Shown piece by piece: positions 1 through 64,000 of a stretch of 64,000 bases of DNA. The stretch spans positions 62,001-126,000 of the forward strand of contig NZ_LR732488.1 of assembly GCF_902506425.1 (NCBI RefSeq). Direction: 5' to 3'. The position numbers and the translations under genes are program-made. The stretch is from Novosphingobium sp. 9U (lineage in GTDB: Bacteria; Pseudomonadota; Alphaproteobacteria; Sphingomonadales; Sphingomonadaceae). The notes beneath the pieces are model-generated. The model did no database searches. It saw only the letters and a list, made by a program, of their open reading frames with translations, and had not been told where the DNA came from. Position 1 is the first letter of the stretch, and every line of letters starts with the position of its first letter.

Positions 1-210
1 GCGAGGGGTGACGCCAAACTGATTAACGACTAAATTCGCTTCCGACTCTTGCGATCCGATCACGGCAGGCAGCTCGAGAAATAGCACTTGAGCAGCCCCG
101 GAACACTGCAATACCTTCCTTCCGCTCTTCAAGAAAACCGAGAGAACACAGAAGAGCGTACGCGCAACCGCACAAGGAGCTCAGAGCGGTCTTTGGCACG
201 AAGGAGTAGG

Positions 211-558
211 TCAGCAATGCGGATGTGGCAGGCTCGGGCTATCAGGATCGACCGGCACAATTTCAACATTGGTGACGGTCACCACGCGCTCGATGCGACC
301 GGCCAGCAGAAAGGCAGTTCGCTTGTCCCTCGGTGTGATCAGAAGGGTGACGCGGAAGCCATCGGCCGTGCGGCAGTAGTCGATCGTCAAGGGAATCAGC
401 TCGTGCTGAGCAAGGATCCCAAAAATGCGTGGCAACGCTTCTGTGCACGACAGACAAGCGAGATGTAGGATCCAGCCATGCGCGTGCGGGACCTTTGCGG
501 GGATCGGAATGTGAGGAGCACGCAAGGGATGCACGTGCGACGAAGCAACATCGGACAT
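211..558 (-). CDS. Small ACT-like domain protein (hypothetical)
   Basis: A 115-residue protein. Residues about 40-105 have the pattern of an ACT domain: a PRIFGILAQHEL helix like the one that opens acetohydroxyacid synthase small subunits, a hydrophobic strand (FRVTLLI), a second helix (LAGRIERVV) and a closing strand (VTNVEIVPV). ACT domains usually bind amino acids or oligomerise, so a sensor or regulatory subunit linked to branched-chain amino acids is conceivable beside the 2-oxoacid dehydrogenase genes. No clear ribosome binding site precedes the ATG at 558. The gene is on the same strand as the dehydrogenase operon but 300 bases past its end. The fold call is by eye only. Confidence 0.45.
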   Translation of the reverse strand: MSDVASSHVHPLRAPHIPIPAKVPHAHGWILHLACLSCTEALPRIFGILAQHELIPLTIDYCRTADGFRVTLLITPRDKRTAFLLAGRIERVVTVTNVEIVPVDPDSPSLPHPHC

Positions 559-858
559 GGAAGGAAACTTTCGCAGTTGTGATCGAACACGAATTTGGTG
601 GCGGAGTACGTACCGCCGGATCAGACCGGGCTAGCCTAGACCAGCAGATGACGCACACCAGCTCGGGACTTGTCGATGGCCCCTTGTCGCGACTCTAACT
701 GGCAGCCTCGTGAGAGCGCGATGGAGTGCTGCCCCGGGAGCGGCACTCTGCAGGCGAGGTCATTCACTCACAAACTCTCGGCGCTCACTAACAACTTGGG
801 TTCTCGGTCAACACCCCAGACTTTCTACAAGGCAGGGCGGACCAACCAGCATGCGGGT
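559..858. other. Non-coding stretch before the E2 gene 3' end
   Basis: About 300 bases between the small ACT-like gene and the end of the E2 gene. Only short unconvincing reading frames occur on either strand. No strong hairpin followed by a T-run and no conserved motif was seen. Confidence 0.5.
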
Positions 859-2136
859 TCATGGGGCGAACAGAAGCGCCGGAGTTTCCATCAGGCGTTT
901 AAGCGCCTGCACGAAGCATGCCGCGTTCCACCCGTCTACCACGCGATGATCGCAGGAGATCGAGAGGTTCATCATCTTGGCAATCTCAACTCGGCCGTCG
1001 CGCACGATCGGGCGTTCGACGATCTTGTTCGGCCCAATGATCGCCACCTCGGGGCGGTTTATGACCGGCGTGGTGGCGACACCACCAAGAGTTCCGAGTG
1101 ACGTCACGGTGAGTGTCGAGCCCGACAGTTCTTCCGGCTTGGCCTTTGCGGAGCGCGCGGCTTCGGCAAGGCGGGCGATCTCGCCGGCCAGTTGCCAGAT
1201 GTTGAGCGTTTGTGCGTTGCGGACCACCGGCACCATCAAGCCGGCATCGGTCTGCGTCGCGACGCCAAGGTTTACGGCACCCTTGCGAGTGACGACGCCA
1301 GCCTCGTCGTCGTATAGCGCATTGATCATTGGGAAGTCGGGCAGGGTGCGGCATAGCGCCACCACCAGCAGCGGCAGAACGCTCAGCTTGGGACGTTGGC
1401 CGCGCTCGGCGTTGAGGTCGGTGCGCAAAGCCTCGAGCTTGGTGACGTCGATCTCCTCGACATAGGAGAAGTGCGGAATGTGCCGCTTCGAGGCGGCCAT
1501 GTTCTCGGCGATGCGGCGGCGCAGGCCGATGACCCGGATCGGCTCGTCGGCGGCAGCGGCGGCGCTCGTTCCGTAGCCGCCCCTCGCATTGTAGGCGAGG
1601 AAGGCATCGAGATCGCCGTGCTTGATGCGTCCGTCGGTGCCGGGTTTCACATCTGCGAGGTCGATTGCAAGCGCTTTCGCCCGGTCGCGGACCGCGGGCG
1701 AAGCGAGAACGCGCGACCTTGAACTTGCCGCGGCGATTGCAGCGGGAGCAGGTCCCTGTGCGACTGGCTTCTGGGTGATCGACTCCTGAATGACGGGCTG
1801 CGGCTGGAGTCCCGCTTCGACTGGGGGCGATGCAGCAGGTGGCGGCGCAACCGGCTCGGCAGCTTTCGCTTCCGGAACGGCCACATTTTCGGTCTGATCG
1901 ACTTCGAACACTGCCAGCACAGCGCCGATCGCAACTTCGTCTCCTACCTCACCGGCCACGCTGACGAGCACGCCGCTGACGGGGGCCGTCATTTCGACAG
2001 TCGCCTTGTCGGTCATCATGTCTGCAATGGGATCGTCTTCCTCGATCCGGTCGCCAACCTTGGCGTGCCAGCCGACGATCTCGGCCGAAGCGATACCCTC
2101 GCCGATGTCCGGCAGCTTAAATGAATAGTGAGGCAC
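859..2136 (-). CDS. bkdB: Branched-chain 2-oxoacid dehydrogenase E2 (dihydrolipoamide acyltransferase)
   Basis: The E2 core of a 2-oxoacid dehydrogenase complex: it carries the acyl group on a lipoyl arm and passes it to CoA in the cytoplasm. Residues 1-80 are one lipoyl domain with the lipoylated lysine in MTDKATVEM (about K44). An Ala/Pro-rich linker follows, then a peripheral subunit-binding domain around ASPAVRDRAKALAIDL, and the catalytic domain ending with DHRVVDGW (His about 397). 425 residues is normal. It is last in an operon with E1-beta and E1-alpha, 3 bases after the E1-beta stop. Its pairing with separate E1 subunits and an Lrp-type regulator favours a branched-chain rather than a pyruvate complex. 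No E3 gene is in the window. Confidence 0.9.
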   Translation of the reverse strand: MPHYSFKLPDIGEGIASAEIVGWHAKVGDRIEEDDPIADMMTDKATVEMTAPVSGVLVSVAGEVGDEVAIGAVLAVFEVDQTENVAVPEAKAAEPVAPPPAASPPVEAGLQPQPVIQESITQKPVAQGPAPAAIAAASSRSRVLASPAVRDRAKALAIDLADVKPGTDGRIKHGDLDAFLAYNARGGYGTSAAAAADEPIRVIGLRRRIAENMAASKRHIPHFSYVEEIDVTKLEALRTDLNAERGQRPKLSVLPLLVVALCRTLPDFPMINALYDDEAGVVTRKGAVNLGVATQTDAGLMVPVVRNAQTLNIWQLAGEIARLAEAARSAKAKPEELSGSTLTVTSLGTLGGVATTPVINRPEVAIIGPNKIVERPIVRDGRVEIAKMMNLSISCDHRVVDGWNAACFVQALKRLMETPALLFAP

Positions 2137-2139
2137 GTG

Positions 2140-4445
<2,306 letters not shown>

Positions 4446-4587
4446 TCAACGGCATGCATGCCGGGTTCGGACGAGCCGCAATCAGTTGAGACTAGCTGAA
4501 GAAGCTCTTTAAAAAAAATGCGATTGCACCCCTTCGGATACCATATTCAGCATGATTCATTCTGCTTGTGCTTCTATGAAGCATAGG

Positions 4588-5052
4588 ATGTTGGAAAATC
4601 TCGACGACTTCGACAAACGCATCCTCCGTGAGTTGCAGATCGATGCGTCCCGGTCCGCAGCGGAGATCGGGGAACGCGTGGGGCTATCTCAGGCGCCATG
4701 CTGGCGGCGCATTCAAAAGCTGAAGGAGAGCGGCTACATCAAAAGTCAGGTGGCTCTGCTCGACCGGCGCAAGTTGGGCTTCAACGCGCAAATCTTCGCA
4801 CAGATCAAGCTTACGGCAACAGGTCGGTCCAACGTTGAAGACTTCACCCGCGCGATCCAAGAGTTTCCCGAAGTGCTCGACTGCTTCGTGCTGATGGGCA
4901 GCGTTGACTTCATGCTGCGCATCGTGGCGAAGGACATCGAAGCTTACGAACGGTTCTTTTTCGACAAGCTTTCGATGGTTCCGGGCGTGCAGGAGATCAA
5001 CTCGATCATGGCGTTATCGGAGATCAAAAGCACTTCGATCCTGCCGATCTAG
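4588..5052 (+). CDS. Lrp/AsnC family regulator, probably of the bkd operon
   Basis: A protein of about 154 residues: an N-terminal winged helix-turn-helix (DDFDKRILRELQIDASRSAAEIGERVGLSQAPCWRRIQKL) followed by a RAM/ACT effector domain (residues about 70-140) ending IMALSEIKSTSILPI. I use the ATG at 4588 because the family normally begins MLENLDDFDKRIL and an AGG lies just upstream; an in-frame ATG at 4552 would add 12 residues. It is divergent from the E1-alpha gene, the usual position of BkdR-type regulators sensing branched-chain amino acids. It converges with the Baeyer-Villiger gene, with a hairpin between them. Confidence 0.88.
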   Translation: MLENLDDFDKRILRELQIDASRSAAEIGERVGLSQAPCWRRIQKLKESGYIKSQVALLDRRKLGFNAQIFAQIKLTATGRSNVEDFTRAIQEFPEVLDCFVLMGSVDFMLRIVAKDIEAYERFFFDKLSMVPGVQEINSIMALSEIKSTSILPI

Positions 5053-5063
5053 CCCGGCATGTT

Positions 5064-5103
5064 TGGCGATGAAGGGAAGACGAGGCATACACCTTCATCG
5101 CCA
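5064..5103. terminator. Hairpin between two convergent genes
   Basis: A perfect 12-base inverted repeat (TGGCGATGAAGG at 5064-5075 and its complement at 5092-5103) with a 16-base loop lies between the Lrp-type gene and the Baeyer-Villiger gene. There is no T-run, so intrinsic termination is uncertain. It could protect the 3' ends or help end both transcripts. Confidence 0.45.
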
Positions 5104-5111
5104 CCAGCCGA

Positions 5112-6914
5112 TTACTGCAGGACCAGGCCCTCGAACTTGCCACTTGCGCGCCACTGCTCCCACATTTCGAAGAACTGAGTGGAAGGCAGGTACCAACCCG
5201 AGCCGATCGCACTGCGCCGGTCCGCCACGTTTCCTTCGGCATTGTAGTAGCCTGGCGTGCAGGCTTCGAGGAACGGCCGTCGCGCCTCCGCCACAGCGGC
5301 GATGGCATCCTGCCATCTATCTTCGGCTTCTGCCGTCGTGTCGACAATACGGACTCCGTTGTCCAAGCAGTGCTTGATGACGAAGGTCAGGTGATCAGCT
5401 TGCTCCTGCAGCATGTGCGGTACGTTGATGGTGACGCCCGTCTGCGTCAGGCCCATGAAGAACATGTTCGGAAAGCCCTGGCTGAAGAGGCCGTGGTACG
5501 TGATGAGCCCCTCGGCCCATTTGTCCGAAAGCTTCACGCCGCCGCGTCCGATTACGTCGTATCCCGCTTGATGGGCCCAGGTGGTTCCAAGTTCGAAGCC
5601 AGTGCAGAAGATCAGGCAATCCAGCTTGTGCTCGACGCCATCGACAACAAGACCTTCGGGGGTGATCCGTTCGATCCCTCCGCTCACATCGACGACCTTG
5701 ACGTGGTCCTGGTCGAATGCCTGGAGATAGTGGTCGCTGAAGCCCGGCCGCTTGCACATCGTACGGTAGTAAGCCTTCAGCAAATCGGCCTTCTTTGGAT
5801 CGTGCACGTACTGATCGACACGCGCGCGGATTTCCTCGTTGTAGCCGAAGTCGGCGATTTCCTGTGCTTGGGCTATACCTTCCGGGGTGCGCTGTTCGGG
5901 CGGTAATGCCATGACTGAGTCGATCAGCCGTCGAAAGAAGCGTGCCCAGCCATCATCGACCGGACAGTCCATGCTTTCGCCATTGGACAAGGCGTTAAAG
6001 GTCTTGATGCGCTGCCGCTGCCAACCTGCCGGCTGCGACTTGTACCACTCGATGTCCGTGGGATTGTTGTCGCGCACGCCCACGGCCGTGGGCGTGCGCT
6101 GGAATACGGTAACTTCCTTTGCCGCCTTGGCGAGCTCGGGAACCACCTGCAGCGCGGTTGTCCCGGTTCCGACGATGGCCACCCGCTTGTCGGCGAGCTT
6201 GTCCAGCCCGCCATCCGAGTTGCCGCCGGTGTAGTCGTAACGCCAGCGCGCGCTGTGGAAGGCGCAGCCGGCGAAATCCTCAATACCGGGAATGCCAGGC
6301 AGCTGCGGCTTGCCGAAGATGCCGCTCTGGGTTGTCACGAACCGCGCTCGCAGCTCGTCCCCGCGCGAGGTCATGACCGTCCAGCGCGCGTCCTGTTCGT
6401 TCCAGGTGACCCCGGTGACCTTGGTCTGGAACAAAGTGCGCTCGTACAGACCGAAGTGGCGCCCGAGCTGCTGGCAGTAGGCGAAGATCTCGCTGCCTCG
6501 CGCGTAACGCTCGGTGGGTATGTAGCCGGTCTCCTCCAAGAACGGGAGGTAAATGTAGGATTCCACATCGCAGCGAAGGCCCGGATAGCGATTCCAATAC
6601 CAAGTGCCTCCGAAGTCGGCGGCTATATCGACCATCAGGAAGTTCTTGATGCCATTTTGCTCAAGCGTCGCCGCAAGCTGGATGCCACCAAACCCGGTGC
6701 CGATGATCAGGACATCGACATCTTCCTGACGCGGATTGCGGGGTTTGATCTCTTCGACATACGGATCTTCGGCGAACTTGGCGAACTTGCCGTCGGTGAA
6801 GGTGTACTGGTCGGTGCCAGCAGGTTTGATGCGCTTCAGCCGCTCGGCCTCATAGCGCTCGCGAATGGCGTCCAGGTCGATCTGGCTCTGATCGCCGGTT
6901 TGATCTTCACTCAT
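5112..6914 (-). CDS. Baeyer-Villiger monooxygenase (FAD, NADPH, type I)
   Basis: Inserts one oxygen atom beside a ketone to give an ester or lactone, using FAD and NADPH. Seen: FAD Rossmann motif GTGFGG (residues 72-77), the type I fingerprint F-x-G-x-x-x-H-x-x-x-W as FAGCAFHSARW (214-224), and a second Rossmann motif GTGTTA (249-254). At 600 residues with an N-terminal extension of about 65, it resembles the longer enzymes acting on large cyclic ketones more than short cyclohexanone monooxygenases. The ATG at 6914 has GGAG upstream; an in-frame TTG lies 12 bases earlier. Last gene of the leftward operon. The substrate is unknown; a ketone left by the 16-24 kb retro-aldol system is one possibility. 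Confidence 0.93.
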   Translation of the reverse strand: MSEDQTGDQSQIDLDAIRERYEAERLKRIKPAGTDQYTFTDGKFAKFAEDPYVEEIKPRNPRQEDVDVLIIGTGFGGIQLAATLEQNGIKNFLMVDIAADFGGTWYWNRYPGLRCDVESYIYLPFLEETGYIPTERYARGSEIFAYCQQLGRHFGLYERTLFQTKVTGVTWNEQDARWTVMTSRGDELRARFVTTQSGIFGKPQLPGIPGIEDFAGCAFHSARWRYDYTGGNSDGGLDKLADKRVAIVGTGTTALQVVPELAKAAKEVTVFQRTPTAVGVRDNNPTDIEWYKSQPAGWQRQRIKTFNALSNGESMDCPVDDGWARFFRRLIDSVMALPPEQRTPEGIAQAQEIADFGYNEEIRARVDQYVHDPKKADLLKAYYRTMCKRPGFSDHYLQAFDQDHVKVVDVSGGIERITPEGLVVDGVEHKLDCLIFCTGFELGTTWAHQAGYDVIGRGGVKLSDKWAEGLITYHGLFSQGFPNMFFMGLTQTGVTINVPHMLQEQADHLTFVIKHCLDNGVRIVDTTAEAEDRWQDAIAAVAEARRPFLEACTPGYYNAEGNVADRRSAIGSGWYLPSTQFFEMWEQWRASGKFEGLVLQ

Positions 6915-6996
6915 TACTGTCTCCAAACGATCGCTCGGATCGCCTTTTCGAGCACCCGAAGTGGCTCAACGGCTTATTGTTATGTTGTGGGGCTGC

Positions 6997-7755
6997 TCAG
7001 CGGATCGTCCATCCGCCGTCGATTACCATCGAAGCACCGTGGACAAAGCTGGATTCGTCGCTGGCAAGATAGAGCGCCATCTCGGCAATCTCCTCGGGCC
7101 GGCCCTGGCGACCTGCGGGAACGCTTTCGACCACGGCCATCACCTCGGGCGCATCTTGCAGGAAGGATCGCGACAGATCGGTCTCGATCGCACCCGGGCA
7201 AATCGCATTGGCACGAATGCCGGCCTGGCCGTAGTCGGCTGAAACCTGCTTGGTCAGACCGATTACGCCGTGCTTCGAGGCAGTGTAGGCAAGCCCACCC
7301 GCTTGTGCGACCAAACCCGCCATAGAGGCGAGGTTCACGAACGTGCCGGACCCTTGCTCGAGCATGCCGGGAAGGAAGGCGCGACTGACCATGAAGGTCC
7401 CGGTCAAGTTGATGCCTATGATCCGCTGCCACAGTTCGTCCGTGACAGCTCCGAGCGGCGTGAAGTCGTCCAGCACGCCGGCGTTGTTGCAGACCACATC
7501 AACCCGGCCGAAGTGCTCCAGCGATGCGGCGACGAGCGCCTCCACCGAGGCCTTGTTGGAAACGTCGACTTTGAAGCCTACCGCAGTGCCGCCTGAAGCA
7601 TTGATGCTTTCGGCAACCGACTGTGCGGCGGTTTGGTCGATGTCGCAAACCACCACGCTGGCGCCGGCGCGGGCAAATCGCTCGGCGATGGCGCGGCCAA
7701 TGCCCTTGCCCGAGCCGGTGACCACGGCGATCTTGTCACTCAATCTCTCAGTCAC
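6997..7755 (-). CDS. Short-chain dehydrogenase/reductase
   Basis: A classical SDR of 252 residues that would oxidise an alcohol or reduce a ketone with NAD(P). Seen: cofactor motif TGSGKGIG near the N terminus, NNAG near residue 90, catalytic Ser in NLASM and Y-x-x-x-K in YTASKHG, and the C-terminal IDGG segment. An acidic residue after the second strand (VVVCDIDQ) suggests NAD(H). It lies between the old-yellow-enzyme gene and the Baeyer-Villiger gene in the leftward operon, so producing or consuming the ketone substrate of the latter is a natural inference. Confidence 0.9.
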   Translation of the reverse strand: MTERLSDKIAVVTGSGKGIGRAIAERFARAGASVVVCDIDQTAAQSVAESINASGGTAVGFKVDVSNKASVEALVAASLEHFGRVDVVCNNAGVLDDFTPLGAVTDELWQRIIGINLTGTFMVSRAFLPGMLEQGSGTFVNLASMAGLVAQAGGLAYTASKHGVIGLTKQVSADYGQAGIRANAICPGAIETDLSRSFLQDAPEVMAVVESVPAGRQGRPEEIAEMALYLASDESSFVHGASMVIDGGWTIR

Positions 7756-7803
7756 ATCGTCTCTCCAACTATCGTTTCGAGGCGCTCGGCGCCGTCGTTG
7801 ACC

Positions 7804-8955
7804 TCAGTTCAGTTCGGCAAGGGCGCTGACCGAGAATGGGTTGAGGCTGGTCGCCGCGCCTGCGGCGACGATCTTGGGCCAATCTGGATTGATGATGAGC
7901 GCGCGTCCGATGGCGACGAGATCAAACTCTTCGCTGCGGACGCGTTCGACCAAATCAGATAACGACCGCGGCAGCGCAGTCTCGCCGCCCATTAGGGTCG
8001 AGATCATCTCTGCGTCGAGCGTCACCGATCCAACCGTGATCGCCGGCTTGCCCGAAAGCTTGCGCGTCCAGCCCGCCAGGTTGAGGTCCGAGTCGGGGAA
8101 CTCAGGCTCCCAATACCGGCGCTGCGAACAGTGGAAGATGTCCACGCCGGCTTCCACCAACGGCTGCAGGAACGCTTCAAGTTCCTCCGGGGTCGGCCAA
8201 GCGCGTGCCGTGTAATCCTGCATCTTCCACTGCGAGAAGCGCAGGATGATCGGGAAGTCCGGCGTCGTGTTCGCTCTGATCCGGCGAACGACTTCGGCGG
8301 CGAAGCGGGTGCGGGCGGTGATGTCGCCGCCGTAAAGATCGGTGCGGGCGTTGGTCTCATGCCAGAAGAACTGATCGATGAGGTAGCCGTGGGCGCCGTG
8401 AATCTCGACACCGTCGAAGCCAATATCGAGAGCGTCACGCGCTGCCTTGGCGTAAGCGTCGATGATGTGCTCGATCTCGGCCCCGGTCATAGCTCGGCCA
8501 CCTTCGACGCCGCTCTTCACCAGCCCCGAAGGACCAAGCCGCTCGGCTTCATCAGCGCCGCGATCCTCATAAATTTCGGCGACTTCGCTTTTGGCGGCGG
8601 CGCCAACGTGCCAGAGTTGCGGCACCATCTTGGCTCCGGCGGATTGGACTTGACGGCACACTTCGCGCCAGCCCGCGAGCGCGGCCTCGCCATGGAACAC
8701 CGGTACGTTCGGATCATTCGAGGCAGAAGGATGATCGATCCAGGTGCCCTCGGAAATGATCAGACCGACGCCGCCCTCAGCGCGCTTGCGATAGTATTCC
8801 GCGACATTTGCGCCGGGCACGCCGCCCGGTGAGAATGCCCGCGTCATGGGTGCCATGACCAGGCGGTTACGCAGCTCCAAACCGCCGAGTGTCACTCGTT
8901 CGAATAGCGGCGCCACCGTGGGATCGGGATTGGTAAGAGATGTTGGCTGTTCCAC
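7804..8955 (-). CDS. Old-yellow-enzyme family flavin oxidoreductase (ene-reductase)
   Basis: An FMN-binding TIM-barrel of 383 residues of the NADH:flavin oxidoreductase/OYE family, which reduces activated C=C bonds of enones. Seen: N-terminal LFERVTLGGLELRNRLVMAPMTR, the LWHVGA strand, HGAHGYLIDQFFW with the substrate-binding histidine, and the late phosphate-binding segment (ITVGSVTL, FDLVAIGRALI). It starts with GTG at 8955, with GGGACGAG upstream, 15 bases after the HMG-CoA lyase stop. With the neighbouring SDR and Baeyer-Villiger enzyme it suggests stepwise processing of an unsaturated cyclic ketone. Confidence 0.9.
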   Translation of the reverse strand: MEQPTSLTNPDPTVAPLFERVTLGGLELRNRLVMAPMTRAFSPGGVPGANVAEYYRKRAEGGVGLIISEGTWIDHPSASNDPNVPVFHGEAALAGWREVCRQVQSAGAKMVPQLWHVGAAAKSEVAEIYEDRGADEAERLGPSGLVKSGVEGGRAMTGAEIEHIIDAYAKAARDALDIGFDGVEIHGAHGYLIDQFFWHETNARTDLYGGDITARTRFAAEVVRRIRANTTPDFPIILRFSQWKMQDYTARAWPTPEELEAFLQPLVEAGVDIFHCSQRRYWEPEFPDSDLNLAGWTRKLSGKPAITVGSVTLDAEMISTLMGGETALPRSLSDLVERVRSEEFDLVAIGRALIINPDWPKIVAAGAATSLNPFSVSALAELN

Positions 8956-8970
8956 GCGATGCTCGTCCCA

Positions 8971-9891
8971 TTATGCCGTGAGTACGGGGGGCTTGTACCC
9001 AGCGCGCAGGATCGCGCCGGTAAACCGCTCTTGCGGCAGCCAAGTTTCCACCTTGCGCCGAAGCGCCAGCAGCCGATCGAAGTCGACGCCGGTCTCGAAA
9101 CCCTCGGCTTCGAGCATGAACGCAGCGTCCTCGAAGTTGATGTTGCCAGTAGCGCCCGGCGCAAAGGGGCAGCCGCCCAGCCCGCCGATCGAAGCGTCGA
9201 AGCGGCGGACCCCCGCGCGCAAGGCCGCTGCGACGTTGGCGAGGCCCATTCCGCGCGTGTCGTGGAAGTGTGCCGCAACCGGCTGTGCCGGGAGCCGCTC
9301 GCGCAGACGGGTGAACAGCCGCTCGACTTGACCAGGTGCGCCATAGCCAACGGTGTCGGCGATCAGGACCTCGGCCGCACCCGCTGCGGTGACGCGCTCG
9401 GCAAGGTCGAGCACCCGGTCTTCATCAACGTAGCCCTGCAGCGAGCAACCGAACGCCGTCGCGACGCCGCAGCTCAGCGTCACCGTCTCCTTGAAACCGA
9501 GGTTGTCGCGCAAGGCGACGATCCGCTCGAACTCCTCGGCAGCCTCGTCGCTGGTGCGACGCGCATTGGCACTGCTGTGCGCCTCGCTGGCTGAGAGCAC
9601 ATAGCTGACCTGCCGCAGCCCGCTAGCGAACGCGTCCGCCGCGCCGCGCAGGTTCAGCACCAGTGCGGACGGCGTGAGGCCCGGCACCGTGAGCGCGAAT
9701 TCTGCGACTTTCGCCGCATCGGCGAAGATCGGGAAGGTCTTGGGAGGCACGAACGACGTTACCTCCATCTCAGTCAGCCCGGCGGCAACCGCGCCTTCGA
9801 TCCACTCGATCTTGCGTTCGGTCGAAAGGTCCGTCTTGACCATTTGCAGGCCATCGCGAAGGCCGACCTCGCGGAGATAGACGCGCTCCAT
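8971..9891 (-). CDS. Hydroxymethylglutaryl-CoA lyase family protein
   Basis: HMG-CoA lyases split 3-hydroxy-3-methylglutaryl-CoA (or close analogues) into acetoacetate and acetyl-CoA. Seen: the REVGLRDGLQ motif (residues 7-16) with catalytic Arg and metal-binding Asp, HFHDTRGMG (about 208-216) supplying metal-binding histidines, and the family signature GGLGGCPFAPGATGN (236-250) with catalytic Cys241. 306 residues is usual. It lies 2 bases after the enoyl-CoA hydratase stop. Together they recall the end of leucine or isoprenoid degradation, but no biotin carboxylase is present here, so a related 3-hydroxy-3-methyl acyl-CoA may be the substrate. Confidence 0.92.
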   Translation of the reverse strand: MERVYLREVGLRDGLQMVKTDLSTERKIEWIEGAVAAGLTEMEVTSFVPPKTFPIFADAAKVAEFALTVPGLTPSALVLNLRGAADAFASGLRQVSYVLSASEAHSSANARRTSDEAAEEFERIVALRDNLGFKETVTLSCGVATAFGCSLQGYVDEDRVLDLAERVTAAGAAEVLIADTVGYGAPGQVERLFTRLRERLPAQPVAAHFHDTRGMGLANVAAALRAGVRRFDASIGGLGGCPFAPGATGNINFEDAAFMLEAEGFETGVDFDRLLALRRKVETWLPQERFTGAILRAGYKPPVLTA

Positions 9892-9893
9892 CG

Positions 9894-10685
9894 TCAGTGT
9901 CCCTGAAAGCGGGGCTTCCGCTTCTCGTTGAAGGCGAGGACCCCCTCGTGGCGGTCCTGGGTCGGGACGAGGCGGTTGTAGGCCTCGATCTCGTAAGCGA
10001 GCCCATCGGCTAGCGACATCTGAAGCCCGCGGTGGATCGCCTGCTTCGCCTGGCGAACGGCGAGGGGAGCGTTGCCGGCGATGCGCTGAGCCCGCTCGAT
10101 CGCTGCCGGGACCAGAGCCTCAGCAGTGAACGTCCTGTTGACTAGGCCCCAAGCTTCGGCTGCTGCGGCGCCGAACGGCTCGGCACTCATGATCAGTTCC
10201 TTGGCGCGTCGCTCGCCCATGGACCGCGCGATGTTCTGCGTGCCGCCAGCTCCAGGGATTATGCCGAGCGACACCTCTGTCAGCGCAAAGCGGGCTGATT
10301 GCGACGCGTAGATGAAGTCGCAGCATGCCGCGATCTCGCATCCGCCGCCGTACGCTGCACCGTTGACCGCAGCGATGACGGGCACCGGACAGTTCAGGAT
10401 TGCACGCGCCATGCGCTCAAAGATCACGTGCTGATCGCGCCAGGCGGCATCGGTCATGCCGTTGCGCTCCTTGAGATCGCCGCCGGCACAGAACGCCTTT
10501 TCGCCCGCGCCGGTGAGGACCACGCAGCGGATATCGCCTGCCTGCATCAGCAGGCCCTCGAAGACCTCCATCAGCTCGAGGCCCATCGCCGTGTTGAGCG
10601 CGTTCGAGCGGTCCGGCCGGTTCATCGTCACCAGCAGGACGTGCTCGGCGGGCTGTTTGATCGTCAGGGTGCGATCTTCGCTCAT
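9894..10685 (-). CDS. Enoyl-CoA hydratase/isomerase family protein
   Basis: A crotonase-fold protein of 263 residues. The oxyanion-hole segments are visible (KAFCAGGDLKER and GAAYGGGCEIAACCDF), and both catalytic-type glutamates are in place (TEVSLGIIPGAGGTQ and GERRAKELIM), supporting true hydratase activity. Its start overlaps the MmgE/PrpD stop by 4 bases and it lies directly before HMG-CoA lyase, which suggests hydration of a 3-methyl-branched enoyl-CoA (methylglutaconyl-CoA-like) to the lyase substrate. That specific role is inference. Confidence 0.9.
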   Translation of the reverse strand: MSEDRTLTIKQPAEHVLLVTMNRPDRSNALNTAMGLELMEVFEGLLMQAGDIRCVVLTGAGEKAFCAGGDLKERNGMTDAAWRDQHVIFERMARAILNCPVPVIAAVNGAAYGGGCEIAACCDFIYASQSARFALTEVSLGIIPGAGGTQNIARSMGERRAKELIMSAEPFGAAAAEAWGLVNRTFTAEALVPAAIERAQRIAGNAPLAVRQAKQAIHRGLQMSLADGLAYEIEAYNRLVPTQDRHEGVLAFNEKRKPRFQGH

Positions 10686-12091
10686 GCCGATAGTCTCCTG
10701 GGCGCCGCATCACTCGCGGTGTTGAGTTCGTGCCAGATCGCGGAAAGCCATGGGGCGAGTTGACCACTCTGGAGCCGGTCCAGGCCGTCGTCGTAGAGCC
10801 ATCCGCGCTTCTCACCGGACAGGGTCGGGCAGGCACGCCCGAGGCAGTCCACCCATTTCCCACGCAGATCGGCGGGTGATAGCGGATCTCCGGGCGAGCC
10901 CGGCGCAGCGTGGCGCTCGAGGTGTCGTACGGAACCGTCGTTCAGATGCAGCGCAAGGCGCACCGGCGCGTCGCCGACTTCCGCCGCGGTCAGCCGCCTA
11001 TCACCGACTTCCTCGACTGTGACATCGTCGAAACGCGCGCGGATTTCGGCGCGGCTGACGGCATCGTCCGTGAAGCTCGCAAACCCGATGTCACCATCCT
11101 CGATGGCGGCGAGTAGGGCATAGGAAGCGCTGAACATCGCTTCTCTGCCTGACGACGGTCGCGGATGAATGAGCGGGCGAGTGCCGCCACGCGGCATCTC
11201 GATGCGGAACTGCGCGATGTCGTCGAGACGCAGGCCTGCGGCGCACGCCTCGATCCCCAGTGCGATGATCTTGTGCAGCATGTAGCAGCACGGATAGCGC
11301 TTCTGCTCGAAGCCAGGCTCAGCCACCGCAAACGGTGCTCCGAGCCTTATCGCTTCAGGCCACGTGATTTGCGTGCCTCCGCTGAACGTCTCCAGCACTC
11401 CGTCAGGGCCAAGCAGGTCGGCGTGCGACGCCTCGACGCCGGCTCTAGCCCAATTGACTGCGCGGATCGCATTTGCGGCGGCGATGCCGACGTGGATCGG
11501 CTTGATCATGCTGCCGAAGTTCAGACGTAGGCCGGAACTCAGGCTGGCCGCGATCGCAAACGCTGTAGAAGTTGTCTCGGCATCAAGCTTGAGGAGCCGC
11601 GCGATTGCCGCGGTGGCGCCGAAGACGCCCATCGTCGCAGTCGAATGAAAACCGAGCTCGTAGTGCCGGAACCCGACTGCCTGCCCCATGCGGATCATCA
11701 CTTCGGTGCCGATCGCATGAGCCTCGCACAGCGCAGGTCCGGTCAAGTCGGCCCAAGGCCTCGCGGCCAATAGAGCTGCAACTATGGGCGCGCTGGGATG
11801 GCAGATCGCCAGCATGCTGACATCATCGAGATCCAGCGCGTGGGACGCAGTGCCGTAAACCAGCGCCGCGTCCTCCGGTCGATACCCGCGAACGCCGAGG
11901 AACGATGGCATAGCGCCGGAGCTGGCTGAACTTTCCAGGGTCGAGGCGATACAAGCCACGGGGTCTTCGAGGTAGCCTGCGGAAATTACTGCGAGCGTGT
12001 CGAGAACCGCCAGTGCCGATGCCGCGCGCGTCGCATCGTTGACCGCCTGCGTGACGGTGAAAGAAGCGAGCATGGAACTCGTGAGCGGCAT
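10682..12091 (-). CDS. MmgE/PrpD family protein
   Basis: A 469-residue member of the MmgE/PrpD family, which includes 2-methylcitrate dehydratase, cis-aconitate decarboxylase and related enzymes of small polycarboxylates. Visible family features are ALAVLDTLAVISAGY near the N terminus, GTASHALDLDDV, GFHSTATMGVFGATAAIARLL and the Tyr/Cys-rich KRYPCCYMLH segment. I place the start at the ATG at 12091, 11 bases after the acyl-CoA dehydrogenase stop; a longer frame reaching 12232 would overlap that gene and its extra residues look non-native. The substrate is unknown. Its presence among CoA-ester enzymes is unusual. Confidence 0.85.
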   Translation of the reverse strand: MPLTSSMLASFTVTQAVNDATRAASALAVLDTLAVISAGYLEDPVACIASTLESSASSGAMPSFLGVRGYRPEDAALVYGTASHALDLDDVSMLAICHPSAPIVAALLAARPWADLTGPALCEAHAIGTEVMIRMGQAVGFRHYELGFHSTATMGVFGATAAIARLLKLDAETTSTAFAIAASLSSGLRLNFGSMIKPIHVGIAAANAIRAVNWARAGVEASHADLLGPDGVLETFSGGTQITWPEAIRLGAPFAVAEPGFEQKRYPCCYMLHKIIALGIEACAAGLRLDDIAQFRIEMPRGGTRPLIHPRPSSGREAMFSASYALLAAIEDGDIGFASFTDDAVSRAEIRARFDDVTVEEVGDRRLTAAEVGDAPVRLALHLNDGSVRHLERHAAPGSPGDPLSPADLRGKWVDCLGRACPTLSGEKRGWLYDDGLDRLQSGQLAPWLSAIWHELNTASDAAPRRLSA

Positions 12092-12101
12092 CGGTGTCGA
12101 C

Positions 12102-13262
12102 TCAGTACGAGCGCGGCATGCCGAGGCCGTGCTGGGCAACCTGAGCAAGGACGAGGTTGTTGGAGATTGGGGCTGTCCGGAACAAGCGCGCTTCCTTCCA
12201 CTTGCGCTCGACATGGTACTCGGTGGCAACACCGTAGCCGCCGAACGTCGTCATGCAGGCCTCCGCGGCTTCCCAACTCGCTTCGGTCGCAAGATATTTG
12301 GTCATCAAGGTCTCTTGCGCGCAAGGCTTGCCTGCATCGAGCAGCATCGCAGCGTTGTTGCGCATGAGCTCGGCGGCCGTGATGTTCATGTGCGCGCGGG
12401 CGATCGGGAATTGCACGCCCTGATTGGCTCCGATCGGACGATCGAACACGTTGCGCTCGCTCGCATAAGCCGAGGCCGAGTTGACGAACCACTGCCCGTC
12501 GCCGATCGATTCACTCGAAACGAGCAGGCGCTCAGAGTTCAACGAGTCGACTAGGTAGTAGAAGCCCTTGCCTTCTTCGCCGATCAAGTCATCCGCGGTT
12601 ACGTGCAGGTTGTCGATGAACACCTGATTGGTGTGATGATTGAGCATCGTCTCGATTGGCGTCGCCTGCAGGCTGTTGCCGGCCTTGGCGATATCGACGA
12701 GGAATAGCGAAAGCCCATCCGTCTTTCGCTTCACTTCGGACAGCGGAGTCGTGCGGGCGACCAGCAGGTAGAGGTGCGATTGGAAGTAACGCGATGTCCA
12801 GATCTTCTGGCCGTTGATGACGAAGCCTTCGTCGGTCCGCTTGGCGAAGGTTTTGATGTTCAGCGTGTTCGAGCCGGCATCGGGTTCGGTGACGCCGAAC
12901 GCCTGCAAGCGGAGGCTGCCATCAGCGATACGCGGCAGGTACTTGCGTTTCTGCTCCTCGCTGCCGTGATTGAGGATCGAGGCCATGGTGTACATCTGCG
13001 CATGGCAGCTCGCGCCGTTGCCTCCCGACCGGTTGATCTCTTGCAGGATCAGGCAGCCGTCGAGCACGCCGAGGCCCGAGCCGCCGTATTCCTCTGGAAT
13101 GAGCGCGGCGAGCCAGCCCGCCTCGGTCATCGCATTGACAAAAGCCTCCGGGTAGTCGCCGCGGTGATCGCAATCCCGCCAATAGTCCGGGCCGAAATCG
13201 GCACAGAGTCGGCGCACCGCTTCGCGGATTTCCTGCTGCGTATCGGTATATTCGAAACTCAT
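12102..13262 (-). CDS. Acyl-CoA dehydrogenase family protein
   Basis: A 386-residue FAD-dependent acyl-CoA dehydrogenase, introducing an alpha,beta double bond into an acyl-CoA. Seen: AFGVTEPDAGSNT and NGQKIWTSR in the beta domain, and TTFGGYGVATEYHVERKWKEAR in the C-terminal helical domain. Where most family members carry YEGTSEIQ with the catalytic Glu, this one reads FRTAPISNNL, so the base must lie elsewhere (as in isovaleryl-CoA dehydrogenase) or chemistry differs. It lies 19 bases after the CoA-transferase stop and likely acts on the CoA ester made by that enzyme. Confidence 0.9.
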   Translation of the reverse strand: MSFEYTDTQQEIREAVRRLCADFGPDYWRDCDHRGDYPEAFVNAMTEAGWLAALIPEEYGGSGLGVLDGCLILQEINRSGGNGASCHAQMYTMASILNHGSEEQKRKYLPRIADGSLRLQAFGVTEPDAGSNTLNIKTFAKRTDEGFVINGQKIWTSRYFQSHLYLLVARTTPLSEVKRKTDGLSLFLVDIAKAGNSLQATPIETMLNHHTNQVFIDNLHVTADDLIGEEGKGFYYLVDSLNSERLLVSSESIGDGQWFVNSASAYASERNVFDRPIGANQGVQFPIARAHMNITAAELMRNNAAMLLDAGKPCAQETLMTKYLATEASWEAAEACMTTFGGYGVATEYHVERKWKEARLFRTAPISNNLVLAQVAQHGLGMPRSY

Positions 13263-13281
13263 CGATCAAGCCTCAATCGGT

Positions 13282-14475
13282 TTATGCGATAGCACCGCTG
13301 GCGCGAAGCGCAGCGACTTGTTCGGGATCGTAGCCAAGGGCGGCCAGGATCGAGTCCGTGTCCGCACCCAGCTCGGGCGGCTGTTCGAAGCGCGCGCCGC
13401 GTGCGCCGTCGATCTTGACGGGCAACGCGACCACGCGATGGTCGGCGTGGTCCGCTACCGGCAGCGGCTTGACGATGCCAGCCGCGGCGATTTGCGGATG
13501 CTCCAGCATCTTGTCGACCGTGTTCATCTCGCTGCACGGCGCTCCGGCATCACGCAGGGCCTCGACGACATCGGCAACCGACTTGCTGCTGACCAGCTTG
13601 GTCAGTTCGGCGTGGAGCTCCTGGCGGTGGTGGACGCGATCGGGATTGGTCCGGAATCGAGCGTCTTCACTCAATGCGGGCGCGCCGAGGCCCTTACAGA
13701 CCTTTGCGAAAAGGCGATCGTTGCCGGCGGCGATGAACACCGAGCCATCAGCTGCAGAGAAGAGTTCGTACGGCACGGTCATGGCCATCGCCGAGCCCAT
13801 CTTCTTCGGTACTTGGCCAGACGCGCCGAAGTTCGACACGAAGACGCTCATCCAGCCCACGCCGGTGTCGAGCAGACTGGCTTCCACATTGGCGCCCTCT
13901 CCGGTCTGCACTCTGGCGAGAAGCGAGGAGAGGATACCGATCGCTGCCCACATGCCGGTACCCATGTCGATCAGCGACACGCCCACGCGGACAGGGTCCT
14001 CGCCCTCGTTGCCGGTGGTGCTCATGACGCCGGTGAACGCCTGCATCAGCGGATCGTAGCCCGGCAAGCTGCTCAGAGGCCCGGCCGATCCGAATGCGCT
14101 GATTGCTGCATAGACGAGCTTGGGATTGATCTTGCGCAGGTCTTCCCAGCCCAGACCGCGACGCTCGGCGCTGCCGGGCTTCATCGAGTGCAGGAAGATG
14201 TCCGCCGTGGCGGCAAGCTCTCCGAGCAAGCGCTGCCCTTCAACCGTGTCGACATCGATGCATATGCTCGACTTGTTGCGGTTCAGCGCAAGGAAGGTCG
14301 ACGAGTGTCGCCCCACCGATGGCGGAGACCAAGCGCGCGTGTCATCGCCCGCACCGGGACGTTCCACCTTGATGATGGTTGCTCCCAGGTCACCAAGCGC
14401 CTGACTGCAAAACGGGCCGGCTACGTTCTGAGTTAGGTCGATCACCGTCAAACCCGCCAAGATGCCTTGAGCCAT
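13282..14475 (-). CDS. CaiB/BaiF family (family III) CoA transferase
   Basis: Moves CoA between a donor acyl-CoA and an organic acid. The 397-residue protein has the family N terminus (LTVIDLTQNVAGPFCSQALGD), KVERPGAGDDTR, LNRNKSS, and VSLIDMGTG with the catalytic aspartate (about residue 170). The ATG at 14475 has GAGAGGGG about 5 bases upstream and is preferred over an in-frame start 18 bases earlier. First gene of the leftward eight-gene operon; the promoter region shared with the divergent GntR gene carries a near-perfect 20-base palindrome, so the operon is very likely GntR-controlled. Confidence 0.92.
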   Translation of the reverse strand: MAQGILAGLTVIDLTQNVAGPFCSQALGDLGATIIKVERPGAGDDTRAWSPPSVGRHSSTFLALNRNKSSICIDVDTVEGQRLLGELAATADIFLHSMKPGSAERRGLGWEDLRKINPKLVYAAISAFGSAGPLSSLPGYDPLMQAFTGVMSTTGNEGEDPVRVGVSLIDMGTGMWAAIGILSSLLARVQTGEGANVEASLLDTGVGWMSVFVSNFGASGQVPKKMGSAMAMTVPYELFSAADGSVFIAAGNDRLFAKVCKGLGAPALSEDARFRTNPDRVHHRQELHAELTKLVSSKSVADVVEALRDAGAPCSEMNTVDKMLEHPQIAAAGIVKPLPVADHADHRVVALPVKIDGARGARFEQPPELGADTDSILAALGYDPEQVAALRASGAIA

Positions 14476-14554
14476 CGTCCCCTCTCGTTCCAATCTTATG
14501 TGATAATCGTCCGGCTAAGTCGCTTGGATCATCCACGAGCCTGAGCTCCGCTTG

Positions 14555-14574
14555 CAATTAGTCCGAACTAATTG
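14555..14574. promoter_or_regulatory. Operator-like palindrome between CaiB and GntR genes (motif 1, site A)
   Basis: CAATTAGTCCGAACTAATTG is a 20-base palindrome with one mismatched pair flanking its CG centre. It lies between the divergent CoA-transferase and GntR genes, 80 bases from the former start and 128 from the latter. The core AGTTCGGACTA (minus strand) recurs at 16460, 24407 and 28401, all in promoter positions. Best explained as the binding site of the adjacent GntR protein. Confidence 0.7.
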
Positions 14575-14701
14575 CCTAACGCAAGTCTCGTTCGACGTTT
14601 GGACGAGAAAAGATCGAACATTCGAACATATTGGGAATGGTCCCATTATGTTGTAGGCGCAAAAGTCCGATGGCGGCGTTCGCGGTCGCGAGAGGGGGGC
14701 T

Positions 14702-15442
14702 ATGGCAAAGGACGAAGGCAGCGCTGCGTCGCGCACTCAGATGATCGCAGCCGAACTTGCCGATGAAATTTCGAGCGGACAGTACGCCGTCGGCGCGCGT
14801 TTCCCCTCTGAGCTCGAGCTACGAGGCCGGTTCGGGGTCGGGCGTCACACGATCAGGGAAGCCTTGAAGTTGCTGACCGAGCAGGGCCTTGTAGGCCGGC
14901 GACGGAAGACCGGCACGTTCGTCTTGGCAACGTCTCCCGTCTCGCCGTACGTCCATAGCCTGCGGGATCTTAAAGGCTTGCTCGACTTCGCCGAGACGAC
15001 GCAGTTGCAGATGACTCACGTGGGTGGTGTCTCGCCCGATTCAAAATTGCTCACGGGTTTCGATGATATCCCGGACGGGAAGTGGCTTCGCATCGCGGGC
15101 CTGCGCCTGGTCAGGGGCGAAGGTGTGCCACTGTGCTGGGCCGAAATCCTGGTGCCAGAGCGTTTCAGCCCGGCGCGCGATCAACTGCTGGGCTCGTCTC
15201 AAGCTATCTACGAGGAGGTGTTGGCGCATAACGGATTTCGCTTGGAGTATGTCGAGCAGGAGGTGACCGCGTCGACACTGCCTCCGGGGATGATGCAATT
15301 GTTCGACCTTGAGGGTGATGCTGCTGCGCTTCTGGTGAAGCGCCGGTATGTCGCGCATACAGGCGAGACGTTTGAAGTTTCGCACAATCTTTACCCGGCG
15401 AATCGCTATCGCATCCGCAGCATAATACGTCAGCGAGCCTGA
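14702..15442 (+). CDS. GntR family regulator, HutC/UTRA type
   Basis: 246 residues. An N-terminal winged helix-turn-helix (residues about 8-80: ELADEISSGQYAVGARFPSE and GRHTIREALKLLTEQGLVGR) is followed by a UTRA effector domain of the HutC branch, ending with the characteristic GETFEVSHNLYPANRYR. HutC-type proteins are usually repressors released by a pathway metabolite. It lies between two divergent catabolic operons. The AGTTCGRACT sites upstream of both, of the quinone-reductase-like gene, of the TonB receptor and of the alcohol dehydrogenase are its probable targets; the assignment is inference. Confidence 0.92.
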   Translation: MAKDEGSAASRTQMIAAELADEISSGQYAVGARFPSELELRGRFGVGRHTIREALKLLTEQGLVGRRRKTGTFVLATSPVSPYVHSLRDLKGLLDFAETTQLQMTHVGGVSPDSKLLTGFDDIPDGKWLRIAGLRLVRGEGVPLCWAEILVPERFSPARDQLLGSSQAIYEEVLAHNGFRLEYVEQEVTASTLPPGMMQLFDLEGDAAALLVKRRYVAHTGETFEVSHNLYPANRYRIRSIIRQRA

Positions 15443-15447
15443 TCCTG

Positions 15448-16443
15448 TCAGGCCGTGAGCACAGTCGAGCCAGTTGTTGCACCCTGCTCCAGAAGATCGT
15501 GGGCGGCCGCTGCCTCGCTCAACGGGAAAGTCGCAGGGTCTGCGACAGTCAGCGCGCGCGAGCTGATGGCCTCGAACAGGCGCTGCGCCGAGCAGCGGTA
15601 GCGGGTTAGCTCACTTGCATGGTGGAACACGATTGGGCGCCACACGGATAGCGACTTCGCGGCTAGCCGAGCCGGGGCGATCGGCGCGACCGGGCCGGAG
15701 GCCTGACCGAATAAGGCAAGTTGTCCGAATGATTTCAGGCAGTCGAGCGATTGATCGAAGGTGGCGGCGCCCACCCCGTCGAACACGATGTCGGCCCCCG
15801 TGCCTCCGCTTACGTCGGCAACGATCTTGCCTAGCAGGCCATCACTATAGACAGTAACGTGCTCGCACCCGAGCGCATGGAGCAAATCCGCTTTGGCAGT
15901 GCTGCCGGCCGCTGCGATTACCGTGGCACCACACAGCCTGGCCATCTGTGTGAGGATCTGCCCAACCCCACCTGCGGCGGCATGCACGACCACGACTGAT
16001 CCGGCCGCCACCTTTTGCGACCTCGTCAGAAGCATGTCTGCCGTGATCCCCTTCAGCAGCGCCGCGGCCGCGACGTCGAAGGAGATCTCGTCGGGAATTG
16101 GCACGACCCACTCCGCTGGAAATGATCGGCGGGTCGTATAAGCGCCGTAGCTCCCCGTTATGTACCCAACCCGGTCGCCGACAGAGACATTCTCCACCCT
16201 GGAGCCGACCCACTCGATTGTGCCAACAGCTTCGATCCCGGGAACTCCCGGGAACGGCATCGTTCGGTAAACGCCGCTCCGCACGTATACGTCGTGATAG
16301 TTGAGGCCAACGGCGTGCTGTCGAATGATCACGTCGGACTCGGTGGGCTCGGCGATGAGGCCGCGTTGCCAGCGCAGAACGCTGGGCGGTCCGGGGCTGG
16401 TGACCATCATGGTCCAGCATTCGCGTGTTTCGGGTTTCGTCAT
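15448..16443 (-). CDS. Zinc-free quinone oxidoreductase-like MDR protein
   Basis: A 331-residue medium-chain dehydrogenase/reductase of the NADPH:quinone oxidoreductase branch. Seen: GLNYHDVYVRSGVYR, PGVPGIEAVGTIEWVG, and the NADPH motif HAAAGGVGQILTQMARLCGATVI; the zinc ligands of alcohol dehydrogenases are absent. Such enzymes reduce quinones or alkenals, or act as enoyl reductases. It converges with the GntR gene (5 bases apart) and is divergent from the side-chain operon, sharing with it the motif 1 site at 16460-16474, so it is probably in the same regulon. Confidence 0.9.
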   Translation of the reverse strand: MTKPETRECWTMMVTSPGPPSVLRWQRGLIAEPTESDVIIRQHAVGLNYHDVYVRSGVYRTMPFPGVPGIEAVGTIEWVGSRVENVSVGDRVGYITGSYGAYTTRRSFPAEWVVPIPDEISFDVAAAALLKGITADMLLTRSQKVAAGSVVVVHAAAGGVGQILTQMARLCGATVIAAAGSTAKADLLHALGCEHVTVYSDGLLGKIVADVSGGTGADIVFDGVGAATFDQSLDCLKSFGQLALFGQASGPVAPIAPARLAAKSLSVWRPIVFHHASELTRYRCSAQRLFEAISSRALTVADPATFPLSEAAAAHDLLEQGATTGSTVLTA

Positions 16444-16459
16444 GCGGAAACGTTTGAAT

Positions 16460-16478
16460 TAAGTTCGAACTATTGACA
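16460..16478. promoter_or_regulatory. Motif 1 site B overlapping a -35 element
   Basis: TAAGTTCGAACTATT (16460-16474) contains a perfect 10-base palindrome AGTTCGAACT. It adjoins TTGACA (16473-16478), a plausible -35 hexamer with an AT-rich GAAAAT about 16 bases further, giving a start just upstream of the SDR gene at 16526. A repressor here would block RNA polymerase. It also lies 17 bases upstream of the divergent quinone-reductase-like gene. Confidence 0.65.
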
Positions 16479-16525
16479 AGAGCGCGGCACCGGTGAAAAT
16501 GGGCTCAAACACGCTGGAGGCGAGG

Positions 16526-17434
16526 ATGGGTTTGCTTGACGGAAAAGTTGCGCTGGTGACCGGCTCGGGCCGGGGCATCGGGCGCGAGATCGCGCTGCAG
16601 ATGGCGGCCGCGGGCGCCAAGGTTCTCGTCAACGACGTTGGTGCTTCGTTGCAGGGGCAGGGCAGTGACACGGGTCCAGGCCAGGAAGTGGTAGACACGA
16701 TCCGCTCTGCTGGCGGCCAGGCTGAACTGAATACCGGCAGTGTCGCGGACGCCGATGCAGCACGCGCGATGGTTACGCAGGCGGTTGATACCTTTGGGCA
16801 ACTCGACATCGTCGTGAACAACGCCGGCATCCTGCGCGATGTCATCTTCCACAAGATGACCGACGAAGATTTTGATGCCGTCATCAAGGTTCACCTTTAC
16901 GGCAGCTTCAACGTGAGCCGCGCAGCCGCCACGCATTTTCGCGAGCGATCGACCGGCACGTTCGTGCACATGACCTCCACTTCGGGTCTCATTGGTGGCA
17001 CCGGCCAGGCAAACTACATGGCCGCAAAGCTCGGCATTGTTGGTTTGTCGAAGTCGATCGCAATCGACATGAAGCGCTTCGGCGTGCGTTCGAACTGTAT
17101 CTCGCCCTTTGCCTGGAGCCGCATGATCGGGTCGATCCCCGACACGCCCGAGCAGGCAGAGCGCCTCAAGGCGCTTCAATCGCTCACGCCCGATAAGATC
17201 GCCGTCGCCGCGGTCTGGCTCGCAAGCGATGCCACGCGCGATATCAATGGACAGATCTTCGCGGTGCGCAAGAACGAGATATTCCTGATGAACCAGCACC
17301 GGCCCATGCGCTCCGTCCATCGCGACGGCGGCTGGACGGCCGAGGCGCTGGTCGAGCAAGCGTTGCCTGCTTTCAAGCCCTCGCTGGTGCCGCTCGACGT
17401 CACCACCGACGTCTTCTCCTGGACGCCGATCTGA
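16526..17434 (+). CDS. SDR, (3R)-hydroxyacyl-CoA dehydrogenase type
   Basis: 302 residues. Cofactor motif TGSGRGIG, NNAGILRD, and Y-x-x-x-K in YMAAKLG mark a classical SDR. The C-terminal part, with DINGQIFAVRKNEIFLMNQ, matches the dehydrogenase domain of type 2 multifunctional enzymes and steroid side-chain (3R)-hydroxyacyl-CoA dehydrogenases, so beta-oxidation of an (R)-3-hydroxyacyl-CoA made by a MaoC hydratase is likely. The ATG at 16526 is preceded by GGAGGCGAGG; earlier in-frame ATGs lack this. First gene of the rightward operon; its stop overlaps the next start (TGATG). Confidence 0.9.
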   Translation: MGLLDGKVALVTGSGRGIGREIALQMAAAGAKVLVNDVGASLQGQGSDTGPGQEVVDTIRSAGGQAELNTGSVADADAARAMVTQAVDTFGQLDIVVNNAGILRDVIFHKMTDEDFDAVIKVHLYGSFNVSRAAATHFRERSTGTFVHMTSTSGLIGGTGQANYMAAKLGIVGLSKSIAIDMKRFGVRSNCISPFAWSRMIGSIPDTPEQAERLKALQSLTPDKIAVAAVWLASDATRDINGQIFAVRKNEIFLMNQHRPMRSVHRDGGWTAEALVEQALPAFKPSLVPLDVTTDVFSWTPI

Positions 17435-19566
17435 TGAGCGTTCTGTCCGACGTCTCGGCCTTCTTCACGCCGCGCAGCATTGCCGTCATCGGCGCTTCCG
17501 ACGATCCCACGAAGATCGGCGGCCGCCCTATCCGCAATCTCCTGCTCGGCGGATACGAAGGCAAAATTCTCCCTATCAATCCGCGTTACCAGACCGTTCA
17601 GGGATTGCAGGCCTTCGCCTCGATCGAAGACGTTGGCCAGCCAGTTGACTTGGCAATCGTGTCCTTGCCTGCGCAAGCGGTGCCCGATGCGGTCGCCGCC
17701 TGTGCGGCGAGCGGAGTGAAAGCTGCGATCGTCTTTTCGGCCGGTTTCTCGGAGGCGAGTGCCGAAGGCGAGGAGGCGCAGCGCCGGATGGAAGCGAGCG
17801 CGCGGGCTTCGGGCATGCGGCTACTTGGTCCCAACTGCATGGGCACGATCAACACGCGGGCGGGCGTGCTTGCGACGTTCACCAGCGGGATCGTCGAAGC
17901 CGCGCCACAGCCGGGTCGGATCAGCCTTGCAAGCCAATCGGGTGCCTTCGGGTCGCACTGCCTGGCACTGATGCGCGAACGTGGGCTTGCACTCAATCTC
18001 TGGGCGACGACGGGCAACCAGTGCGATGTTGAAGTGTCGGACTTCCTCGCCTACATGGCGGCCGATCCGAACACCGACGTCGTCATCGGCAGCATCGAAG
18101 GTGTCCGCGACGCCGGTCGCCTGATCGAGGCGTTCGAGATCGCGCAGCGCAACAAGAAGCCGATGATCGTTATGAAGGTCGGCACTTCCGACGCGGGCGC
18201 CGCCGCCATGGCGTCGCACACGGCGAGCCTTGCCGGATCGGACGCCGTGTTCGATGCCGTGGCGAAGCGCTATGGCGTCTATCGCGCGACCAGCATCGAT
18301 GAACTGATGGATGTTGCCTACGCCTGTTCGCGCGGCCACTTGCCGGACAGCGACAGGCTGGGGATTGTCACGGTCTCGGGTGGCGTAGGCGTGCTGATGG
18401 CGGATGCCGCTTCCGAAGTCGGGATTGCATTGCCCGAATTGCCGGACAAGACCCAGGGCGACTTGCGCGCGCTGATCCCTTTCGCCGGAACGCGGAACCC
18501 AGTCGATGTAACGGCGCAGATCCTGAACGATCCCGACCTGATTGAGCCCATGCTTTCGCTGCTGCTGGAAGCAGGAAACTACGGTTCGGTTATCGTCTTC
18601 CTCTCGCATCTCGGACTTAACCCGGCAATCATTGCAAAGCTTCTTCCAGGGCTGAAGCGGGTCTCCAGTCGCTTCCCTGATCGTTACCTCTCAGTGTCGC
18701 TGCTCGCGCATGCCGATGTGCGCGCCGAACTGGAAGAGAGCGGCTATACCGTGTTCGAAGACCCGAACCGGGCTGTTCGTGCGGCGAGCGCGCTGGCCCG
18801 CTTCAGCGCGAGCTTTGGCGAAGCACGGCCCGAATCGTTGCCTTTGCCCGTTCCTGCAGACGCCCGCGCCGGCGGTCGCTACACCGAAGCGGAAGGCAAG
18901 CAGATGCTGGCCGCAGCCGGTATCCCGGTGACGCAGGAAGAGATCGTCACCGACGCAAACGCTGCTGCAAGGGCGGCGGCGCGGATCGGCTTCCCTGTGG
19001 TCCTGAAGATCGTTTCGCCGGATATTGCGCATAAGTCGGATGTCGGCGGCGTGTTGCTTAATCTTGCCGACGAAGCGGCGGCCCGCGCAGGCTTCGCGAC
19101 AATCATGGAGCGTGTCTCGAGCGCGTCACCCGGGTCCCAGCTCGACGGCGTCTTAGTGGCCGCGATGGTTCCCAAGGGGCTCGAGACGGTTTTGGGCGTG
19201 GTCAAGGACCCGCTGTTCGGGCCCGTGGTCATGTTTGGGCTCGGCGGCATCTTCGTCGAGGTGCTGCGCGACGTCGTGTTCCGACCAGCACCGTTCGGCG
19301 TGGCGGAAGCTCGTGAAATGATCTCGCAAGTCCGTGGCCGCGCGATGTTCGAGGGCGTGCGCGGTGCACCTCCTGCCGACACCGATGCACTGGCCGATGC
19401 CTTGTCGAAGCTCTCGCTCTTCGCGGCGGCCAACGCCGAAACTATTGCCTCCGTCGATATCAATCCCTTCCTAGTTCTGCCACGCGGGGAGGGCGCTATC
19501 GCGGTCGACGCATTCATCGAAACCGTGGCCGCTGAGGCGGCGCCAGCAGAGACTGTTCTGGTATGA
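17434..19566 (+). CDS. NDP-forming acyl-CoA synthetase (acetate-CoA ligase family)
   Basis: A 710-residue fused enzyme of the ADP-forming acyl-CoA synthetase superfamily: N-terminal CoA-binding domain (FFTPRSIAVIGASDDPTKIG), succinyl-CoA-synthetase-like flavodoxin domains with SHTASLAGSD around the conserved phosphorylatable His (about residue 260), and a C-terminal ATP-grasp domain (GFPVVLKIVSPDIAHKSDVGG, FGPVVMFGLGGIFVEVL). It would activate an acid to its CoA ester for the following beta-oxidation genes. Using this type rather than an AMP-forming FadD ligase is uncommon for a side-chain operon. It overlaps the next gene by 4 bases. Confidence 0.92.
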   Translation: MSVLSDVSAFFTPRSIAVIGASDDPTKIGGRPIRNLLLGGYEGKILPINPRYQTVQGLQAFASIEDVGQPVDLAIVSLPAQAVPDAVAACAASGVKAAIVFSAGFSEASAEGEEAQRRMEASARASGMRLLGPNCMGTINTRAGVLATFTSGIVEAAPQPGRISLASQSGAFGSHCLALMRERGLALNLWATTGNQCDVEVSDFLAYMAADPNTDVVIGSIEGVRDAGRLIEAFEIAQRNKKPMIVMKVGTSDAGAAAMASHTASLAGSDAVFDAVAKRYGVYRATSIDELMDVAYACSRGHLPDSDRLGIVTVSGGVGVLMADAASEVGIALPELPDKTQGDLRALIPFAGTRNPVDVTAQILNDPDLIEPMLSLLLEAGNYGSVIVFLSHLGLNPAIIAKLLPGLKRVSSRFPDRYLSVSLLAHADVRAELEESGYTVFEDPNRAVRAASALARFSASFGEARPESLPLPVPADARAGGRYTEAEGKQMLAAAGIPVTQEEIVTDANAAARAAARIGFPVVLKIVSPDIAHKSDVGGVLLNLADEAAARAGFATIMERVSSASPGSQLDGVLVAAMVPKGLETVLGVVKDPLFGPVVMFGLGGIFVEVLRDVVFRPAPFGVAEAREMISQVRGRAMFEGVRGAPPADTDALADALSKLSLFAAANAETIASVDINPFLVLPRGEGAIAVDAFIETVAAEAAPAETVLV

Positions 19567-19967
19567 CCAGCCCAAGACGCTACGCCGACCTCCGGATCGG
19601 AGCGACGTTCCCCGAAGAGCCAGCACGTTACGCCGTGAAGCAAGAAGTCGTGGACGCCTATCGCGAGATCGGCGGCGGGACGGCAAGTGCAGACGCCACC
19701 ATTGCGCCACCGACGTTGGCGGCGGTCTATATTCGCCCCGCCCAAAACGCGCTGAACGGCCCTCCCGGCGGCATTCATGCCAAGCAACGCTTCGAGTTTC
19801 GCGTCCCGGTCAAGGTCGGTGACACGCTCGACACCGTCCTCGAAGTTCAGGAATTGTACGAGCGAAATGGGCGCAACTTCGTCGTGAGCGAAACACGCAC
19901 GACCAACCAGGACGGTGCGGTGGTCTGCATCGGCCGTCTCACTCAGGTTTGGGGGCAGGAGTTATGA
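19563..19967 (+). CDS. MaoC-like hot-dog protein lacking the hydratase motif
   Basis: 134 residues with a single hot-dog fold like the N-terminal (FAS1-type) dehydratase domain. The (D/N)-x-x-x-x-H hydratase motif is not visible; instead it has APPTLAAVYIRPAQNAL and GIHAKQRFEFRVPVKVGDTL. In actinobacterial steroid side-chain hydratases, active ChsH1 pairs with a non-catalytic MaoC domain in ChsH2 that supplies part of the binding site. This protein, overlapping the next MaoC gene by 4 bases, probably plays the ChsH2 N-terminal role. The complex is inference; the lack of motif is seen. Confidence 0.85.
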   Translation: MTSPRRYADLRIGATFPEEPARYAVKQEVVDAYREIGGGTASADATIAPPTLAAVYIRPAQNALNGPPGGIHAKQRFEFRVPVKVGDTLDTVLEVQELYERNGRNFVVSETRTTNQDGAVVCIGRLTQVWGQEL

Positions 19968-20383
19968 GCACCGCACCGGCTCAGTCCGCCACGGTCGGCT
20001 TCACACTGCCCGAGCGCCGCTTCCATGTCACTCAAGCCTTGATCAGTCGGTACGCCGATGTGTCGGGTGACTGGAACCCCCTCCACCTTGATCCAGAGTT
20101 TGCCAAGACCACGAAGTTCGGCCGAACCATCGCGCACGGCATGATGACGCTCGCCTTCGTCTCGCAGATGATGCGTGACTGGGCTGGAGCCGCATGGGAA
20201 AACCAGGGCGAATTGGCGGTTACCTTCGTCGCACCGGTGTTCGCAGAGGACGAGGTGGTTGTGCGCGCCGAGGTCAAGGAAAGCGCAGCAGGCATGACGC
20301 TCTGCAAGGTCGAGTGCTGGGTCGACGACCGCCTGACGCTTACCGGCGAGGCCGGCATCCGTGGAGAGATCGCAAATGGATGA
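19964..20383 (+). CDS. MaoC-like enoyl-CoA hydratase (active subunit)
   Basis: 139 residues, single hot-dog fold with the R-specific hydratase signature: GDWNPLHLDPEFA (Asp36 and His41 as catalytic pair) and FGRTIAHGMMTLAF. It would hydrate a 2-enoyl-CoA to the (3R)-hydroxyacyl-CoA. Start and stop overlap both neighbours by 4 to 8 bases. Together with the motif-less MaoC protein before it, it matches a heterodimeric ChsH1/ChsH2-type hydratase. With a branched substrate the product would be a tertiary 3-hydroxyacyl-CoA suited to retro-aldol cleavage by the next gene product. Confidence 0.9.
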   Translation: MSTAPAQSATVGFTLPERRFHVTQALISRYADVSGDWNPLHLDPEFAKTTKFGRTIAHGMMTLAFVSQMMRDWAGAAWENQGELAVTFVAPVFAEDEVVVRAEVKESAAGMTLCKVECWVDDRLTLTGEAGIRGEIANG

Positions 20384-21542
20384 AGCCGTTATCGTCGGCG
20401 TGGCCGAGGAACCGCTGGAGCGGGGCATGTTTGCGACGCCCGCTTCGCCGCTGCAGGCGCAGGCCCGCGTCGCCAAGGCGGCGCTGGCTCAGGCCGGACT
20501 GACCTTGGCTGACGTCGACGGCCTGTGCACCGCCAACATGTGGGGCTTGCCCGGCGCAGGGATGCTGCCGACGATCACCTTGTCGGAATACCTCGGCATC
20601 ACGCCGACCTTGCACGACGGGTCCAACTTCGGAGGCGCCGCCTTCGAGGCGCACGTCGCGCACGCGGCGCTGGCGATTGAACGCGGCGAGGCCGATGTCG
20701 TGCTGATCGTCTACGGAAGCGCTCAGAAGTCCGAACGGTCTCGCAATCTCGCCGGGCGCCCTGCAAGCCTGACCTTCCAGTACGAGACCCCGTGGGGTCT
20801 CCCGACTCCAGCTGGCGGTTACGCACTCGCGGCAATGCGCCACATGCATGAGTTTGGAACCAAGCGCGAAGACCTGGCGGAGATCGCCGTCGCTGCGCGT
20901 GGTTGGGCGGCGTTGAACCCGCGCGCGACGCAGCGCGGTCCGCTGACGATCGACGATGTGTTGGGAGCACCTGCCGTCAGCGATCCGCTAGGCGTGCTCG
21001 ACTGCTGCCTTGTTACCGATGGTGCGGGCGCCGTAGTGATGACCCGCGCGTCGCACGCCAAGTCGATGCCGGTGAAGCCGATATACGTCCGCGGTCACGG
21101 GCAAGCTGCCACGCACTGGACGATTGCGGCGGCGCCCGATCTTACGCGGTTGGTGCCAGCCGAGATTGCTGGCAAGCGTGCGCTGGAGATGGCGGGGATC
21201 GGCCTCGACTCCATTGATCTGGTCCAGCTCTACGACAGCTTCACCATCACCGTGCTCATGACCCTGGAAGCGCTAGGCTTCTGCAAGCGGGGGGAGGGCG
21301 CGGAGTTCGTTCGCGGGGGGCGCCTGGCACCTGGTGGGGCGTTCCCGACCAATACCTCGGGGGGCGGCCTGTCCTATTGCCACCCCGGCATGCTCGGCAT
21401 CTTCCTGCTGATCGAAGCTGTGCGGCAGATGCGCGGCGAGGTGGAGCCTGAGCGGCAGGTCGCGGACGTTTCGAACGTCCTGGTCCATGGCACGGGGGGC
21501 ACGCTTTCGAGCGGCGCAACCTGCATCCTTTCGGTGAACTGA
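20376..21542 (+). CDS. Thiolase-superfamily aldolase, Ltp2-like
   Basis: 388 residues with thiolase fold and SCP-x/lipid-transfer-type sequence, but the region that should hold the nucleophilic cysteine reads HDGSNFGGAAFEAHV, with no Cys. Ltp2-type aldolases likewise lack thiolase chemistry and use two tyrosines; here Tyr286 (QLYDSFT) and Tyr334 (GLSYCHPGML) fall at matching motifs with similar spacing. The late VHGTGGTLSSG loop is kept. It is followed by a separate DUF35 protein, the required partner of Ltp2 in steroid side-chain cleavage. Expected reaction: retro-aldol cleavage of a 3-hydroxyacyl-CoA to a ketone plus acetyl- or propionyl-CoA. The substrate is unknown. Confidence 0.85.
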   Translation: MDEAVIVGVAEEPLERGMFATPASPLQAQARVAKAALAQAGLTLADVDGLCTANMWGLPGAGMLPTITLSEYLGITPTLHDGSNFGGAAFEAHVAHAALAIERGEADVVLIVYGSAQKSERSRNLAGRPASLTFQYETPWGLPTPAGGYALAAMRHMHEFGTKREDLAEIAVAARGWAALNPRATQRGPLTIDDVLGAPAVSDPLGVLDCCLVTDGAGAVVMTRASHAKSMPVKPIYVRGHGQAATHWTIAAAPDLTRLVPAEIAGKRALEMAGIGLDSIDLVQLYDSFTITVLMTLEALGFCKRGEGAEFVRGGRLAPGGAFPTNTSGGGLSYCHPGMLGIFLLIEAVRQMRGEVEPERQVADVSNVLVHGTGGTLSSGATCILSVN

Positions 21543-21543
21543 C

Positions 21544-21948
21544 ATGAGCAATCAAAAGCCCACGCCAGCGGTCGATCCGGAAAGCGTGCCCTATTGGCAA
21601 GCGCTGACTGAGGAGCGCCTGATCGTGAAGGCTTGCGCGGAGTGCGGCAAATCGCACTTCTATCCGCGCGAGCTTTGCCCACACTGCCATTCGGACCAGC
21701 TGAGCTGGACCGACGTCAGCGGTCTGGGCGAGATTTACAGCTTCACCGTCTGCCGGCGCCCGGCCGGCCCTGCTTTCTCCGATGAGACGCCCTACGTGGT
21801 CGCGATTGTCGAGCTTGACGAGGGCCCGCGGATGATGAGCCGGATAACTGGTGACCCCGAAGCAGTGCGGATCGGCCAGCGGGTGAAAGTTCGGTTCGAG
21901 CGCCAGTCGGACGAGTTGACGCTGCCGTTCTTCGAATTGGCGCCATAA
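21544..21948 (+). CDS. Zn-ribbon/OB-fold protein (DUF35), aldolase partner
   Basis: 134 residues: an N-terminal helix, a rubredoxin-like zinc ribbon with Cys31-x2-Cys34 and Cys45-x2-Cys48, then an OB-fold (LGEIYSFTVCRRPAGPAF onwards). This is the DUF35 architecture that partners thiolase-like enzymes. In Mycobacterium the same domain is the C-terminal half of ChsH2 and forms the Ltp2-ChsH2(DUF35) aldolase; here it is a free-standing gene one base after the thiolase-like stop, so a 1:1 complex with that protein is very likely. Confidence 0.9.
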   Translation: MSNQKPTPAVDPESVPYWQALTEERLIVKACAECGKSHFYPRELCPHCHSDQLSWTDVSGLGEIYSFTVCRRPAGPAFSDETPYVVAIVELDEGPRMMSRITGDPEAVRIGQRVKVRFERQSDELTLPFFELAP

Positions 21949-21963
21949 GGTTCTTGTGAGGAT

Positions 21964-23013
21964 ATGTTAATGGAAGCCTCTGAAAGCGTCCGGATGATCC
22001 GCGATAGCGTTGGTGCGATCGCACCTGCGGGCGGTGATCTAAAGCGCGTACGTGCATTGCGCTTCGATGCATTCGGCCTGGATCAGCCCGTGTGGCAACA
22101 GGTTGTCGATCTTGGTTGGCTGTCCTTGCGGCTCGATGAGGAACGGGGTGGCCTTGGCCTTGGCGTGCGCGAACTCTGCGCGATCGGCGAGGAACTCGGA
22201 GCCGCTCTGGTGCCCGAGCCTGTGCTCGCCGTTGCCGCGATGGTCCCGTTGCTGAACGATGCTGAGCGAGACAAGGTCCTCGAAGGTTCGCTGATCGTCG
22301 TGCCGGCGTGGCGCGAAGGCATCAACAAGGCCGGCGAGGCTGCCAGCATGAGCGTCTCAGATGGCACGGTGAGTGGGCGCAAGATCCTGGTTCCGTCGGC
22401 AGTCATGGCCGGCGCTTTCGTCGTCACTACGGCAGAGGGCGCGGTTCTGGTCGAGCGAGACGCGCCGGGCCTCACAATTGAGTCGTACAAGACGCAGGAC
22501 GGCGGTCAGATTTCGACGCTGTCCATGAGCAGCACGCCTTGTACTCTTCTGATTGGCGATGCCCAAGACGCGCTTCACGAGTTGTCGCTCGCGCACAGTG
22601 CCTACCTTCTGGGTGCAACCGAGCGCGCATTCCAGATGACGCTCGATTATCTCGGCATTCGCAAGCAGTTTGGCAAATTCATCGGCTCGTTCCAGGTTCT
22701 GCAGCACCGCGCCGCGGAGGCAAAGATCCAGCTGGCGCTAAGCCATGCTGTGCTCGATGAAGCGGTGACCTCCGTAGAGAGCGGCGCAAGCAAGAGCGAG
22801 CAGGTGCGCAGCGCTGCACGCGCGCTTGCCCGCGTCTCTGACACGGCCATGCTGATCGCGCGCGAGTCGGTCCAGATGCACGGCGCGATCGGCATCACCG
22901 ACGAGCATGACATCGGTCTCTACTGCCGCAAGATCCTGTCGATCTACAACCAGTTCGGCACTGCGAACGCAAACCGGGCGCGTTATCTCGCCGCCGCGGG
23001 AGGTGAATCATGA
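21964..23013 (+). CDS. Acyl-CoA dehydrogenase, short subunit of a heteromeric enzyme
   Basis: 349 residues, shorter and more divergent than a standard acyl-CoA dehydrogenase: the middle beta domain is reduced (residues about 100-200) and the C terminus has QMHGAIGITDEHDIGLYCR. These traits fit the FAD-poor partner subunit of alpha2-beta2 steroid acyl-CoA dehydrogenases (ChsE1/ChsE2, FadE28/29 type). It overlaps the following full-length acyl-CoA dehydrogenase by 4 bases, supporting a 1:1 complex. ATG at 21964, or 21970 in frame; GAGG lies just upstream of the first. Confidence 0.88.
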   Translation: MLMEASESVRMIRDSVGAIAPAGGDLKRVRALRFDAFGLDQPVWQQVVDLGWLSLRLDEERGGLGLGVRELCAIGEELGAALVPEPVLAVAAMVPLLNDAERDKVLEGSLIVVPAWREGINKAGEAASMSVSDGTVSGRKILVPSAVMAGAFVVTTAEGAVLVERDAPGLTIESYKTQDGGQISTLSMSSTPCTLLIGDAQDALHELSLAHSAYLLGATERAFQMTLDYLGIRKQFGKFIGSFQVLQHRAAEAKIQLALSHAVLDEAVTSVESGASKSEQVRSAARALARVSDTAMLIARESVQMHGAIGITDEHDIGLYCRKILSIYNQFGTANANRARYLAAAGGES

Positions 23014-24188
23014 GCAACACCGATACTCTGGTCCGTGCCCCTGTGGTGGACTACAACGCAATGAGCGACGACGATTTCCGCGCCGAGATCCGCGCGTGGA
23101 TCGAGCAGAACTACCCACCTGAGTTGCGTTTCCCGATCGAACGGCTGCATCGGGTCGATACGAAGGTCTGGTATGATCTTCTCGCGGAGAAGGGCTGGCT
23201 GGCGCCGGGTTGGCCGGTCGAGCACGGCGGCATGGGCCTGGATGCCAACAAGCGGGTAATTTTCATCGAGGAACTCGAGCGTCACGGTTGCTCGCGCTTC
23301 AGCGACCAAGGCGTGCTGATGCTCGGTCCGCTGCTGATGAATTATGGAACGGCAGAGCAGCGCGCCTTCTTTCTGCCCAAGATTCTGACTGGGGAACACA
23401 TCTGGGCGCAAGGTTACAGTGAGCCCAATTCGGGTTCGGACCTTGCCAGCTTGCGGACCGAAGCCGTTCTTGATGGCGACGAGTGGGTCATCAACGGCCA
23501 GAAGATCTGGACCACCCTCGGCAACGACGCGAACTGGATCTACGTGCTGGTCCGCACCGACAAAGAGGCGAAGAAGCAGCAGGGCATCAGCTTTTTGCTT
23601 GTACCGATGGATGCTCCTGGGATCACCGTCAGGCCGATCCTGACTCTCGGCATGTCCGATGAGTTCTGCGAGGTGTTCTTCGACAATGTTCGAGTGCCTC
23701 GTGATGCCTTGGTTGGTCAGCTCAATCAAGGCTGGACCATGGCGAAGGCGCTGCTCGGGTTCGAGCGCATCTTCGTCGGATCGCCGGCACAGTCCGCGTA
23801 CGCCTTATCGCGACTCGAAACCATGGCGCGTTATTTGAGCCTGTTTGATGATAGTGAGTTCCGCTCGCGTCACGGCAAGCTCGTGGTCGATCTCGCTGAC
23901 CACGTGTCGCTATACAGCACTTATATCGACCGGTTGCGGCGTGGCGAGACCATCGGTCCCGATGTGTCGATGCTGAAGATCAACCAGACTGAGCTCTACA
24001 AGCGCATCGCCCAGACCATGGTCGACTACGCCGACGGGTATTCAGGCTTTGAAGGGCTGGTGGAGCAACTCGGCGACGTCCAGGCCTCTGCCATCTGGCT
24101 GCAGTCGCTCCAGACGACGATCTATGGCGGTACTTCGGAGGTCCAACGCGACATCCTCGCCAAGCAGGTTCTCGCTCTGCCGAGCTAA
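23010..24188 (+). CDS. Acyl-CoA dehydrogenase, full-length partner subunit
   Basis: 392 residues: helical N-terminal domain (GWLAPGWPVEHGGMGL), beta domain (GYSEPNSGSDLASLRTEA, NGQKIWTT) and C-terminal helices ending IYGGTSEVQRDILAKQVL. The usual YEGTSE glutamate is Gly here, as in FadE-type steroid dehydrogenases where the base sits on another helix; GFER near residue 250 is a candidate. Last gene of the side-chain operon; its partner is the preceding short subunit. The pair would form the alpha,beta-enoyl-CoA hydrated by the MaoC proteins. Confidence 0.9.
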   Translation: MSNTDTLVRAPVVDYNAMSDDDFRAEIRAWIEQNYPPELRFPIERLHRVDTKVWYDLLAEKGWLAPGWPVEHGGMGLDANKRVIFIEELERHGCSRFSDQGVLMLGPLLMNYGTAEQRAFFLPKILTGEHIWAQGYSEPNSGSDLASLRTEAVLDGDEWVINGQKIWTTLGNDANWIYVLVRTDKEAKKQQGISFLLVPMDAPGITVRPILTLGMSDEFCEVFFDNVRVPRDALVGQLNQGWTMAKALLGFERIFVGSPAQSAYALSRLETMARYLSLFDDSEFRSRHGKLVVDLADHVSLYSTYIDRLRRGETIGPDVSMLKINQTELYKRIAQTMVDYADGYSGFEGLVEQLGDVQASAIWLQSLQTTIYGGTSEVQRDILAKQVLALPS

Positions 24189-24210
24189 GTGCCGCAACTT
24201 GCATGACGTG

Positions 24211-24240
24211 ACGACCGCCGCATGCTCGCGGCGGCGTCGT
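24211..24240 (+). terminator. GC-rich hairpin after the side-chain operon
   Basis: CGCCGC at 24216-24221 pairs with GCGGCG at 24228-24233 around the loop ATGCTC, and flanking ACGAC/GTCGT extends the stem with one bulge. It starts 22 bases after the last acyl-CoA dehydrogenase stop. No T-run follows, so it is only a possible terminator. Confidence 0.4.
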
Positions 24241-24365
24241 AGTTCTGTGCCATGTCAATTGTTCGATATGTCTGCACCTGCTTACCGGGTTGCGGCGGCG
24301 CCTAGCCGCGCGTTCTGGGATAGTCACACCGATCGCGAAATACTTCGTCTTTGCTGCAGTCGTGC

Positions 24366-24421
24366 TTGACAGGCCGAGCTCCAGGCATAAAAGACGAACT
24401 TATAAATAAGTTCGAACCATA
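24366..24421 (+). promoter_or_regulatory. TonB receptor promoter with motif 1 site C
   Basis: TTGACA (24366-24371) is a good -35 candidate. Downstream, CGAACTTATAAATAAGTTCG (24395-24414) is a perfect inverted repeat with 9-base arms, and it overlaps TAAGTTCGAACCATA (24407-24421), the motif 1 site. The region therefore carries two overlapping half-site arrangements, ending 26 bases before the receptor start. Repression by the GntR protein is the likely reading. Confidence 0.65.
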
Positions 24422-24447
24422 TGGATCGGACCCAGAGGAGAGGACGT

Positions 24448-26883
24448 ATGATGGGGCGTTATGCGCTATACGGTTGTTCGCTGATCGCGTTGACGACGGC
24501 GGTTTCGGCAAAGGCTCAGGATCAGGCGGCAGGGACCTCGCCGGCCGCGCCGTCTGCGGTCGAGACACCTGCGCCGGCTGTTCCCAGCAGCCAGGCAAGT
24601 GCTCCCGGCGACATCATCGTCACGGCCAACAAGCGCGCACAGTCGCTCAATGACGTCCCGCTGTCGGTCAGCGTTGCGAGCGGTGAACAGCTTAAGGCGC
24701 GCAACATCACCGACGTTGCCGATCTCGCCAAGCTGGTCCCCGGCTTTACCTATACCGAGAGCGCCTTCGCGACACCGGTCTATACCCTTCGCGGCGTTGG
24801 GTTCTACGACACGAGCATTGCGGCTAAGCCCAGCGTCAGCGTGTACGTCGACGAAGTTCCGCTGCCGTTCTCAATCATCACCCGCGGCGCGACGCTCGAT
24901 CTCGAGCGCGTCGAAGTGCTCAAGGGGCCTCAGGGAACCTTGTTCGGACAGAACTCGACCGGTGGCGCGATCAACTACATAGCCGCGAAGCCTACCGACA
25001 CGCTGGAGGCTGGCGCAACTGTCGGCTACGAGCGTTTCGGCAAGTTCACCGGCGAAGCCTTCATCTCGGCGCCGCTGTCTGACACCTTGGGCGTTCGTGT
25101 GGCTGGTCGGACCGAGCAGGGCGGCGCTTGGCAGCGCAGCTTGACACGTCCGGACGACGAGATCGGTGACAAGCGCTTTTCGACCGGACGCGTGATCGTA
25201 GACTTCAAGCCTACTTCGACCCTGAAGTTCGAGCTGAACGTCAACGGCTACATCGACAAGAGCGACGAAAGCGTGGCGCAGTACATCGCGCTTACGCCGC
25301 TCGCCAATCCTGCACGGGCCGGTGCGCTTAACGCCGCGCCACGTGCCCTCGACAACGCACGTCAGGCAGATTGGACTCCCAACCCGAAGCCCCGGCGCGA
25401 TCACTCATTCTGGCAGGCATCGTTCCGTGGAGATTGGGAATTCACCCCTGACATCTCGCTGACATCGATCTCGGCATACTCGAAGTACAAGCATAATCAG
25501 CGGATCGATCCCGACGGCGTCGCACTGAACGACTACTTCTATCACACCACCGGCCGCATCAACTCGTTCTCCCAAGAGCTGCGCGTTGGTGGAAGGATCG
25601 GGCCGAACTTCAACTTCATCGTTGGTGGGAACTACAGCAAGGAACGTACCCGGCAGCGTGACGATAACTCGTTCGCCGACGCGACGTCAGCTTACCAGTT
25701 CACCGACACGTTCGCCGCACTCGGCGTGACCGGCTTCCCACCGTTTTTCGGCTTCACCGATCGCGATAAGCAGGACTTCACTAACAAGGCCGTCTTCGGC
25801 AACGTTGACTACACGCTGGGCAACTTCATCCTGCACGGTGGCGTCCGCTACACCGAGGCGAAGACCAAGTTCCAGGGCTGTACTCAGGACGACGGCGGCG
25901 GCACCCTCGCCCTGGGCTATCAAACCGTCCTGAATTCGATCCGGGTTCCCGCTGGATTGGCACCAATCACGATTGCTCCAGGCAGCTGCGTCTCGATCGA
26001 CATTCCTACGCTTTCGCCGGGACTGCGAACGGCAACGCTCAAGGAGCACAACGTTTCCTGGCGCGCCGGCGTCGACTATAAGCCCAGTCGTGATGTGCTG
26101 CTCTACCTGAGCGTGAGCCGTGGCTACAAGTCGGGCAGTTTCCCGCTGCTCGCGGCGAGCGACAATGCTCAGTTCGATCCGGTGACGCAAGAGTCGGTGA
26201 CGGCCTATGAAGCCGGGTTCAAGCTCAGCGTGCTCGACCGCACTGCCCAGCTCAATGGCGCAGTCTTCTACTATGACTATCGCGACAAGCAGCTGAAGGG
26301 CCGCTCAATCTCCAACCCGGACATTTTCGGACCGTTGGAGCGCCTGTTCAACGTGCCCAAGTCGGAGATCAAGGGTGCCGAGATCCAGCTTGATCTGCGT
26401 CCGACGCCTGGCTTTAACGTCAGCATCGGTGCCACGTATATCGACAGCAAGGTCCGCGGTTCCTTCGTGAACATCGATTCTTACGGCACGACGCGCGACT
26501 TTGGCGGATCGGCCTTCCCGTACACGCCGAAGTACCAGATCGTGATCGATGGCCAGTATAATTGGGCATTGTCCGAGCAGTTGGGCGCCTTCCTGGGTGG
26601 AAGCCTTACGTACCAGAGCGACACCATCGGTGCGCTTGGCCCACAGACGAGCTACCCCTATCCGGAGCTCAACAGCCTACAGGGTCTGACCATTCCAAGC
26701 TACGCGCTGCTCGGGCTTCGGGCGGGGCTGGAGACAGAAGACAAGAAGTACCGCCTGTCAGTCTACGCCAACAACCTGACCAACAGTTACTACTTCACCA
26801 ACGCGACGCGCATCACCGACACCACGGTCCGATACGCGGGTATGCCGCGGACCTACGGCGTGACGCTCTCGGCAAGGTACTGA
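24448..26883 (+). CDS. TonB-dependent outer-membrane receptor
   Basis: 811 residues from the ATG at 24448 (AGAGGAGAGGA upstream; an adjacent ATG at 24451 is equivalent). Signal peptide with hydrophobic YGCSLIALTTAVSAKAQ, a Pro/Ala-rich stretch, plug domain from DIIVTANKRAQSLNDVPLSV through LERVEVLKGPQGTLFGQNST, then a 22-strand barrel ending in an aromatic residue (SARY). It takes up a large or scarce substrate across the outer membrane with energy from TonB. Its promoter carries motif 1, placing it in the GntR regulon: it is probably the importer for the compound degraded by the 5-31 kb island. Confidence 0.93.
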   Translation: MMGRYALYGCSLIALTTAVSAKAQDQAAGTSPAAPSAVETPAPAVPSSQASAPGDIIVTANKRAQSLNDVPLSVSVASGEQLKARNITDVADLAKLVPGFTYTESAFATPVYTLRGVGFYDTSIAAKPSVSVYVDEVPLPFSIITRGATLDLERVEVLKGPQGTLFGQNSTGGAINYIAAKPTDTLEAGATVGYERFGKFTGEAFISAPLSDTLGVRVAGRTEQGGAWQRSLTRPDDEIGDKRFSTGRVIVDFKPTSTLKFELNVNGYIDKSDESVAQYIALTPLANPARAGALNAAPRALDNARQADWTPNPKPRRDHSFWQASFRGDWEFTPDISLTSISAYSKYKHNQRIDPDGVALNDYFYHTTGRINSFSQELRVGGRIGPNFNFIVGGNYSKERTRQRDDNSFADATSAYQFTDTFAALGVTGFPPFFGFTDRDKQDFTNKAVFGNVDYTLGNFILHGGVRYTEAKTKFQGCTQDDGGGTLALGYQTVLNSIRVPAGLAPITIAPGSCVSIDIPTLSPGLRTATLKEHNVSWRAGVDYKPSRDVLLYLSVSRGYKSGSFPLLAASDNAQFDPVTQESVTAYEAGFKLSVLDRTAQLNGAVFYYDYRDKQLKGRSISNPDIFGPLERLFNVPKSEIKGAEIQLDLRPTPGFNVSIGATYIDSKVRGSFVNIDSYGTTRDFGGSAFPYTPKYQIVIDGQYNWALSEQLGAFLGGSLTYQSDTIGALGPQTSYPYPELNSLQGLTIPSYALLGLRAGLETEDKKYRLSVYANNLTNSYYFTNATRITDTTVRYAGMPRTYGVTLSARY

Positions 26884-26891
26884 TCACAAGA

Positions 26892-26931
26892 GGCCGAGCG
26901 GCGCCGCACGGGGTTGCGGTGACGCTCGGCC
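26892..26931 (+). terminator. Intercistronic hairpin after the TonB receptor
   Basis: GGCCGAGCG (26892-26900) pairs perfectly with CGCTCGGCC (26923-26931), with further inner pairing (GCCGCA/TGCGGT). No T-run follows directly. It lies between the receptor and the EthD-like gene and may reduce expression of the second gene or protect the receptor mRNA. Confidence 0.45.
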
Positions 26932-26972
26932 CTGAGTGGGTCCTTTTGGATGTCGCCCGGAGGCGTTGCGTG

Positions 26973-27332
26973 ATGTTCAAGACCGCAGTTCTGATCCGCA
27001 AGAACCCTGCGCTCACTGTCGCGGAATTTCGCGAGCATTACGAGACGAAGCACGCTCCGCTCGCGGCGAGCCTGATGCCGAAGTTACGGCGATACACGCG
27101 GCACTTTGCCACCGCTTATGGCAACGCTACTTACTCAGGCGGCGACGACCACCAGGATCTCGACGTCATCACCGAGATGTGGTTCGACAGCGAGGCCGAC
27201 TTCCAAGAGGCCATGGCGCATCTATCGCAGCCGGAAGTCGCCGCGGTGCTGGGCGCTGACGAGGAGCGGGTGTTCGACCGCTCGTCAATCCGGATCTACC
27301 TGCTCGAAGATAGCGGCGACGCGATAAACTGA
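26973..27332 (+). CDS. EthD-like dimeric alpha-beta barrel protein
   Basis: 119 residues starting MFKTAVLIRKNPALTVAEFREHYETKHAPL, the N-terminal pattern of EthD-family proteins (a strand, then a helix with a conserved F..H/Y..KH segment), followed by a central EMWFDSEADFQEAM strand-helix unit. EthD-like proteins are small dimeric barrels found with monooxygenases or dehydratases; most have no proven activity. It follows the motif 1 TonB receptor, the same receptor plus small barrel pairing seen again at 39-42 kb. No Shine-Dalgarno is strong; a GTG three bases upstream is possible. Confidence 0.82.
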   Translation: MFKTAVLIRKNPALTVAEFREHYETKHAPLAASLMPKLRRYTRHFATAYGNATYSGGDDHQDLDVITEMWFDSEADFQEAMAHLSQPEVAAVLGADEERVFDRSSIRIYLLEDSGDAIN

Positions 27333-27359
27333 ATTCTCAATCCACCCCACCTGCCTACA

Positions 27360-27402
27360 TACGGGAGCGAAGTTGCTTAGCCGCTTCGCTCCCGTACCTT
27401 TT
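27360..27402. terminator. Strong bidirectional terminator between convergent genes
   Basis: A perfect 13-base stem (TACGGGAGCGAAG at 27360-27372 with its complement at 27384-27396), an 11-base loop and then CCTTTT. It lies between the EthD-like gene and the convergent esterase gene, 28 bases past the stop of the former and 16 past that of the latter, and should terminate the rightward transcript. Confidence 0.8.
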
Positions 27403-27411
27403 CCCATACTT

Positions 27412-28320
27412 TCAATGCTCGCCGAGCTGAGCCTTCAGCCAGGCGCCGGCGCGTTGGATCGCCGCATCAGCTTCTGGAGCTGCTCCCGCGAGAAAGTGGA
27501 ACACGTGCTGCATTTCTGGCACGATCTCCAGCTCAACTGTCACACCGGCCTGCTGTGCCTTGGCTGCAAAAGCGCGGCTGTCGTCGACGAACGATTCATG
27601 TCCCCCGACTTGGATGAGTAATGGCGGGAGCCCGTTCGGATCGGCAAGGATCGGGTTGGCGATCGGGTCGTTAATGTCGCCATGCTCGCCGAGCAATGCG
27701 GGAACGAGGCCCTGGATCACCGGTCGACTGACGATCAGATCATGCTCGGCATTGCTATCATAGCTTTCGCCACTGGCAGAGAGATCCAGCCAAGGTGACA
27801 TGAGAAAGATTGCGCCCGGGCGGGGTAGGCCATCGCGTCGCAAGGCCAGTGCCGCACTGATGCAAAGGCCGCCTCCCGCTGAATCGCCTACGAACGCGAT
27901 GCGCTCGGGAGCCACTCCGGATGCGAGTGCGTGCCGATAACACGCGAGCGCATCTTCGAGAGCTGCAGGATAGGGGCTCTCGGGTGCACGGCGATACTCG
28001 ACGATCAACGCCGACGCCGCGGTCGCAAGCGCTATATGTCCGAACAATTTACCGTGCGACGCACGTGAACCCGTCACGTACCCACCGCCGTGCAGGCACA
28101 CGAGGAGGCGTTCGGAGGTATCGTCCGGCCGGGCCCAAGTGACGGGGATGTCTCCCACCATCGCTTCCGTGAACGTGATTTTTTCAGGTGTCCCTGTCAC
28201 CCCTGCCCACTCTTCGAAGAGGTCACGAAACTCGTCGATTGCCATCGCGGGGTTCGCCGCCATCCGTCGTGACCAGTCGCGATAGAGGTCTGACAGGGCT
28301 TCAGATTCCTGACTTGGCAT
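27412..28320 (-). CDS. Alpha/beta hydrolase, hormone-sensitive-lipase family esterase
   Basis: 302 residues with HSL-family motifs: HGGG oxyanion loop (77-80), GDSAGG with nucleophile Ser147, and later VGGHESFVDDS and MQHVFHFLAG supplying the Asp and His. No signal peptide, so a cytoplasmic esterase or lactonase. The ATG at 28320 is chosen over a GTG 6 bases upstream because GGGAGAG is better placed. It is divergent from the alcohol dehydrogenase across a motif 1 site. Hydrolysis of the ester or lactone made by the Baeyer-Villiger enzyme is a reasonable inference. Confidence 0.9.
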   Translation of the reverse strand: MPSQESEALSDLYRDWSRRMAANPAMAIDEFRDLFEEWAGVTGTPEKITFTEAMVGDIPVTWARPDDTSERLLVCLHGGGYVTGSRASHGKLFGHIALATAASALIVEYRRAPESPYPAALEDALACYRHALASGVAPERIAFVGDSAGGGLCISAALALRRDGLPRPGAIFLMSPWLDLSASGESYDSNAEHDLIVSRPVIQGLVPALLGEHGDINDPIANPILADPNGLPPLLIQVGGHESFVDDSRAFAAKAQQAGVTVELEIVPEMQHVFHFLAGAAPEADAAIQRAGAWLKAQLGEH

Positions 28321-28400
28321 TTCCACTCTCCCTCGTTTCTCAGCACTGTTGCTCAGCCCGGGCAGCTTCTTGTCTGAAGAAATCTGCTAGACCCGCCTAT

Positions 28401-28417
28401 TAAGTTCGGACTATATA
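28401..28417. promoter_or_regulatory. Motif 1 site D overlapping a -10 element
   Basis: TAAGTTCGGACTATA (28401-28415) lies between the divergent esterase (start 28320) and alcohol dehydrogenase. It overlaps TATATA (28412-28417), a plausible -10 element for the rightward genes. Fourth copy of the motif in a promoter position. Confidence 0.65.
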
Positions 28418-28464
28418 AGCCTATGGCGAGGCCAACGCCACGGCAAAAGCAAGGAGAGGGCGCT

Positions 28465-29586
28465 TTGGAAGCGTACGCAATCATTCAACACGGCCGTCCA
28501 TTGGAGAAGGTGTCGCGCCCAACTCCGGTACCAGTCGGCCGCGAGGTGCTCGTCGCCGTCACGCACAGCGGGATCTGCCACTCCGACCTGCACGTAATCG
28601 AGGGCCACTACGACCTTGGTAGCCGAGGCGATCTGGAACTTGGCAAGAGAGGGCTGACGCTCCCGCTTATTCCCGGGCATGAAGTCGTTGGCAAGGTGGT
28701 CTCCTGGGGACCCGAAGCCGACGGCCAAGGCTTGGTTGCGGGCGATCTGAAGCTCGTGTTCCCCTGGGTCGGTTGCGGCGAGTGCTCGCGCTGCCGGGCC
28801 GATGAGCAGAACCTGTGCCTTTCCACTCGTCCGATGGGCCTCGTGACCGATGGTGGTTACGGCACGCATGTCCTGGTCAGCGATCCCAAGTACCTGCTCG
28901 ACATCGAGGGCTTGGATCCTGCCGTCGCCGCGACGTATGCCTGCTCGGGCGTGACGGTCTTCAGCGCAATCCGCAAGCTCATGCCGCTTGACCACGCGGA
29001 GACGATCGTCGTGATCGGTGCAGGTGGCCTGGGTTTAAACGCAATCTCGCTGCTGCGAGCACTCGGGCATGAACGAATCTGCGCCGTCGATACTGGCCAG
29101 AGCAAGCTGGACGCCGCCGTGGCACAAGGGGCCGCAAGCGTGGTGCTGGCCGATGGGGACAGTGCATCGACCGTCGCCAAGATCGCTGCAGCCTGTGACG
29201 GGCGCGTGTTCTCCATCATCGATACGGTGAATGCGTCTCCCACGGCCGAGTTCGCGTTCGATGCGCTCTCGAAAGGCGGCAAGCTCGTCCAGGTCGGCCT
29301 GTTCGGCGGCGAGTTGAAGCTGCCCTTGCCGTTGATGCCGGCCAAGTCGGCGACGCTGCAGGGCAGCTATGTTGGCGGCCTTGCAGAGCTGAGAGAGGTC
29401 GTCTCACTTGCCAAACAGGGTTTGATGCCGGCCATCCCCGTCACTCCGCGGAACCTGGACGACGTAAACGAGGCTTTGGACGAGCTGCGTGACGGCCGTG
29501 TGATCGGTCGCATGGTGATCGTCCTCGACGCTGATCATCAACATCCTGCCGGCGCAATCGCCGGCGCCACCGTCGGCGAGGAGTGA
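28465..29586 (+). CDS. Zinc-dependent alcohol dehydrogenase
   Basis: About 373 residues, medium-chain zinc alcohol dehydrogenase. Seen: catalytic zinc ligands in GICHSDLH and PGHEVVG, the four-Cys structural zinc loop (C-G-E-C-S-R-C ... NLC), and the NAD-binding GAGGLGLNAISL. I place the start at a TTG (28465) with AAGGAGAGG just upstream, giving the family-like N terminus (M)EAYAIIQHGRP; an ATG at 28423 would add 14 residues without a ribosome binding site. It is followed after 4 bases by an aldehyde dehydrogenase, so the pair oxidises an alcohol to an acid. Regulated by motif 1 site D. Confidence 0.9.
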   Translation: MEAYAIIQHGRPLEKVSRPTPVPVGREVLVAVTHSGICHSDLHVIEGHYDLGSRGDLELGKRGLTLPLIPGHEVVGKVVSWGPEADGQGLVAGDLKLVFPWVGCGECSRCRADEQNLCLSTRPMGLVTDGGYGTHVLVSDPKYLLDIEGLDPAVAATYACSGVTVFSAIRKLMPLDHAETIVVIGAGGLGLNAISLLRALGHERICAVDTGQSKLDAAVAQGAASVVLADGDSASTVAKIAAACDGRVFSIIDTVNASPTAEFAFDALSKGGKLVQVGLFGGELKLPLPLMPAKSATLQGSYVGGLAELREVVSLAKQGLMPAIPVTPRNLDDVNEALDELRDGRVIGRMVIVLDADHQHPAGAIAGATVGEE

Positions 29587-29590
29587 CGAC

Positions 29591-31072
29591 GTGAACATGC
29601 AACATCCCGCCGCAAGCTTCATCAGTCGCGGCGACAAGCAGGTCCTGATCGATGGCAAGTGGGTCGACGCAATCGATGGTCAAACCTTTGAGACGTTCAA
29701 TCCGTCCACCGGCGAGGTAATCGGTCGCGTCGCGAAGTGCTCGGCTGCGGACGTCGACGCTGCCGTCGCCGCTGCACGCCGGGCCTTTGAAGGCGAGTGG
29801 AGTCGGGTCAAGCCATACGATCGACAGTTGATCCTGCTGCGGCTGGCAGATCTGATCGACCGTAACTTCGACGAACTCGTCATGCTCGACACGCTCGAAA
29901 TGGGCGCGCCGGTGGCACGCGCGGCGTGGATCAAGCGCCGCGCCTTGTCGCTGCTGCACTACTACGCCGGCATGGCGACGCAGCTTGGCGGCGAGACCAT
30001 CGAAAACTCGGCGCCCGGCGACATCTTCGCCTACACGCTGCGCGAACCGGTCGGCGTGGTCGGCGCCATCATCCCGTGGAACAGCCCGCTCACCTCGACG
30101 GTGTGGAAGATTGCTCCTGCCATCGCGACCGGATGCACGGTGGTGTTCAAGCCGGCCGAGGAAGCGTCGCTCACCTCGCTGCGCATTGCCGAACTGGCGA
30201 CGGAGGCGGGCTTGCCGCCTGGCGTCCTGAACATGGTCACGGGCAAGGGCGATGTCGGCGCGGCGATGTCGGAGCATCCCGGCATCGATAAGATCGCATT
30301 CACCGGTTCGACCGAGACCGGTCAGCGGATCATCCGGGCGTCCGCCGGCAACATCAAGCGCCTCTCGCTCGAACTCGGCGGCAAGTCTCCCGACATTGTG
30401 TTGGCCGACGCCGATCTCGACGCGGCCGTGCCCGGGGCGGCGATGGCAGTGTTCTCCAACACCGGCCAAATCTGCAGCGCGGGAAGCCGGCTCTTCGTCG
30501 AGCGCAAGATCTACGACGAGTTTGTCTCGCGGGTCGCGGCTTTCGCCGAGACATTGAAGGTCGGCAACAGTCTCGATCCCAGCGTCCAGATCGGCCCTCT
30601 CGTTTCGAGCAAGCAGCTGGAGCGGGTCACCGGGTACATGGCGAAGGGGAAGGACGAAGGCGCAGGCCTGGTGACTGGCGGTGCGCAGCTGACCGAGGGC
30701 GATCTCGGGAAGGGCTACTTCGTCTCCCCGACCGTGTTCAAGGACGTGTCGGATACCATGACTATCGCGCGCGAGGAGATCTTCGGCCCGGTCGTCTCGG
30801 CGATCCCTTTCGACGATCTGGATGAAGTGGTGCGTCGTGCCAATGATACGCCGTTCGGGCTTGGTTCGGGTGTCTGGACACGCGACGTCAGCAAGGCTCA
30901 CCGGTTGGCGCGAGCAGTTCGGGCCGGCTCGGTGTGGGTGAACTGCTACCAGGTCATGGAGCCCAACGTCCCGTTCGGCGGCTATAAGATGAGCGGCTAC
31001 GGCCGCGAGTCCGGCCGCGAGCACCTCGAGGAATATCTCAACACCAAGGCCGTTTGGGTCAACATGGGCTGA
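29591..31072 (+). CDS. Aldehyde dehydrogenase (NAD(P)-dependent)
   Basis: 493 residues. Seen: VGAIIPWNSPL, the glycine motif TGSTETGQRI, the catalytic glutamate motif LELGGKSPDIVL and the nucleophilic Cys in NTGQICSAGSRLFVE; the C terminus PFGGYKMSGYGRE is typical. Translation probably starts at the GTG at 29591, 7 bases after GAGGAG at the end of the alcohol dehydrogenase gene; an ATG six bases later is possible. It completes the alcohol-to-acid pair of the GntR-type regulon. Confidence 0.93.
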   Translation: MNMQHPAASFISRGDKQVLIDGKWVDAIDGQTFETFNPSTGEVIGRVAKCSAADVDAAVAAARRAFEGEWSRVKPYDRQLILLRLADLIDRNFDELVMLDTLEMGAPVARAAWIKRRALSLLHYYAGMATQLGGETIENSAPGDIFAYTLREPVGVVGAIIPWNSPLTSTVWKIAPAIATGCTVVFKPAEEASLTSLRIAELATEAGLPPGVLNMVTGKGDVGAAMSEHPGIDKIAFTGSTETGQRIIRASAGNIKRLSLELGGKSPDIVLADADLDAAVPGAAMAVFSNTGQICSAGSRLFVERKIYDEFVSRVAAFAETLKVGNSLDPSVQIGPLVSSKQLERVTGYMAKGKDEGAGLVTGGAQLTEGDLGKGYFVSPTVFKDVSDTMTIAREEIFGPVVSAIPFDDLDEVVRRANDTPFGLGSGVWTRDVSKAHRLARAVRAGSVWVNCYQVMEPNVPFGGYKMSGYGRESGREHLEEYLNTKAVWVNMG

Positions 31073-31338
31073 GCGGAGGTCCTCTCCAGGCTTGCCCCGG
31101 GGGAGGGCTGCTCAGCTGCCAGCATTTCTCGCCGGGTTGGTTGGGTTTCGTCGAGCAGCAGTTCGCCAGCTCGTTCGGGCAAGCGAGCTGCTGCCTTCAA
31201 CGATATCCTGGATGTGATGGCGGCGGTGTCGCCATCTAAAGCGGTATGTCTTATGGGCTGCCGACCGGGTCGTTGTCTCAACGTTGGAAGTAAATCGCTT
31301 CTGTCGTGCCGTATGGGCTCCGTGGGGGAAGTTATACG

Positions 31339-32478
31339 ATGAAGATCGCCGTTGTCCGCGAGCACGCGGATGGAGAGAAGCGCGTGGCCGCGACGCCCGA
31401 GACGGTGAAGAAGTTCATCGCGCTTGGTGCCGACATCGCAGTTGAAGTCGGCGCCGGCGCGTCTTCCCACATTACCGATGAAGACTACCGCGCCGCAGGC
31501 GCGACTGTGGCGAACCGCGCGGCCACGCTTGCCGAAGCCAACATCGTGCTGGCGGTGCAAGGGCCAGAAGCCGCCAGTCTTGCCGGTGCCACGCCAGGTG
31601 CCTGGGTGGTCGGCGCGCTCAACCCCTTTGCGCACGGGGCCAAGATCGAGGCTTACGCCGCCTCCGGATTCGAGGCGTTGGCGATGGAATTCATGCCGCG
31701 TATCACCCGCGCGCAGTCGATGGACGTGTTGTCCAGCCAATCCAACCTCGTCGGCTACAAGGCGGTGATAGAGGCGGCTGTGGTCTACGGTCGCGCCTTT
31801 CCGATGATGATGACTGCCGCGGGGACGGTGAGCGCGGCCAAGGTGTTCGTCATGGGCGTGGGTGTCGCTGGGCTGCAGGCGATCGCCACCGCGCGCCGTC
31901 TAGGCGCGCAAGTCTCCGCGACCGACGTGCGCTCCGCCACCCGCGAGCAGATCCAATCACTCGGCGCAAAGCCGATCTTTGTTGAGGGCGTGCGTGGCAT
32001 CGAAGGCGAAGGAAGCGGCGGCTATGCCACCGAGATGTCGCCCGAGTACCAGGCCGCGCAGGCGGCGCTGGTTTCAGCGCATCTTGCCAAGCAGGATATC
32101 GTTATCACGACCGCTCTCATCCCGGGCAAGCCGGCACCACGCCTGCTCAGTGACGCACAGATCGCCACCATGCGGGCAGGCAGCGTGATCGTTGACCTCG
32201 CCGTCGAGCAAGGTGGCAATGTCGAAGGCGTGGTCGCCGGCGAACTGGTGGTGCGCCACGGCGTCACGATCGTCGGCTACACCAACGTACCCAGCCGCGT
32301 TGCCGCCGATGCCTCGGCACTCTACGCGCGCAACCTCTACAACTTCCTTTTCGCCTTCTGGGACAAGGAAGCCGGCAGGCCGGTCCTCGACGCAGAGGTC
32401 GGTGACGCCGTCCGCCTCACCAAGGACGGCCGGATCGTCAACGCAAGGCTGCTGCCGCAGCCGGTCGCGGCCGAGTAA
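31339..32478 (+). CDS. pntAA: NAD(P) transhydrogenase subunit alpha part 1
   Basis: 379 residues, the NAD(H)-binding domain I of proton-translocating transhydrogenase. Seen: MKIAVVREHADGEKRVAATPE at the N terminus, AALNPFAHGA, EFMPRITRAQSMDVLSSQSNL and the Rossmann segment VFVMGVGVAGLQAIATARR. The ATG at 31339 gives the family N terminus; a longer in-frame extension is not supported. The split of PntA into pntAA and pntAB is standard in alphaproteobacteria. The three-gene pnt operon uses the proton gradient to make NADPH, useful for the NADPH-hungry enzymes nearby. Confidence 0.95.
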   Translation: MKIAVVREHADGEKRVAATPETVKKFIALGADIAVEVGAGASSHITDEDYRAAGATVANRAATLAEANIVLAVQGPEAASLAGATPGAWVVGALNPFAHGAKIEAYAASGFEALAMEFMPRITRAQSMDVLSSQSNLVGYKAVIEAAVVYGRAFPMMMTAAGTVSAAKVFVMGVGVAGLQAIATARRLGAQVSATDVRSATREQIQSLGAKPIFVEGVRGIEGEGSGGYATEMSPEYQAAQAALVSAHLAKQDIVITTALIPGKPAPRLLSDAQIATMRAGSVIVDLAVEQGGNVEGVVAGELVVRHGVTIVGYTNVPSRVAADASALYARNLYNFLFAFWDKEAGRPVLDAEVGDAVRLTKDGRIVNARLLPQPVAAE

Positions 32479-32490
32479 GGACCACCAGGC

Positions 32491-32790
32491 ATGCACACTG
32501 CATCTTCTACGACGGACTTGCTGTTCGTTTTCATGCTGGCCGCGTTCCTCGGCTTCCAGCTGATCAAGCGGGTCTCGCCGCTGCTCCACTCGCCGCTGAT
32601 GAGCCTCACCAACGCGATCGCCGCGGTCGTGGTCGTCGGCGCGATCATGGTCGCGGCAGAGGACGGTGCGACGCCGCTCGCCAAAGTGCTCGGCTTCATT
32701 GCCGTGACTGCAGCCACCGTGAACGCGGTTTCAGGTTTCCTGATCACCGACCGCATGCTCAAAATGTTCAAGACGAAGAAGAAGAACTGA
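32491..32790 (+). CDS. pntAB: NAD(P) transhydrogenase subunit alpha part 2
   Basis: 99 residues with three hydrophobic segments (LLFVFMLAAFLGFQLI, NAIAAVVVVGAIMVAA, VLGFIAVTAATVNAVSGFLI) and a basic C terminus (TDRMLKMFKTKKKN). It is the first membrane piece of domain II and forms the proton channel with PntB. It lies 12 bases after pntAA and one base before pntB. Confidence 0.94.
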   Translation: MHTASSTTDLLFVFMLAAFLGFQLIKRVSPLLHSPLMSLTNAIAAVVVVGAIMVAAEDGATPLAKVLGFIAVTAATVNAVSGFLITDRMLKMFKTKKKN

Positions 32791-32791
32791 G

Positions 32792-34186
32792 ATGCAGGGC
32801 GATGTCACCACCTTCGTGCAGGCGGCCTACCTGATCGCCGCCTGCCTTTTCATCCTCGCTCTGCTATGGATGAGCAGCCCCGCTACTGCCCGCCGCGGCG
32901 TCTGGGCAGGCGAGGTCGGCATGGTTCTCGCCGTTGCCGGCACCCTCCTGCATCATGAGATCGTCGACTACCGACTGATCCTCATCGCCGTGCTGCTGGG
33001 GTCGGCAGTCGGTGTGCCGATGGCGTACCTGATGCCGATGACGGCAATCCCCCAGCGCACCGCCATTAGCCACGCGTTCGGCGCGCTGGCGGTCGGGCTG
33101 ATCGGCGCGGCCGAGTACTACAAGCTGGCGCAGGCCCAACCAGCGGGCAGCTTCGTGTTATGGGCGCTGATGTTTGAGATGCTGCTGGGCTTCCTCACCT
33201 GCAGCGCCAGCGTGGTCGCCTTCGCCAAGTTGCAGGAGATCATGAACACACGGCCGATCATGTTCGCGGGTCAGCGTGTGGTGAACGCGCTCGTGTTCGC
33301 CGCGGCGATCGCTTGCGCCGGCGTGCTGATCTTCACGCCGCCATCCAGCACTCTGTTCCCCGTCTTTGTAGGGCTTGCGCTGCTGTTTGGCGTGCTGCTG
33401 GTGATCCCGATCGGCGGCGCCGACATGCCGACCGTCATCGCCTTGCTCAACTCCTACGCCGGCTTGGCTGCGAGTGCCATGGGCTTTGCGCTCAATAACA
33501 AGCTGCTGATTGTCGTGGGTGCGCTCGATGGTACCTCAGGCTTCATCCTCGCAGTTATCATGTGCAAGGCGATGAACCGCTCGTTCTCGAACGTGCTGTT
33601 CGGTGGCTTTGGCCAAATGGTAGCTGGCAGCGCGGCGAAGGGCGAGGACGACCGCCCTGTCCGCTCAATGAGTGCGGAAGAGGCGGCGCCCATGCTCGAC
33701 ATGGCCGGCTCGGTGGTAATCATCCCTGGCTACGGCATGGCCGTGGCGCAGGCACAGCATCGGGTCGCGGAGCTCTACAAGCACCTGGAAGAAGCCGGCG
33801 TTGACGTCAAATTCGCGATCCATCCCGTCGCAGGGCGCATGCCGGGGCACATGAACGTGCTGCTCGCCGAAGCCGACGTGCCCTACGACAAGCTGGTCGA
33901 GCTCGAGGACATCAACCCCGACATGCCGCAGACCGACATCGCGCTGGTGGTGGGCGCCAATGACACGGTGAACCCGGCGGCTCGCGACGATCCGGCTAGC
34001 GCGATCGCGGGCATGCCAATCATCGAGGCAGACCGGGCGCGCACGGTGTTCGTATTGAAGCGCGGCATGGCGGCGGGTTTCGCCGGCATCGACAACCCGA
34101 TTTACTTCAACGAGAATACCCAGATGCTGTTCGGCGACGCCAAGAAGATGGCCGAGCAACTGGTCCGCGAGCTGCAGGCGGGGTGA
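32792..34186 (+). CDS. pntB: NAD(P) transhydrogenase subunit beta
   Basis: 464 residues: about eight to nine transmembrane helices in residues 1-260, then the cytoplasmic NADP(H)-binding domain III with VVIIPGYGMAVAQAQHRVAEL, HPVAGRMPGHMNVLLAEA and DIALVVGANDTVNPAA. All expected motifs are intact. Completes the pnt operon. Confidence 0.95.
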   Translation: MQGDVTTFVQAAYLIAACLFILALLWMSSPATARRGVWAGEVGMVLAVAGTLLHHEIVDYRLILIAVLLGSAVGVPMAYLMPMTAIPQRTAISHAFGALAVGLIGAAEYYKLAQAQPAGSFVLWALMFEMLLGFLTCSASVVAFAKLQEIMNTRPIMFAGQRVVNALVFAAAIACAGVLIFTPPSSTLFPVFVGLALLFGVLLVIPIGGADMPTVIALLNSYAGLAASAMGFALNNKLLIVVGALDGTSGFILAVIMCKAMNRSFSNVLFGGFGQMVAGSAAKGEDDRPVRSMSAEEAAPMLDMAGSVVIIPGYGMAVAQAQHRVAELYKHLEEAGVDVKFAIHPVAGRMPGHMNVLLAEADVPYDKLVELEDINPDMPQTDIALVVGANDTVNPAARDDPASAIAGMPIIEADRARTVFVLKRGMAAGFAGIDNPIYFNENTQMLFGDAKKMAEQLVRELQAG

Positions 34187-35146
34187 TGATAAGCCGAAGT
34201 GACGACCTAGTTTAAGGCTGAAAACGGCAGTTACGAGGTGCCATTGCGGAATGGCGCTGGCTGCATGCACGCAACTGGTAAAGGTAGGCGCGGTCGAGAG
34301 TCGCGTCCTCACTGCCGACAGGTCTGCGTGTACCTGAGTAGATGGTGCTTGGTCGAGCTGCTCAGGGGGGCGCCAGGCGGATCCGAGGGGAAGGACATAG
34401 TGATCGGCTGGCTTCTAAGTGGCTAATGACCCCGCTCATCCGAGGCGCTGCGCCGGTACTTGCCGCACAGTCACAAGCTGTGGATCAACTTGGTTTTACA
34501 TGAGCCAGCGTTCGCCCGCGCTGCTCCCTCGGCGATTGCAGAGCACTTGGTCTCATTCGCATTCAGGTAAACGATTTGACGGAGACGGGAGAGGTCAAGA
34601 GGCCGTTGAGGGTTCGGAACTTCTATGCAGGTCCAGGCGCCTGATCTTGTCCGACGCGTTTGTGGCCGACATGCGCCCGACAAGCGTCACCTCCACCTTC
34701 GACGAGGAAAGCGAGACGCGGATGCCGGCCACCTCCGGCCCCCGCTCTTGTCCTCAGCTCTAAGTTGGCCACATGACACGATCGCACCGGCATTGACCCA
34801 TACGGCAGCCCGGATGCGCGGTGCGCCCCCGTGCGACGAAGTCATGGCTTCTCGTCTCGCGATGCGGCGAGCACCAAGCGCGTACAAGCGGTGCTCCACG
34901 TGCTCGATGCAGCGACGCGAACTTTGGGACGGATGCCAGCACCAACACGGTGGATCGCAATGCGTAGGGGCGGAGCGAGCAGGTCGGTCGATCCTGGCCG
35001 CATGGCACTTGCAGTGGGCGCAACTACTTCCAGAACTCAGGCGCTTCCTTCCCTTCAACGGACGATGCTTCGGATTGCGGTTCCACTGTCATAACCACGT
35101 GTTAGCAGCCAAGATCGACACGTGCTGGCCGCGCTGACGCAAGTAC
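34187..35146. other. About 960 bases without a recognisable gene
   Basis: Separates pntB from the TetR gene and marks the border between the first and second catabolic segments. Frames on both strands are short and rich in Cys, Arg, Trp and His, as expected of non-coding high-GC DNA. No transposase, integrase, tRNA, direct repeat or strong terminator could be recognised by eye. It may be a decayed gene or an old insertion point. Confidence 0.5.
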
Positions 35147-35833
35147 CTACTCAGTCACCGTGAAATCGTCGAGGTCGCCGCCTTGGATAAGGATGGGGGC
35201 GGTGGTTCTTGCATCCCCAATCAGGTCGAGGAGCCGCTCACGGTGCTTTGGCTCGCTAAGTGCGAGGAGTGTGAACGCGACATTAGTGCGGATCTGGTCG
35301 CGGAATTGTTGGCTGTCCAACTCATCGTGTACCCACAGGGTGATGACGCCGGCGTAGGATAGCATCAATTGGTTCGCGAGATCCTCGCGCACCAGCTTGC
35401 CTTTCAAAGTCGCAGTATTCTCGAAGCCTGCCAGGGCATCATACCAATAGACAAAGGCGCGCTGCATGTACCGAGGGCGCTGTATCGGATCAGACATGCT
35501 TAGCAGGAAACGCTGGAGGGGCCGGTAAAAATTGGCATCGGCCGTGTAGTAGTTCACGGCCGCGTCCGCCGCTTGGAAGACGTGTTCGATAGGGTCCGGG
35601 CCGATCGGCAAGTTGGATCTCGCAGCGCCGACGCGATCGAGGGACTGGTTCAGAAGCGCGTAGAGGACGGTCGATTTCGAGCCGATCAAGTTGTAAGTCG
35701 TCGCGGTGCTGAACCCGGCACGGGCGGCTAAATCCCGCATTGAAAATTCCGTAGAACCTGTTTCACGAATGAGCACTTCAGCCGCGTGCAGGATTGCTAC
35801 TCGTCGCCCTTGCTTTTTCTGCTCCCTCAGCAT
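35147..35833 (-). CDS. TetR family regulator (TetR-1)
   Basis: 228 residues. N-terminal helix-turn-helix (AAEVLIRETGSTEFSMRDLAARAGFSTATTYNLIGSK), then a helical ligand-binding domain. It is a paralog of the TetR at 50.7-51.4 kb: both share FSM.(D/E)L...AG.STAT.YNL..SK..VLYALLN.SLD. It is divergent from an SDR gene; the 240-base gap holds GAACATGTTC, the first of four related sites at 35-45 kb. Autoregulation and control of those promoters are inferred. Confidence 0.92.
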   Translation of the reverse strand: MLREQKKQGRRVAILHAAEVLIRETGSTEFSMRDLAARAGFSTATTYNLIGSKSTVLYALLNQSLDRVGAARSNLPIGPDPIEHVFQAADAAVNYYTADANFYRPLQRFLLSMSDPIQRPRYMQRAFVYWYDALAGFENTATLKGKLVREDLANQLMLSYAGVITLWVHDELDSQQFRDQIRTNVAFTLLALSEPKHRERLLDLIGDARTTAPILIQGGDLDDFTVTE

Positions 35834-35914
35834 TTAGCCTCGCTGTCCGCCGCCGATCCGTCGTTTGCCGCTAAAGCGCAATCGCGATTGACTTGCAACC
35901 AGGCCGCCAAAATA

Positions 35915-35930
35915 TTAGAACATGTTCGAT
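35915..35930. promoter_or_regulatory. Motif 2 site 1 (TetR-1/SDR divergent promoter)
   Basis: TTAGAACATGTTCGAT contains the perfect 10-base palindrome GAACATGTTC. It lies 82 bases upstream of TetR-1 and 144 bases upstream of the divergent SDR. Related sites occur at 38851, 39170 and 45314. Confidence 0.62.
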
Positions 35931-36073
35931 CTCTGAAGCGCCCACTCAGGCGTTTCGCAAGCGAGCATGTCGAGTGGCAAGCATCTGCGAGGGTGCGCGC
36001 ACCGCCTTGCCCTAAATCTTCGTAAATTTTGGCTCGGGTGGCCCGAGCTTGTAGACAATGGATGCGTATCTTG

Positions 36074-36877
36074 ATGGATAGCTTTAGAGGGAAAACCGTT
36101 CTGCTGACCGGAGGTGCTTCCGGTATCGGGGCCGCTACAGCACGCCGGTTTGCGAATGCCGAAGCCAAAGTGTGGATCAGCGACGTGGACGTGGACCGCG
36201 CCCAGGCGCTGGCGGCCGAGATCGTCTCTTCCGGCGGAGCAGCCAAGGCGTTGCGCTGCGACATCGGCGTCGAGGATGATGTCCGCAGTGCGGTTGAGAC
36301 CGTCATGTCCGCCGATGGAAGGCTCGACGCCATGCACAACAACGCCGCGCTGCTTTCCGCCGACACTCTCGAGCACGACAAGGACATTTGCACGATTCCA
36401 ACGGAGATCTGGGACTCGGTCATGTCGGTGACGCTGCGGGGCACGATGCTGGGTTGCCGCTATGCGGTGAATGCGATGCGCAGGAACGACGGCGGCGCGA
36501 TCGTGAATACGTCGTCCATGCTCGGCGTGGCGGTCGACAACAGCCTGCCGGCCTATTCGGTCGCCAAAGCCGGGATCAACATGCTCACGCAGTGGGTCGC
36601 GGCAAAGTACGGACGAGAGGGCATCCGCTGCAATGCGGTGGCACCCTCAATCATCCGCACGCCCTTGCTGGAGCGCGCGATGCCGATCGAGCTTGTGAAG
36701 ATGCACGAAGATTGCACACTTACGCCCGGGCTCGGGACGCCCGACGATATCGCCGATATCGTCTACTTCCTCGCCAGCGACGCTTCTCGCTATCTGACCG
36801 GTCAGGTTCTGCGCGCGGATGGCGGAACGACGATCACTGTGCCGATGTACGCGCAGGCGCGCCCCTTGTTCGACTGA
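36074..36877 (+). CDS. Short-chain dehydrogenase/reductase
   Basis: 267 residues from the ATG at 36074 (MDSFRGKTVLLTGG); earlier in-frame ATGs at 36062 and 36029 lack better signals. Seen: TGGASGIG, an unusual NNAAL in place of NNAG, YSVAKAG as Y-x-x-x-K, and LRADGGTT at the C terminus. WISDVDVD after strand 2 suggests NAD(H). It is a close paralog of the frameshifted SDR at 45.4-46.2 kb, sharing HNNAAL, GTMLGCR and [11 protein letters not shown]. Divergent from TetR-1, so probably induced by the same ligand. Confidence 0.9.
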   Translation: MDSFRGKTVLLTGGASGIGAATARRFANAEAKVWISDVDVDRAQALAAEIVSSGGAAKALRCDIGVEDDVRSAVETVMSADGRLDAMHNNAALLSADTLEHDKDICTIPTEIWDSVMSVTLRGTMLGCRYAVNAMRRNDGGAIVNTSSMLGVAVDNSLPAYSVAKAGINMLTQWVAAKYGREGIRCNAVAPSIIRTPLLERAMPIELVKMHEDCTLTPGLGTPDDIADIVYFLASDASRYLTGQVLRADGGTTITVPMYAQARPLFD

Positions 36878-36891
36878 CGGCAAATGCGAGA

Positions 36892-36926
36892 AAGGGGGAG
36901 CGCATGTCCTGCGCTCCCCCTTCCTT
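36892..36926. terminator. Bidirectional terminator
   Basis: A perfect 13-base stem AAGGGGGAGCGCA (36892-36904) with its complement (36910-36922), a 5-base loop and a following pyrimidine run ending TT. It lies 14 bases after the SDR stop and before the convergent VOC gene. Confidence 0.75.
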
Positions 36927-36957
36927 GTGCCTCACGCGGGGCGAACTGTGATCCCCA

Positions 36958-38031
36958 TTAGCGCTCCGTCAGCATCATGGCGTTCTGCGGATTTGATGGG
37001 GCTCCGAGAAAATCGGGCCCGGGCACCAGCCCCAGTGCAGTTTCATAGGCTTTGGGCAGAGCCAGCAATTCGAGTTCCCGGCCCTGATCCAGAACGTAGG
37101 TGCCGAGGATGCCAGGACCGGAGGTGATACGCGGCGGACCTCTTCCCTCCGCGTCTAGGCGGTCGATCACGGCCTGGACCACACTGGTGTCCTGCGTAGT
37201 CACGGCGATATTGACGATGCCCTGGTCGGAAAGCCGATAGTCGGTGGGCTTCGCGCGCCCGCTTGGCGTCCGATACTCGACGATCTCGAGTAGGACGTCG
37301 CCCGCAACCGCCACGAAGCCCTCCATCTCGGCGCCCTCAAGGCCCCAGAGCGCTTCATCCTCGGGGGCATGCAGCGTCGCAAGCGGGAGTATCGGCAGAC
37401 CGACCTGCGTTTCCCAGAAGTGGCGTGCTGCCCTGATATCCGGCACAGAGCTGGTGACGTAGATGATCGCCGGTTCTAGATCGAAGCGACGGTGGCGAAC
37501 GCCGCCGGGGAGGGTAGCGGACTCCTCCATAACCTCAACCATAACGCCGACGAAGGGGTCGCGAAAGCACAGGCGACGGCCACGGCCGAGATCGATCGGC
37601 CCGGACAAGATTTCGACGTCCCAACGCGCCAGTGCCGCGATCGTGCGGTCGAGATCGGGAACGGACACGCCGAAGCGCACCCAGCCAAGGTCGCATGGCC
37701 GCCAGTCAGCGGGCAGTAGACGTTGCGCCGGCACGGTGTGGTGAAAGATCTCGAACTGCACGAAATCTTGCCGGCCCACCATGAACCAGACCAGCGTCCG
37801 TGCTGAGGGCGGCAGGTCCTGGATCCGGATCAAGTCACCCCAGGCTGTCTGTGCACCGGCGTTCGCGAACCCGAAGGCCTCATGGTAGAGCCTCAGTGTG
37901 CCGGGCAGATCGTTCGTGTTGATAGCCAGCTGCATGAAGCGCAGTTGGCTATCGGTATCACTCATGGGAGAAGGCGAAAAGGCATCGGCACCGATCTCGC
38001 TGCCCGCTTGCACCGGATTCGCGCTGGTCAT
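36958..38031 (-). CDS. Two-domain VOC (glyoxalase/dioxygenase fold) protein
   Basis: 357 residues with two vicinal-oxygen-chelate modules: residues about 30-170 (LRFMQLAINTNDLPGTLRLYHEAFGFANAG onwards) and about 185-330 (AIIYVTSSVPDIRAARHFWETQVGLPI onwards). Such proteins may be extradiol-type dioxygenases, lyases or epimerases; metal ligands cannot be set with confidence. Its start overlaps the upstream SDR stop by 4 bases, so the two form one operon driven from the motif 2 site at 38851. Confidence 0.82.
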   Translation of the reverse strand: MTSANPVQAGSEIGADAFSPSPMSDTDSQLRFMQLAINTNDLPGTLRLYHEAFGFANAGAQTAWGDLIRIQDLPPSARTLVWFMVGRQDFVQFEIFHHTVPAQRLLPADWRPCDLGWVRFGVSVPDLDRTIAALARWDVEILSGPIDLGRGRRLCFRDPFVGVMVEVMEESATLPGGVRHRRFDLEPAIIYVTSSVPDIRAARHFWETQVGLPILPLATLHAPEDEALWGLEGAEMEGFVAVAGDVLLEIVEYRTPSGRAKPTDYRLSDQGIVNIAVTTQDTSVVQAVIDRLDAEGRGPPRITSGPGILGTYVLDQGRELELLALPKAYETALGLVPGPDFLGAPSNPQNAMMLTER

Positions 38032-38819
38032 CTCGCCTGTCCGGCAACGTCGGGCAGGCTGGGCATGCGGGCCATCATGCCTGCGTCCACTGCCAGCGCA
38101 GTGCCGGTCACGTAAGTCGCAGCATCCGATGCGAGATAGAGTACCGCGCCCGCCATGTCTTCGGGCCGTCCGTAGCGACCCATGAGGCTGACACCGGAAA
38201 GGAACTCCTTGCCGTATTCACTTTCGGGGTCGGGGTAGAAGTCCTTGGTGATGCCGGTCACCACATTGGCCGGCATGATGCAATTCACGGTAATGCCGTA
38301 TTGTCCGAGATCGAGCGCGAAGGCTTTCGTCAGCCCCAGCACCGCGTGTTTCGAGGCCGTATAGACGCCGACGAGGGGAATTGCATACTTGCTGCAAACC
38401 GAGGCGGTGTTGATGACGCGCGCAAACTTGCTCTCCTTGAGGAGCGGCACGAAGTCACGGGTAATGCGGAAGACTGGGTCCATGTTGACAGACATGACCT
38501 TGTACCAGTTGGCGTCGTCGGTCTCGTGGATTGGGGCGAGTGCGCCGGTGATGCCGGCATTGTTCATCAAGATGTCGAGCCCGCCAAATGTGGCGCGTGC
38601 TGTCTCGACCAACTGCGAGGGGGCATCGGGCAGAGAGACGTCGAGCTCGACCTGAGTCACTGCGTCCACCCCGTCGAAGGCTGCACTCAGCGTGGAACCC
38701 GAGATGTCGACGGCAATGACGCGTGCGCCCTCGCGAACGAAAGCTTGTGCGATCCCCAAACCGATACCGCTCGCCGCGCCGGTCACCAGCGCCGTGCGAT
38801 CCTGCAAAATGCCAACCAT
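38028..38819 (-). CDS. Short-chain dehydrogenase/reductase
   Basis: 263 residues starting MVGILQDRTALVTGAASGIG, with GGAGAGG just upstream of the ATG at 38819; longer frames reaching 39152 are non-native. Seen: TGAASGIG, MNNAG, catalytic Ser in NTASV and YTASKHA, and VDAG near the end. VIAVDISG after strand 2 suggests NAD(H). First gene of a two-gene operon with the VOC protein. The motif 2 site lies 32 bases upstream. Confidence 0.9.
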   Translation of the reverse strand: MVGILQDRTALVTGAASGIGLGIAQAFVREGARVIAVDISGSTLSAAFDGVDAVTQVELDVSLPDAPSQLVETARATFGGLDILMNNAGITGALAPIHETDDANWYKVMSVNMDPVFRITRDFVPLLKESKFARVINTASVCSKYAIPLVGVYTASKHAVLGLTKAFALDLGQYGITVNCIMPANVVTGITKDFYPDPESEYGKEFLSGVSLMGRYGRPEDMAGAVLYLASDAATYVTGTALAVDAGMMARMPSLPDVAGQAR

Positions 38820-38850
38820 AACCTCTCCGTGCATAACTGCTCTTGCATGT

Positions 38851-38866
38851 ATGGTACATGTTATAA
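38851..38866. promoter_or_regulatory. Motif 2 site 2
   Basis: Minus strand TTATAACATGTACCAT, 12 of 16 positions shared with the site at 35915. It lies 32 bases upstream of the leftward SDR-VOC operon. Confidence 0.58.
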
Positions 38867-39169
38867 GGTTATCGGCGTGCCGCAAGGCCCTTTCGCTATT
38901 ACGCTGACCGAATGTAGCGTTGCGTCTAGCTGAGCTGTAGAGCTTTTCCGCGTTCAGCGGAAAGCATGCACCTGAGTCCGCTGGCGCAAAAAGCAGGCCG
39001 CTACATCTATCATTGGACGTCGAAGAGCCCGTACGTCCGGCAGAATAGCACCGGGGATGGCGCCGATGGTGAGCCTCGCGCCGACGATTGGTCCGATGGT
39101 GTGCGCGTTGGCGCGAAATTGCGGCGCCGAGCCATCCTTTCCAAACGGTCAAACTTGAGGGTTGCGCTG

Positions 39170-39185
39170 TTAGAACGCGTTATAT
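39170..39185. promoter_or_regulatory. Motif 2 site 3 at the TonB receptor promoter
   Basis: TTAGAACGCGTTATAT, overlapping the AT-rich TATATAA that could serve as a -10 element, 37 bases upstream of the receptor start. The core AACGCGTT is palindromic. Confidence 0.58.
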
Positions 39186-39221
39186 AAAAACGACGCATAA
39201 TCGATTCAGGGAGAGGTACCT

Positions 39222-41690
39222 ATGGCCTATCGTTCGGCACCGCAGCATCACGCGTTCAGCCCGTTGAGGGCTGCTGGCGCGGGCAAGAGAACCGGAAGTC
39301 GCTTCCAGTCCGCGTTCCTGTTCGCAAGCGCCTCTATCGTGGGGCTGTCAGGCGTGGCGCATGCCCAAGACACGCCCGCCCCGGCAAGCGATGCGGCAGA
39401 AGCGCAGGTGGCTAGTGCATCCGCAAGCGACACCGGCGACATCGTGGTGACCGCGAACAAGCGCGAGCAGCGGCTGAACGATGTAGGCTTGACCGTTTCG
39501 GTGCTCTCGGCTGCTTCGCTGCAGGAGCGTCAGATCTCCACGGTTGCGGAACTCGCGAATACGGTGCCGAGCCTCAGCTATTCCAACAGCGCCAACGGCA
39601 CCCCGATCTATACCTTACGCGGCGTCGGCTTTACCGAAGTCTCCCTCGGCGCCTACCCGACCGTCAGCACCTACGTAGACGAAATCCCACTGCAGTTCTC
39701 GGCCTTGACTACGCACTCCGCGTTCGATCTGGAGCGCCTGGAAGTGCTGAAGGGACCGCAGGGCACACTCTTCGGGGAGAATGCTACGGGTGGTGCGCTG
39801 AACTACATCGCCGCAAAACCGACAGACGAGCTTCATGCTGGCGGATCGGTATCATACGGTCGCTTCAACGAGGTGAACGGGGAGGCTTTCATCAGTGGCC
39901 CCTTGACCGACACGCTGAAGGCGCGCGTGGCGGGTCGTGTGGAGCATGGCGATGGCTGGCAGGTCAGCAACTCCCGGCCCGACGACCGCAATGGCAAGAC
40001 GCGCAACTACATGGGTCGCCTGCAGCTTGCCTATACGCCGTCCTCGTCGGCCCGCTTCCTGCTGAACGTCAACGGGTGGCTTGATCGCAGCCAGACGCAG
40101 GCGCCGCAGTATATCGGCCTCTTCCCGCAGCTGCCGGTCGTCGACCCGCTCCTGCTCGCCTCACAGTTCTCGCCCGACAAGCCGCGTGCCGCTGACTGGA
40201 CGTCGGGCTTGCCGAGAAAGAACAATCGCCTGTTCCAGGCTTCGCTGCGCAGCGACATCAGCTTGACTGACAATATCGAACTCACCTCGCTGACCTCCTA
40301 CGTCAACTTCCGCCAGCGGCAGGGAGACGAAGGCGATGGTCTTCCGATCGTCACTCTCGACTTGACCGACAATAACGGCACCATCAAGACGTTCTTCCAG
40401 GAACTTCGCGTCGCCAATGCTTCGTCCAGCGCGTTCCGCTTCGTGCTTGGCGCCAATTACGAACACAACAAGGTCGACCAGTCGGCGCAGGTGAACTTCC
40501 CGAATGCCTCCTCGTCGAACACATATGGGCAGATCGGATATCCGATCATCAATTTGATCTACAACACCGATCAAGTTATGAAGAACTATGCCTTCTTTGG
40601 AAACGTCGAGTACGATATCGTGCCGAACGTCACTGTTAAGGGCGGAATTCGCTACACGAATACAAAGGATAGCGGGTCGTCATGCAGTAAGGACGAGAGC
40701 GGTCTGACGACGAATACAGGATCGCTCTTCTACGATGTCGTGCTCGGTGGTGCGCTCGGCCGCTATCCGAGCGGCTCTTGCTTCCCCGTCAACAACTTGG
40801 CGACCACGGTAAACGGTGTGGCGCCTGGCCGCCCGGGTGAGTTCACAGGAAAGCTGAACCAAGACAACATCTCTTGGAAGGTCGGTGTCGATTGGAAACC
40901 CACGCCCGACCTTCTCGTGTACGGCAACGTCGCGAAGGGCTACAAGGCCGGCAGCTTCCCCGTACTGTCCGCGTCGGTGTTCCAGCAGTATCTTCCAGTC
41001 ACCCAGGAGTCTGTGCTGTCGTACGAAGGCGGCATCAAAGCGACCTTGCTCGATCGCGCGTTGCAGTTCAACGCAGCGGGCTTCTACTATGACTACCGCA
41101 ACAAGCAGCTGCGCTCGAAATTCCTCGACCCGAACTTCGGCGTGATCGATATTCTTCAAAACGTGCCGAAGTCCACGATCAAGGGCTTCGAGCTCGAGAT
41201 GACGGCACGTCCGATCCGGCGACTGACCGCCACCGCAGCATTCACTTACGTGGACGCAAAGATCGATGAATTCGCCGGGATCAACGCGGCCGGCGTATCG
41301 GCCGACTTCGCCGGTGAGGCGATCCCGTTCACGCCCAAGTACCAGGTCAATACCGATCTCGATTACAAATTCCCTCTGAGCCAAGGTATCGACGGCTTCG
41401 CGGGTGCGAGCGTCAGCTTGCGATCGGCGACTTCGGCAGTCATCGGTGGCGAAATCAACCCACCGACGGCGACGCCGCAGGGTAAGGCGCTTTACCGGAT
41501 CGACGACTATGTTCTGGTCGATCTGCGTGCGGGCGTACGTAGCACGGATGGACGTTGGAGCGCCTCGGTTTGGGGCAAGAACATCTTCAACCAGTACTAC
41601 TGGAACAACGTGGTCGGCGTGATCGACAACATCGTTCGCTATGCGGGGCGTCCGGCAACCTACGGCGTTACGTTGGGCTTCAACTACTAG
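39222..41690 (+). CDS. TonB-dependent outer-membrane receptor
   Basis: 822 residues. A long N-region precedes the hydrophobic AFLFASASIVGLSGVAHAQ signal segment; the plug starts at DIVVTANKREQRLNDVGLTV and includes LERLEVLKGPQGTLFGENAT; the barrel ends with Tyr (TLGFNY). GGGAGAGG precedes the ATG. Very similar to the receptor at 57.1 kb (shared SNSANGTP, YTLRG(V/I)GF, LSA/VSAS..., QYLPVTQESV, FYYDY..KQLRSK). Motif 2 lies in its promoter, so it is probably the importer of the second regulon. It is followed by a hairpin and by a DUF1330-like gene. Confidence 0.93.
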   Translation: MAYRSAPQHHAFSPLRAAGAGKRTGSRFQSAFLFASASIVGLSGVAHAQDTPAPASDAAEAQVASASASDTGDIVVTANKREQRLNDVGLTVSVLSAASLQERQISTVAELANTVPSLSYSNSANGTPIYTLRGVGFTEVSLGAYPTVSTYVDEIPLQFSALTTHSAFDLERLEVLKGPQGTLFGENATGGALNYIAAKPTDELHAGGSVSYGRFNEVNGEAFISGPLTDTLKARVAGRVEHGDGWQVSNSRPDDRNGKTRNYMGRLQLAYTPSSSARFLLNVNGWLDRSQTQAPQYIGLFPQLPVVDPLLLASQFSPDKPRAADWTSGLPRKNNRLFQASLRSDISLTDNIELTSLTSYVNFRQRQGDEGDGLPIVTLDLTDNNGTIKTFFQELRVANASSSAFRFVLGANYEHNKVDQSAQVNFPNASSSNTYGQIGYPIINLIYNTDQVMKNYAFFGNVEYDIVPNVTVKGGIRYTNTKDSGSSCSKDESGLTTNTGSLFYDVVLGGALGRYPSGSCFPVNNLATTVNGVAPGRPGEFTGKLNQDNISWKVGVDWKPTPDLLVYGNVAKGYKAGSFPVLSASVFQQYLPVTQESVLSYEGGIKATLLDRALQFNAAGFYYDYRNKQLRSKFLDPNFGVIDILQNVPKSTIKGFELEMTARPIRRLTATAAFTYVDAKIDEFAGINAAGVSADFAGEAIPFTPKYQVNTDLDYKFPLSQGIDGFAGASVSLRSATSAVIGGEINPPTATPQGKALYRIDDYVLVDLRAGVRSTDGRWSASVWGKNIFNQYYWNNVVGVIDNIVRYAGRPATYGVTLGFNY

Positions 41691-41700
41691 ACGTGCTCTT

Positions 41701-41738
41701 TGGGCGCATCCTTCATCAGATACAGAGTGATGCGCCCA
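41701..41738 (+). terminator. Intercistronic hairpin after the TonB receptor
   Basis: TGGGCGCATC (41701-41710) pairs perfectly with GATGCGCCCA (41729-41738), with an 18-base loop and no T-run. Its position just after a receptor gene mirrors the hairpin at 26892-26931. Confidence 0.45.
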
Positions 41739-41804
41739 CAAGCGAGAGGCGCAGGTGCGGGGTCTTGCGTCACTAAGAACCGAAAATAAGTAAAGGAGAG
41801 CGCG

Positions 41805-42218
41805 ATGCAGGCCGCAATCGACATATCGGCGGATGACATGGACAATGCGGCGCAGGAACTGCCGCGTGACCAGCCGATCATGATGATCAACCTTCTGCGC
41901 TTTCGGGGCCGGACCGAATATGCCGAGAATGAGAACGATCAGCCCTGTTCGGGTCGCGACGCCTACATGAACCGATATGCCGCGATCTCCCTGCAGGTCG
42001 TCGAGAAGTTTGGCGGTAAAGCGTTCTGGCAAGGGCAGGTTCTGGCCACCTTGGTCGCGCCGCAAGGGGAGCAGTGGGACGAGGCGCTGTTGGTCCAGTA
42101 CCCGGATTTCGCCGCGATCAACTCAGTCTTCAACGATCCCGACTACCAAGCGGTGCTTTATCACCGGACTGCGGCTTTGGCGGACTCCAGGCTGATTGCC
42201 CTAGCGATCGCCGATTGA
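41805..42218 (+). CDS. DUF1330-like small alpha-beta barrel protein
   Basis: 137 residues. The PIMMINLLRFRGRTEY strand near residue 25, AYMNRYAAISLQVVEKFGGKAFWQG, and WDEALLVQYPDFAAINSVFNDPDYQ follow the DUF1330 pattern of dimeric alpha-beta barrels. A ribosome binding site AAGGAGAG precedes the ATG. Function unknown; a role in handling a reactive intermediate is possible. It lies between the TonB receptor and an epoxide-hydrolase-like gene. Confidence 0.82.
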   Translation: MQAAIDISADDMDNAAQELPRDQPIMMINLLRFRGRTEYAENENDQPCSGRDAYMNRYAAISLQVVEKFGGKAFWQGQVLATLVAPQGEQWDEALLVQYPDFAAINSVFNDPDYQAVLYHRTAALADSRLIALAIAD

Positions 42219-42251
42219 GCGGCAGAACGATACTAAATCCGCGCACCTGCA

Positions 42252-43373
42252 ATGCAACCCGGGGAGAGTGTTTTGATACATGATAGCGGCAGCTTGAACA
42301 GCGACGGCATCATCACTGAGGGCTTTGCTTCGCTCTCGCGCGGAGGACTCGCCTACCTTGCCGCAGGACCTACCGATGGTCCCCTTCTGATATTCGTCCA
42401 CGGCTGGCCTGAGCTGGCGATCAGCTGGCGACACCAGCTGCCGGTGTTCGGACAGCTTGGTTTCCGCGCCGTTGCAGTTGACATGCCAGGCTATGGCCGG
42501 TCGGTGGTTCATGACACGCACGAGGCTTATGAGCTGGAGCACCTGGCGGCCGATCTAGTCGAGTTTCAGGATTATCTTGGCGCCCATCGCTCCGTATGGG
42601 TCGGCCATGACTGGGGCAGTGTCGTGGTTTGGAGCCTTGCGGCGCATTACCCGGAACGCTGCGCTGCCGTGGCGAGCTTGTGCGTACCCTACCGCACAGT
42701 GGAGCTGGGGATCGACCACCTGATCTCGACGGTCAATCGCGACATTTACGATCCCGAGGAGCATCCGGCGGGGCAGTGGGACTACATGCTGTTCCATGAT
42801 AAGCATTTCGACCGTGCCCGTGCGGTGTTCGAGCGCAACACGGAAGACTTCTTCAAGCTCATGTTCCGACGGGGCGACGCTTCGGGTGCGAACGTTCCGA
42901 CCATCACCGCAGGGGTCTGCGCGCGCGAAGGTTGGTTCGGAGGCGACGCGCCACCCCCAACGATGGATCGCGATCCTGGTGTGGCGGACGAGGCGAGTCT
43001 GGCCGCGTATATCGCTGCGTTCCAGCGCACTGGCTTCTTCGGCCCGGACTCGTACTATGTGAACAGCGAGGCGAATGCCCGTTTCACCGCGCAGTCGGCC
43101 GACGATGGTTATCTCGACATGCCGGCGCTGTTCCTGTCGGCCGACTACGACCACTGGTGCGACACGGTGCGTAACGTCGCGTTCGGAGCGGAAATGCGGC
43201 GCTACTGCCGCAACCTTACCGCAGTAACCATCCCGGCCGGTCACTGGACCGCCCAAGAGGAGCCTACCAGGACAAACGCGGCGCTGACCCGCTGGCTTGC
43301 GACCACCTCCGGCGTATGGCCGGAGGCTTCCACCCCAGCCTGGCAGCCGCTTCCGCCGTCTGGAAACGAATAG
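42252..43373 (+). CDS. Epoxide-hydrolase-like alpha/beta hydrolase
   Basis: 373 residues from the ATG at 42252; a TTG at 42273 with GGGGAGAG upstream may be the real start. Seen: HGWPE oxyanion motif (about residues 50-54), GHDWGS with nucleophilic Asp (about 118), and a late GHWTAQEEP supplying His. HGWPE plus Asp nucleophile marks epoxide hydrolases or haloalkane dehalogenase relatives. It lies 33 bases after the DUF1330-like gene and before an EthD-like gene, so epoxide or ester hydrolysis in the second pathway is likely. Confidence 0.88.
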   Translation: MQPGESVLIHDSGSLNSDGIITEGFASLSRGGLAYLAAGPTDGPLLIFVHGWPELAISWRHQLPVFGQLGFRAVAVDMPGYGRSVVHDTHEAYELEHLAADLVEFQDYLGAHRSVWVGHDWGSVVVWSLAAHYPERCAAVASLCVPYRTVELGIDHLISTVNRDIYDPEEHPAGQWDYMLFHDKHFDRARAVFERNTEDFFKLMFRRGDASGANVPTITAGVCAREGWFGGDAPPPTMDRDPGVADEASLAAYIAAFQRTGFFGPDSYYVNSEANARFTAQSADDGYLDMPALFLSADYDHWCDTVRNVAFGAEMRRYCRNLTAVTIPAGHWTAQEEPTRTNAALTRWLATTSGVWPEASTPAWQPLPPSGNE

Positions 43374-43413
43374 GGGCAAGGATCAACTCTCTGCACCCAA
43401 GAGGACGCACGCG

Positions 43414-43773
43414 ATGATCATCAACCTCGGGTACTACAAGCGCAAGCCCGGCCTCACCCATGCGCAATTCAGCACGTACTGGCGCGACGTCCATGGGCCG
43501 CTCATCGCCAGCATCCCGAACATTGATCGCTATCTTCTGCGCTACGTCCAGCATCACCTGGAGCCCGATCCTTCGCAGCCGGTGCCGCCCGGCGTAGATT
43601 ACGATGGCTTCTCGGAAGTCTGGTACCCCAGCCTCGAAGCTCGCGACGCGCTGCTAGCGCTGCCGTTCTTTCAGGCCGAGGTCATCCCCGACGAGCATTG
43701 CTTCCTGGATATGGATGCCACGCGCTGGTACGCGGTGGATCATCAGACGACCATCATCGGCAAGACTGATTAA
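43414..43773 (+). CDS. EthD-like dimeric alpha-beta barrel protein
   Basis: 119 residues starting MIINLGYYKRKPGLTHAQFSTYW, with RDVHGPLIASIP; this W/Y..VHGPL pattern is typical of EthD. FSEVWYPSLEARDAL forms the second strand-helix unit. It follows the epoxide-hydrolase-like gene and precedes a decayed oxidoreductase gene. A second EthD-like gene near a TonB receptor (compare 26973) supports a recurrent role in these pathways. Activity unknown. Confidence 0.85.
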   Translation: MIINLGYYKRKPGLTHAQFSTYWRDVHGPLIASIPNIDRYLLRYVQHHLEPDPSQPVPPGVDYDGFSEVWYPSLEARDALLALPFFQAEVIPDEHCFLDMDATRWYAVDHQTTIIGKTD

Positions 43774-43847
43774 AGCCCGCAACTGGCAAATTGCATCCCC
43801 TCGGCTGCGGATCGTGGCAGACGGTCCCCCGCCAGGAGAAAAGAACC

Positions 43848-44651
43848 ATGTTTGCCTATCAACTCGTGGGTGCGGACGGCATCCACAACCTCAAACGGAT
43901 CGAGCGCCCGGTTCCGACGCCGGCTCGGGGTCAGATCCTGATCAGGATGCGAGCGGCATCGCTTAACTTCCGCGATCTGCTGGTCGCCAACGGCTACTAC
44001 GGCGTGGAGTTGCCGATGCCGGTGATCCCCCTGTCGGATGCGCCGGCGAGGTGGTGGCGCTGGGCGACAGCGTCACCCGCTTCGCCGTTGGAGATCGTGC
44101 CTGCCCGACCTTCTCGAACAACTGGGTCGCCGGTCCGGCGCGGGCCGAGCATCTGCCGACATCGCTGGGCGGTTTTGTCGACGGCGTGCTAGCCGAGTAC
44201 GTGGTGTGTGACGAGACGGCAGCGGTCAAGCCCCCCGAATACCTCTCGTTCGAGCAAGCGGCGTGCTTGCCCTGCGCGGCCGTCACCGCAAGGGCGGCGC
44301 TGAACGGACCCACGCCGGTGAGGGCAGGGGACACCGTACTCACGCTCGGGACAGGCGGAGTCTCGATGTTCGCAGTCCAATTCCGCTTCGGCGGCGGTGA
44401 ATGGACAGGTTCACATGATCGGCGTGCTGACGTCAGGGCAGATCGATCCGCTGACCATCATGTCCTGGAAGACCCTGCGGGGGATCATGGTCGGCTCGCG
44501 CGACGACTTTGAGGCGATGAACCGCATGCTCGAGGTCCATCGCCTCGAACCGGTGATCGACGAAGTATTCGGGTTCGATAGCGCGCTCGATGCCTACCGC
44601 AAGCTTGAGGCCGCCCAGCACGTGGGCAAGATCGTCATCCGAATTGACTAA
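43848..44651 (+). pseudogene. Damaged zinc-free alcohol dehydrogenase/quinone oxidoreductase gene
   Basis: Three pieces of one MDR protein lie in different frames. Piece 1 (43848 to about 44040) has FAYQLVGADGIHNLKRIERP and NFRDLLVANGYYG. A missing G near 44040 (GATGCGCC where GATGGCGCC is expected) shifts to piece 2, VALGDSVTRFAVGDRACP through TLGTGGVSMFAVQF. Near 44385 the sequence jumps back to the first frame at NGQVHMIGVLTSG and continues to VGKIVIRID. The part between, which should hold most of the NADPH-binding domain (roughly 70 residues), is gone. With the internal deletion it cannot encode a normal enzyme, so it is a pseudogene even if the single-base loss were an assembly error. 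Confidence 0.85.
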
Positions 44652-44681
44652 AGCGAGCGGACCTGTCGTTCATGCTCTCCG

Positions 44682-44714
44682 CCGTTCAGCGAAGCGGAGC
44701 GCTGCGCTGAACGG
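44682..44714. terminator. Hairpin between convergent genes
   Basis: CCGTTCAGCG (44682-44691) pairs perfectly with CGCTGAACGG (44705-44714), loop 13 bases, no T-run. It lies between the damaged oxidoreductase gene and the SnoaL-like gene. Confidence 0.45.
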
Positions 44715-44753
44715 GGTGCCAGCCTAGCAAGGCCGGCGCAGATCCTGACCGTC

Positions 44754-45137
44754 TCAGGAGGGCAGGCTCGACCCCTGCAGGCCGCACAGCTGCCACCCTG
44801 CGGCGCCATTGTTCCAGATGCACAGATAGCGGCCGACCAGATCCTTTTCCACGTCGCCGATGCGCGCCTTGGTCTTCAGCATGCCGCTGGCGACGATCGT
44901 GGCCGCATCGAGGAAGCTCGCGCCGTCGACCTCCGGCGATACATCGATGTACGTCAGTGTGCCCGATCGTAGGAGCCCTAGAAAGCTCTGCTTTGTATCG
45001 AGCATCCCATTGGAGTGCCCATAGAGGAGCGTTTCTCCGAGCAGCCTCTCGAGCGCATCATGCTCGTGGCGCGTCATGTGGCCACATCGGCGCACCTCCA
45101 GCTCTCGTGCCAACTCCAGTGCAGTCGCGCTCGTCAT
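44754..45137 (-). CDS. SnoaL/NTF2-like protein
   Basis: 127 residues. N-terminal helices (ALELARELEVRRCGHMTRHEHDALERLLGETLLYGHSNGMLDTKQSFLGLL) followed by a strand-rich half with YIDVSPEVDGASFLDAATIV and LVGRYLCIWNNGAAGWQLCGLQGSS match the cone-shaped NTF2/SnoaL (DUF4440-like) fold. Such proteins include isomerases, dehydratases and binding proteins. Divergent from the frameshifted SDR gene, with the motif 2 site between them. Confidence 0.8.
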   Translation of the reverse strand: MTSATALELARELEVRRCGHMTRHEHDALERLLGETLLYGHSNGMLDTKQSFLGLLRSGTLTYIDVSPEVDGASFLDAATIVASGMLKTKARIGDVEKDLVGRYLCIWNNGAAGWQLCGLQGSSLPS

Positions 45138-45313
45138 TTCTCGTCTCCTATTACGGAATTCACTAGCATTTGTCCTATCTTAGCAGGGTCTCGCCCGGTT
45201 GGATGCACCCAGCGCGCCTGCCGATTACGTCCAGCCGAGCGAGGGTCAGTTTCACTTTCGACAAGGTGCCCTTCCAAGTCTTGACCGATTAGCTGCCGCT
45301 CGTTAAGGCAAAA

Positions 45314-45329
45314 CAATAACGCATTCTAG
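45314..45329. promoter_or_regulatory. Motif 2 site 4
   Basis: Minus strand CTAGAATGCGTTATTG, matching the site at 39170 in TAGAA-GCGTTAT. It lies 66 bases upstream of the SDR-Rieske genes and 177 bases upstream of the divergent SnoaL-like gene. Confidence 0.55.
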
Positions 45330-45394
45330 AATCGATATAAGGGCAATGTGAAGTCCGGCGACTGAATGGAAGCTGCGGCTGAGGAGGGGTGTCT

Positions 45395-46202
45395 ATGAGC
45401 TCAGGTCAGGTATCTGCCGAGCTGGCCGGGAAAGTCGCGATCGTGACCGGCGGCGCCTCTGGGATCGGCCGCGCTTTGGCGGAGAAGCTAACCGCGGCCG
45501 GCGCTCGCATCTGCATCGCCGACATCGACGCCGAGAAGGCGGCGGCATTCGCCGAAGAGCTTGGCGACACCGCCTGCGCGATCAGCTGCGACATCAGCGA
45601 TGCCGAGCAAGTCGAGTCTCTGATCGCGCAAGTGATTGCATGGTTCGGCCGGCACGATATCATGCACAACAACGCCGCGCTGCTCGACTTCGAGTCGCTG
45701 GCTGCTGACAAGGATATGCGCACGATCCCGACCGACATGTGGGACCGGGTGATGCAGGTGACCCGTCGGGGCACCATGCTGGGGTGCCGCTTCGCCGTCG
45801 ATCAGATGATGAAGCGCGGTGGTGGATCCATCATCAACACGTCTTCGATGGTCTCGCTGGCCGTGGACAACAACATTCCCGCCTACAGCACGGCGAAAGC
45901 GGGCATCGATCTGCTGACTCAGTGGGTTGCCGCCAAGTACGGGCGCGATGGCATTCGTTGCAATGCAGTGCGCCCTCAGTGATCCGGACCCCGCTGCTGG
46001 AGCGGGCGATGCCGGAAGAATATGTCGCACTTCACCGCTCCGCCGCCCTTACGCCAGATCTCGGCACCCCCGAGGACGTCGCCGAGATCGTCTTGTTCCT
46101 TGCGAGCGACCGGTCTCGTTACCTCACCGGCCAGATCCTGCGCGCCGACGGGGGCACGACGGTGACGGTGCCGTTCTACGCGGACGCTCTTTCTTCGACT
46201 GA
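45395..46202 (+). pseudogene. Frameshifted SDR gene (paralog of the 36.1 kb SDR)
   Basis: Frame 1 (45395 to about 45970) gives an intact SDR N terminus: VAIVTGGASGIG, HNNAALL, GTMLGCR, YSTAKAG, ending at CNAV. The next bases GTGCGCCC lack one G compared with the expected GTGGCGCCC; after the shift the protein continues [17 protein letters not shown] through [18 protein letters not shown] second missing base near 46187 would restore a SFFD end with stop at 46202; otherwise the frame runs to 46248, into the Rieske gene. GAGGAGGGG precedes the ATG at 45395. Either a recent pseudogene or an assembly error; all catalytic motifs are intact. Confidence 0.75.
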
Positions 46203-46225
46203 TCCTTACACCGAGAGATGCTACC

Positions 46226-47494
46226 ATGAATTCTCCTGTCTCAGCTGACACGTTCGAGATCGACCATCGATTCACAACGCAGTCGGGCCTTTCGCATGGT
46301 CCGGTGTCGCTCGAGCCGTATCGTTCCCAGGCTTTCTTCGAGGCCGAGAAGGAGCGTATCTTCCGCCGGGCCTGGCTCGTTATCGCACGCGAAGAGGAAT
46401 TGCCTAAGCCCGGCGACTTCGTCCTCAAGCCGGTCGAGATCTGCGCGGCTTCAGTGCTCGTCACGCGCTCGAAGGGTGGGGAGGTCCGCGCCTTTCACAA
46501 CACCTGCTCGCATCGCGGTACCGAGGTGGTGATGGAGTCGCAGGGCAACGCGTCACGGTTCGTGTGCCCCTATCACAACTGGACCTATGGCAATGATGGG
46601 CGACTCATCGGCGTGCCGGACGAGCGGGCGTTTTTCGGTGTCGACAAGAAGAACTGCGGCCTTACGCCTATCCATGTTGGCGTTTGGGAGGGCTATGTCT
46701 TCATCAACCTGCAGCCCGAGCCCGAGGTGACGCTGGCAGAGTTCCTCGGACCTTTGGCCGACTTCCTAGCAGGGGTCCCCTATACCTTTGCGGACAACGC
46801 CTTCGTGGTGAGGACAGAGGTGGGGGCAAACTGGAAGGTCGTTTCAGATGCTTTTCTCGAGACCTACCACATTCCGGCGATTCACCCCGAAACGATCGGG
46901 GCGACATTCTCCTCGCGTGCGAACCCGTTTGCCCGCCTGATCGATGCCAAGCTGCTGGGGCAGCATGCGTTTGTTTCGATGTACGGCAATCCCAGCTTTC
47001 AGCTGGAGGAGAAACACAAGATCGACCGTGTCGCCCAGAAGGCAGATGGGTCGGGTAACGTGATCTCGGCCGGCAAGCTGAGCGACATGGAAGCATTCCT
47101 GGGCCATCCAGTAGTTAACCCGACCAAGACCAACGGATGGTCAATGGACTCGATCCACGTCTTTCCGCACACCCACATCAATTGGGGCCCAGGCGGATTT
47201 TGGCTCCACCAGTTCTGGCCACTAGCGGTCGACCGCACGCGGCATGAGGTGCGCTTCTATATGGCCGCTCCGACCACGCCACGCGAGCGCCTGCAGCAGG
47301 AGCTCTATGTGGGCCGAGTGATGGAGATCATCGCTGAAGATCTCAGCAACATGGAGCGGACTCAGCGAGGCATCGCGTCGGGCGCGAAGAGCACCATGCA
47401 GTTGCAGGATAACGAGATCGCAATCCGGCGGTCGATGGACAACGTGATCCGCTGGACGCAGGCGGGCACCGTTCGGGAGGCCATGTCGGCATGA
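46226..47494 (+). CDS. Rieske non-haem iron oxygenase, alpha subunit
   Basis: 422 residues. Rieske [2Fe-2S] ligands in CSHRG and CPYHNW (about residues 91-115), and mononuclear iron ligands in [10 protein letters not shown] (two His five apart, about 214-219), with a later Asp expected. No beta subunit gene, so alpha-only: hydroxylases, demethylases and Ksh-type enzymes fall here. GAGAGATG precedes the ATG. The next gene, overlapping by 4 bases, is a 113-residue protein whose paralog accompanies the second Rieske gene. Reductase and ferredoxin must come from elsewhere. Paralog of the oxygenase at 49.4 kb (shared [12 protein letters not shown]). Confidence 0.93.
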
Positions 47495-47832
47495 GCAACT
47501 TGCTACCGCCCTCCTTTGCCGACCTGGAAGCCTTCGTTCCGTTCTGGGCTCGCGAAACGGTCAACGCCCGCATCGATGCCCGGTGCAGCAGTGAGATGGT
47601 CGAGACCCGCGCCTTCTACGATGCGGCAATCGAACGCGCGCCCGCCATGCTGGACTATCTGGAGGACATGCCACTGCACAGTCTGGCGCCTGATGCGGCC
47701 AACCTCATGAAGCTGCTGCTGGGCTTGGCACAAGCATCGATTGCGATCGAAATCCAGGGTCAGCCGCTGCCGCCCAAGACGGAGTACCCTTTCCGTGTCG
47801 AGCTCATCTCCGGCGTCGCCCCATTCGGCTGA
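47491..47832 (+). CDS. Small Rieske-associated protein (unknown family)
   Basis: 113 residues, helical, beginning LLPPSFADLEAFVPFWA and ending GQPLPPKTEYPFRVELISGVAPFG. It overlaps the Rieske stop by 4 bases. A paralog at 49032 stands beside the second Rieske gene with the same pattern (E.FV.(F/Y)WA, AFY.A, LM.LLL.LA.AS.A.E..GQP..P.T.YP). No cofactor motif, signal peptide or membrane segment is visible. Coupling to the oxygenase suggests a subunit, chaperone or assembly factor. Not recognised as a named family. Confidence 0.82.
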   Translation: MSNLLPPSFADLEAFVPFWARETVNARIDARCSSEMVETRAFYDAAIERAPAMLDYLEDMPLHSLAPDAANLMKLLLGLAQASIAIEIQGQPLPPKTEYPFRVELISGVAPFG

Positions 47833-47883
47833 ACCCAGCCGCGACGCGATCACACAAGCTTCGACATAAGTGCTCAAAGGAGG

Positions 47884-48453
47884 ATGATGATGTTTGATGG
47901 TGCAGGCCGCGTTTTTCAGAACTGCTACGTTGTCGACGATCTCGACAAAGCGATCGAGCATTGGATCAAGACCATCGGTGCCGGGCCGTTCTTCGTGAAC
48001 AGGAAGCTGGACAATCTGGAAATAGAGTACCGCGGCAAGCCGTCGGGAATCGACATCGATTTCGCTCTCGGCCAGGCTGGACCGATCCATATCGAGCTGA
48101 TCCAGGACAACAGCAAGAATCCCACAGTCTACAATGACATGTACCCTAAGGGCAGCGGCGGAGGCTTTCACCACGTGGGCATGCTGGCCAAAGATTTCGA
48201 GGCCGCCGTCAGCGCATACGAGGATGCAGGATGCGAGCGCGGCATGATCGGCATGTTCGGCAGCACCCCGTTCGCCTACATGGATACACGGTCCTCGGTC
48301 GGTTTCTTTACCGAGTTCCACCACGACACGGCCGAAATCCGCGCGCTGTTCGACGGGGTCGAGGCAGCGTCGAAGGATTGGAACGGCGAGCGTCCGGTGC
48401 GTCCAATGAGCGAACTGCTCGAAGGTCCAAGAGACCCAGCCAACGCCCGATAA
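47884..48453 (+). CDS. VOC family protein (glyoxalase-like)
   Basis: 189 residues: VFQNCYVVDDLDKAIEHWIKTIGAGPFFV opens a glyoxalase/VOC module with paired beta-alpha-beta-beta-beta units, the second starting near GGGFHHVGMLAKDFEAAVSAYEDAGC, where the histidines of HHVG are candidate metal ligands. Three ATG codons (47884, 47887, 47890) follow AAAGGAGG; the start is within six bases. Last gene of the SDR-Rieske operon; function unknown. Confidence 0.87.
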   Translation: MMMFDGAGRVFQNCYVVDDLDKAIEHWIKTIGAGPFFVNRKLDNLEIEYRGKPSGIDIDFALGQAGPIHIELIQDNSKNPTVYNDMYPKGSGGGFHHVGMLAKDFEAAVSAYEDAGCERGMIGMFGSTPFAYMDTRSSVGFFTEFHHDTAEIRALFDGVEAASKDWNGERPVRPMSELLEGPRDPANAR

Positions 48454-48578
48454 GATCAAGGGCTTACGGCTCCGTGTCTCGAGTGATCGGCACCTGAGTG
48501 CCGCTGGAGCACGCAGACCGGCGATGAAGCTCAGATGGGAAAAGCAGAGGTGCAGGCAAAAAAGTCGCGCCTGATTGA

Positions 48579-49035
48579 GAGGGAATGGTGCCCTGGTTGC
48601 CAGATGGAACCCGCCCGGAAGCCGGCCGGCTCGGCGACCTTCATGTGCCGTCGATGCGCCCGGGCAGCCGGCTGGCCCATGCCTGGCTCGAGGGCGAAGG
48701 GCGGACGTGTTCGACACTCTACCTGGTCACGCTGAAGCACTTCACTTTATTCGTCTCGGAAATTGCAGATGGATGGCACGCCGCCATCGCGTGCAGCCAA
48801 GGCGATCGGCATTCCCGTCAATTGCGTGTGCGTCGGCGAGCGCGGGGAGTATCGCAGCGTCGACGGGCGTTGGGATGCGCTCTGCGGCCTCGAACGCGGC
48901 GGCGCGTTGCTGGTTCGCCCCGACCAGCATGTCGCATGGCGCTCGGCACGGGCGCCGCTTGATCCCGCCGCTGAGTTGGAGAGGGTCATGCAGGTGCTGT
49001 CGATGAAGGAACAAGCCGCAATGGAGAACGCATGA
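48579..49035 (+). pseudogene. Remnant of a class A flavin monooxygenase (C-terminal part)
   Basis: Frame a (48579 to about 48775) reads PSMRPGSRLAHAWL and LYLVTLKHFTLFVSEIADG; frame b (about 48775-49035) reads AAKAIGIPVNCVCVGERGEY and GGALLVRPDQHVAWRSARAPL. Joined by one frameshift, they are the thioredoxin-like C-terminal domain of a TfdB/MhpA-type monooxygenase: the intact enzyme at 51.5-53.1 kb ends with the same blocks (PGARLPHVFLADG, NLLLVRPDQHVAWRGDA). The FAD and substrate domains are absent; a stop lies just upstream. The remnant ends in a 4-base overlap with the small Rieske-associated gene, so an intact monooxygenase once headed this operon. Confidence 0.8.
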
Positions 49036-49376
49036 TGGCCGCCCAGCTGCTTCCAGCTTTTGCCGCTCTGGAACCTTTCGTCGACTACTGGGCGGTGCCC
49101 GGTACCCAGGCTCGACGGGAACGGCGCGAAGCAGCCTCGATGGCGGAGATCAGCGCGTTCTACACGGCGATGCTGGAAGTCGCTCGCGATGCGATCCGCC
49201 ATCTTGAGGGGCGCGCGCTCGACGAACTGCCGCCAGAAGACGTTCGGCTCATGGAGCTGCTCCTGGCGTTGGCGCACGCCTCGATGGCTACCGAACTACA
49301 CGGGCAACCCCGCGCGCCGCACACGCCCTATCCCCATGACGTTCGTCTCGTCGAAGGGGTGCGGCTGTTCAGCTGA
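49032..49376 (+). CDS. Small Rieske-associated protein (unknown family)
   Basis: 114 residues, paralog of the protein at 47491 (LLPAFAALEPFVDYWA, ISAFYTAMLEVA, LMELLLALAHASMATELHGQPRAPHTPYP). It precedes, rather than follows, its Rieske partner by 28 bases and overlaps the remnant monooxygenase by 4. Helical, no membrane segment, no metal motif. Twice paired with a Rieske alpha subunit, it is a candidate accessory subunit of unknown family. Confidence 0.82.
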   Translation: MMAAQLLPAFAALEPFVDYWAVPGTQARRERREAASMAEISAFYTAMLEVARDAIRHLEGRALDELPPEDVRLMELLLALAHASMATELHGQPRAPHTPYPHDVRLVEGVRLFS

Positions 49377-49404
49377 CACGATGGAAGTTTGAGGACGCGA
49401 TCGA

Positions 49405-50673
49405 ATGAACGAGATTACTTCGGACTTCCGAGCGGACCGGACCCATTTCACCGAAGCGGCTGGGCTGGATAAGGGGCCGGTCTCGCTTGAACCTTACCGC
49501 TCGCAAGCTTGGTTCGAGCGCGAAGTCGAGAAGGTTTTCAAGCGAGCTTGGTTATGCCTTGGGCGCGTCGAGCGGATCAAGACTCCGGGCGACTTCTTCT
49601 TAGAGCAGATCGACGTGGCGAAGGCGTCGGTGATCATCACTCGCACCAGAGCGGGCGAGGTCCGCGCCTTTCACAATGTCTGCTCGCACCGAAGCAACAA
49701 GGTCGTGCTTGAAAACTCTGGAAACGCATCGCGGTTTGTCTGCCGCTACCACAATTGGACTTACCGCAACGACGGTGAGCTAATCGGGGTGCCTGATGCA
49801 GCGAACTTCTTCGATTTGGACAAAAGGAAGTGCGGCCTGACATCGATCGCCTGCGACGTCTGGGAGGGCTGGATTTTTATCAATCTTCAGCCCGAGCCCG
49901 AGGTGACGCTCGAGGAGTTCCTCGGCGATTATGGCGAAGCCTTCCGCGGTATACCGTACCCACATGCCGAAACGTCGGTGCTGTTCGTGTCACGGCTCAG
50001 GGCAAACTGGAAGGTCATCGCGGACGCGTTTGCAGAAACCTACCACGTGCCGGCGATCCATCCGGCGACGATCGGTACGACGTTCGCAAGCAATGATAAC
50101 CCGTTCGCCCGGCCTATCAGCGCCAACACCTGGGGCCCGCACCGGTCATTTTCGACGTATGGCAACCCGGAGTACGTCCCACCGGAAGGCGCGCACGTAG
50201 AGCGGCTATTTTACAGCAACATCACCACAGGCAACGTGCTCTCGGCCGCAAGTCTGGGTGATACCGAGACATTGCTCAGCCACCCGGCCATCAACCCCAC
50301 GAAATCCGAAAGCTGGGCGGTGGACGTCAACTGGATCTTCCCGAACTTCCAGATCGATGTCTCTCCCGGCGGCTTCTGGACACACCACTTTTGGCCTGTG
50401 TCGCAGGACGAGACGCGCTGGGAAGCTCGCTTCTATGTGCCCGATGCGATCGATGTCTGGCAGCGGCTACAGCAGGAACATTATATCGCGCGGCTCGGCG
50501 AAGTCCTGCTTGAGGACGTAGGCAACACCGAGCGCACTCAAGAGGGTATCGCTTCGGGTGCAAAGTCGGACATGCCGTTGCAGGATGCAGAAGTACTGAT
50601 CCGCCATAATCTGAAACAATTGCACAAGTGGGTGGAGGCAGACACGGTTCGCGAGGCACTGAGACCCGACTGA
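49405..50673 (+). CDS. Rieske non-haem iron oxygenase, alpha subunit
   Basis: 422 residues. Rieske ligands CSHRS and CRYHNW (about residues 91-115), mononuclear iron ligands in ETYHVPAIHP. Like its paralog at 46.2 kb it has no beta subunit and no reductase gene nearby. Same N-terminal block ([12 protein letters not shown]) and same length, so the two arose by duplication, but sequence divergence through the substrate-binding domain suggests different substrates or steps. It converges with TetR-2 (42 bases between stops). No motif 2 or 3 site was found upstream, so its promoter is unclear. Confidence 0.93.
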   Translation: MNEITSDFRADRTHFTEAAGLDKGPVSLEPYRSQAWFEREVEKVFKRAWLCLGRVERIKTPGDFFLEQIDVAKASVIITRTRAGEVRAFHNVCSHRSNKVVLENSGNASRFVCRYHNWTYRNDGELIGVPDAANFFDLDKRKCGLTSIACDVWEGWIFINLQPEPEVTLEEFLGDYGEAFRGIPYPHAETSVLFVSRLRANWKVIADAFAETYHVPAIHPATIGTTFASNDNPFARPISANTWGPHRSFSTYGNPEYVPPEGAHVERLFYSNITTGNVLSAASLGDTETLLSHPAINPTKSESWAVDVNWIFPNFQIDVSPGGFWTHHFWPVSQDETRWEARFYVPDAIDVWQRLQQEHYIARLGEVLLEDVGNTERTQEGIASGAKSDMPLQDAEVLIRHNLKQLHKWVEADTVREALRPD

Positions 50674-50715
50674 TCTATCACTCGAGCGGTGGAGCCCCGC
50701 GCCGCAGCAACGGCC

Positions 50716-51384
50716 CTAAAAGCCGGCCTCGGCGCGAACGACCTTGCCGAGGCTTTCGGCCAGAGGGGCGAGGCGGCCACGTTCCGCTTCGCCTGGGACC
50801 GCGTAGAGCCGCAAGATGCTGCTGTAGATGATTTGTGCCCTAAAGCCTTCATCGCTGAGCTCCCCCTGAACCCAGAGGTCAAGCGTTCCTAAAAAGTAGA
50901 TCTGGTGGTCTCTTGCGAGCTCCTCCAACCCGACACCCGGCGGCAGCATCCCCGCGTCTCGGAGCCCCGCAAGGTGTTCCATCCAAAAGGCAAGGGCACG
51001 CCCCATGAAGGCAGGGCGGTGAACCGGATCTGACACCCCTAGCAGGTAGCGGTATAGCGGCTTGAAGAGGGCCGTGTCGCTGGTGAAGGTATTGGCAGCG
51101 ATCTCCGAGGCCCGGATAGCATTCTCGACCGGATCGTTCCCCTGCGCGGGCGTTGCGGCAATGACCTTGTCCAGCGAACTGTTCAGCAGCGCGTAGAGCA
51201 CCGAGGCTTTCGACTGCAGCAGGTTGTAGATGGTGGCGGTGCTCAGACCCGCGCTTCTGCTGAGTTCGGCCATTGAAAATTCGGTATGGCCTTGCGCGCG
51301 CACTAGGGCCTCGGCCGAAGCGAGAATTGTATGCTTCTTCTCGTCCTTCTTCTTCTCGCGCCTGATGCTCACAACCAGCCCCAT
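50716..51384 (-). CDS. TetR family regulator (TetR-2)
   Basis: 222 residues from the ATG at 51384 (MGLVVSIRREKKKDEKK). Helix-turn-helix: ALVRAQGHTEFSMAELSRSAGLSTATIYNLLQSK, then a ligand-binding helical domain. Paralog of TetR-1 at 35.1 kb. It lies 109 bases downstream of the flavin monooxygenase gene on the same strand and may be cotranscribed with it from the motif 3 promoter, which would give autoregulation. It is the only regulator near the 53-63 kb sites, so it is the best candidate to bind TAAYTGACCA; this is inference. Confidence 0.9.
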   Translation of the reverse strand: MGLVVSIRREKKKDEKKHTILASAEALVRAQGHTEFSMAELSRSAGLSTATIYNLLQSKASVLYALLNSSLDKVIAATPAQGNDPVENAIRASEIAANTFTSDTALFKPLYRYLLGVSDPVHRPAFMGRALAFWMEHLAGLRDAGMLPPGVGLEELARDHQIYFLGTLDLWVQGELSDEGFRAQIIYSSILRLYAVPGEAERGRLAPLAESLGKVVRAEAGF

Positions 51385-51493
51385 AGCTGATGCGCCGACC
51401 GAGGCCGGCGCATCGTGTCGATCGCTTAGGCAAAAGGCTGGTATGGCCTCACGATCAAGCTTTTTCGGGCGGCGCAGTTGCAAGAAAAGCGGT

Positions 51494-53116
51494 TTATCGT
51501 CCCACGACGAGATCCAACAACGCGGCGGTGTCGTCTGGGAGTGCATCGCCACGCCATGCGACGTGTTGGTCGGGACGAACGAGGAGCAGGTTGCGCTCGT
51601 AGATCGGGCGCAAGTCCCGCCGTTCCAGGCGCAGTATGTCGAGCGGTACACCGCGTTCGGTCGCCACTGCTTCCAGTGACGAAGTGTCCGTGCCATCGAG
51701 GACGACAAGAGTAAAGTAGAGCCCTAGCTTATCGTACAGCGACTCCCCATCAGCCAGAAACACATGTGGCAAGCGGGCGCCGGGCCAAGTGGTGGGCTGG
51801 TAGACGATGGGGTCGATCGCAGGTGGGTTGGGCTCGCGCGCCACGATCGGAGATTGATCGTAGCGATAGCCGAACTCGACCCCCCAGCTCTCGTTTTCAG
51901 CGTTGCCGAGCGCTTCGATCTTGCGAGCCAGTTCGGCGCGACGTGCGTCCGCTTCGGGGCCCTGCGCCTCAAGGTCGCCAGCCTCCTGGTAAAGCCCGGA
52001 AATCTGGATCCGCACGCCCATGTGGCGACGCGAGGCCTCAAGGTGCCACCACGCGGTTGGACGGCGCTCGAGGTCGTACGCGGTGAGCAGTTTATCGCCG
52101 CCCCAGCCATGGAGGCGTGCGGCGAGGACCCAAGCCATCGCCGCAGCATCGGCGATTCCGGAGTTCATGCCATAGCCGCCCGTTGGAATATACTGGTGGG
52201 CACTATCGCCGCCGAGCAGCACGTTGCCCTCGCGGTAACGTTCCGCAACCACGAAGTGCGCGAACCAAGGGTTGGCCTGGAGGATCTCATACTCGAACGG
52301 CTTCCCGACCCAGCCTTCCAGCACCTGCTCGGGCGTCATCTCATCCGGCTTCGAGTCAGGCGTAAGCCAGGCCTGCAGAGTGTAGATGTCCTTGTCGTTC
52401 TGCGCGATGATCGTGCCCGAGCCGGATTGGAGATGGTAGACCGGCCCCCAGCGCTGCAGCAGTTCGGCATCGTTGGTGCGGAAGTGTACCATGTAGGCAC
52501 CCGCAACGTTCTCGTCGCCTTGCAGGTTGATACCGAGGCACGCGCGCACGCGGCTACGCCCGCCGTCGCAGCCTGCCAGGTAAGCGCAATTGACTGTCTC
52601 GGCTTCGCCGGTGGCGTCGTTGGCAATCTCGGCGACGACCCCGTCCGGGCCGTTGTCGATGATGCTCTCGAACCGGGTGCCAAACCGGACGTCCACTAGC
52701 GGACTTTCGTCGATCGCCCTCTTGAGAACAGGCTCGATTTCGATTTGGCTCACGCGTAGCGGAGCCTGGGCACCTTGCGAGCCGTCATTGCACGAGCGGA
52801 TGATGTCCGTCTTCTCATTCGCGGAAGGATACGGGAAGCGGTGGAGGTCGTGTCCGACCATGGACGTTACCCACAGGATGTCGAACGCGTTCTCGCGCGG
52901 CACGCCTGCGTCACGCAACTTTTCGTCGAGCCCCAAGCGATGGAACAACTCCATGCTGCGGCCATTCGTCAGGTCCATCTTAGGGTGGCGCGTGGTCGTG
53001 GGATTTCGTTCGACAAGCATCGAGCGAACGCCGTAACGCGCCAGGTTTAGGGCGAGTGCCATCCCAACCGGCCCGCCACCGGCGATGAGAACAGGCACGT
53101 CCTGTGAGTTGCCCAT
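51494..53116 (-). CDS. Class A FAD monooxygenase (aromatic hydroxylase, TfdB/MhpA type)
   Basis: 540 residues. FAD Rossmann motif GGGPVG (13-18), the DG motif CDGGRSRVR, and the second FAD motif GDSAHQYIPTGGYGMNSG (about residue 300), followed by a thioredoxin-like C-terminal domain. It hydroxylates phenols or related rings with NAD(P)H. A degenerate copy of its C-terminal part lies at 48.6-49.0 kb. The motif 3 site is 66 bases upstream. Transcribed with or next to TetR-2. Confidence 0.93.
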   Translation of the reverse strand: MGNSQDVPVLIAGGGPVGMALALNLARYGVRSMLVERNPTTTRHPKMDLTNGRSMELFHRLGLDEKLRDAGVPRENAFDILWVTSMVGHDLHRFPYPSANEKTDIIRSCNDGSQGAQAPLRVSQIEIEPVLKRAIDESPLVDVRFGTRFESIIDNGPDGVVAEIANDATGEAETVNCAYLAGCDGGRSRVRACLGINLQGDENVAGAYMVHFRTNDAELLQRWGPVYHLQSGSGTIIAQNDKDIYTLQAWLTPDSKPDEMTPEQVLEGWVGKPFEYEILQANPWFAHFVVAERYREGNVLLGGDSAHQYIPTGGYGMNSGIADAAAMAWVLAARLHGWGGDKLLTAYDLERRPTAWWHLEASRRHMGVRIQISGLYQEAGDLEAQGPEADARRAELARKIEALGNAENESWGVEFGYRYDQSPIVAREPNPPAIDPIVYQPTTWPGARLPHVFLADGESLYDKLGLYFTLVVLDGTDTSSLEAVATERGVPLDILRLERRDLRPIYERNLLLVRPDQHVAWRGDALPDDTAALLDLVVGR

Positions 53117-53182
53117 GCTAAAATCCGCTCCCTAGAATGTATCGGAACACAGTTGGGCTGCCCGCGCCTATGACGCTTCACA

Positions 53183-53199
53183 GACCATATGGTCAGTTA
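53183..53199. promoter_or_regulatory. Motif 3 site 1 (flavin monooxygenase promoter)
   Basis: Minus strand TAACTGACCATATGGTC, with perfect 12-base palindrome GACCATATGGTC. It lies 66 bases upstream of the monooxygenase start. Five good copies and one weaker copy follow to 63 kb. Confidence 0.68.
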
Positions 53200-53237
53200 A
53201 ATGCGGCAAAGGCGCCGCGGCGTCAAGTCGCCCCGGC

Positions 53238-54005
53238 TCATCGCGCCGTGTATCCCCCGTCGACTGCAACTGCGGCAGCGTTCATAAAGGCCGCTTGGTC
53301 AGAGAGGAGGAAACGGGCGACGTAGGCAACGTCCTCAGGCTCGCCAAAGCGGCCTACCGTGTGGCGCGCGAGCGCAGAGTCATAGTGGGGCCTGAACTCG
53401 GGATTGTTGACCAGGTCGACAATCATCGGTGTGTTGATCATGCCAGGTAGCACACAGTTGACACGTACGCCGGTCTCAATGGCTTCGCTCGCGGCGCCGC
53501 GGGTGATTCCAATTACCGCGTGCTTCGAGGCGACGTACTCCGTAGAGTAGGCCTGCGCGACAACGCCGTTAGCCGAGGCGGTGTTGACGATCGCACCTCT
53601 GCCTGACTTTCGCATGGCAGCGATCTCGTGCTTCACGCACAGAAAGATCCCGACGGCGTTGACGCCATTGACCTTGTGCCAATCATCCAACGTGAGGTCT
53701 TGCGTCAATTTGTTCAACATCTGCACGCCGGCGTTGTTGTAGGCGCCGTCCAGGTGCCCATACAGCTCGACTCCCTTCTCTGTTAGGGCTTTTACCTGGG
53801 CCTCATCACTGACGTCGACCTGCATCGTCCCAACTTCGCCGCCGGCCTGCCTCACCATGTCCGCCGTCTCATCGACGCCGGCCTTGTTCCAGTCGCAGAT
53901 AAGAAGGCGGGCGCCGGCTTCCGCGAAAAGTCGGGCGGCGGCGCGGCCGATGCCGGAGGCGGCACCCGTGATGATGATGCTCTTTCCCTCAAGCATGCGA
54001 GCCAT
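53238..54005 (-). CDS. Short-chain dehydrogenase/reductase
   Basis: 255 residues: TGAASGIG, YNNAGVQM, Ser in NTASANG, YVASKHA, VDGGYT at the C terminus. LLICDWNK after strand 2 indicates preference for NAD(H). It lies upstream of the monooxygenase on the same strand, but a motif 3 site and 121 bases separate the genes, so each probably has its own promoter. A motif 3 site lies 84 bases before its start. Confidence 0.9.
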   Translation of the reverse strand: MARMLEGKSIIITGAASGIGRAAARLFAEAGARLLICDWNKAGVDETADMVRQAGGEVGTMQVDVSDEAQVKALTEKGVELYGHLDGAYNNAGVQMLNKLTQDLTLDDWHKVNGVNAVGIFLCVKHEIAAMRKSGRGAIVNTASANGVVAQAYSTEYVASKHAVIGITRGAASEAIETGVRVNCVLPGMINTPMIVDLVNNPEFRPHYDSALARHTVGRFGEPEDVAYVARFLLSDQAAFMNAAAVAVDGGYTAR

Positions 54006-54089
54006 AACCTTTCCTGCGTCCTCTGGGTCTATCGACTCGCGCGCTCATTTTTTGCCGATCAGCGCCGCAAGTCGCCGCCTTTCTCCGAA

Positions 54090-54106
54090 CAATTGACCAG
54101 AGTGTC
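54090..54106. promoter_or_regulatory. Motif 3 site 2
   Basis: CAATTGACCAGAGTGTC; inverted repeat TTGAC-N6-GTCAA at 54093-54108. It lies 84 bases upstream of the leftward SDR. Confidence 0.65.
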
Positions 54107-54396
54107 AAGAAAACGTCGGCGCTCTGGTGCCGGGCAGACGGGGAGGGGAGCCTTACCCCGTGCCGACTGGGGGCTCAGCAAAGAGGATGCCATGGGCAGA
54201 AACACTGGCTTACCACGGGGAATGATACTCGAAGCGACATATCTATCATCGCGAACGACAGGAGTTGCGCAAAGGACACAGTGCCAGATGATTCTTGACC
54301 ATCCGCATCAAGTGCAACTTTCGAGATGGCTGAGCGGAGGCATTTTCTTCAGCAATGCCAGGTACATAACCCGAAAACGGTCTAGCTGCGAAGAGG

Positions 54397-54413
54397 TAAT
54401 TGACCAGATTGTC
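54397..54413. promoter_or_regulatory. Motif 3 site 3
   Basis: TAATTGACCAGATTGTC; inverted repeat TGAC-N6-GTCA at 54401-54414. It lies upstream of the rightward TonB receptor, 150 bases before its TATAAT-like element, and may also serve the SDR in combination with site 2. Confidence 0.63.
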
Positions 54414-54587
54414 AGGTCGCAGTAGTGCTAGAGATCACAGAAGAGGACCCGGTTGCCTAACGCGACCCGGCAAATGGGAAGAGGTCGAAGCGGACGTCCG
54501 CTGAGCATTGACTTGAGAACGTGGAGCAAGAGGTCGGGGTACAACCAGGCCGTTGCGGTGCTTTATAATCTTAGAGGGGATGGATGG

Positions 54588-56957
54588 ATGAAGAGCGTAT
54601 CGAGATGCCGTGACGTAAGGTTGAGCAAAGTACGGCAGCGCGTCCGGTGCTCACGCATCGTCCTGGCGCTTACTCTAACGGCCAGTTGGACTACTTCGGC
54701 AGCCGCGCAAGATGTTGCACAGAACAACGATCAGGCCGATACTGTTGATAGTCTGCGGAACCTGGACGAGATCGTGGTGACCGCCACCAAGCGTGAGCAA
54801 AACGTCAACGATGTTGGTATTTCGATTACTGCTTTGAGCGCGGAGTCGCTCGCCAAATCAGGCATCACGGACTCCACCGGCATCACGTTCTCTGTACCAA
54901 ATCTTGAGAATGCACCCGTGTTCGGTCCCGGATCGAACACCAACTTTTCCGTGCGCGGCGTTGCTCAAAACGACTATAACGATGGCACGGAATCCCCGAT
55001 CGCCACTTATGTGGACGATGTCTATCTCGTCCCGACGGGAGCCGGCTCCTTTCCGCTATACGACATGCAGCGAGTGGAAGTGCTGCGCGGACCGCAAGGT
55101 ACGCTGTTTGGGCGCAACAGTACCGGCGGCTTGATCCACTTCATATCCGCAAAGCCGACTGATAATTTCTATGCTTCCATCAGCGGCATGTACGGGTCGC
55201 ACGACACGAAAGAGATTACGGGCGTCCTCAACATCCCGATCGTTCAGGATAAGGTCTCACTGCGCATCGCCGGCCAGTACCACGACAACGACGCCTGGAT
55301 GAACAATCTGTCCGGGACCCAGCCGGACAACGGGCAGCTCAAGACCCGTTCGGTCCGCGCGATACTGCGGCTGAAGCCGACCGATACGATTACCGACGAC
55401 ATCAAGTTCTCGTACGACAATGCGCATGGATACACCAATGGGGTGTTCCATCAGGCAGTTGGGATTGACGCGGTCACCGGCAACCAGTTCGTTCTAGGAG
55501 CGAACCAGGACTTCTATGGAACCGGACCGCAGCGCGACTCCTTTGGTCTCGCCAACGTGGAGCCGGGCGAAAGCGACAATGGCTCGGTTCGGCGTCTGAA
55601 TGGGACAAACTCGTATCTCGTCTCCAACACGCTCAATTGGGATCTCGGCGCCACCACAATCACCTCGGTGACCGCGTACAACCATTACCATCGTGATCAA
55701 ATCGAGGATTGCGACGGTCTCCAGCCGTCGATTTGTAACACGCACTACGACAACGTCAGCCGGCAGGTGACGCAGGAGCTGCGCTCTTTCACAGATCTGG
55801 GTGGCGTGCGGATCACCGGCGGTGTTTATTATCTCTGGCACAAAGTAAACTTGCGCAACTTCATCCCGCTTCTGTTGAATGTGCCTTCGGTGACGTTCGC
55901 GCAGCGGGTGGACGGCCAGCAGCGGTCGAGGAGCTACGCCGCATTCGGTAACGTAGAGTGGGACGCAACGCCGACGATCACTGTGATCGGCGGTCTACGC
56001 GTGTCCAAAGACAAGAAACACTTCAATCAGGATTTGCGTTTCGTACTGCCCGCCGATCCAGCGAACCCGTTCCCCAACTACTGGAACACGATGGCGCTGG
56101 ACATTCCGTATGGCGACACGATCGCGCAAAACCTGTTTGACGAGTCCACCGCGGGATCGCTCACCAGGATCAACAAGACGACATGGTCGGCAAAGGGTGA
56201 AGTGGACTTCAAGCCCACCGACAGGACGCTGGTCTACGGATCGATCTCGCGCGGCATCAAGTCGCCGGGCTTCAACAACGGCGTTATTTCCATCGGGCTC
56301 ACGCCGGAGCAGTACCAGTTCAAGACTGAGGTGCTGACTGCTTACGAACTGGGTCTCAAGCAGGAGATCGGGCGGATCGGCAACTTCAACCTGTCCGGTT
56401 TCTACTACGATTACAAGAATTTCGACACGCTCTCGTTTGTCGGCGTAGCCTCGTTCACCGATAACCATGACGCCACTCTCTACGGGATCGAGGGCGATAT
56501 CAGCCTCCGGCCTGTCGAGGGCCTGACGTTGAAGCTCAACGGCGGACTGGTTCACAGCAAGTTGCAGGATGTTGCTAATGCCGCGCTGGTGGTTGCGGAC
56601 CGTGACATGCCGCTAGCGCCCTCCTGGTCGGTGGGTGGGTCCATTCGTTACGAGCTGCCGATAGCGAACGGCGATTACCGCCTTGGGCTCCAGGCGGACG
56701 CGCGGGCGCGCGACTCCTTCTACAACAATCCCGGCAACGATTCTGCGGCTAAAGTCCCGAGCATGGAACTGGTCAATGCACGCGTTGACCTGGCGGACGC
56801 GAACGACCGCTTCGAAGTCGGCGTTTCGGTCAAGAACGTGTTCAACAAGACGTATATCACCTCGCTGTTCCTGCTCCAGGGACTTGGCGGCTATCGGTAC
56901 GGGCAGATCGGCCTGCCACGTTGGGCGTCTCTTGACGTCACCGTTAAGTTCAAATGA
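54588..56957 (+). CDS. TonB-dependent outer-membrane receptor
   Basis: 789 residues from the ATG at 54588 (GAGGGG 8-9 bases upstream); the frame extends to 54453 but those residues lack signal-peptide character. Signal: basic N-region then IVLALTLTASWTTSAAAQ. Plug: EIVVTATKREQNVNDVGISI through VEVLRGPQGTLFGRNST; barrel C terminus LDVTVKFK, with Phe as penultimate residue. It is the most divergent of the four receptors (TATKRE rather than TANKRE). Placed in the third regulon by the motif 3 sites upstream. Confidence 0.92.
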   Translation: MKSVSRCRDVRLSKVRQRVRCSRIVLALTLTASWTTSAAAQDVAQNNDQADTVDSLRNLDEIVVTATKREQNVNDVGISITALSAESLAKSGITDSTGITFSVPNLENAPVFGPGSNTNFSVRGVAQNDYNDGTESPIATYVDDVYLVPTGAGSFPLYDMQRVEVLRGPQGTLFGRNSTGGLIHFISAKPTDNFYASISGMYGSHDTKEITGVLNIPIVQDKVSLRIAGQYHDNDAWMNNLSGTQPDNGQLKTRSVRAILRLKPTDTITDDIKFSYDNAHGYTNGVFHQAVGIDAVTGNQFVLGANQDFYGTGPQRDSFGLANVEPGESDNGSVRRLNGTNSYLVSNTLNWDLGATTITSVTAYNHYHRDQIEDCDGLQPSICNTHYDNVSRQVTQELRSFTDLGGVRITGGVYYLWHKVNLRNFIPLLLNVPSVTFAQRVDGQQRSRSYAAFGNVEWDATPTITVIGGLRVSKDKKHFNQDLRFVLPADPANPFPNYWNTMALDIPYGDTIAQNLFDESTAGSLTRINKTTWSAKGEVDFKPTDRTLVYGSISRGIKSPGFNNGVISIGLTPEQYQFKTEVLTAYELGLKQEIGRIGNFNLSGFYYDYKNFDTLSFVGVASFTDNHDATLYGIEGDISLRPVEGLTLKLNGGLVHSKLQDVANAALVVADRDMPLAPSWSVGGSIRYELPIANGDYRLGLQADARARDSFYNNPGNDSAAKVPSMELVNARVDLADANDRFEVGVSVKNVFNKTYITSLFLLQGLGGYRYGQIGLPRWASLDVTVKFK

Positions 56958-57012
56958 GGGGAGCTGAAAGATAGCGAGAGGCGGTGGTAAGAAGCCGATT
57001 TCTCCGGCCCAC

Positions 57013-57029
57013 CGTACTCTGGTCAACAA
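57013..57029. promoter_or_regulatory. Possible weak motif 3 site before the 57.1 kb TonB receptor
   Basis: Minus strand TTGTTGACCAGAGTACG shares the 11 bases TTGACCAGAGT with the site at 54090, but the second half-site is lost. It lies in the 152-base gap between two receptor genes, 81 bases before the second. It may be chance. Confidence 0.35.
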
Positions 57030-57109
57030 TCGAAACCGCCGCCCACCGTCGGTCACCCATAAGGTGGGCACACATGCAAGCGGTGCAGAATGCCCGCAGG
57101 GAGACGTAA

Positions 57110-59518
57110 ATGCACAGTCAGATCAAAATTTCGCTGCTCGTGGGTGCGAGCCTCTTCGCAGTTCCGGGCGTCGCATCCGCGCAAATTGGACAGGCCGGTC
57201 AGACCGCGCCGGGCGCGCCCGAGGCAAGTGCTGAGCCCGTTCAAACCTCCAGCGTGCAGGAGGGCGACATCATCGTTACCGCCAACAAGCGTGAGCAAAA
57301 GCTCAACGACGTCGGCATCACCGTGGCGGTGCTCGGCGGCGACGAGCTCAAGTCCAAGCAAATCGTGAACCTGCAGGATTTGGCACAGTCGATTCCTAGC
57401 TTGTCGTACACCAACTCGGCGAATGGCACCCCGGTGTACACTTTGCGAGGCATTGGGTTCTACGAGACGTCGCTTGGCGCTTACCCGACAGTGAGCGTCT
57501 ACGTAGACGAAGCCCCGCTCCCGTTTGCTGTGCTGACGCGTCACTCGGCCTACGATCTTGAGCGCGTCGAGGTCCTCAAGGGTCCGCAAGGTACGCTCTT
57601 CGGTCAGAACTCCACCGGAGGTGCGATCAACTACGTCGCGGCTAAGCCAACCAAGGATCTTCAGGCAGGGCTAAACTTAACCTACGGTCGCTTCAATCAG
57701 ATTATCGGCGAGGGCTACGTCAGCGGCCCGCTGAGCGAGAACCTGTCGGCGCGGGTCGCCGGAAGGATCGAGCGGATGGATGGCTGGCAGATCAGCAACA
57801 GCCGCCCGGGCGATCGCAACGGTCGTATCGAAAACTACATGGGCCGTGCGATCGTCAATTTCGAGCCGACCGACACGATCCGCTTCAGCCTCAATGTGAA
57901 CGGTTGGAAGGACAAGAGCGACCCCCAAACGCCGCAGTTCATCGCTCGCAACCTTCAGAACCCGGTTCCAAATCCGGCCTGGGAAGCGGCGCAGCTCTCG
58001 CCGATGAAAGCGCGCGCCTCGGACTGGACACCGGGACTTCCGTTCGCAAACAATCGCCTGTGGCAAACCGCGCTGCGCGGCGATATCGATCTAACCGACA
58101 GCATCACGCTGACCTCGCTGACGTCGTATGTTGATTACAAGCAGAACCAGGCGGACGAAGGCGACGGTATCCCACCACAGAACCTCGACCTGCCGAGTGA
58201 CCGCGGTCGCATCAAGAGCTTCTTCCAGGAGCTGCGTCTTGGGAACGGCGGCCAGGGCTCGTTCCGCTGGGTTGCGGGTGCCAACATCGAGAGCAGCAAG
58301 GTCGACCAGATCGTTGACCTGAACTACTCAGCCTCGTCGTCCAACTCGACGCTTGGCACTCTTGGTTACCCGATCTCCAGCGCCCATTACACCAGCTTCC
58401 AGAAGATGCGGAACTATGCCGGCTTCGTGAACGGCGAACTCGACTTGTCGGACACCCTCACGGTGAAGGGCGGTGTGCGCTACACCAACGCGCGTACGAA
58501 GGCCCAGATCTGCAATCGCGACCTGTCGGGTACCACCACGAACGTCGGGTCGTTCTTCTATGACGTGCTTCTCGGCGGCACCCTCGGGCGCTACGATCCC
58601 AGCTATTGCTTTGCGATCAACGATCAGCCCGAGACGATCGGCGGCGTTGCTCCCGGGATGCCGGGGCAGTACAACGCGACTCTGCACGAGGACAACGTGT
58701 CCTGGAAGGCTGGCGTCGACTACAAGCCGCGCCCCGGCATGCTGATCTACGCTAATGTCGGACGCGGCTACAAGGCCGGCAGCTTCCCCAACGTCTCAGC
58801 CTCGACCTTCGCGCAGTACCTGCCGGTTACGCAAGAATCGGTCATGTCCTATGAGGGCGGCTTCAAGGCGACCCTGCTAGACCGAACCCTGCAGCTGAAC
58901 GGCGCTGGCTTCTACTACGACTATTCCGACAAGCAGCTGCGCTCGAAGATCGACGCCGCACCGTTTGGTATTCTCGACGTGCTGCAGAACATCCCGAAGT
59001 CCACGATCTACGGCTTCGAGCTGGAGGCGACCATGCGCCCGACGCGGGGCTTGGTCGTGAACGCCGCTTACACATACATCCACACGAAAATTGACGAGTT
59101 CAGCGGCATCAATGGCGGCGGCGTGGTTAGTGACTTCGCTGGCTCGGGTATCCCCTTTACACCCAAGCACCAGGTAGCCGTAAGCGCGGATTACAGCTTC
59201 CCCGTGGGCTCGGATCTGCAAGGGTTCGTGGGCGGTACCGTCACGATGCGTTCCGACACGTTCTCCGTCATCGGCGGCGAACAGAACCCACCGGCTGCCG
59301 ATCCAAGCAACTTTGCGGTCTACGGCATCGACGGGTATACACTGGTCGACGCTCGCCTCGGCATCAAGGGCCCGAACGATCGTTGGCAGGTGTCGGTGTT
59401 CGGCAAGAACATCTTCAACGAATACTACTGGAACAACGTCGTTTCCGCGTTCGACACCATCGTGCGCTACACGGGCATGCCCGCGACCTACGGCGTGAGC
59501 GTCGGTTTCAAGTACTGA
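57110..59518 (+). CDS. TonB-dependent outer-membrane receptor
   Basis: 802 residues. Signal ISLLVGASLFAVPGVASAQ; plug DIIVTANKREQKLNDVGITV through VEVLKGPQGTLFGQNST; barrel ending VGFKY. GGGAG precedes the ATG. A close paralog of the receptor at 39.2 kb, including SNSANGTP, SLGAYPTVS.YVDE, QYLPVTQESV and the last strand (IVRY.G.PATYGV). Because receptors 39.2 and 57.1 probably recognise related compounds, the second and third regulons may serve related substrates. Followed by a strong terminator. Confidence 0.93.
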   Translation: MHSQIKISLLVGASLFAVPGVASAQIGQAGQTAPGAPEASAEPVQTSSVQEGDIIVTANKREQKLNDVGITVAVLGGDELKSKQIVNLQDLAQSIPSLSYTNSANGTPVYTLRGIGFYETSLGAYPTVSVYVDEAPLPFAVLTRHSAYDLERVEVLKGPQGTLFGQNSTGGAINYVAAKPTKDLQAGLNLTYGRFNQIIGEGYVSGPLSENLSARVAGRIERMDGWQISNSRPGDRNGRIENYMGRAIVNFEPTDTIRFSLNVNGWKDKSDPQTPQFIARNLQNPVPNPAWEAAQLSPMKARASDWTPGLPFANNRLWQTALRGDIDLTDSITLTSLTSYVDYKQNQADEGDGIPPQNLDLPSDRGRIKSFFQELRLGNGGQGSFRWVAGANIESSKVDQIVDLNYSASSSNSTLGTLGYPISSAHYTSFQKMRNYAGFVNGELDLSDTLTVKGGVRYTNARTKAQICNRDLSGTTTNVGSFFYDVLLGGTLGRYDPSYCFAINDQPETIGGVAPGMPGQYNATLHEDNVSWKAGVDYKPRPGMLIYANVGRGYKAGSFPNVSASTFAQYLPVTQESVMSYEGGFKATLLDRTLQLNGAGFYYDYSDKQLRSKIDAAPFGILDVLQNIPKSTIYGFELEATMRPTRGLVVNAAYTYIHTKIDEFSGINGGGVVSDFAGSGIPFTPKHQVAVSADYSFPVGSDLQGFVGGTVTMRSDTFSVIGGEQNPPAADPSNFAVYGIDGYTLVDARLGIKGPNDRWQVSVFGKNIFNEYYWNNVVSAFDTIVRYTGMPATYGVSVGFKY

Positions 59519-59549
59519 CGGCAACCGGTCAAACTGATCTACCCTGACT

Positions 59550-59580
59550 GGGCGGCGGAGCAATCCGCCGCCCTTTTTTT
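59550..59580 (+). terminator. Strong intrinsic terminator after the TonB receptor
   Basis: GGGCGGCGGA (59550-59559) pairs with TCCGCCGCCC (59564-59573) across a GCAA tetraloop, then seven T residues (59574-59580). 31 bases after the receptor stop. A textbook Rho-independent terminator. Confidence 0.92.
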
Positions 59581-60035
59581 GTTCATCACGTGCAGGGCGA
59601 GTGCTGCTGATTGCCGGGGACTCGGCAAAGCCGTTCGCACTTCGAGCATCGAAACGATGTTCGCGTCCCCTTCAGTCTAAGCAGTGGGGCCGAGAAGTCA
59701 AAAGTGAAGGAAGGTACTGTCTTAGTCCAAACGGGCACGATCCGCCGGCTTGAGGGCGATCAAGGAGGACAGTTGATTTGCGCCTCGCAGAGCAAGTCCT
59801 TTGCGATATGCCGCGCAGATGGGGCGAGCATTCGAGGCGGTTGAGACAGGGTGGAGTAACGCAGCTACAAGCGACGACCCCGCGCTTTGCCGCTGACGAA
59901 ATCATTGCCGTAGCGCGGCCGTGGTCACCTTGGGCTAAGCGCGCCGACCAAGTGAGGATTTTACCAGGAAGTCGGCCCCTCCCTGCTCCAGGGGGGCGAT
60001 GGATAAACTCGACGGTGCCGAGGCTTGGATCTTTC
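59581..60035. other. Non-coding stretch between terminator and KstD-like gene
   Basis: About 455 bases between the receptor terminator and the end of the convergent flavoprotein gene. Only short frames without recognisable motifs; no repeat or RNA gene seen. Confidence 0.5.
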
Positions 60036-61715
60036 TCAAGCAGCCAGCTTGCGTCCCGCACGATAGCCGAACACCAGAGCCGGACCAATGCTTGAGCCGC
60101 CGCCCGGGTAGCGCCCATACATCAGCGAGTTCATGTCAAGTCCGACTGCAAACAGGCCTGGCACCGGCTGTGACTCTGCGTTCAGAACTTGGCCGTCAGG
60201 GGTAGTCTTGAGGCCGAGGGTTGTGCTGCAATCTCCAGGGTGAATCTCGATAGCGTAGAACGGACCGCGATCGAGAGGTGCGAGGTTAGGGTTGGGCGTG
60301 TGGTTGAAGTCGCCCTGCGCATTGTCGTAGGAGTTCGAGCCGCGACCAAAATCGGGGTCTTCCCCTCGCGCCGCGAACTCGTTGAAGCGGGCGATGGTCT
60401 GCTCGAAGTTGGCCTTGGGAATGCCAAGTTTGTGCGCCAGGCCCGGGATCGTCCCAGCCTCGATGAGGTAGCCGTCGCGGACCAGATGCCGATAGGGCAG
60501 AGGCGCTGGCATCGCCACGCCCATGCCATACTTTCTCAGCGCAACCTTGGTGCCGATGAACCAGGCCTTCCGTATGCCAGAGGCGTTCATGTGGCTGACG
60601 AACTCCTGGTAGGGAGAAGCCTCGTTCCCGATGCGGCGCCCTTCGGTGTCGACGATGATCGTGCCGGGCTTGCCGCGATCTGGCCCGAAGTGCGGGAACA
60701 CCGATTTGATGGTGCCGTCCTTTGCCCGATGAGCCGAGCAGGGCGCCCAGATCCCATTGGAGATGTTAGGCTCCGCGAAAACGCCGCCGGCGCCTTGCCC
60801 CATGCGGATCCCATCGCCCACGTTCTCCGCTGGCTGCGCCGACAGATGGTCTTCCGCCAGTGGAATGTACTTGGCGCGCATCTCGAGGTTTGCGCCAAAG
60901 CCACCACTGGCGAGCACCACGCCGTTGCGCACGCCTATGGTACGCTGCTGGCCACCGATCTCGAGCACGATGCCAACCACGCGGCCGTCGCTCTCGTCCA
61001 GGCGGACCGCAGGTGTGTCCCGGCGCAGCGTGACGCCCGCATCGAGCGCAGTGCGCATCAGGCGTCCCACGAGGGCATTGCCGTGTGCCATGTGCGTACC
61101 CTTGCCGTAGGTGACTACGTCGCGCACGAAGCCGGCCATGCGCTTGGCGCTGAACCGGAAGCCTTCCCACGTCCGGAAGGCGGAGGTCAGCTTTGGTACG
61201 TGCTGCATGTCGGTCTGGAAAGATCCGAACGCGACATAGCCGGGCAGCGGATTGCGCACATGGCGAATGTAGTCGCCCAGCTCACGGCCATTGAAAGCTT
61301 CGGCGATGATAGTCCGCGCGGCCTTGGCGCCGGGTTCGCCCGGATGATAGTCCGGTAGCAGCACGGGGTAGAACCGCACCTTCGTTTTTTCGTCCATGAA
61401 CTTAAGCATCTCTGGGCCGGTTTCGACGAAGGCCTCGACGAGATCTGTGTCGTAGCTGTTGCCCAGCGTGGCGCGCAGATAAGTGTACGCTTCCTCGGGC
61501 GTGTCGTGCTGGCCAACGCTGGCCATATACGGGTTGTTGGGGATCCAGGCGCCACCGCTGGAGAAGGCGGTCGTCCCGCCGAAGAGTTCCGCCTTTTCCG
61601 CGACGAGCACCTTCAATCCCTGCTTAGCGGCGACTACCGCGGCGGTCAGACCAGCAACGCCGGATCCCACCACCACGACATCGTACTCGGCTTCAACGGC
61701 AGGTTGCTTGCTCAT
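60036..61715 (-). CDS. 3-Ketosteroid-dehydrogenase-like FAD flavoprotein
   Basis: 559 residues of the fumarate reductase/KstD flavoprotein family. N-terminal dinucleotide motif GSGVAGLTAAVVAAKQG (17-33), KAELFGGTTAFSSGGAWIPN (41-60), and C-terminal YPGGGSSIGPALVFGYRAG, which resembles the end of 3-ketosteroid delta-1- and delta-4-dehydrogenases. No secretion signal or haem motif, so a cytoplasmic dehydrogenase rather than fumarate reductase. It would desaturate a cyclic ketone. A motif 3 site lies 108 bases upstream. Steroid substrate is suggested by family only. Confidence 0.85.
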   Translation of the reverse strand: MSKQPAVEAEYDVVVVGSGVAGLTAAVVAAKQGLKVLVAEKAELFGGTTAFSSGGAWIPNNPYMASVGQHDTPEEAYTYLRATLGNSYDTDLVEAFVETGPEMLKFMDEKTKVRFYPVLLPDYHPGEPGAKAARTIIAEAFNGRELGDYIRHVRNPLPGYVAFGSFQTDMQHVPKLTSAFRTWEGFRFSAKRMAGFVRDVVTYGKGTHMAHGNALVGRLMRTALDAGVTLRRDTPAVRLDESDGRVVGIVLEIGGQQRTIGVRNGVVLASGGFGANLEMRAKYIPLAEDHLSAQPAENVGDGIRMGQGAGGVFAEPNISNGIWAPCSAHRAKDGTIKSVFPHFGPDRGKPGTIIVDTEGRRIGNEASPYQEFVSHMNASGIRKAWFIGTKVALRKYGMGVAMPAPLPYRHLVRDGYLIEAGTIPGLAHKLGIPKANFEQTIARFNEFAARGEDPDFGRGSNSYDNAQGDFNHTPNPNLAPLDRGPFYAIEIHPGDCSTTLGLKTTPDGQVLNAESQPVPGLFAVGLDMNSLMYGRYPGGGSSIGPALVFGYRAGRKLAA

Positions 61716-61822
61716 TCTCAGTTCCCGTCAGATGCCGTCGGTTGCGCACAAGGGGGCGATCGCTATGCACTTTGCGCAATCGCTTTCTCGCACCCTCTAT
61801 CATGCTCTTGGCGGCTGTTATG

Positions 61823-61839
61823 GTCCAAATGGTCAGTTA
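61823..61839. promoter_or_regulatory. Motif 3 site 4 (KstD-like promoter)
   Basis: Minus strand TAACTGACCATTTGGAC, identical to site 1 over the first 11 bases. 108 bases upstream of the KstD-like start. Confidence 0.66.
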
Positions 61840-61965
61840 CATCCGACGGCTTGGCGGCCAAGTCAAGTCGGCAACGCACAGCCCGCGAGATGAGCACTAT
61901 TCAGAGTATCGCGGGCTGGCCCTGCGTTTGGGCAAGGACCAATCATCCGGAGGTTTGAGAATCGT

Positions 61966-61982
61966 AATTGACCAGAAGGTCT
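61966..61982. promoter_or_regulatory. Motif 3 site 5 (SnoaL-EthD promoter)
   Basis: TAATTGACCAGAAGGTC, matching site 3 in 15 of 17 positions. 60 bases upstream of the SnoaL-like start. Confidence 0.66.
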
Positions 61983-62041
61983 GTTTGCTCCACTCAATGG
62001 GCGAGAGCCGCGACGACGGCCGAGACAGTGGAGAGCAGATA

Positions 62042-62440
62042 ATGGACATTGAGGCGCATGCACTGGCCGACAAGCTTGGCCAAGCCATTCGTGAGCGCAA
62101 CCCTGACCTGCTGCGCCAGATCTACGCAGACGATATCCGCGTTTGGCACGGCGCCACGGGCAGTGCGATGGGCAAGGACGAGAATATCGGAATGCTGACG
62201 GCCGTGTTCGCAATCTCGTCCGGGCTCGAGTATACCGACGTACGGCGTCATGACATCGAGCAGGGCTTGGTCCAGCAGCACACGCTCGTCGGAACATTTG
62301 ACGACGGCGCAAACATGCCGGGGCTCAATGCCTGCATGGTGATCAAGGTTGCAGGCGGAAAGATCGCCAGCATCGACGAGTACTTCGATGCTCAGACGTT
62401 CGCCCCAGTCTGGGCGCGCCTCGCGGCCCAGCCCGCGTAA
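62042..62440 (+). CDS. SnoaL/NTF2-like protein
   Basis: 132 residues: helical DIEAHALADKLGQAIRERNPDLLRQIYADDIRVWHG (the LL..(I/L)Y.DD(I/V)..WHG pattern of the family) followed by strands ALNACMVIKVAGGKIASIDEYFDAQTFAPVW. GGAGAG precedes the ATG at 62042. NTF2-like fold proteins include ketosteroid isomerase; next to a KstD-like gene and in the same regulon a ketone isomerase role is attractive but not shown. Operon partner of the following EthD-like gene (22 bases). Confidence 0.87.
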   Translation: MDIEAHALADKLGQAIRERNPDLLRQIYADDIRVWHGATGSAMGKDENIGMLTAVFAISSGLEYTDVRRHDIEQGLVQQHTLVGTFDDGANMPGLNACMVIKVAGGKIASIDEYFDAQTFAPVWARLAAQPA

Positions 62441-62462
62441 CGCAACCAGAGGGGATCAAGCA

Positions 62463-62843
62463 ATGGCGAAATATGTTCTGCTGGCGATGACCAACCCAGT
62501 CGAGGGTCGGACTGACGAGTACAACGCCTGGTACGACAACACAGCGTATCCCACTTACAAGTCTATTCCTGGTCTAACCCCGTTAGGTCGCTTCAAGGCG
62601 GTTGAACTTGAACCGATGTTCCCATTCCAAATGGAGAACCGCTTCAACTATCTCTCGATGTATTACTTCGAAACAGACGATGTGGTGGCGTTCATGCAGA
62701 GCGTCAAGGACGCGTTCGGTCGCCATCCGGAATACTCTCTCTCCGAAGATATCGATAAATCGGTGTTCTTCGAGCCGGTCTACGTGGCGATGAGCGACGT
62801 AAACTTCGCCCCGATCGACCGCTATGAAGAGTTGAAGTGCTGA
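62463..62843 (+). CDS. EthD-like/dimeric alpha-beta barrel protein
   Basis: 126 residues: MAKYVLLAMTNPVEGRTDEYNAWYDNTAYPTY is the strand plus helix start of this fold (N/D..WYD..H-type position), followed by YLSMYYFETDDVVAFMQSVKDAF. AGAGGGG precedes the ATG. Third EthD-type gene of the window. It is cotranscribed with the SnoaL-like gene. Confidence 0.84.
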   Translation: MAKYVLLAMTNPVEGRTDEYNAWYDNTAYPTYKSIPGLTPLGRFKAVELEPMFPFQMENRFNYLSMYYFETDDVVAFMQSVKDAFGRHPEYSLSEDIDKSVFFEPVYVAMSDVNFAPIDRYEELKC

Positions 62844-62987
62844 TTGGCCGCACTTGTCCCTCCGTGCGGGGTTGGGGGGCGGCGACCGGACGCGCTCAGG
62901 CGCTCACAGCTAGCCAACCCTGGCCCATCCGCCGCGCGGGCGTTTTCGTCGCCGCTGAGCAAGGTTTTGGTCTGACTCGGCCTTTCA

Positions 62988-63004
62988 GATTGTATGGTCA
63001 GCTA
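62988..63004. promoter_or_regulatory. Motif 3 site 6 (SDR promoter)
   Basis: Minus strand TAGCTGACCATACAATC; first half-site conserved (CTGACCAT), second half weaker. 112 bases upstream of the last SDR. Confidence 0.58.
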
Positions 63005-63115
63005 CCTGGGACTGGCACCAAGACCAAACCGCTGCCTTTGACGGTCACGGACATGGTGATCTCGATCCATGCGCTTTGCTGACGGTCGGAGCATCGAAGA
63101 GAACGGGAGAGAACT

Positions 63116-63919
63116 ATGTTTGCCGAGTGTTTCGCCGGACGGGTGGCGATCATAACGGGTGGCGCTTCTGGAATTGGAGCGGCTACAGCGCGCTTGCTCG
63201 TTGCAGGGGGAGGCATGGTGATGCTCGCCGGCTTGGATAAAGCCAAGGGCGACGCCTTTGCCGCCGAACTGGGCCCCTCGGCCAGCTACCAGCGCTGCGA
63301 CGTGCAATTCGCCGACCAGATTGAAGCTCTCGTTAAGATGACGGTGGCGACTTACGGTCGGGTCGACATGCTGGTCAACAATGCCGGCATGGGTGGCATG
63401 GGATCGACCACCACGACCGAGCCCGAGCTCTGGCGTCAAGTCATCGAGGTCGATCTGTCATCGGTCTATCACGCCTGTCGCGCCGCAATCCCGCACATGC
63501 GCGCCAGCGGCGGTGGAGTGATCGTCAATAACGCGTCGATCTCCGGCATGCGTGGCGACTATGGCATGGCGTCATATAACGCGGCCAAGGGCGCGGTGGT
63601 GAACTACACGCGCAGTCTTGCGCTGGACCACGCACGCGAAGGCATCCGTGCCAATGTGGTTTGTCCCTGCGGCATCGACACGCCGTTGTTGGCTGGGGTT
63701 GCAGGCGTGCCCGGGCTACTCGAAGGCTTCTTGAGAGCGACGCCGCTCGGGAGACTGGGACAGTCGCAAGAGGTGGCGAATGTCATCGCGTTCCTGCTCT
63801 CGGACGCAGCCTCCTACGTGACTGGCGCCGTTATCCCGGTGGACGGCGGTGTGACCGCCGCCACCGGGTTACCCAACATGAACGAGTACATGGCGCGCCT
63901 GAAGGAAACGTACGATTAG
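63116..63919 (+). CDS. Short-chain dehydrogenase/reductase
   Basis: 267 residues: TGGASGIG, VNNAGMGG, Ser in NNASISG, YNAAKGA as Y-x-x-x-K, VDGGVTAATG near the C terminus. GGGAGAG precedes the ATG. Sixth intact SDR of the window, alone after a motif 3 site. The region after its stop (63920-64000) holds no supported gene start. Confidence 0.9.
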   Translation: MFAECFAGRVAIITGGASGIGAATARLLVAGGGMVMLAGLDKAKGDAFAAELGPSASYQRCDVQFADQIEALVKMTVATYGRVDMLVNNAGMGGMGSTTTTEPELWRQVIEVDLSSVYHACRAAIPHMRASGGGVIVNNASISGMRGDYGMASYNAAKGAVVNYTRSLALDHAREGIRANVVCPCGIDTPLLAGVAGVPGLLEGFLRATPLGRLGQSQEVANVIAFLLSDAASYVTGAVIPVDGGVTAATGLPNMNEYMARLKETYD

Positions 63920-64000
63920 TCCCGCGCGTCGGAGCCGAGCGATCGAGGAAGGCCGCTCTCTGGCCAGCGCCCTGGTGACCCGAGGCTTGCTGGCACGTTG

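Follow-up and report, generated by a model that had tools for sequence, protein, structure and literature searches.

The 53-63 kb segment of a 64,000-nucleotide stretch of DNA from Novosphingobium sp. 9U, hereafter the window, carries copies of a 22-bp dyad, about TRAYTGACCANNTGGTCARTYA, with the core TGACC-N4-GGTCA. Comparison with other genomes indicates that these sites are very probably the operators of TetR-3, a RutR-like TetR-family regulator whose gene lies outside the window, beginning about 0.9 kb beyond its end. A preliminary description had assigned them to TetR-2 as the only local regulator; it is orthologs of TetR-3 that co-occur with the motif, and TetR-2 has no close ortholog among the sampled genomes. 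A likely regulator can be missed in this way when its gene sits just past the edge of a window. The surrounding gene cluster looks built for the breakdown of a ring-shaped compound, and on the best reading TetR-3 would be a RutR-like repressor that probably also controls its own gene and whose regulon would serve the degradation of an aromatic or alicyclic ring.

The repeated word is genuine and clearly exceeds chance in the window. Allowing up to three mismatches, the pattern of the preliminary description has 9 matches there, whereas 100 shuffles averaged 1.91 and reached at most 6. All six sequences that it named are present at coordinates exact or within one base, the plus copy placed at 61966 starting at 61965. 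Sites were scored with a position matrix drawn only from loci around TetR-3 orthologs in other genomes, seeded with a typed consensus, TGACCATATGGTCA, picked after a dyad count. This matrix finds all six sites again, 54090 being weak: about 4.5 sites of at least 11 bits are expected by chance in the 224 kb of contig C20 that were examined, and the 24.9 bits of 54090 with a window-derived matrix come from a matrix whose building set contains it. A further site suggested at 57013 was rejected, as it lacks a dyad and the best nearby score is -6.3. Across the same 224 kb, eight sites of at least 15 bits were observed and 0.62 expected, and seven of the eight fall at window coordinates 53-69 kb (expected, 0.044). 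The top six are 65679, 53178, 61818, 61965, 54397 and 68601; those at 65679 and 68601 (25.4 and 17.7 bits) are two more strong sites just past the window, in a VOC-protein promoter and a fumarylacetoacetate-hydrolase-family/SDR gap. The earlier proposal of one local regulon, in which a single operator family links the genes for the monooxygenase, the SDRs, the TonB receptor and the KstD-like and SnoaL/EthD proteins, is supported, and the strong sites cluster there. For the candidate at 39134, about 0.17 sites of at least 17 bits are expected in the 224 kb, and its flanking genes are assigned by Pfam. The sites had also been described as oriented toward a gene, a statement that carries no meaning because the dyads are palindromic. 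As written, the minus copy at 62988 faces the end of the EthD-like gene.

Table. Predicted operators and genes of the cluster (window coordinates unless a contig is given; scores from the ortholog-derived matrix)
Feature	Position	Strand	Evidence and context
Operator dyad TCACAGACCATATGGTCAGTTA	53178..53199		23.9 bits; upstream of flavin monooxygenase-TetR-2 gene pair; 53183 in the preliminary description
Weak operator-like site CAATTGACCAGAGTGTCAAGAA	54090..54111		11.2 bits; between SDR1 and TonB receptor gene
Operator TAATTGACCAGATTGTCAGGTC	54397..54418		18.2 bits; upstream of first TonB receptor gene
Operator TTATGGTCCAAATGGTCAGTTA	61818..61839		23.8 bits; KstD/SnoaL divergent gap, KstD-like side; 61823 in the preliminary description
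Operator TAATTGACCAGAAGGTCTGTTT	61965..61986		20.4 bits; KstD/SnoaL divergent gap, near SnoaL-EthD genes
Operator TTTCAGATTGTATGGTCAGCTA	62983..63004		15.6 bits; upstream of SDR2-SDR3-TetR-3; 62988 in the preliminary description
Candidate further operator ATCCTTTCCAAACGGTCAAACT	39134..39155		17.5 bits; between SDR gene and another TonB receptor gene
TetR-2 (start chosen by us)	50716..51381	-	TetR_N at cut-off, 24 bits
FAD-dependent aromatic-ring monooxygenase, predicted core regulon member	51494..53116	-	PF01494, PF21274
SDR1	53238..54005	-	PF13561
TonB-dependent receptor 1 (true start maybe later)	54453..56957	+	PF00593, PF07715
KstD-like flavoprotein	60036..61715	-	PF00890
SnoaL-like protein (start chosen by us)	62042..62440	+	PF12680 on longer frame
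EthD-like protein (name from the preliminary description)	62463..62843	+	67% ortholog in G150
SDR2	63116..63919	+	PF13561; opens gene run ending in TetR-3
TetR-3	G000:C20:126872-127630	+	about 0.9 kb past window end; closes gene run starting at site 62988

The nearest solved sequence to the monooxygenase is RebC, and 2,4-dichlorophenol 6-monooxygenase is also among the best. The KstD-like flavoprotein scores 569 bits with a general FAD-oxidoreductase model, 468 with the 4-oxocyclohex-2-ene-1-carboxylate 5-dehydrogenase model and 426 with the best ketosteroid dehydrogenase model, each below its cut-off, and the EthD-like protein matches nothing in Pfam or NCBIfam at E <= 0.001. SDR2, SDR3 and TetR-3 start in one run at 63116, 64018 and 64872 in window numbering, and the site in front of the run is presumed to serve TetR-3 autoregulation.

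TetR-3 has a TetR_N helix-turn-helix (49.5 bits; Pfam cut-off, 24) and a C-terminal ligand domain matching TetR_C_29 (34 bits; cut-off, 26.2) and TetR_C_3 (29.1 bits; cut-off, 25). Its best solved relative is RutR (E 6e-14, over residues 52-238 of 253), which also provides its best NCBIfam model (TIGR03613), at 69.3 bits under a cut-off of 368. In the helix-turn-helix, 12 of 28 positions of TetR-3 are identical to RutR, compared with 5 of 28 in TetR-2. Furthermore, when the ortholog-derived matrix is run over 4.5 kb of the E. coli rutR region, its top match, of 16.5 bits, lies in the rutA-rutR gap, the next reaching 12.1. Sequence comparison supports the sites, their match to the ortholog regions and the RutR resemblance of TetR-3; that TetR-3 binds the sites, that it represses and does not activate, that it controls its own gene, and what its ligand and substrate would be, we infer.

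Around orthologs of TetR-3 this dyad is over-represented, both in other Sphingomonadaceae and in a few more distant bacteria. A seedless dyad count over 20 ortholog loci without the window genome ranks TGACC-N4-GGTCA first, with 7 copies in 5 loci where 0.19 are expected; its score is 18.4, whereas the highest in 10 shuffled sets is 10.9. A matrix of the six window sites detects 34 sites of at least 14 bits in the 277 kb of 17 TetR-3 ortholog loci (L113, at 24% identity, was excluded; the pairs L100/L106 and L105/L107 each represent one genome), the null being 0.36 per 100 kb in a Markov model and 5 in 17 control loci (333 kb); both locus counts include matches inside genes, and the control count is raised by L039-L042, which were picked for holding pattern matches. 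Control loci L077-L083 surround distant TetR relatives, and L077 carries a 19.1-bit dyad. Two of the 17 ortholog loci, L106 and L111, have no site of at least 12.5 bits.

Because the ortholog loci were picked by TetR-3, this enrichment is partly built in, and the converse test is a search by monooxygenase. Of 249 genomes, the 7 that have TetR-3 (at least 50% identity) are exactly the 7 that have the monooxygenase (at least 59%). Outside the window genome, seven of eight promoters of monooxygenase orthologs (at least 59%) score at least 12.5 bits and the eighth 10.0; among 600 random pieces 0.5% reach 12.5 bits, a rate that may be low for promoters because such pieces are mostly coding DNA. The dyad is most consistent before this gene and less conserved before others: sites of at least 12.5 bits lie within 300 bp for 5/16 TetR-3 orthologs, 1/10 VOC, 3/12 FAH, 1/7 SDR5, 0/3 SDR4, 1/3 KstD-like, 1/3 BKACE, 0/2 SnoaL, 0/1 EthD and 1/8 Rieske genes, so that neither self-control nor the complete set of genes is a general feature. 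This survey excluded orthologs under set identity limits, for TetR-3 those below 49% and thus L109, L111 and L112, the last of which carries a site of 24.9 bits about 160 bp in front of its TetR-3 ortholog. Loci with monooxygenases of 48-50% identity (G189, L122 and L123) are reported apart: G189 has a site before TetR-3 and VOC only, and none within 300 bp of its 48% monooxygenase homolog. G076 carries a 17.5-bit site at a 50% monooxygenase homolog and has no TetR-3 match at E <= 1e-20.

Binding of the sites by TetR-2, cotranscribed with the monooxygenase, is the strongest alternative and an unlikely one. The TetR-2 gene immediately follows that of the monooxygenase, the pair has a strong site upstream of it, and G088, G070 and G152, all of which have the motif, contain homologs of 40-45% (best per genome). 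However, G150, G094, G177 and G189 yield no TetR-2 match at E <= 1e-10, and yet strong sites precede the monooxygenase in G150 and G094; the site in G177 is weak. The best TetR-2 match outside its own genome is 45% identical (249 genomes, E <= 1e-38), TetR-1, also encoded in the window, comes comparably close (43%), and the nearest solved relative of TetR-2 is 3ang, a different TetR-family repressor.

Marginally less probable again is that the sites belong, wholly or in part, to another type of regulator, either an IclR protein or some other TetR. The genome has 34 TetR_N matches, 6 of them on C20, a 19.1-bit dyad lies near a 35% TetR relative in G207, and IclR dyads of the TGRAACA type are described in the available text of PMC13273656. 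Against this, the dyad is enriched where TetR-3 orthologs are found, and among the 150 of 203 candidates scored, no IclR helix-turn-helix was found on C20, compared with 14 elsewhere.

That the motif is bound by a global regulator whose sites are spread genome-wide, which the preliminary description had thought would undo its proposal, is very unlikely, since the strong sites are concentrated here. A genome-wide search does give 124 matches to the strict pattern at up to two mismatches versus 71 for a reversed control, and strong sites of 21.2 and 19.9 bits lie on C36 and on C1 next to ribosomal-protein-like frames. Yet all three exact matches in the genome are inside the window, as are 5 of the 10 at up to one mismatch, a sixth being on C20, and the core dyad with one mismatch is barely more frequent than its control (133 vs 117). 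With model R1, the 53178 site is the best match in the genome, and only C20:115181 and C36:346587 appear at E <= 10, among the 150 of 284 first-look candidates scored; this argument is weak, given that scope and because the other strong window sites are missing from the result too. It is scarcely credible that the words are chance or promoter elements: TTGACC is similar to a -35 element, and the second hexamer of one weak promoter-like match on the minus strand falls within the 62983 site, but none of the 8 matches of a promoter scan over 53.0-63.2 kb has its first hexamer on the motif, and the words are symmetric dyads, are conserved in several genera and exceed their number in shuffles, all of which speaks for operators.

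Operators of TetR-3 would have a precedent in RutR of E. coli, a TetR-family regulator of pyrimidine utilisation with the operator consensus TTGACCAnnTGGTCAA. The TetR-3 operators are the same kind of dyad, with a related site in the rutA-rutR gap, whereas the annotated neighbours of TetR-3 (SDR, VOC, SnoaL, FAH-family, BKACE) are of the ring-catabolism type and not rut genes. KstR and KstR2 act in cholesterol degradation, and TetR-3 is unlike KstR in scoring 27.8 bits where the NCBIfam cut-off is 280. The available text of PMC8700777 presents both as TetR-like repressors of a steroid catabolic regulon, and EdcR of Caenibius tardaugens as a TetR repressor of estradiol degradation that the substrate derepresses. 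EdcR resembles TetR-3 in being of TetR type and in its place next to a sphingomonad catabolic cluster, although its proposed operator, TnnCnnTACnAnTnGTAnnGnnA (PMC8700777, available text), differs by eye from TGACC-N4-GGTCA. PheR of Sphingobium sp. SHPJ-2, a repressor coupling the uptake and catabolism of an aromatic compound, matches the role proposed for TetR-3 in uptake and ring catabolism in a sphingomonad, but is placed within the IclR family with the core motif GCAACG (PMC13273656, available text). The RutR site is given as a palindrome of about 16 bp in the available text of PMC10891134. No literature was found on RutR with TTGACCANNTGGTCAA or TTGACCA, and no report of this regulon in the literature searched, including the available text of PMC10891134, PMC5343134, PMC6245113, PMC8700777, PMC13273656 and PMC8547461.

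If it acts like the TetR repressors that have been characterised, TetR-3 would occupy each operator as a dimer when substrate is absent and block the genes for the monooxygenase, SDR, TonB receptor, KstD-like, SnoaL/EthD, VOC and FAH-family proteins and, through site 62988, its own gene. A ring-type substrate or intermediate, entering perhaps via the TonB receptor, would in turn bind the C-terminal domain of TetR-3 and release the repressor. More broadly, it is rather probable that a RutR-like TetR branch kept a RutR-type operator code and was recruited to control a ring-degradation regulon that is mobile, is found across Sphingomonadaceae and comprises the monooxygenase, VOC protein, FAH-family hydrolase, SDRs and TonB receptor. 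Nevskia, Panacagrimonas and other distant records also have the regulator and some of these genes, and the operators would be dispersed among gene groups that have split, in some cases, as in G088, far away from the gene of the regulator. These assignments give a catabolic cluster present in several genera a regulator and an operator that can be tested; such a regulon would delimit the genes of one pathway and aid in finding its substrate, for which TetR-3 and its operator are a possible sensor.

Other motifs were set aside. A palindrome-constrained expectation-maximisation search returned A+T-rich sequence only and was dropped for dyad counting. In that count GTTCG-N7-CGAAC scored 9.2, under the shuffled maximum of 10.9, and the second dyad, ATTGC-N12-GCAAT (15.8), is a repeat confined to N. 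resinovorum locus L098. The fifth dyad, ATCGA-N11-TCGAT, scored 12.5, above the same maximum of 10.9, with 6 copies in 4 loci.

All six operator sites listed in the preliminary description were found in the window, and its observation of repeated sites is sound; allowing up to three mismatches, its pattern matched 9 times across the 64 kb, whereas 100 shuffles averaged 1.91 matches and never gave more than 6. Once the flanks are included, the motif proves to be a dyad of GACC, four bases and GGTC with A+T-rich outer arms. Since a dyad has no direction, the argument that the sites are oriented toward a gene drops out, and the copy at 62988, as written, faces the end of an EthD-like gene. An additional site suspected at 57013 contains no dyad. 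The sites at 61818 and 61965 lie within one overlong frame of a crude gene prediction; the start of SnoaL is likely 62042, which places both in the divergent gap between the KstD-like and SnoaL genes. The KstD-like protein scores higher with an alicyclic ketone dehydrogenase model than with ketosteroid dehydrogenase models, though its closest solved relative is a 3-oxosteroid dehydrogenase.

TetR-2, whose gene adjoins the flavin monooxygenase gene, had been considered the only local regulator. A genome scan for TetR-type helix-turn-helix motifs gave 34 matches, six of them on C20, the contig bearing the window at positions 62001-126000, and these include TetR-3, just outside the window. TetR-3, 253 residues long from its first ATG, is the last gene of the run SDR2-SDR3-TetR-3 that starts downstream of site 62983, and the regulon is probably self-controlled. 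No IclR-type helix-turn-helix was found on C20 among the 150 of 203 candidates scored. The closest solved relative of TetR-3 is RutR (E 6e-14, residues 52-238), which is also its top NCBIfam model; because the score of 69 bits is far below the cut-off of 368, TetR-3 is classed by sequence as RutR-like, not as RutR. The nearest solved structure to TetR-2 is 3ang, another TetR repressor. TetR-1 and TetR-2 are paralogs (43% identity), and each may own one of the other operator families described for this DNA.

TetR-3 orthologs were gathered from 249 genomes of the family and from named genomes (18 loci, 17 of them at 44% identity or above), including Sphingosinicella soli, Novosphingobium resinovorum, N. 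aquimarinum, N. colocasiae, Panacagrimonas perspica, and Nevskia and Acetobacteraceae assemblies. At a threshold of at least 14 bits, a matrix built from the six window sites detected 34 sites in 17 ortholog loci (276,774 bases), 2 in 553,548 bases of Markov sequence, and 5 in 333,103 bases of 17 control loci, some of which were picked for pattern matches. The 17 ortholog loci include two, L106 and L111, in which no site reaches 12.5. When all five-base dyads with spacers from 0 to 16 were counted without a seed in the intergenic DNA of 20 ortholog loci, excluding the window genome, TGACC-N4-GGTCA came first (7 occurrences in 5 loci versus 0.19 expected); the third and fourth words, ACCAT/ATGGT and GACCA-N2-TGGTC, are portions of it. 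The second, ATTGC-N12-GCAAT, is confined to one locus, N. resinovorum L098, where it forms the core of an interspersed inverted repeat (6274, 6321, 10753, 10800, 17695 and 17742). The fifth-ranked ATCGA-N11-TCGAT, with 6 copies in four ortholog loci (L112, G189, L066+L067 and L064+L065), scores above the shuffled maximum. One Caenibius assembly (L100/L106) and N. colocasiae (L105/L107) carry two TetR-3 copies each. Orthologs at 44-49% occur in Nevskia, in Panacagrimonas and in a further gammaproteobacterial record (L108, L109, L111 and L112). A dyad of at least 12.5 is present at three of these four loci, and transfer between classes is possible.

A TetR-3 matrix built from 64 ortholog sites was scanned back over 224 kb of C20 (see table). 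Eight sites reached 15 bits, versus 0.62 expected, and seven of the eight lie between 53 and 69 kb, where 0.044 were expected. Over 4.5 kb around E. coli rutR, the top match of this matrix (16.5 bits) falls in the rutA-rutR gap. The helix-turn-helix of TetR-3 is identical to that of RutR at 12 of 28 residues, compared with 5 of 28 for TetR-2, and the TetR-3 recognition helix is almost invariant across 8 aligned orthologs.

Features on contig C20 in window numbering, with ranks from the TetR-3 matrix scan
Feature	Position	Rank	Remark
Dyad	65679	top six	VOC-protein promoter
Dyad	53178	top six	
Dyad	61818	top six	
Dyad	61965	top six	
Dyad	54397	top six	
Dyad	68601	top six	FAH-family/SDR gap
Strong operator-like dyad	39134-39155	seventh	17.5 bits; SDR/TonB receptor gene gap, near TetR-1
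Dyad	62983	eighth	
Dyad	54090	twelfth	
TetR-1	35147-35833		helix-turn-helix at 35.7 kb
TetR-2	50716-51381		helix-turn-helix at 51.2 kb
TetR-3			helix-turn-helix at 65.1 kb, beyond window end
KstD-like protein	60036-61715		
Strong intrinsic terminator-like hairpin	59550-59573		directly after second TonB receptor gene

Conversely, monooxygenase orthologs (at least 59%) occur in 7 of the 249 genomes, the same seven that have TetR-3 at 50% or more. Eight such orthologs from other genomes scored at least 12.5 upstream in seven cases and 10.0 in one (window matrix); 12.5 is reached by 0.5% of 600 random background pieces, which are mostly coding. In the fragmented assembly G070 the monooxygenase has a site and lies on a different contig from both TetR-3 copies, and in G088 another monooxygenase (51%), on the same contig as TetR-3 but some 1.8 Mb away, is preceded at about 0.9 kb by a near-perfect dyad. 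Two homologs are exceptions: that of G189 (48%) lacks any site within 300 bp, and that of G076 (50%) has a 17.5-bit site in a genome with no TetR-3 match at E <= 1e-20. Sites are less consistent before the other genes, reaching 12.5 before 5/16 TetR-3 orthologs, 1/10 VOC, 3/12 FAH and 1/8 Rieske genes, and 3/19 of the remainder (SDR5 1/7, SDR4 0/3, KstD-like 1/3, BKACE 1/3, SnoaL 0/2, EthD 0/1). TetR-2 had no match at E <= 1e-10 in G150, G094, G177 or G189, and in the family sample its top match from any other genome was 45%. The assignment of the regulator should shift from TetR-2 to TetR-3.

By sequence, the system is well supported as a TetR-type catabolic regulon of an ordinary kind with a RutR-like operator. 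Its monooxygenase is an FAD ring monooxygenase closest among solved structures to RebC, with 2,4-dichlorophenol 6-monooxygenase also near; its VOC-fold protein is weakly similar to extradiol dioxygenases; and it further contains a fumarylacetoacetate-hydrolase-family protein, SDRs, the KstD-like flavoprotein and a TonB receptor. A nearby gene for a beta-keto acid cleavage enzyme is retained in G150, G094 and G177. These genes suggest that an aromatic or alicyclic substrate undergoes ring hydroxylation, ring cleavage and hydrolysis, with a steroid not favoured over other rings.

In the genome-wide motif search that had been proposed, the strict pattern matched exactly at three places in 4.64 Mb, all of them in the window. 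With a sequence model made from 43 ortholog sites, the only hits listed at E <= 10 were C20:115181 (window 53181) and C36:346587. Since scoring covered 150 of 284 candidates and further strong window sites did not appear in the list, this is weak evidence on scope. The strong C36 dyad (346583-346604; L040:10583; 21.2 bits) lies near frames read as luciferase-type monooxygenase-like and LuxR-like, and is a possible further target. On contig C1, a 19.9-bit dyad (L041:9636) flanked by ribosomal-protein-like frames on one side and a regulator-like frame on the other may be due to chance or may mark a further target.
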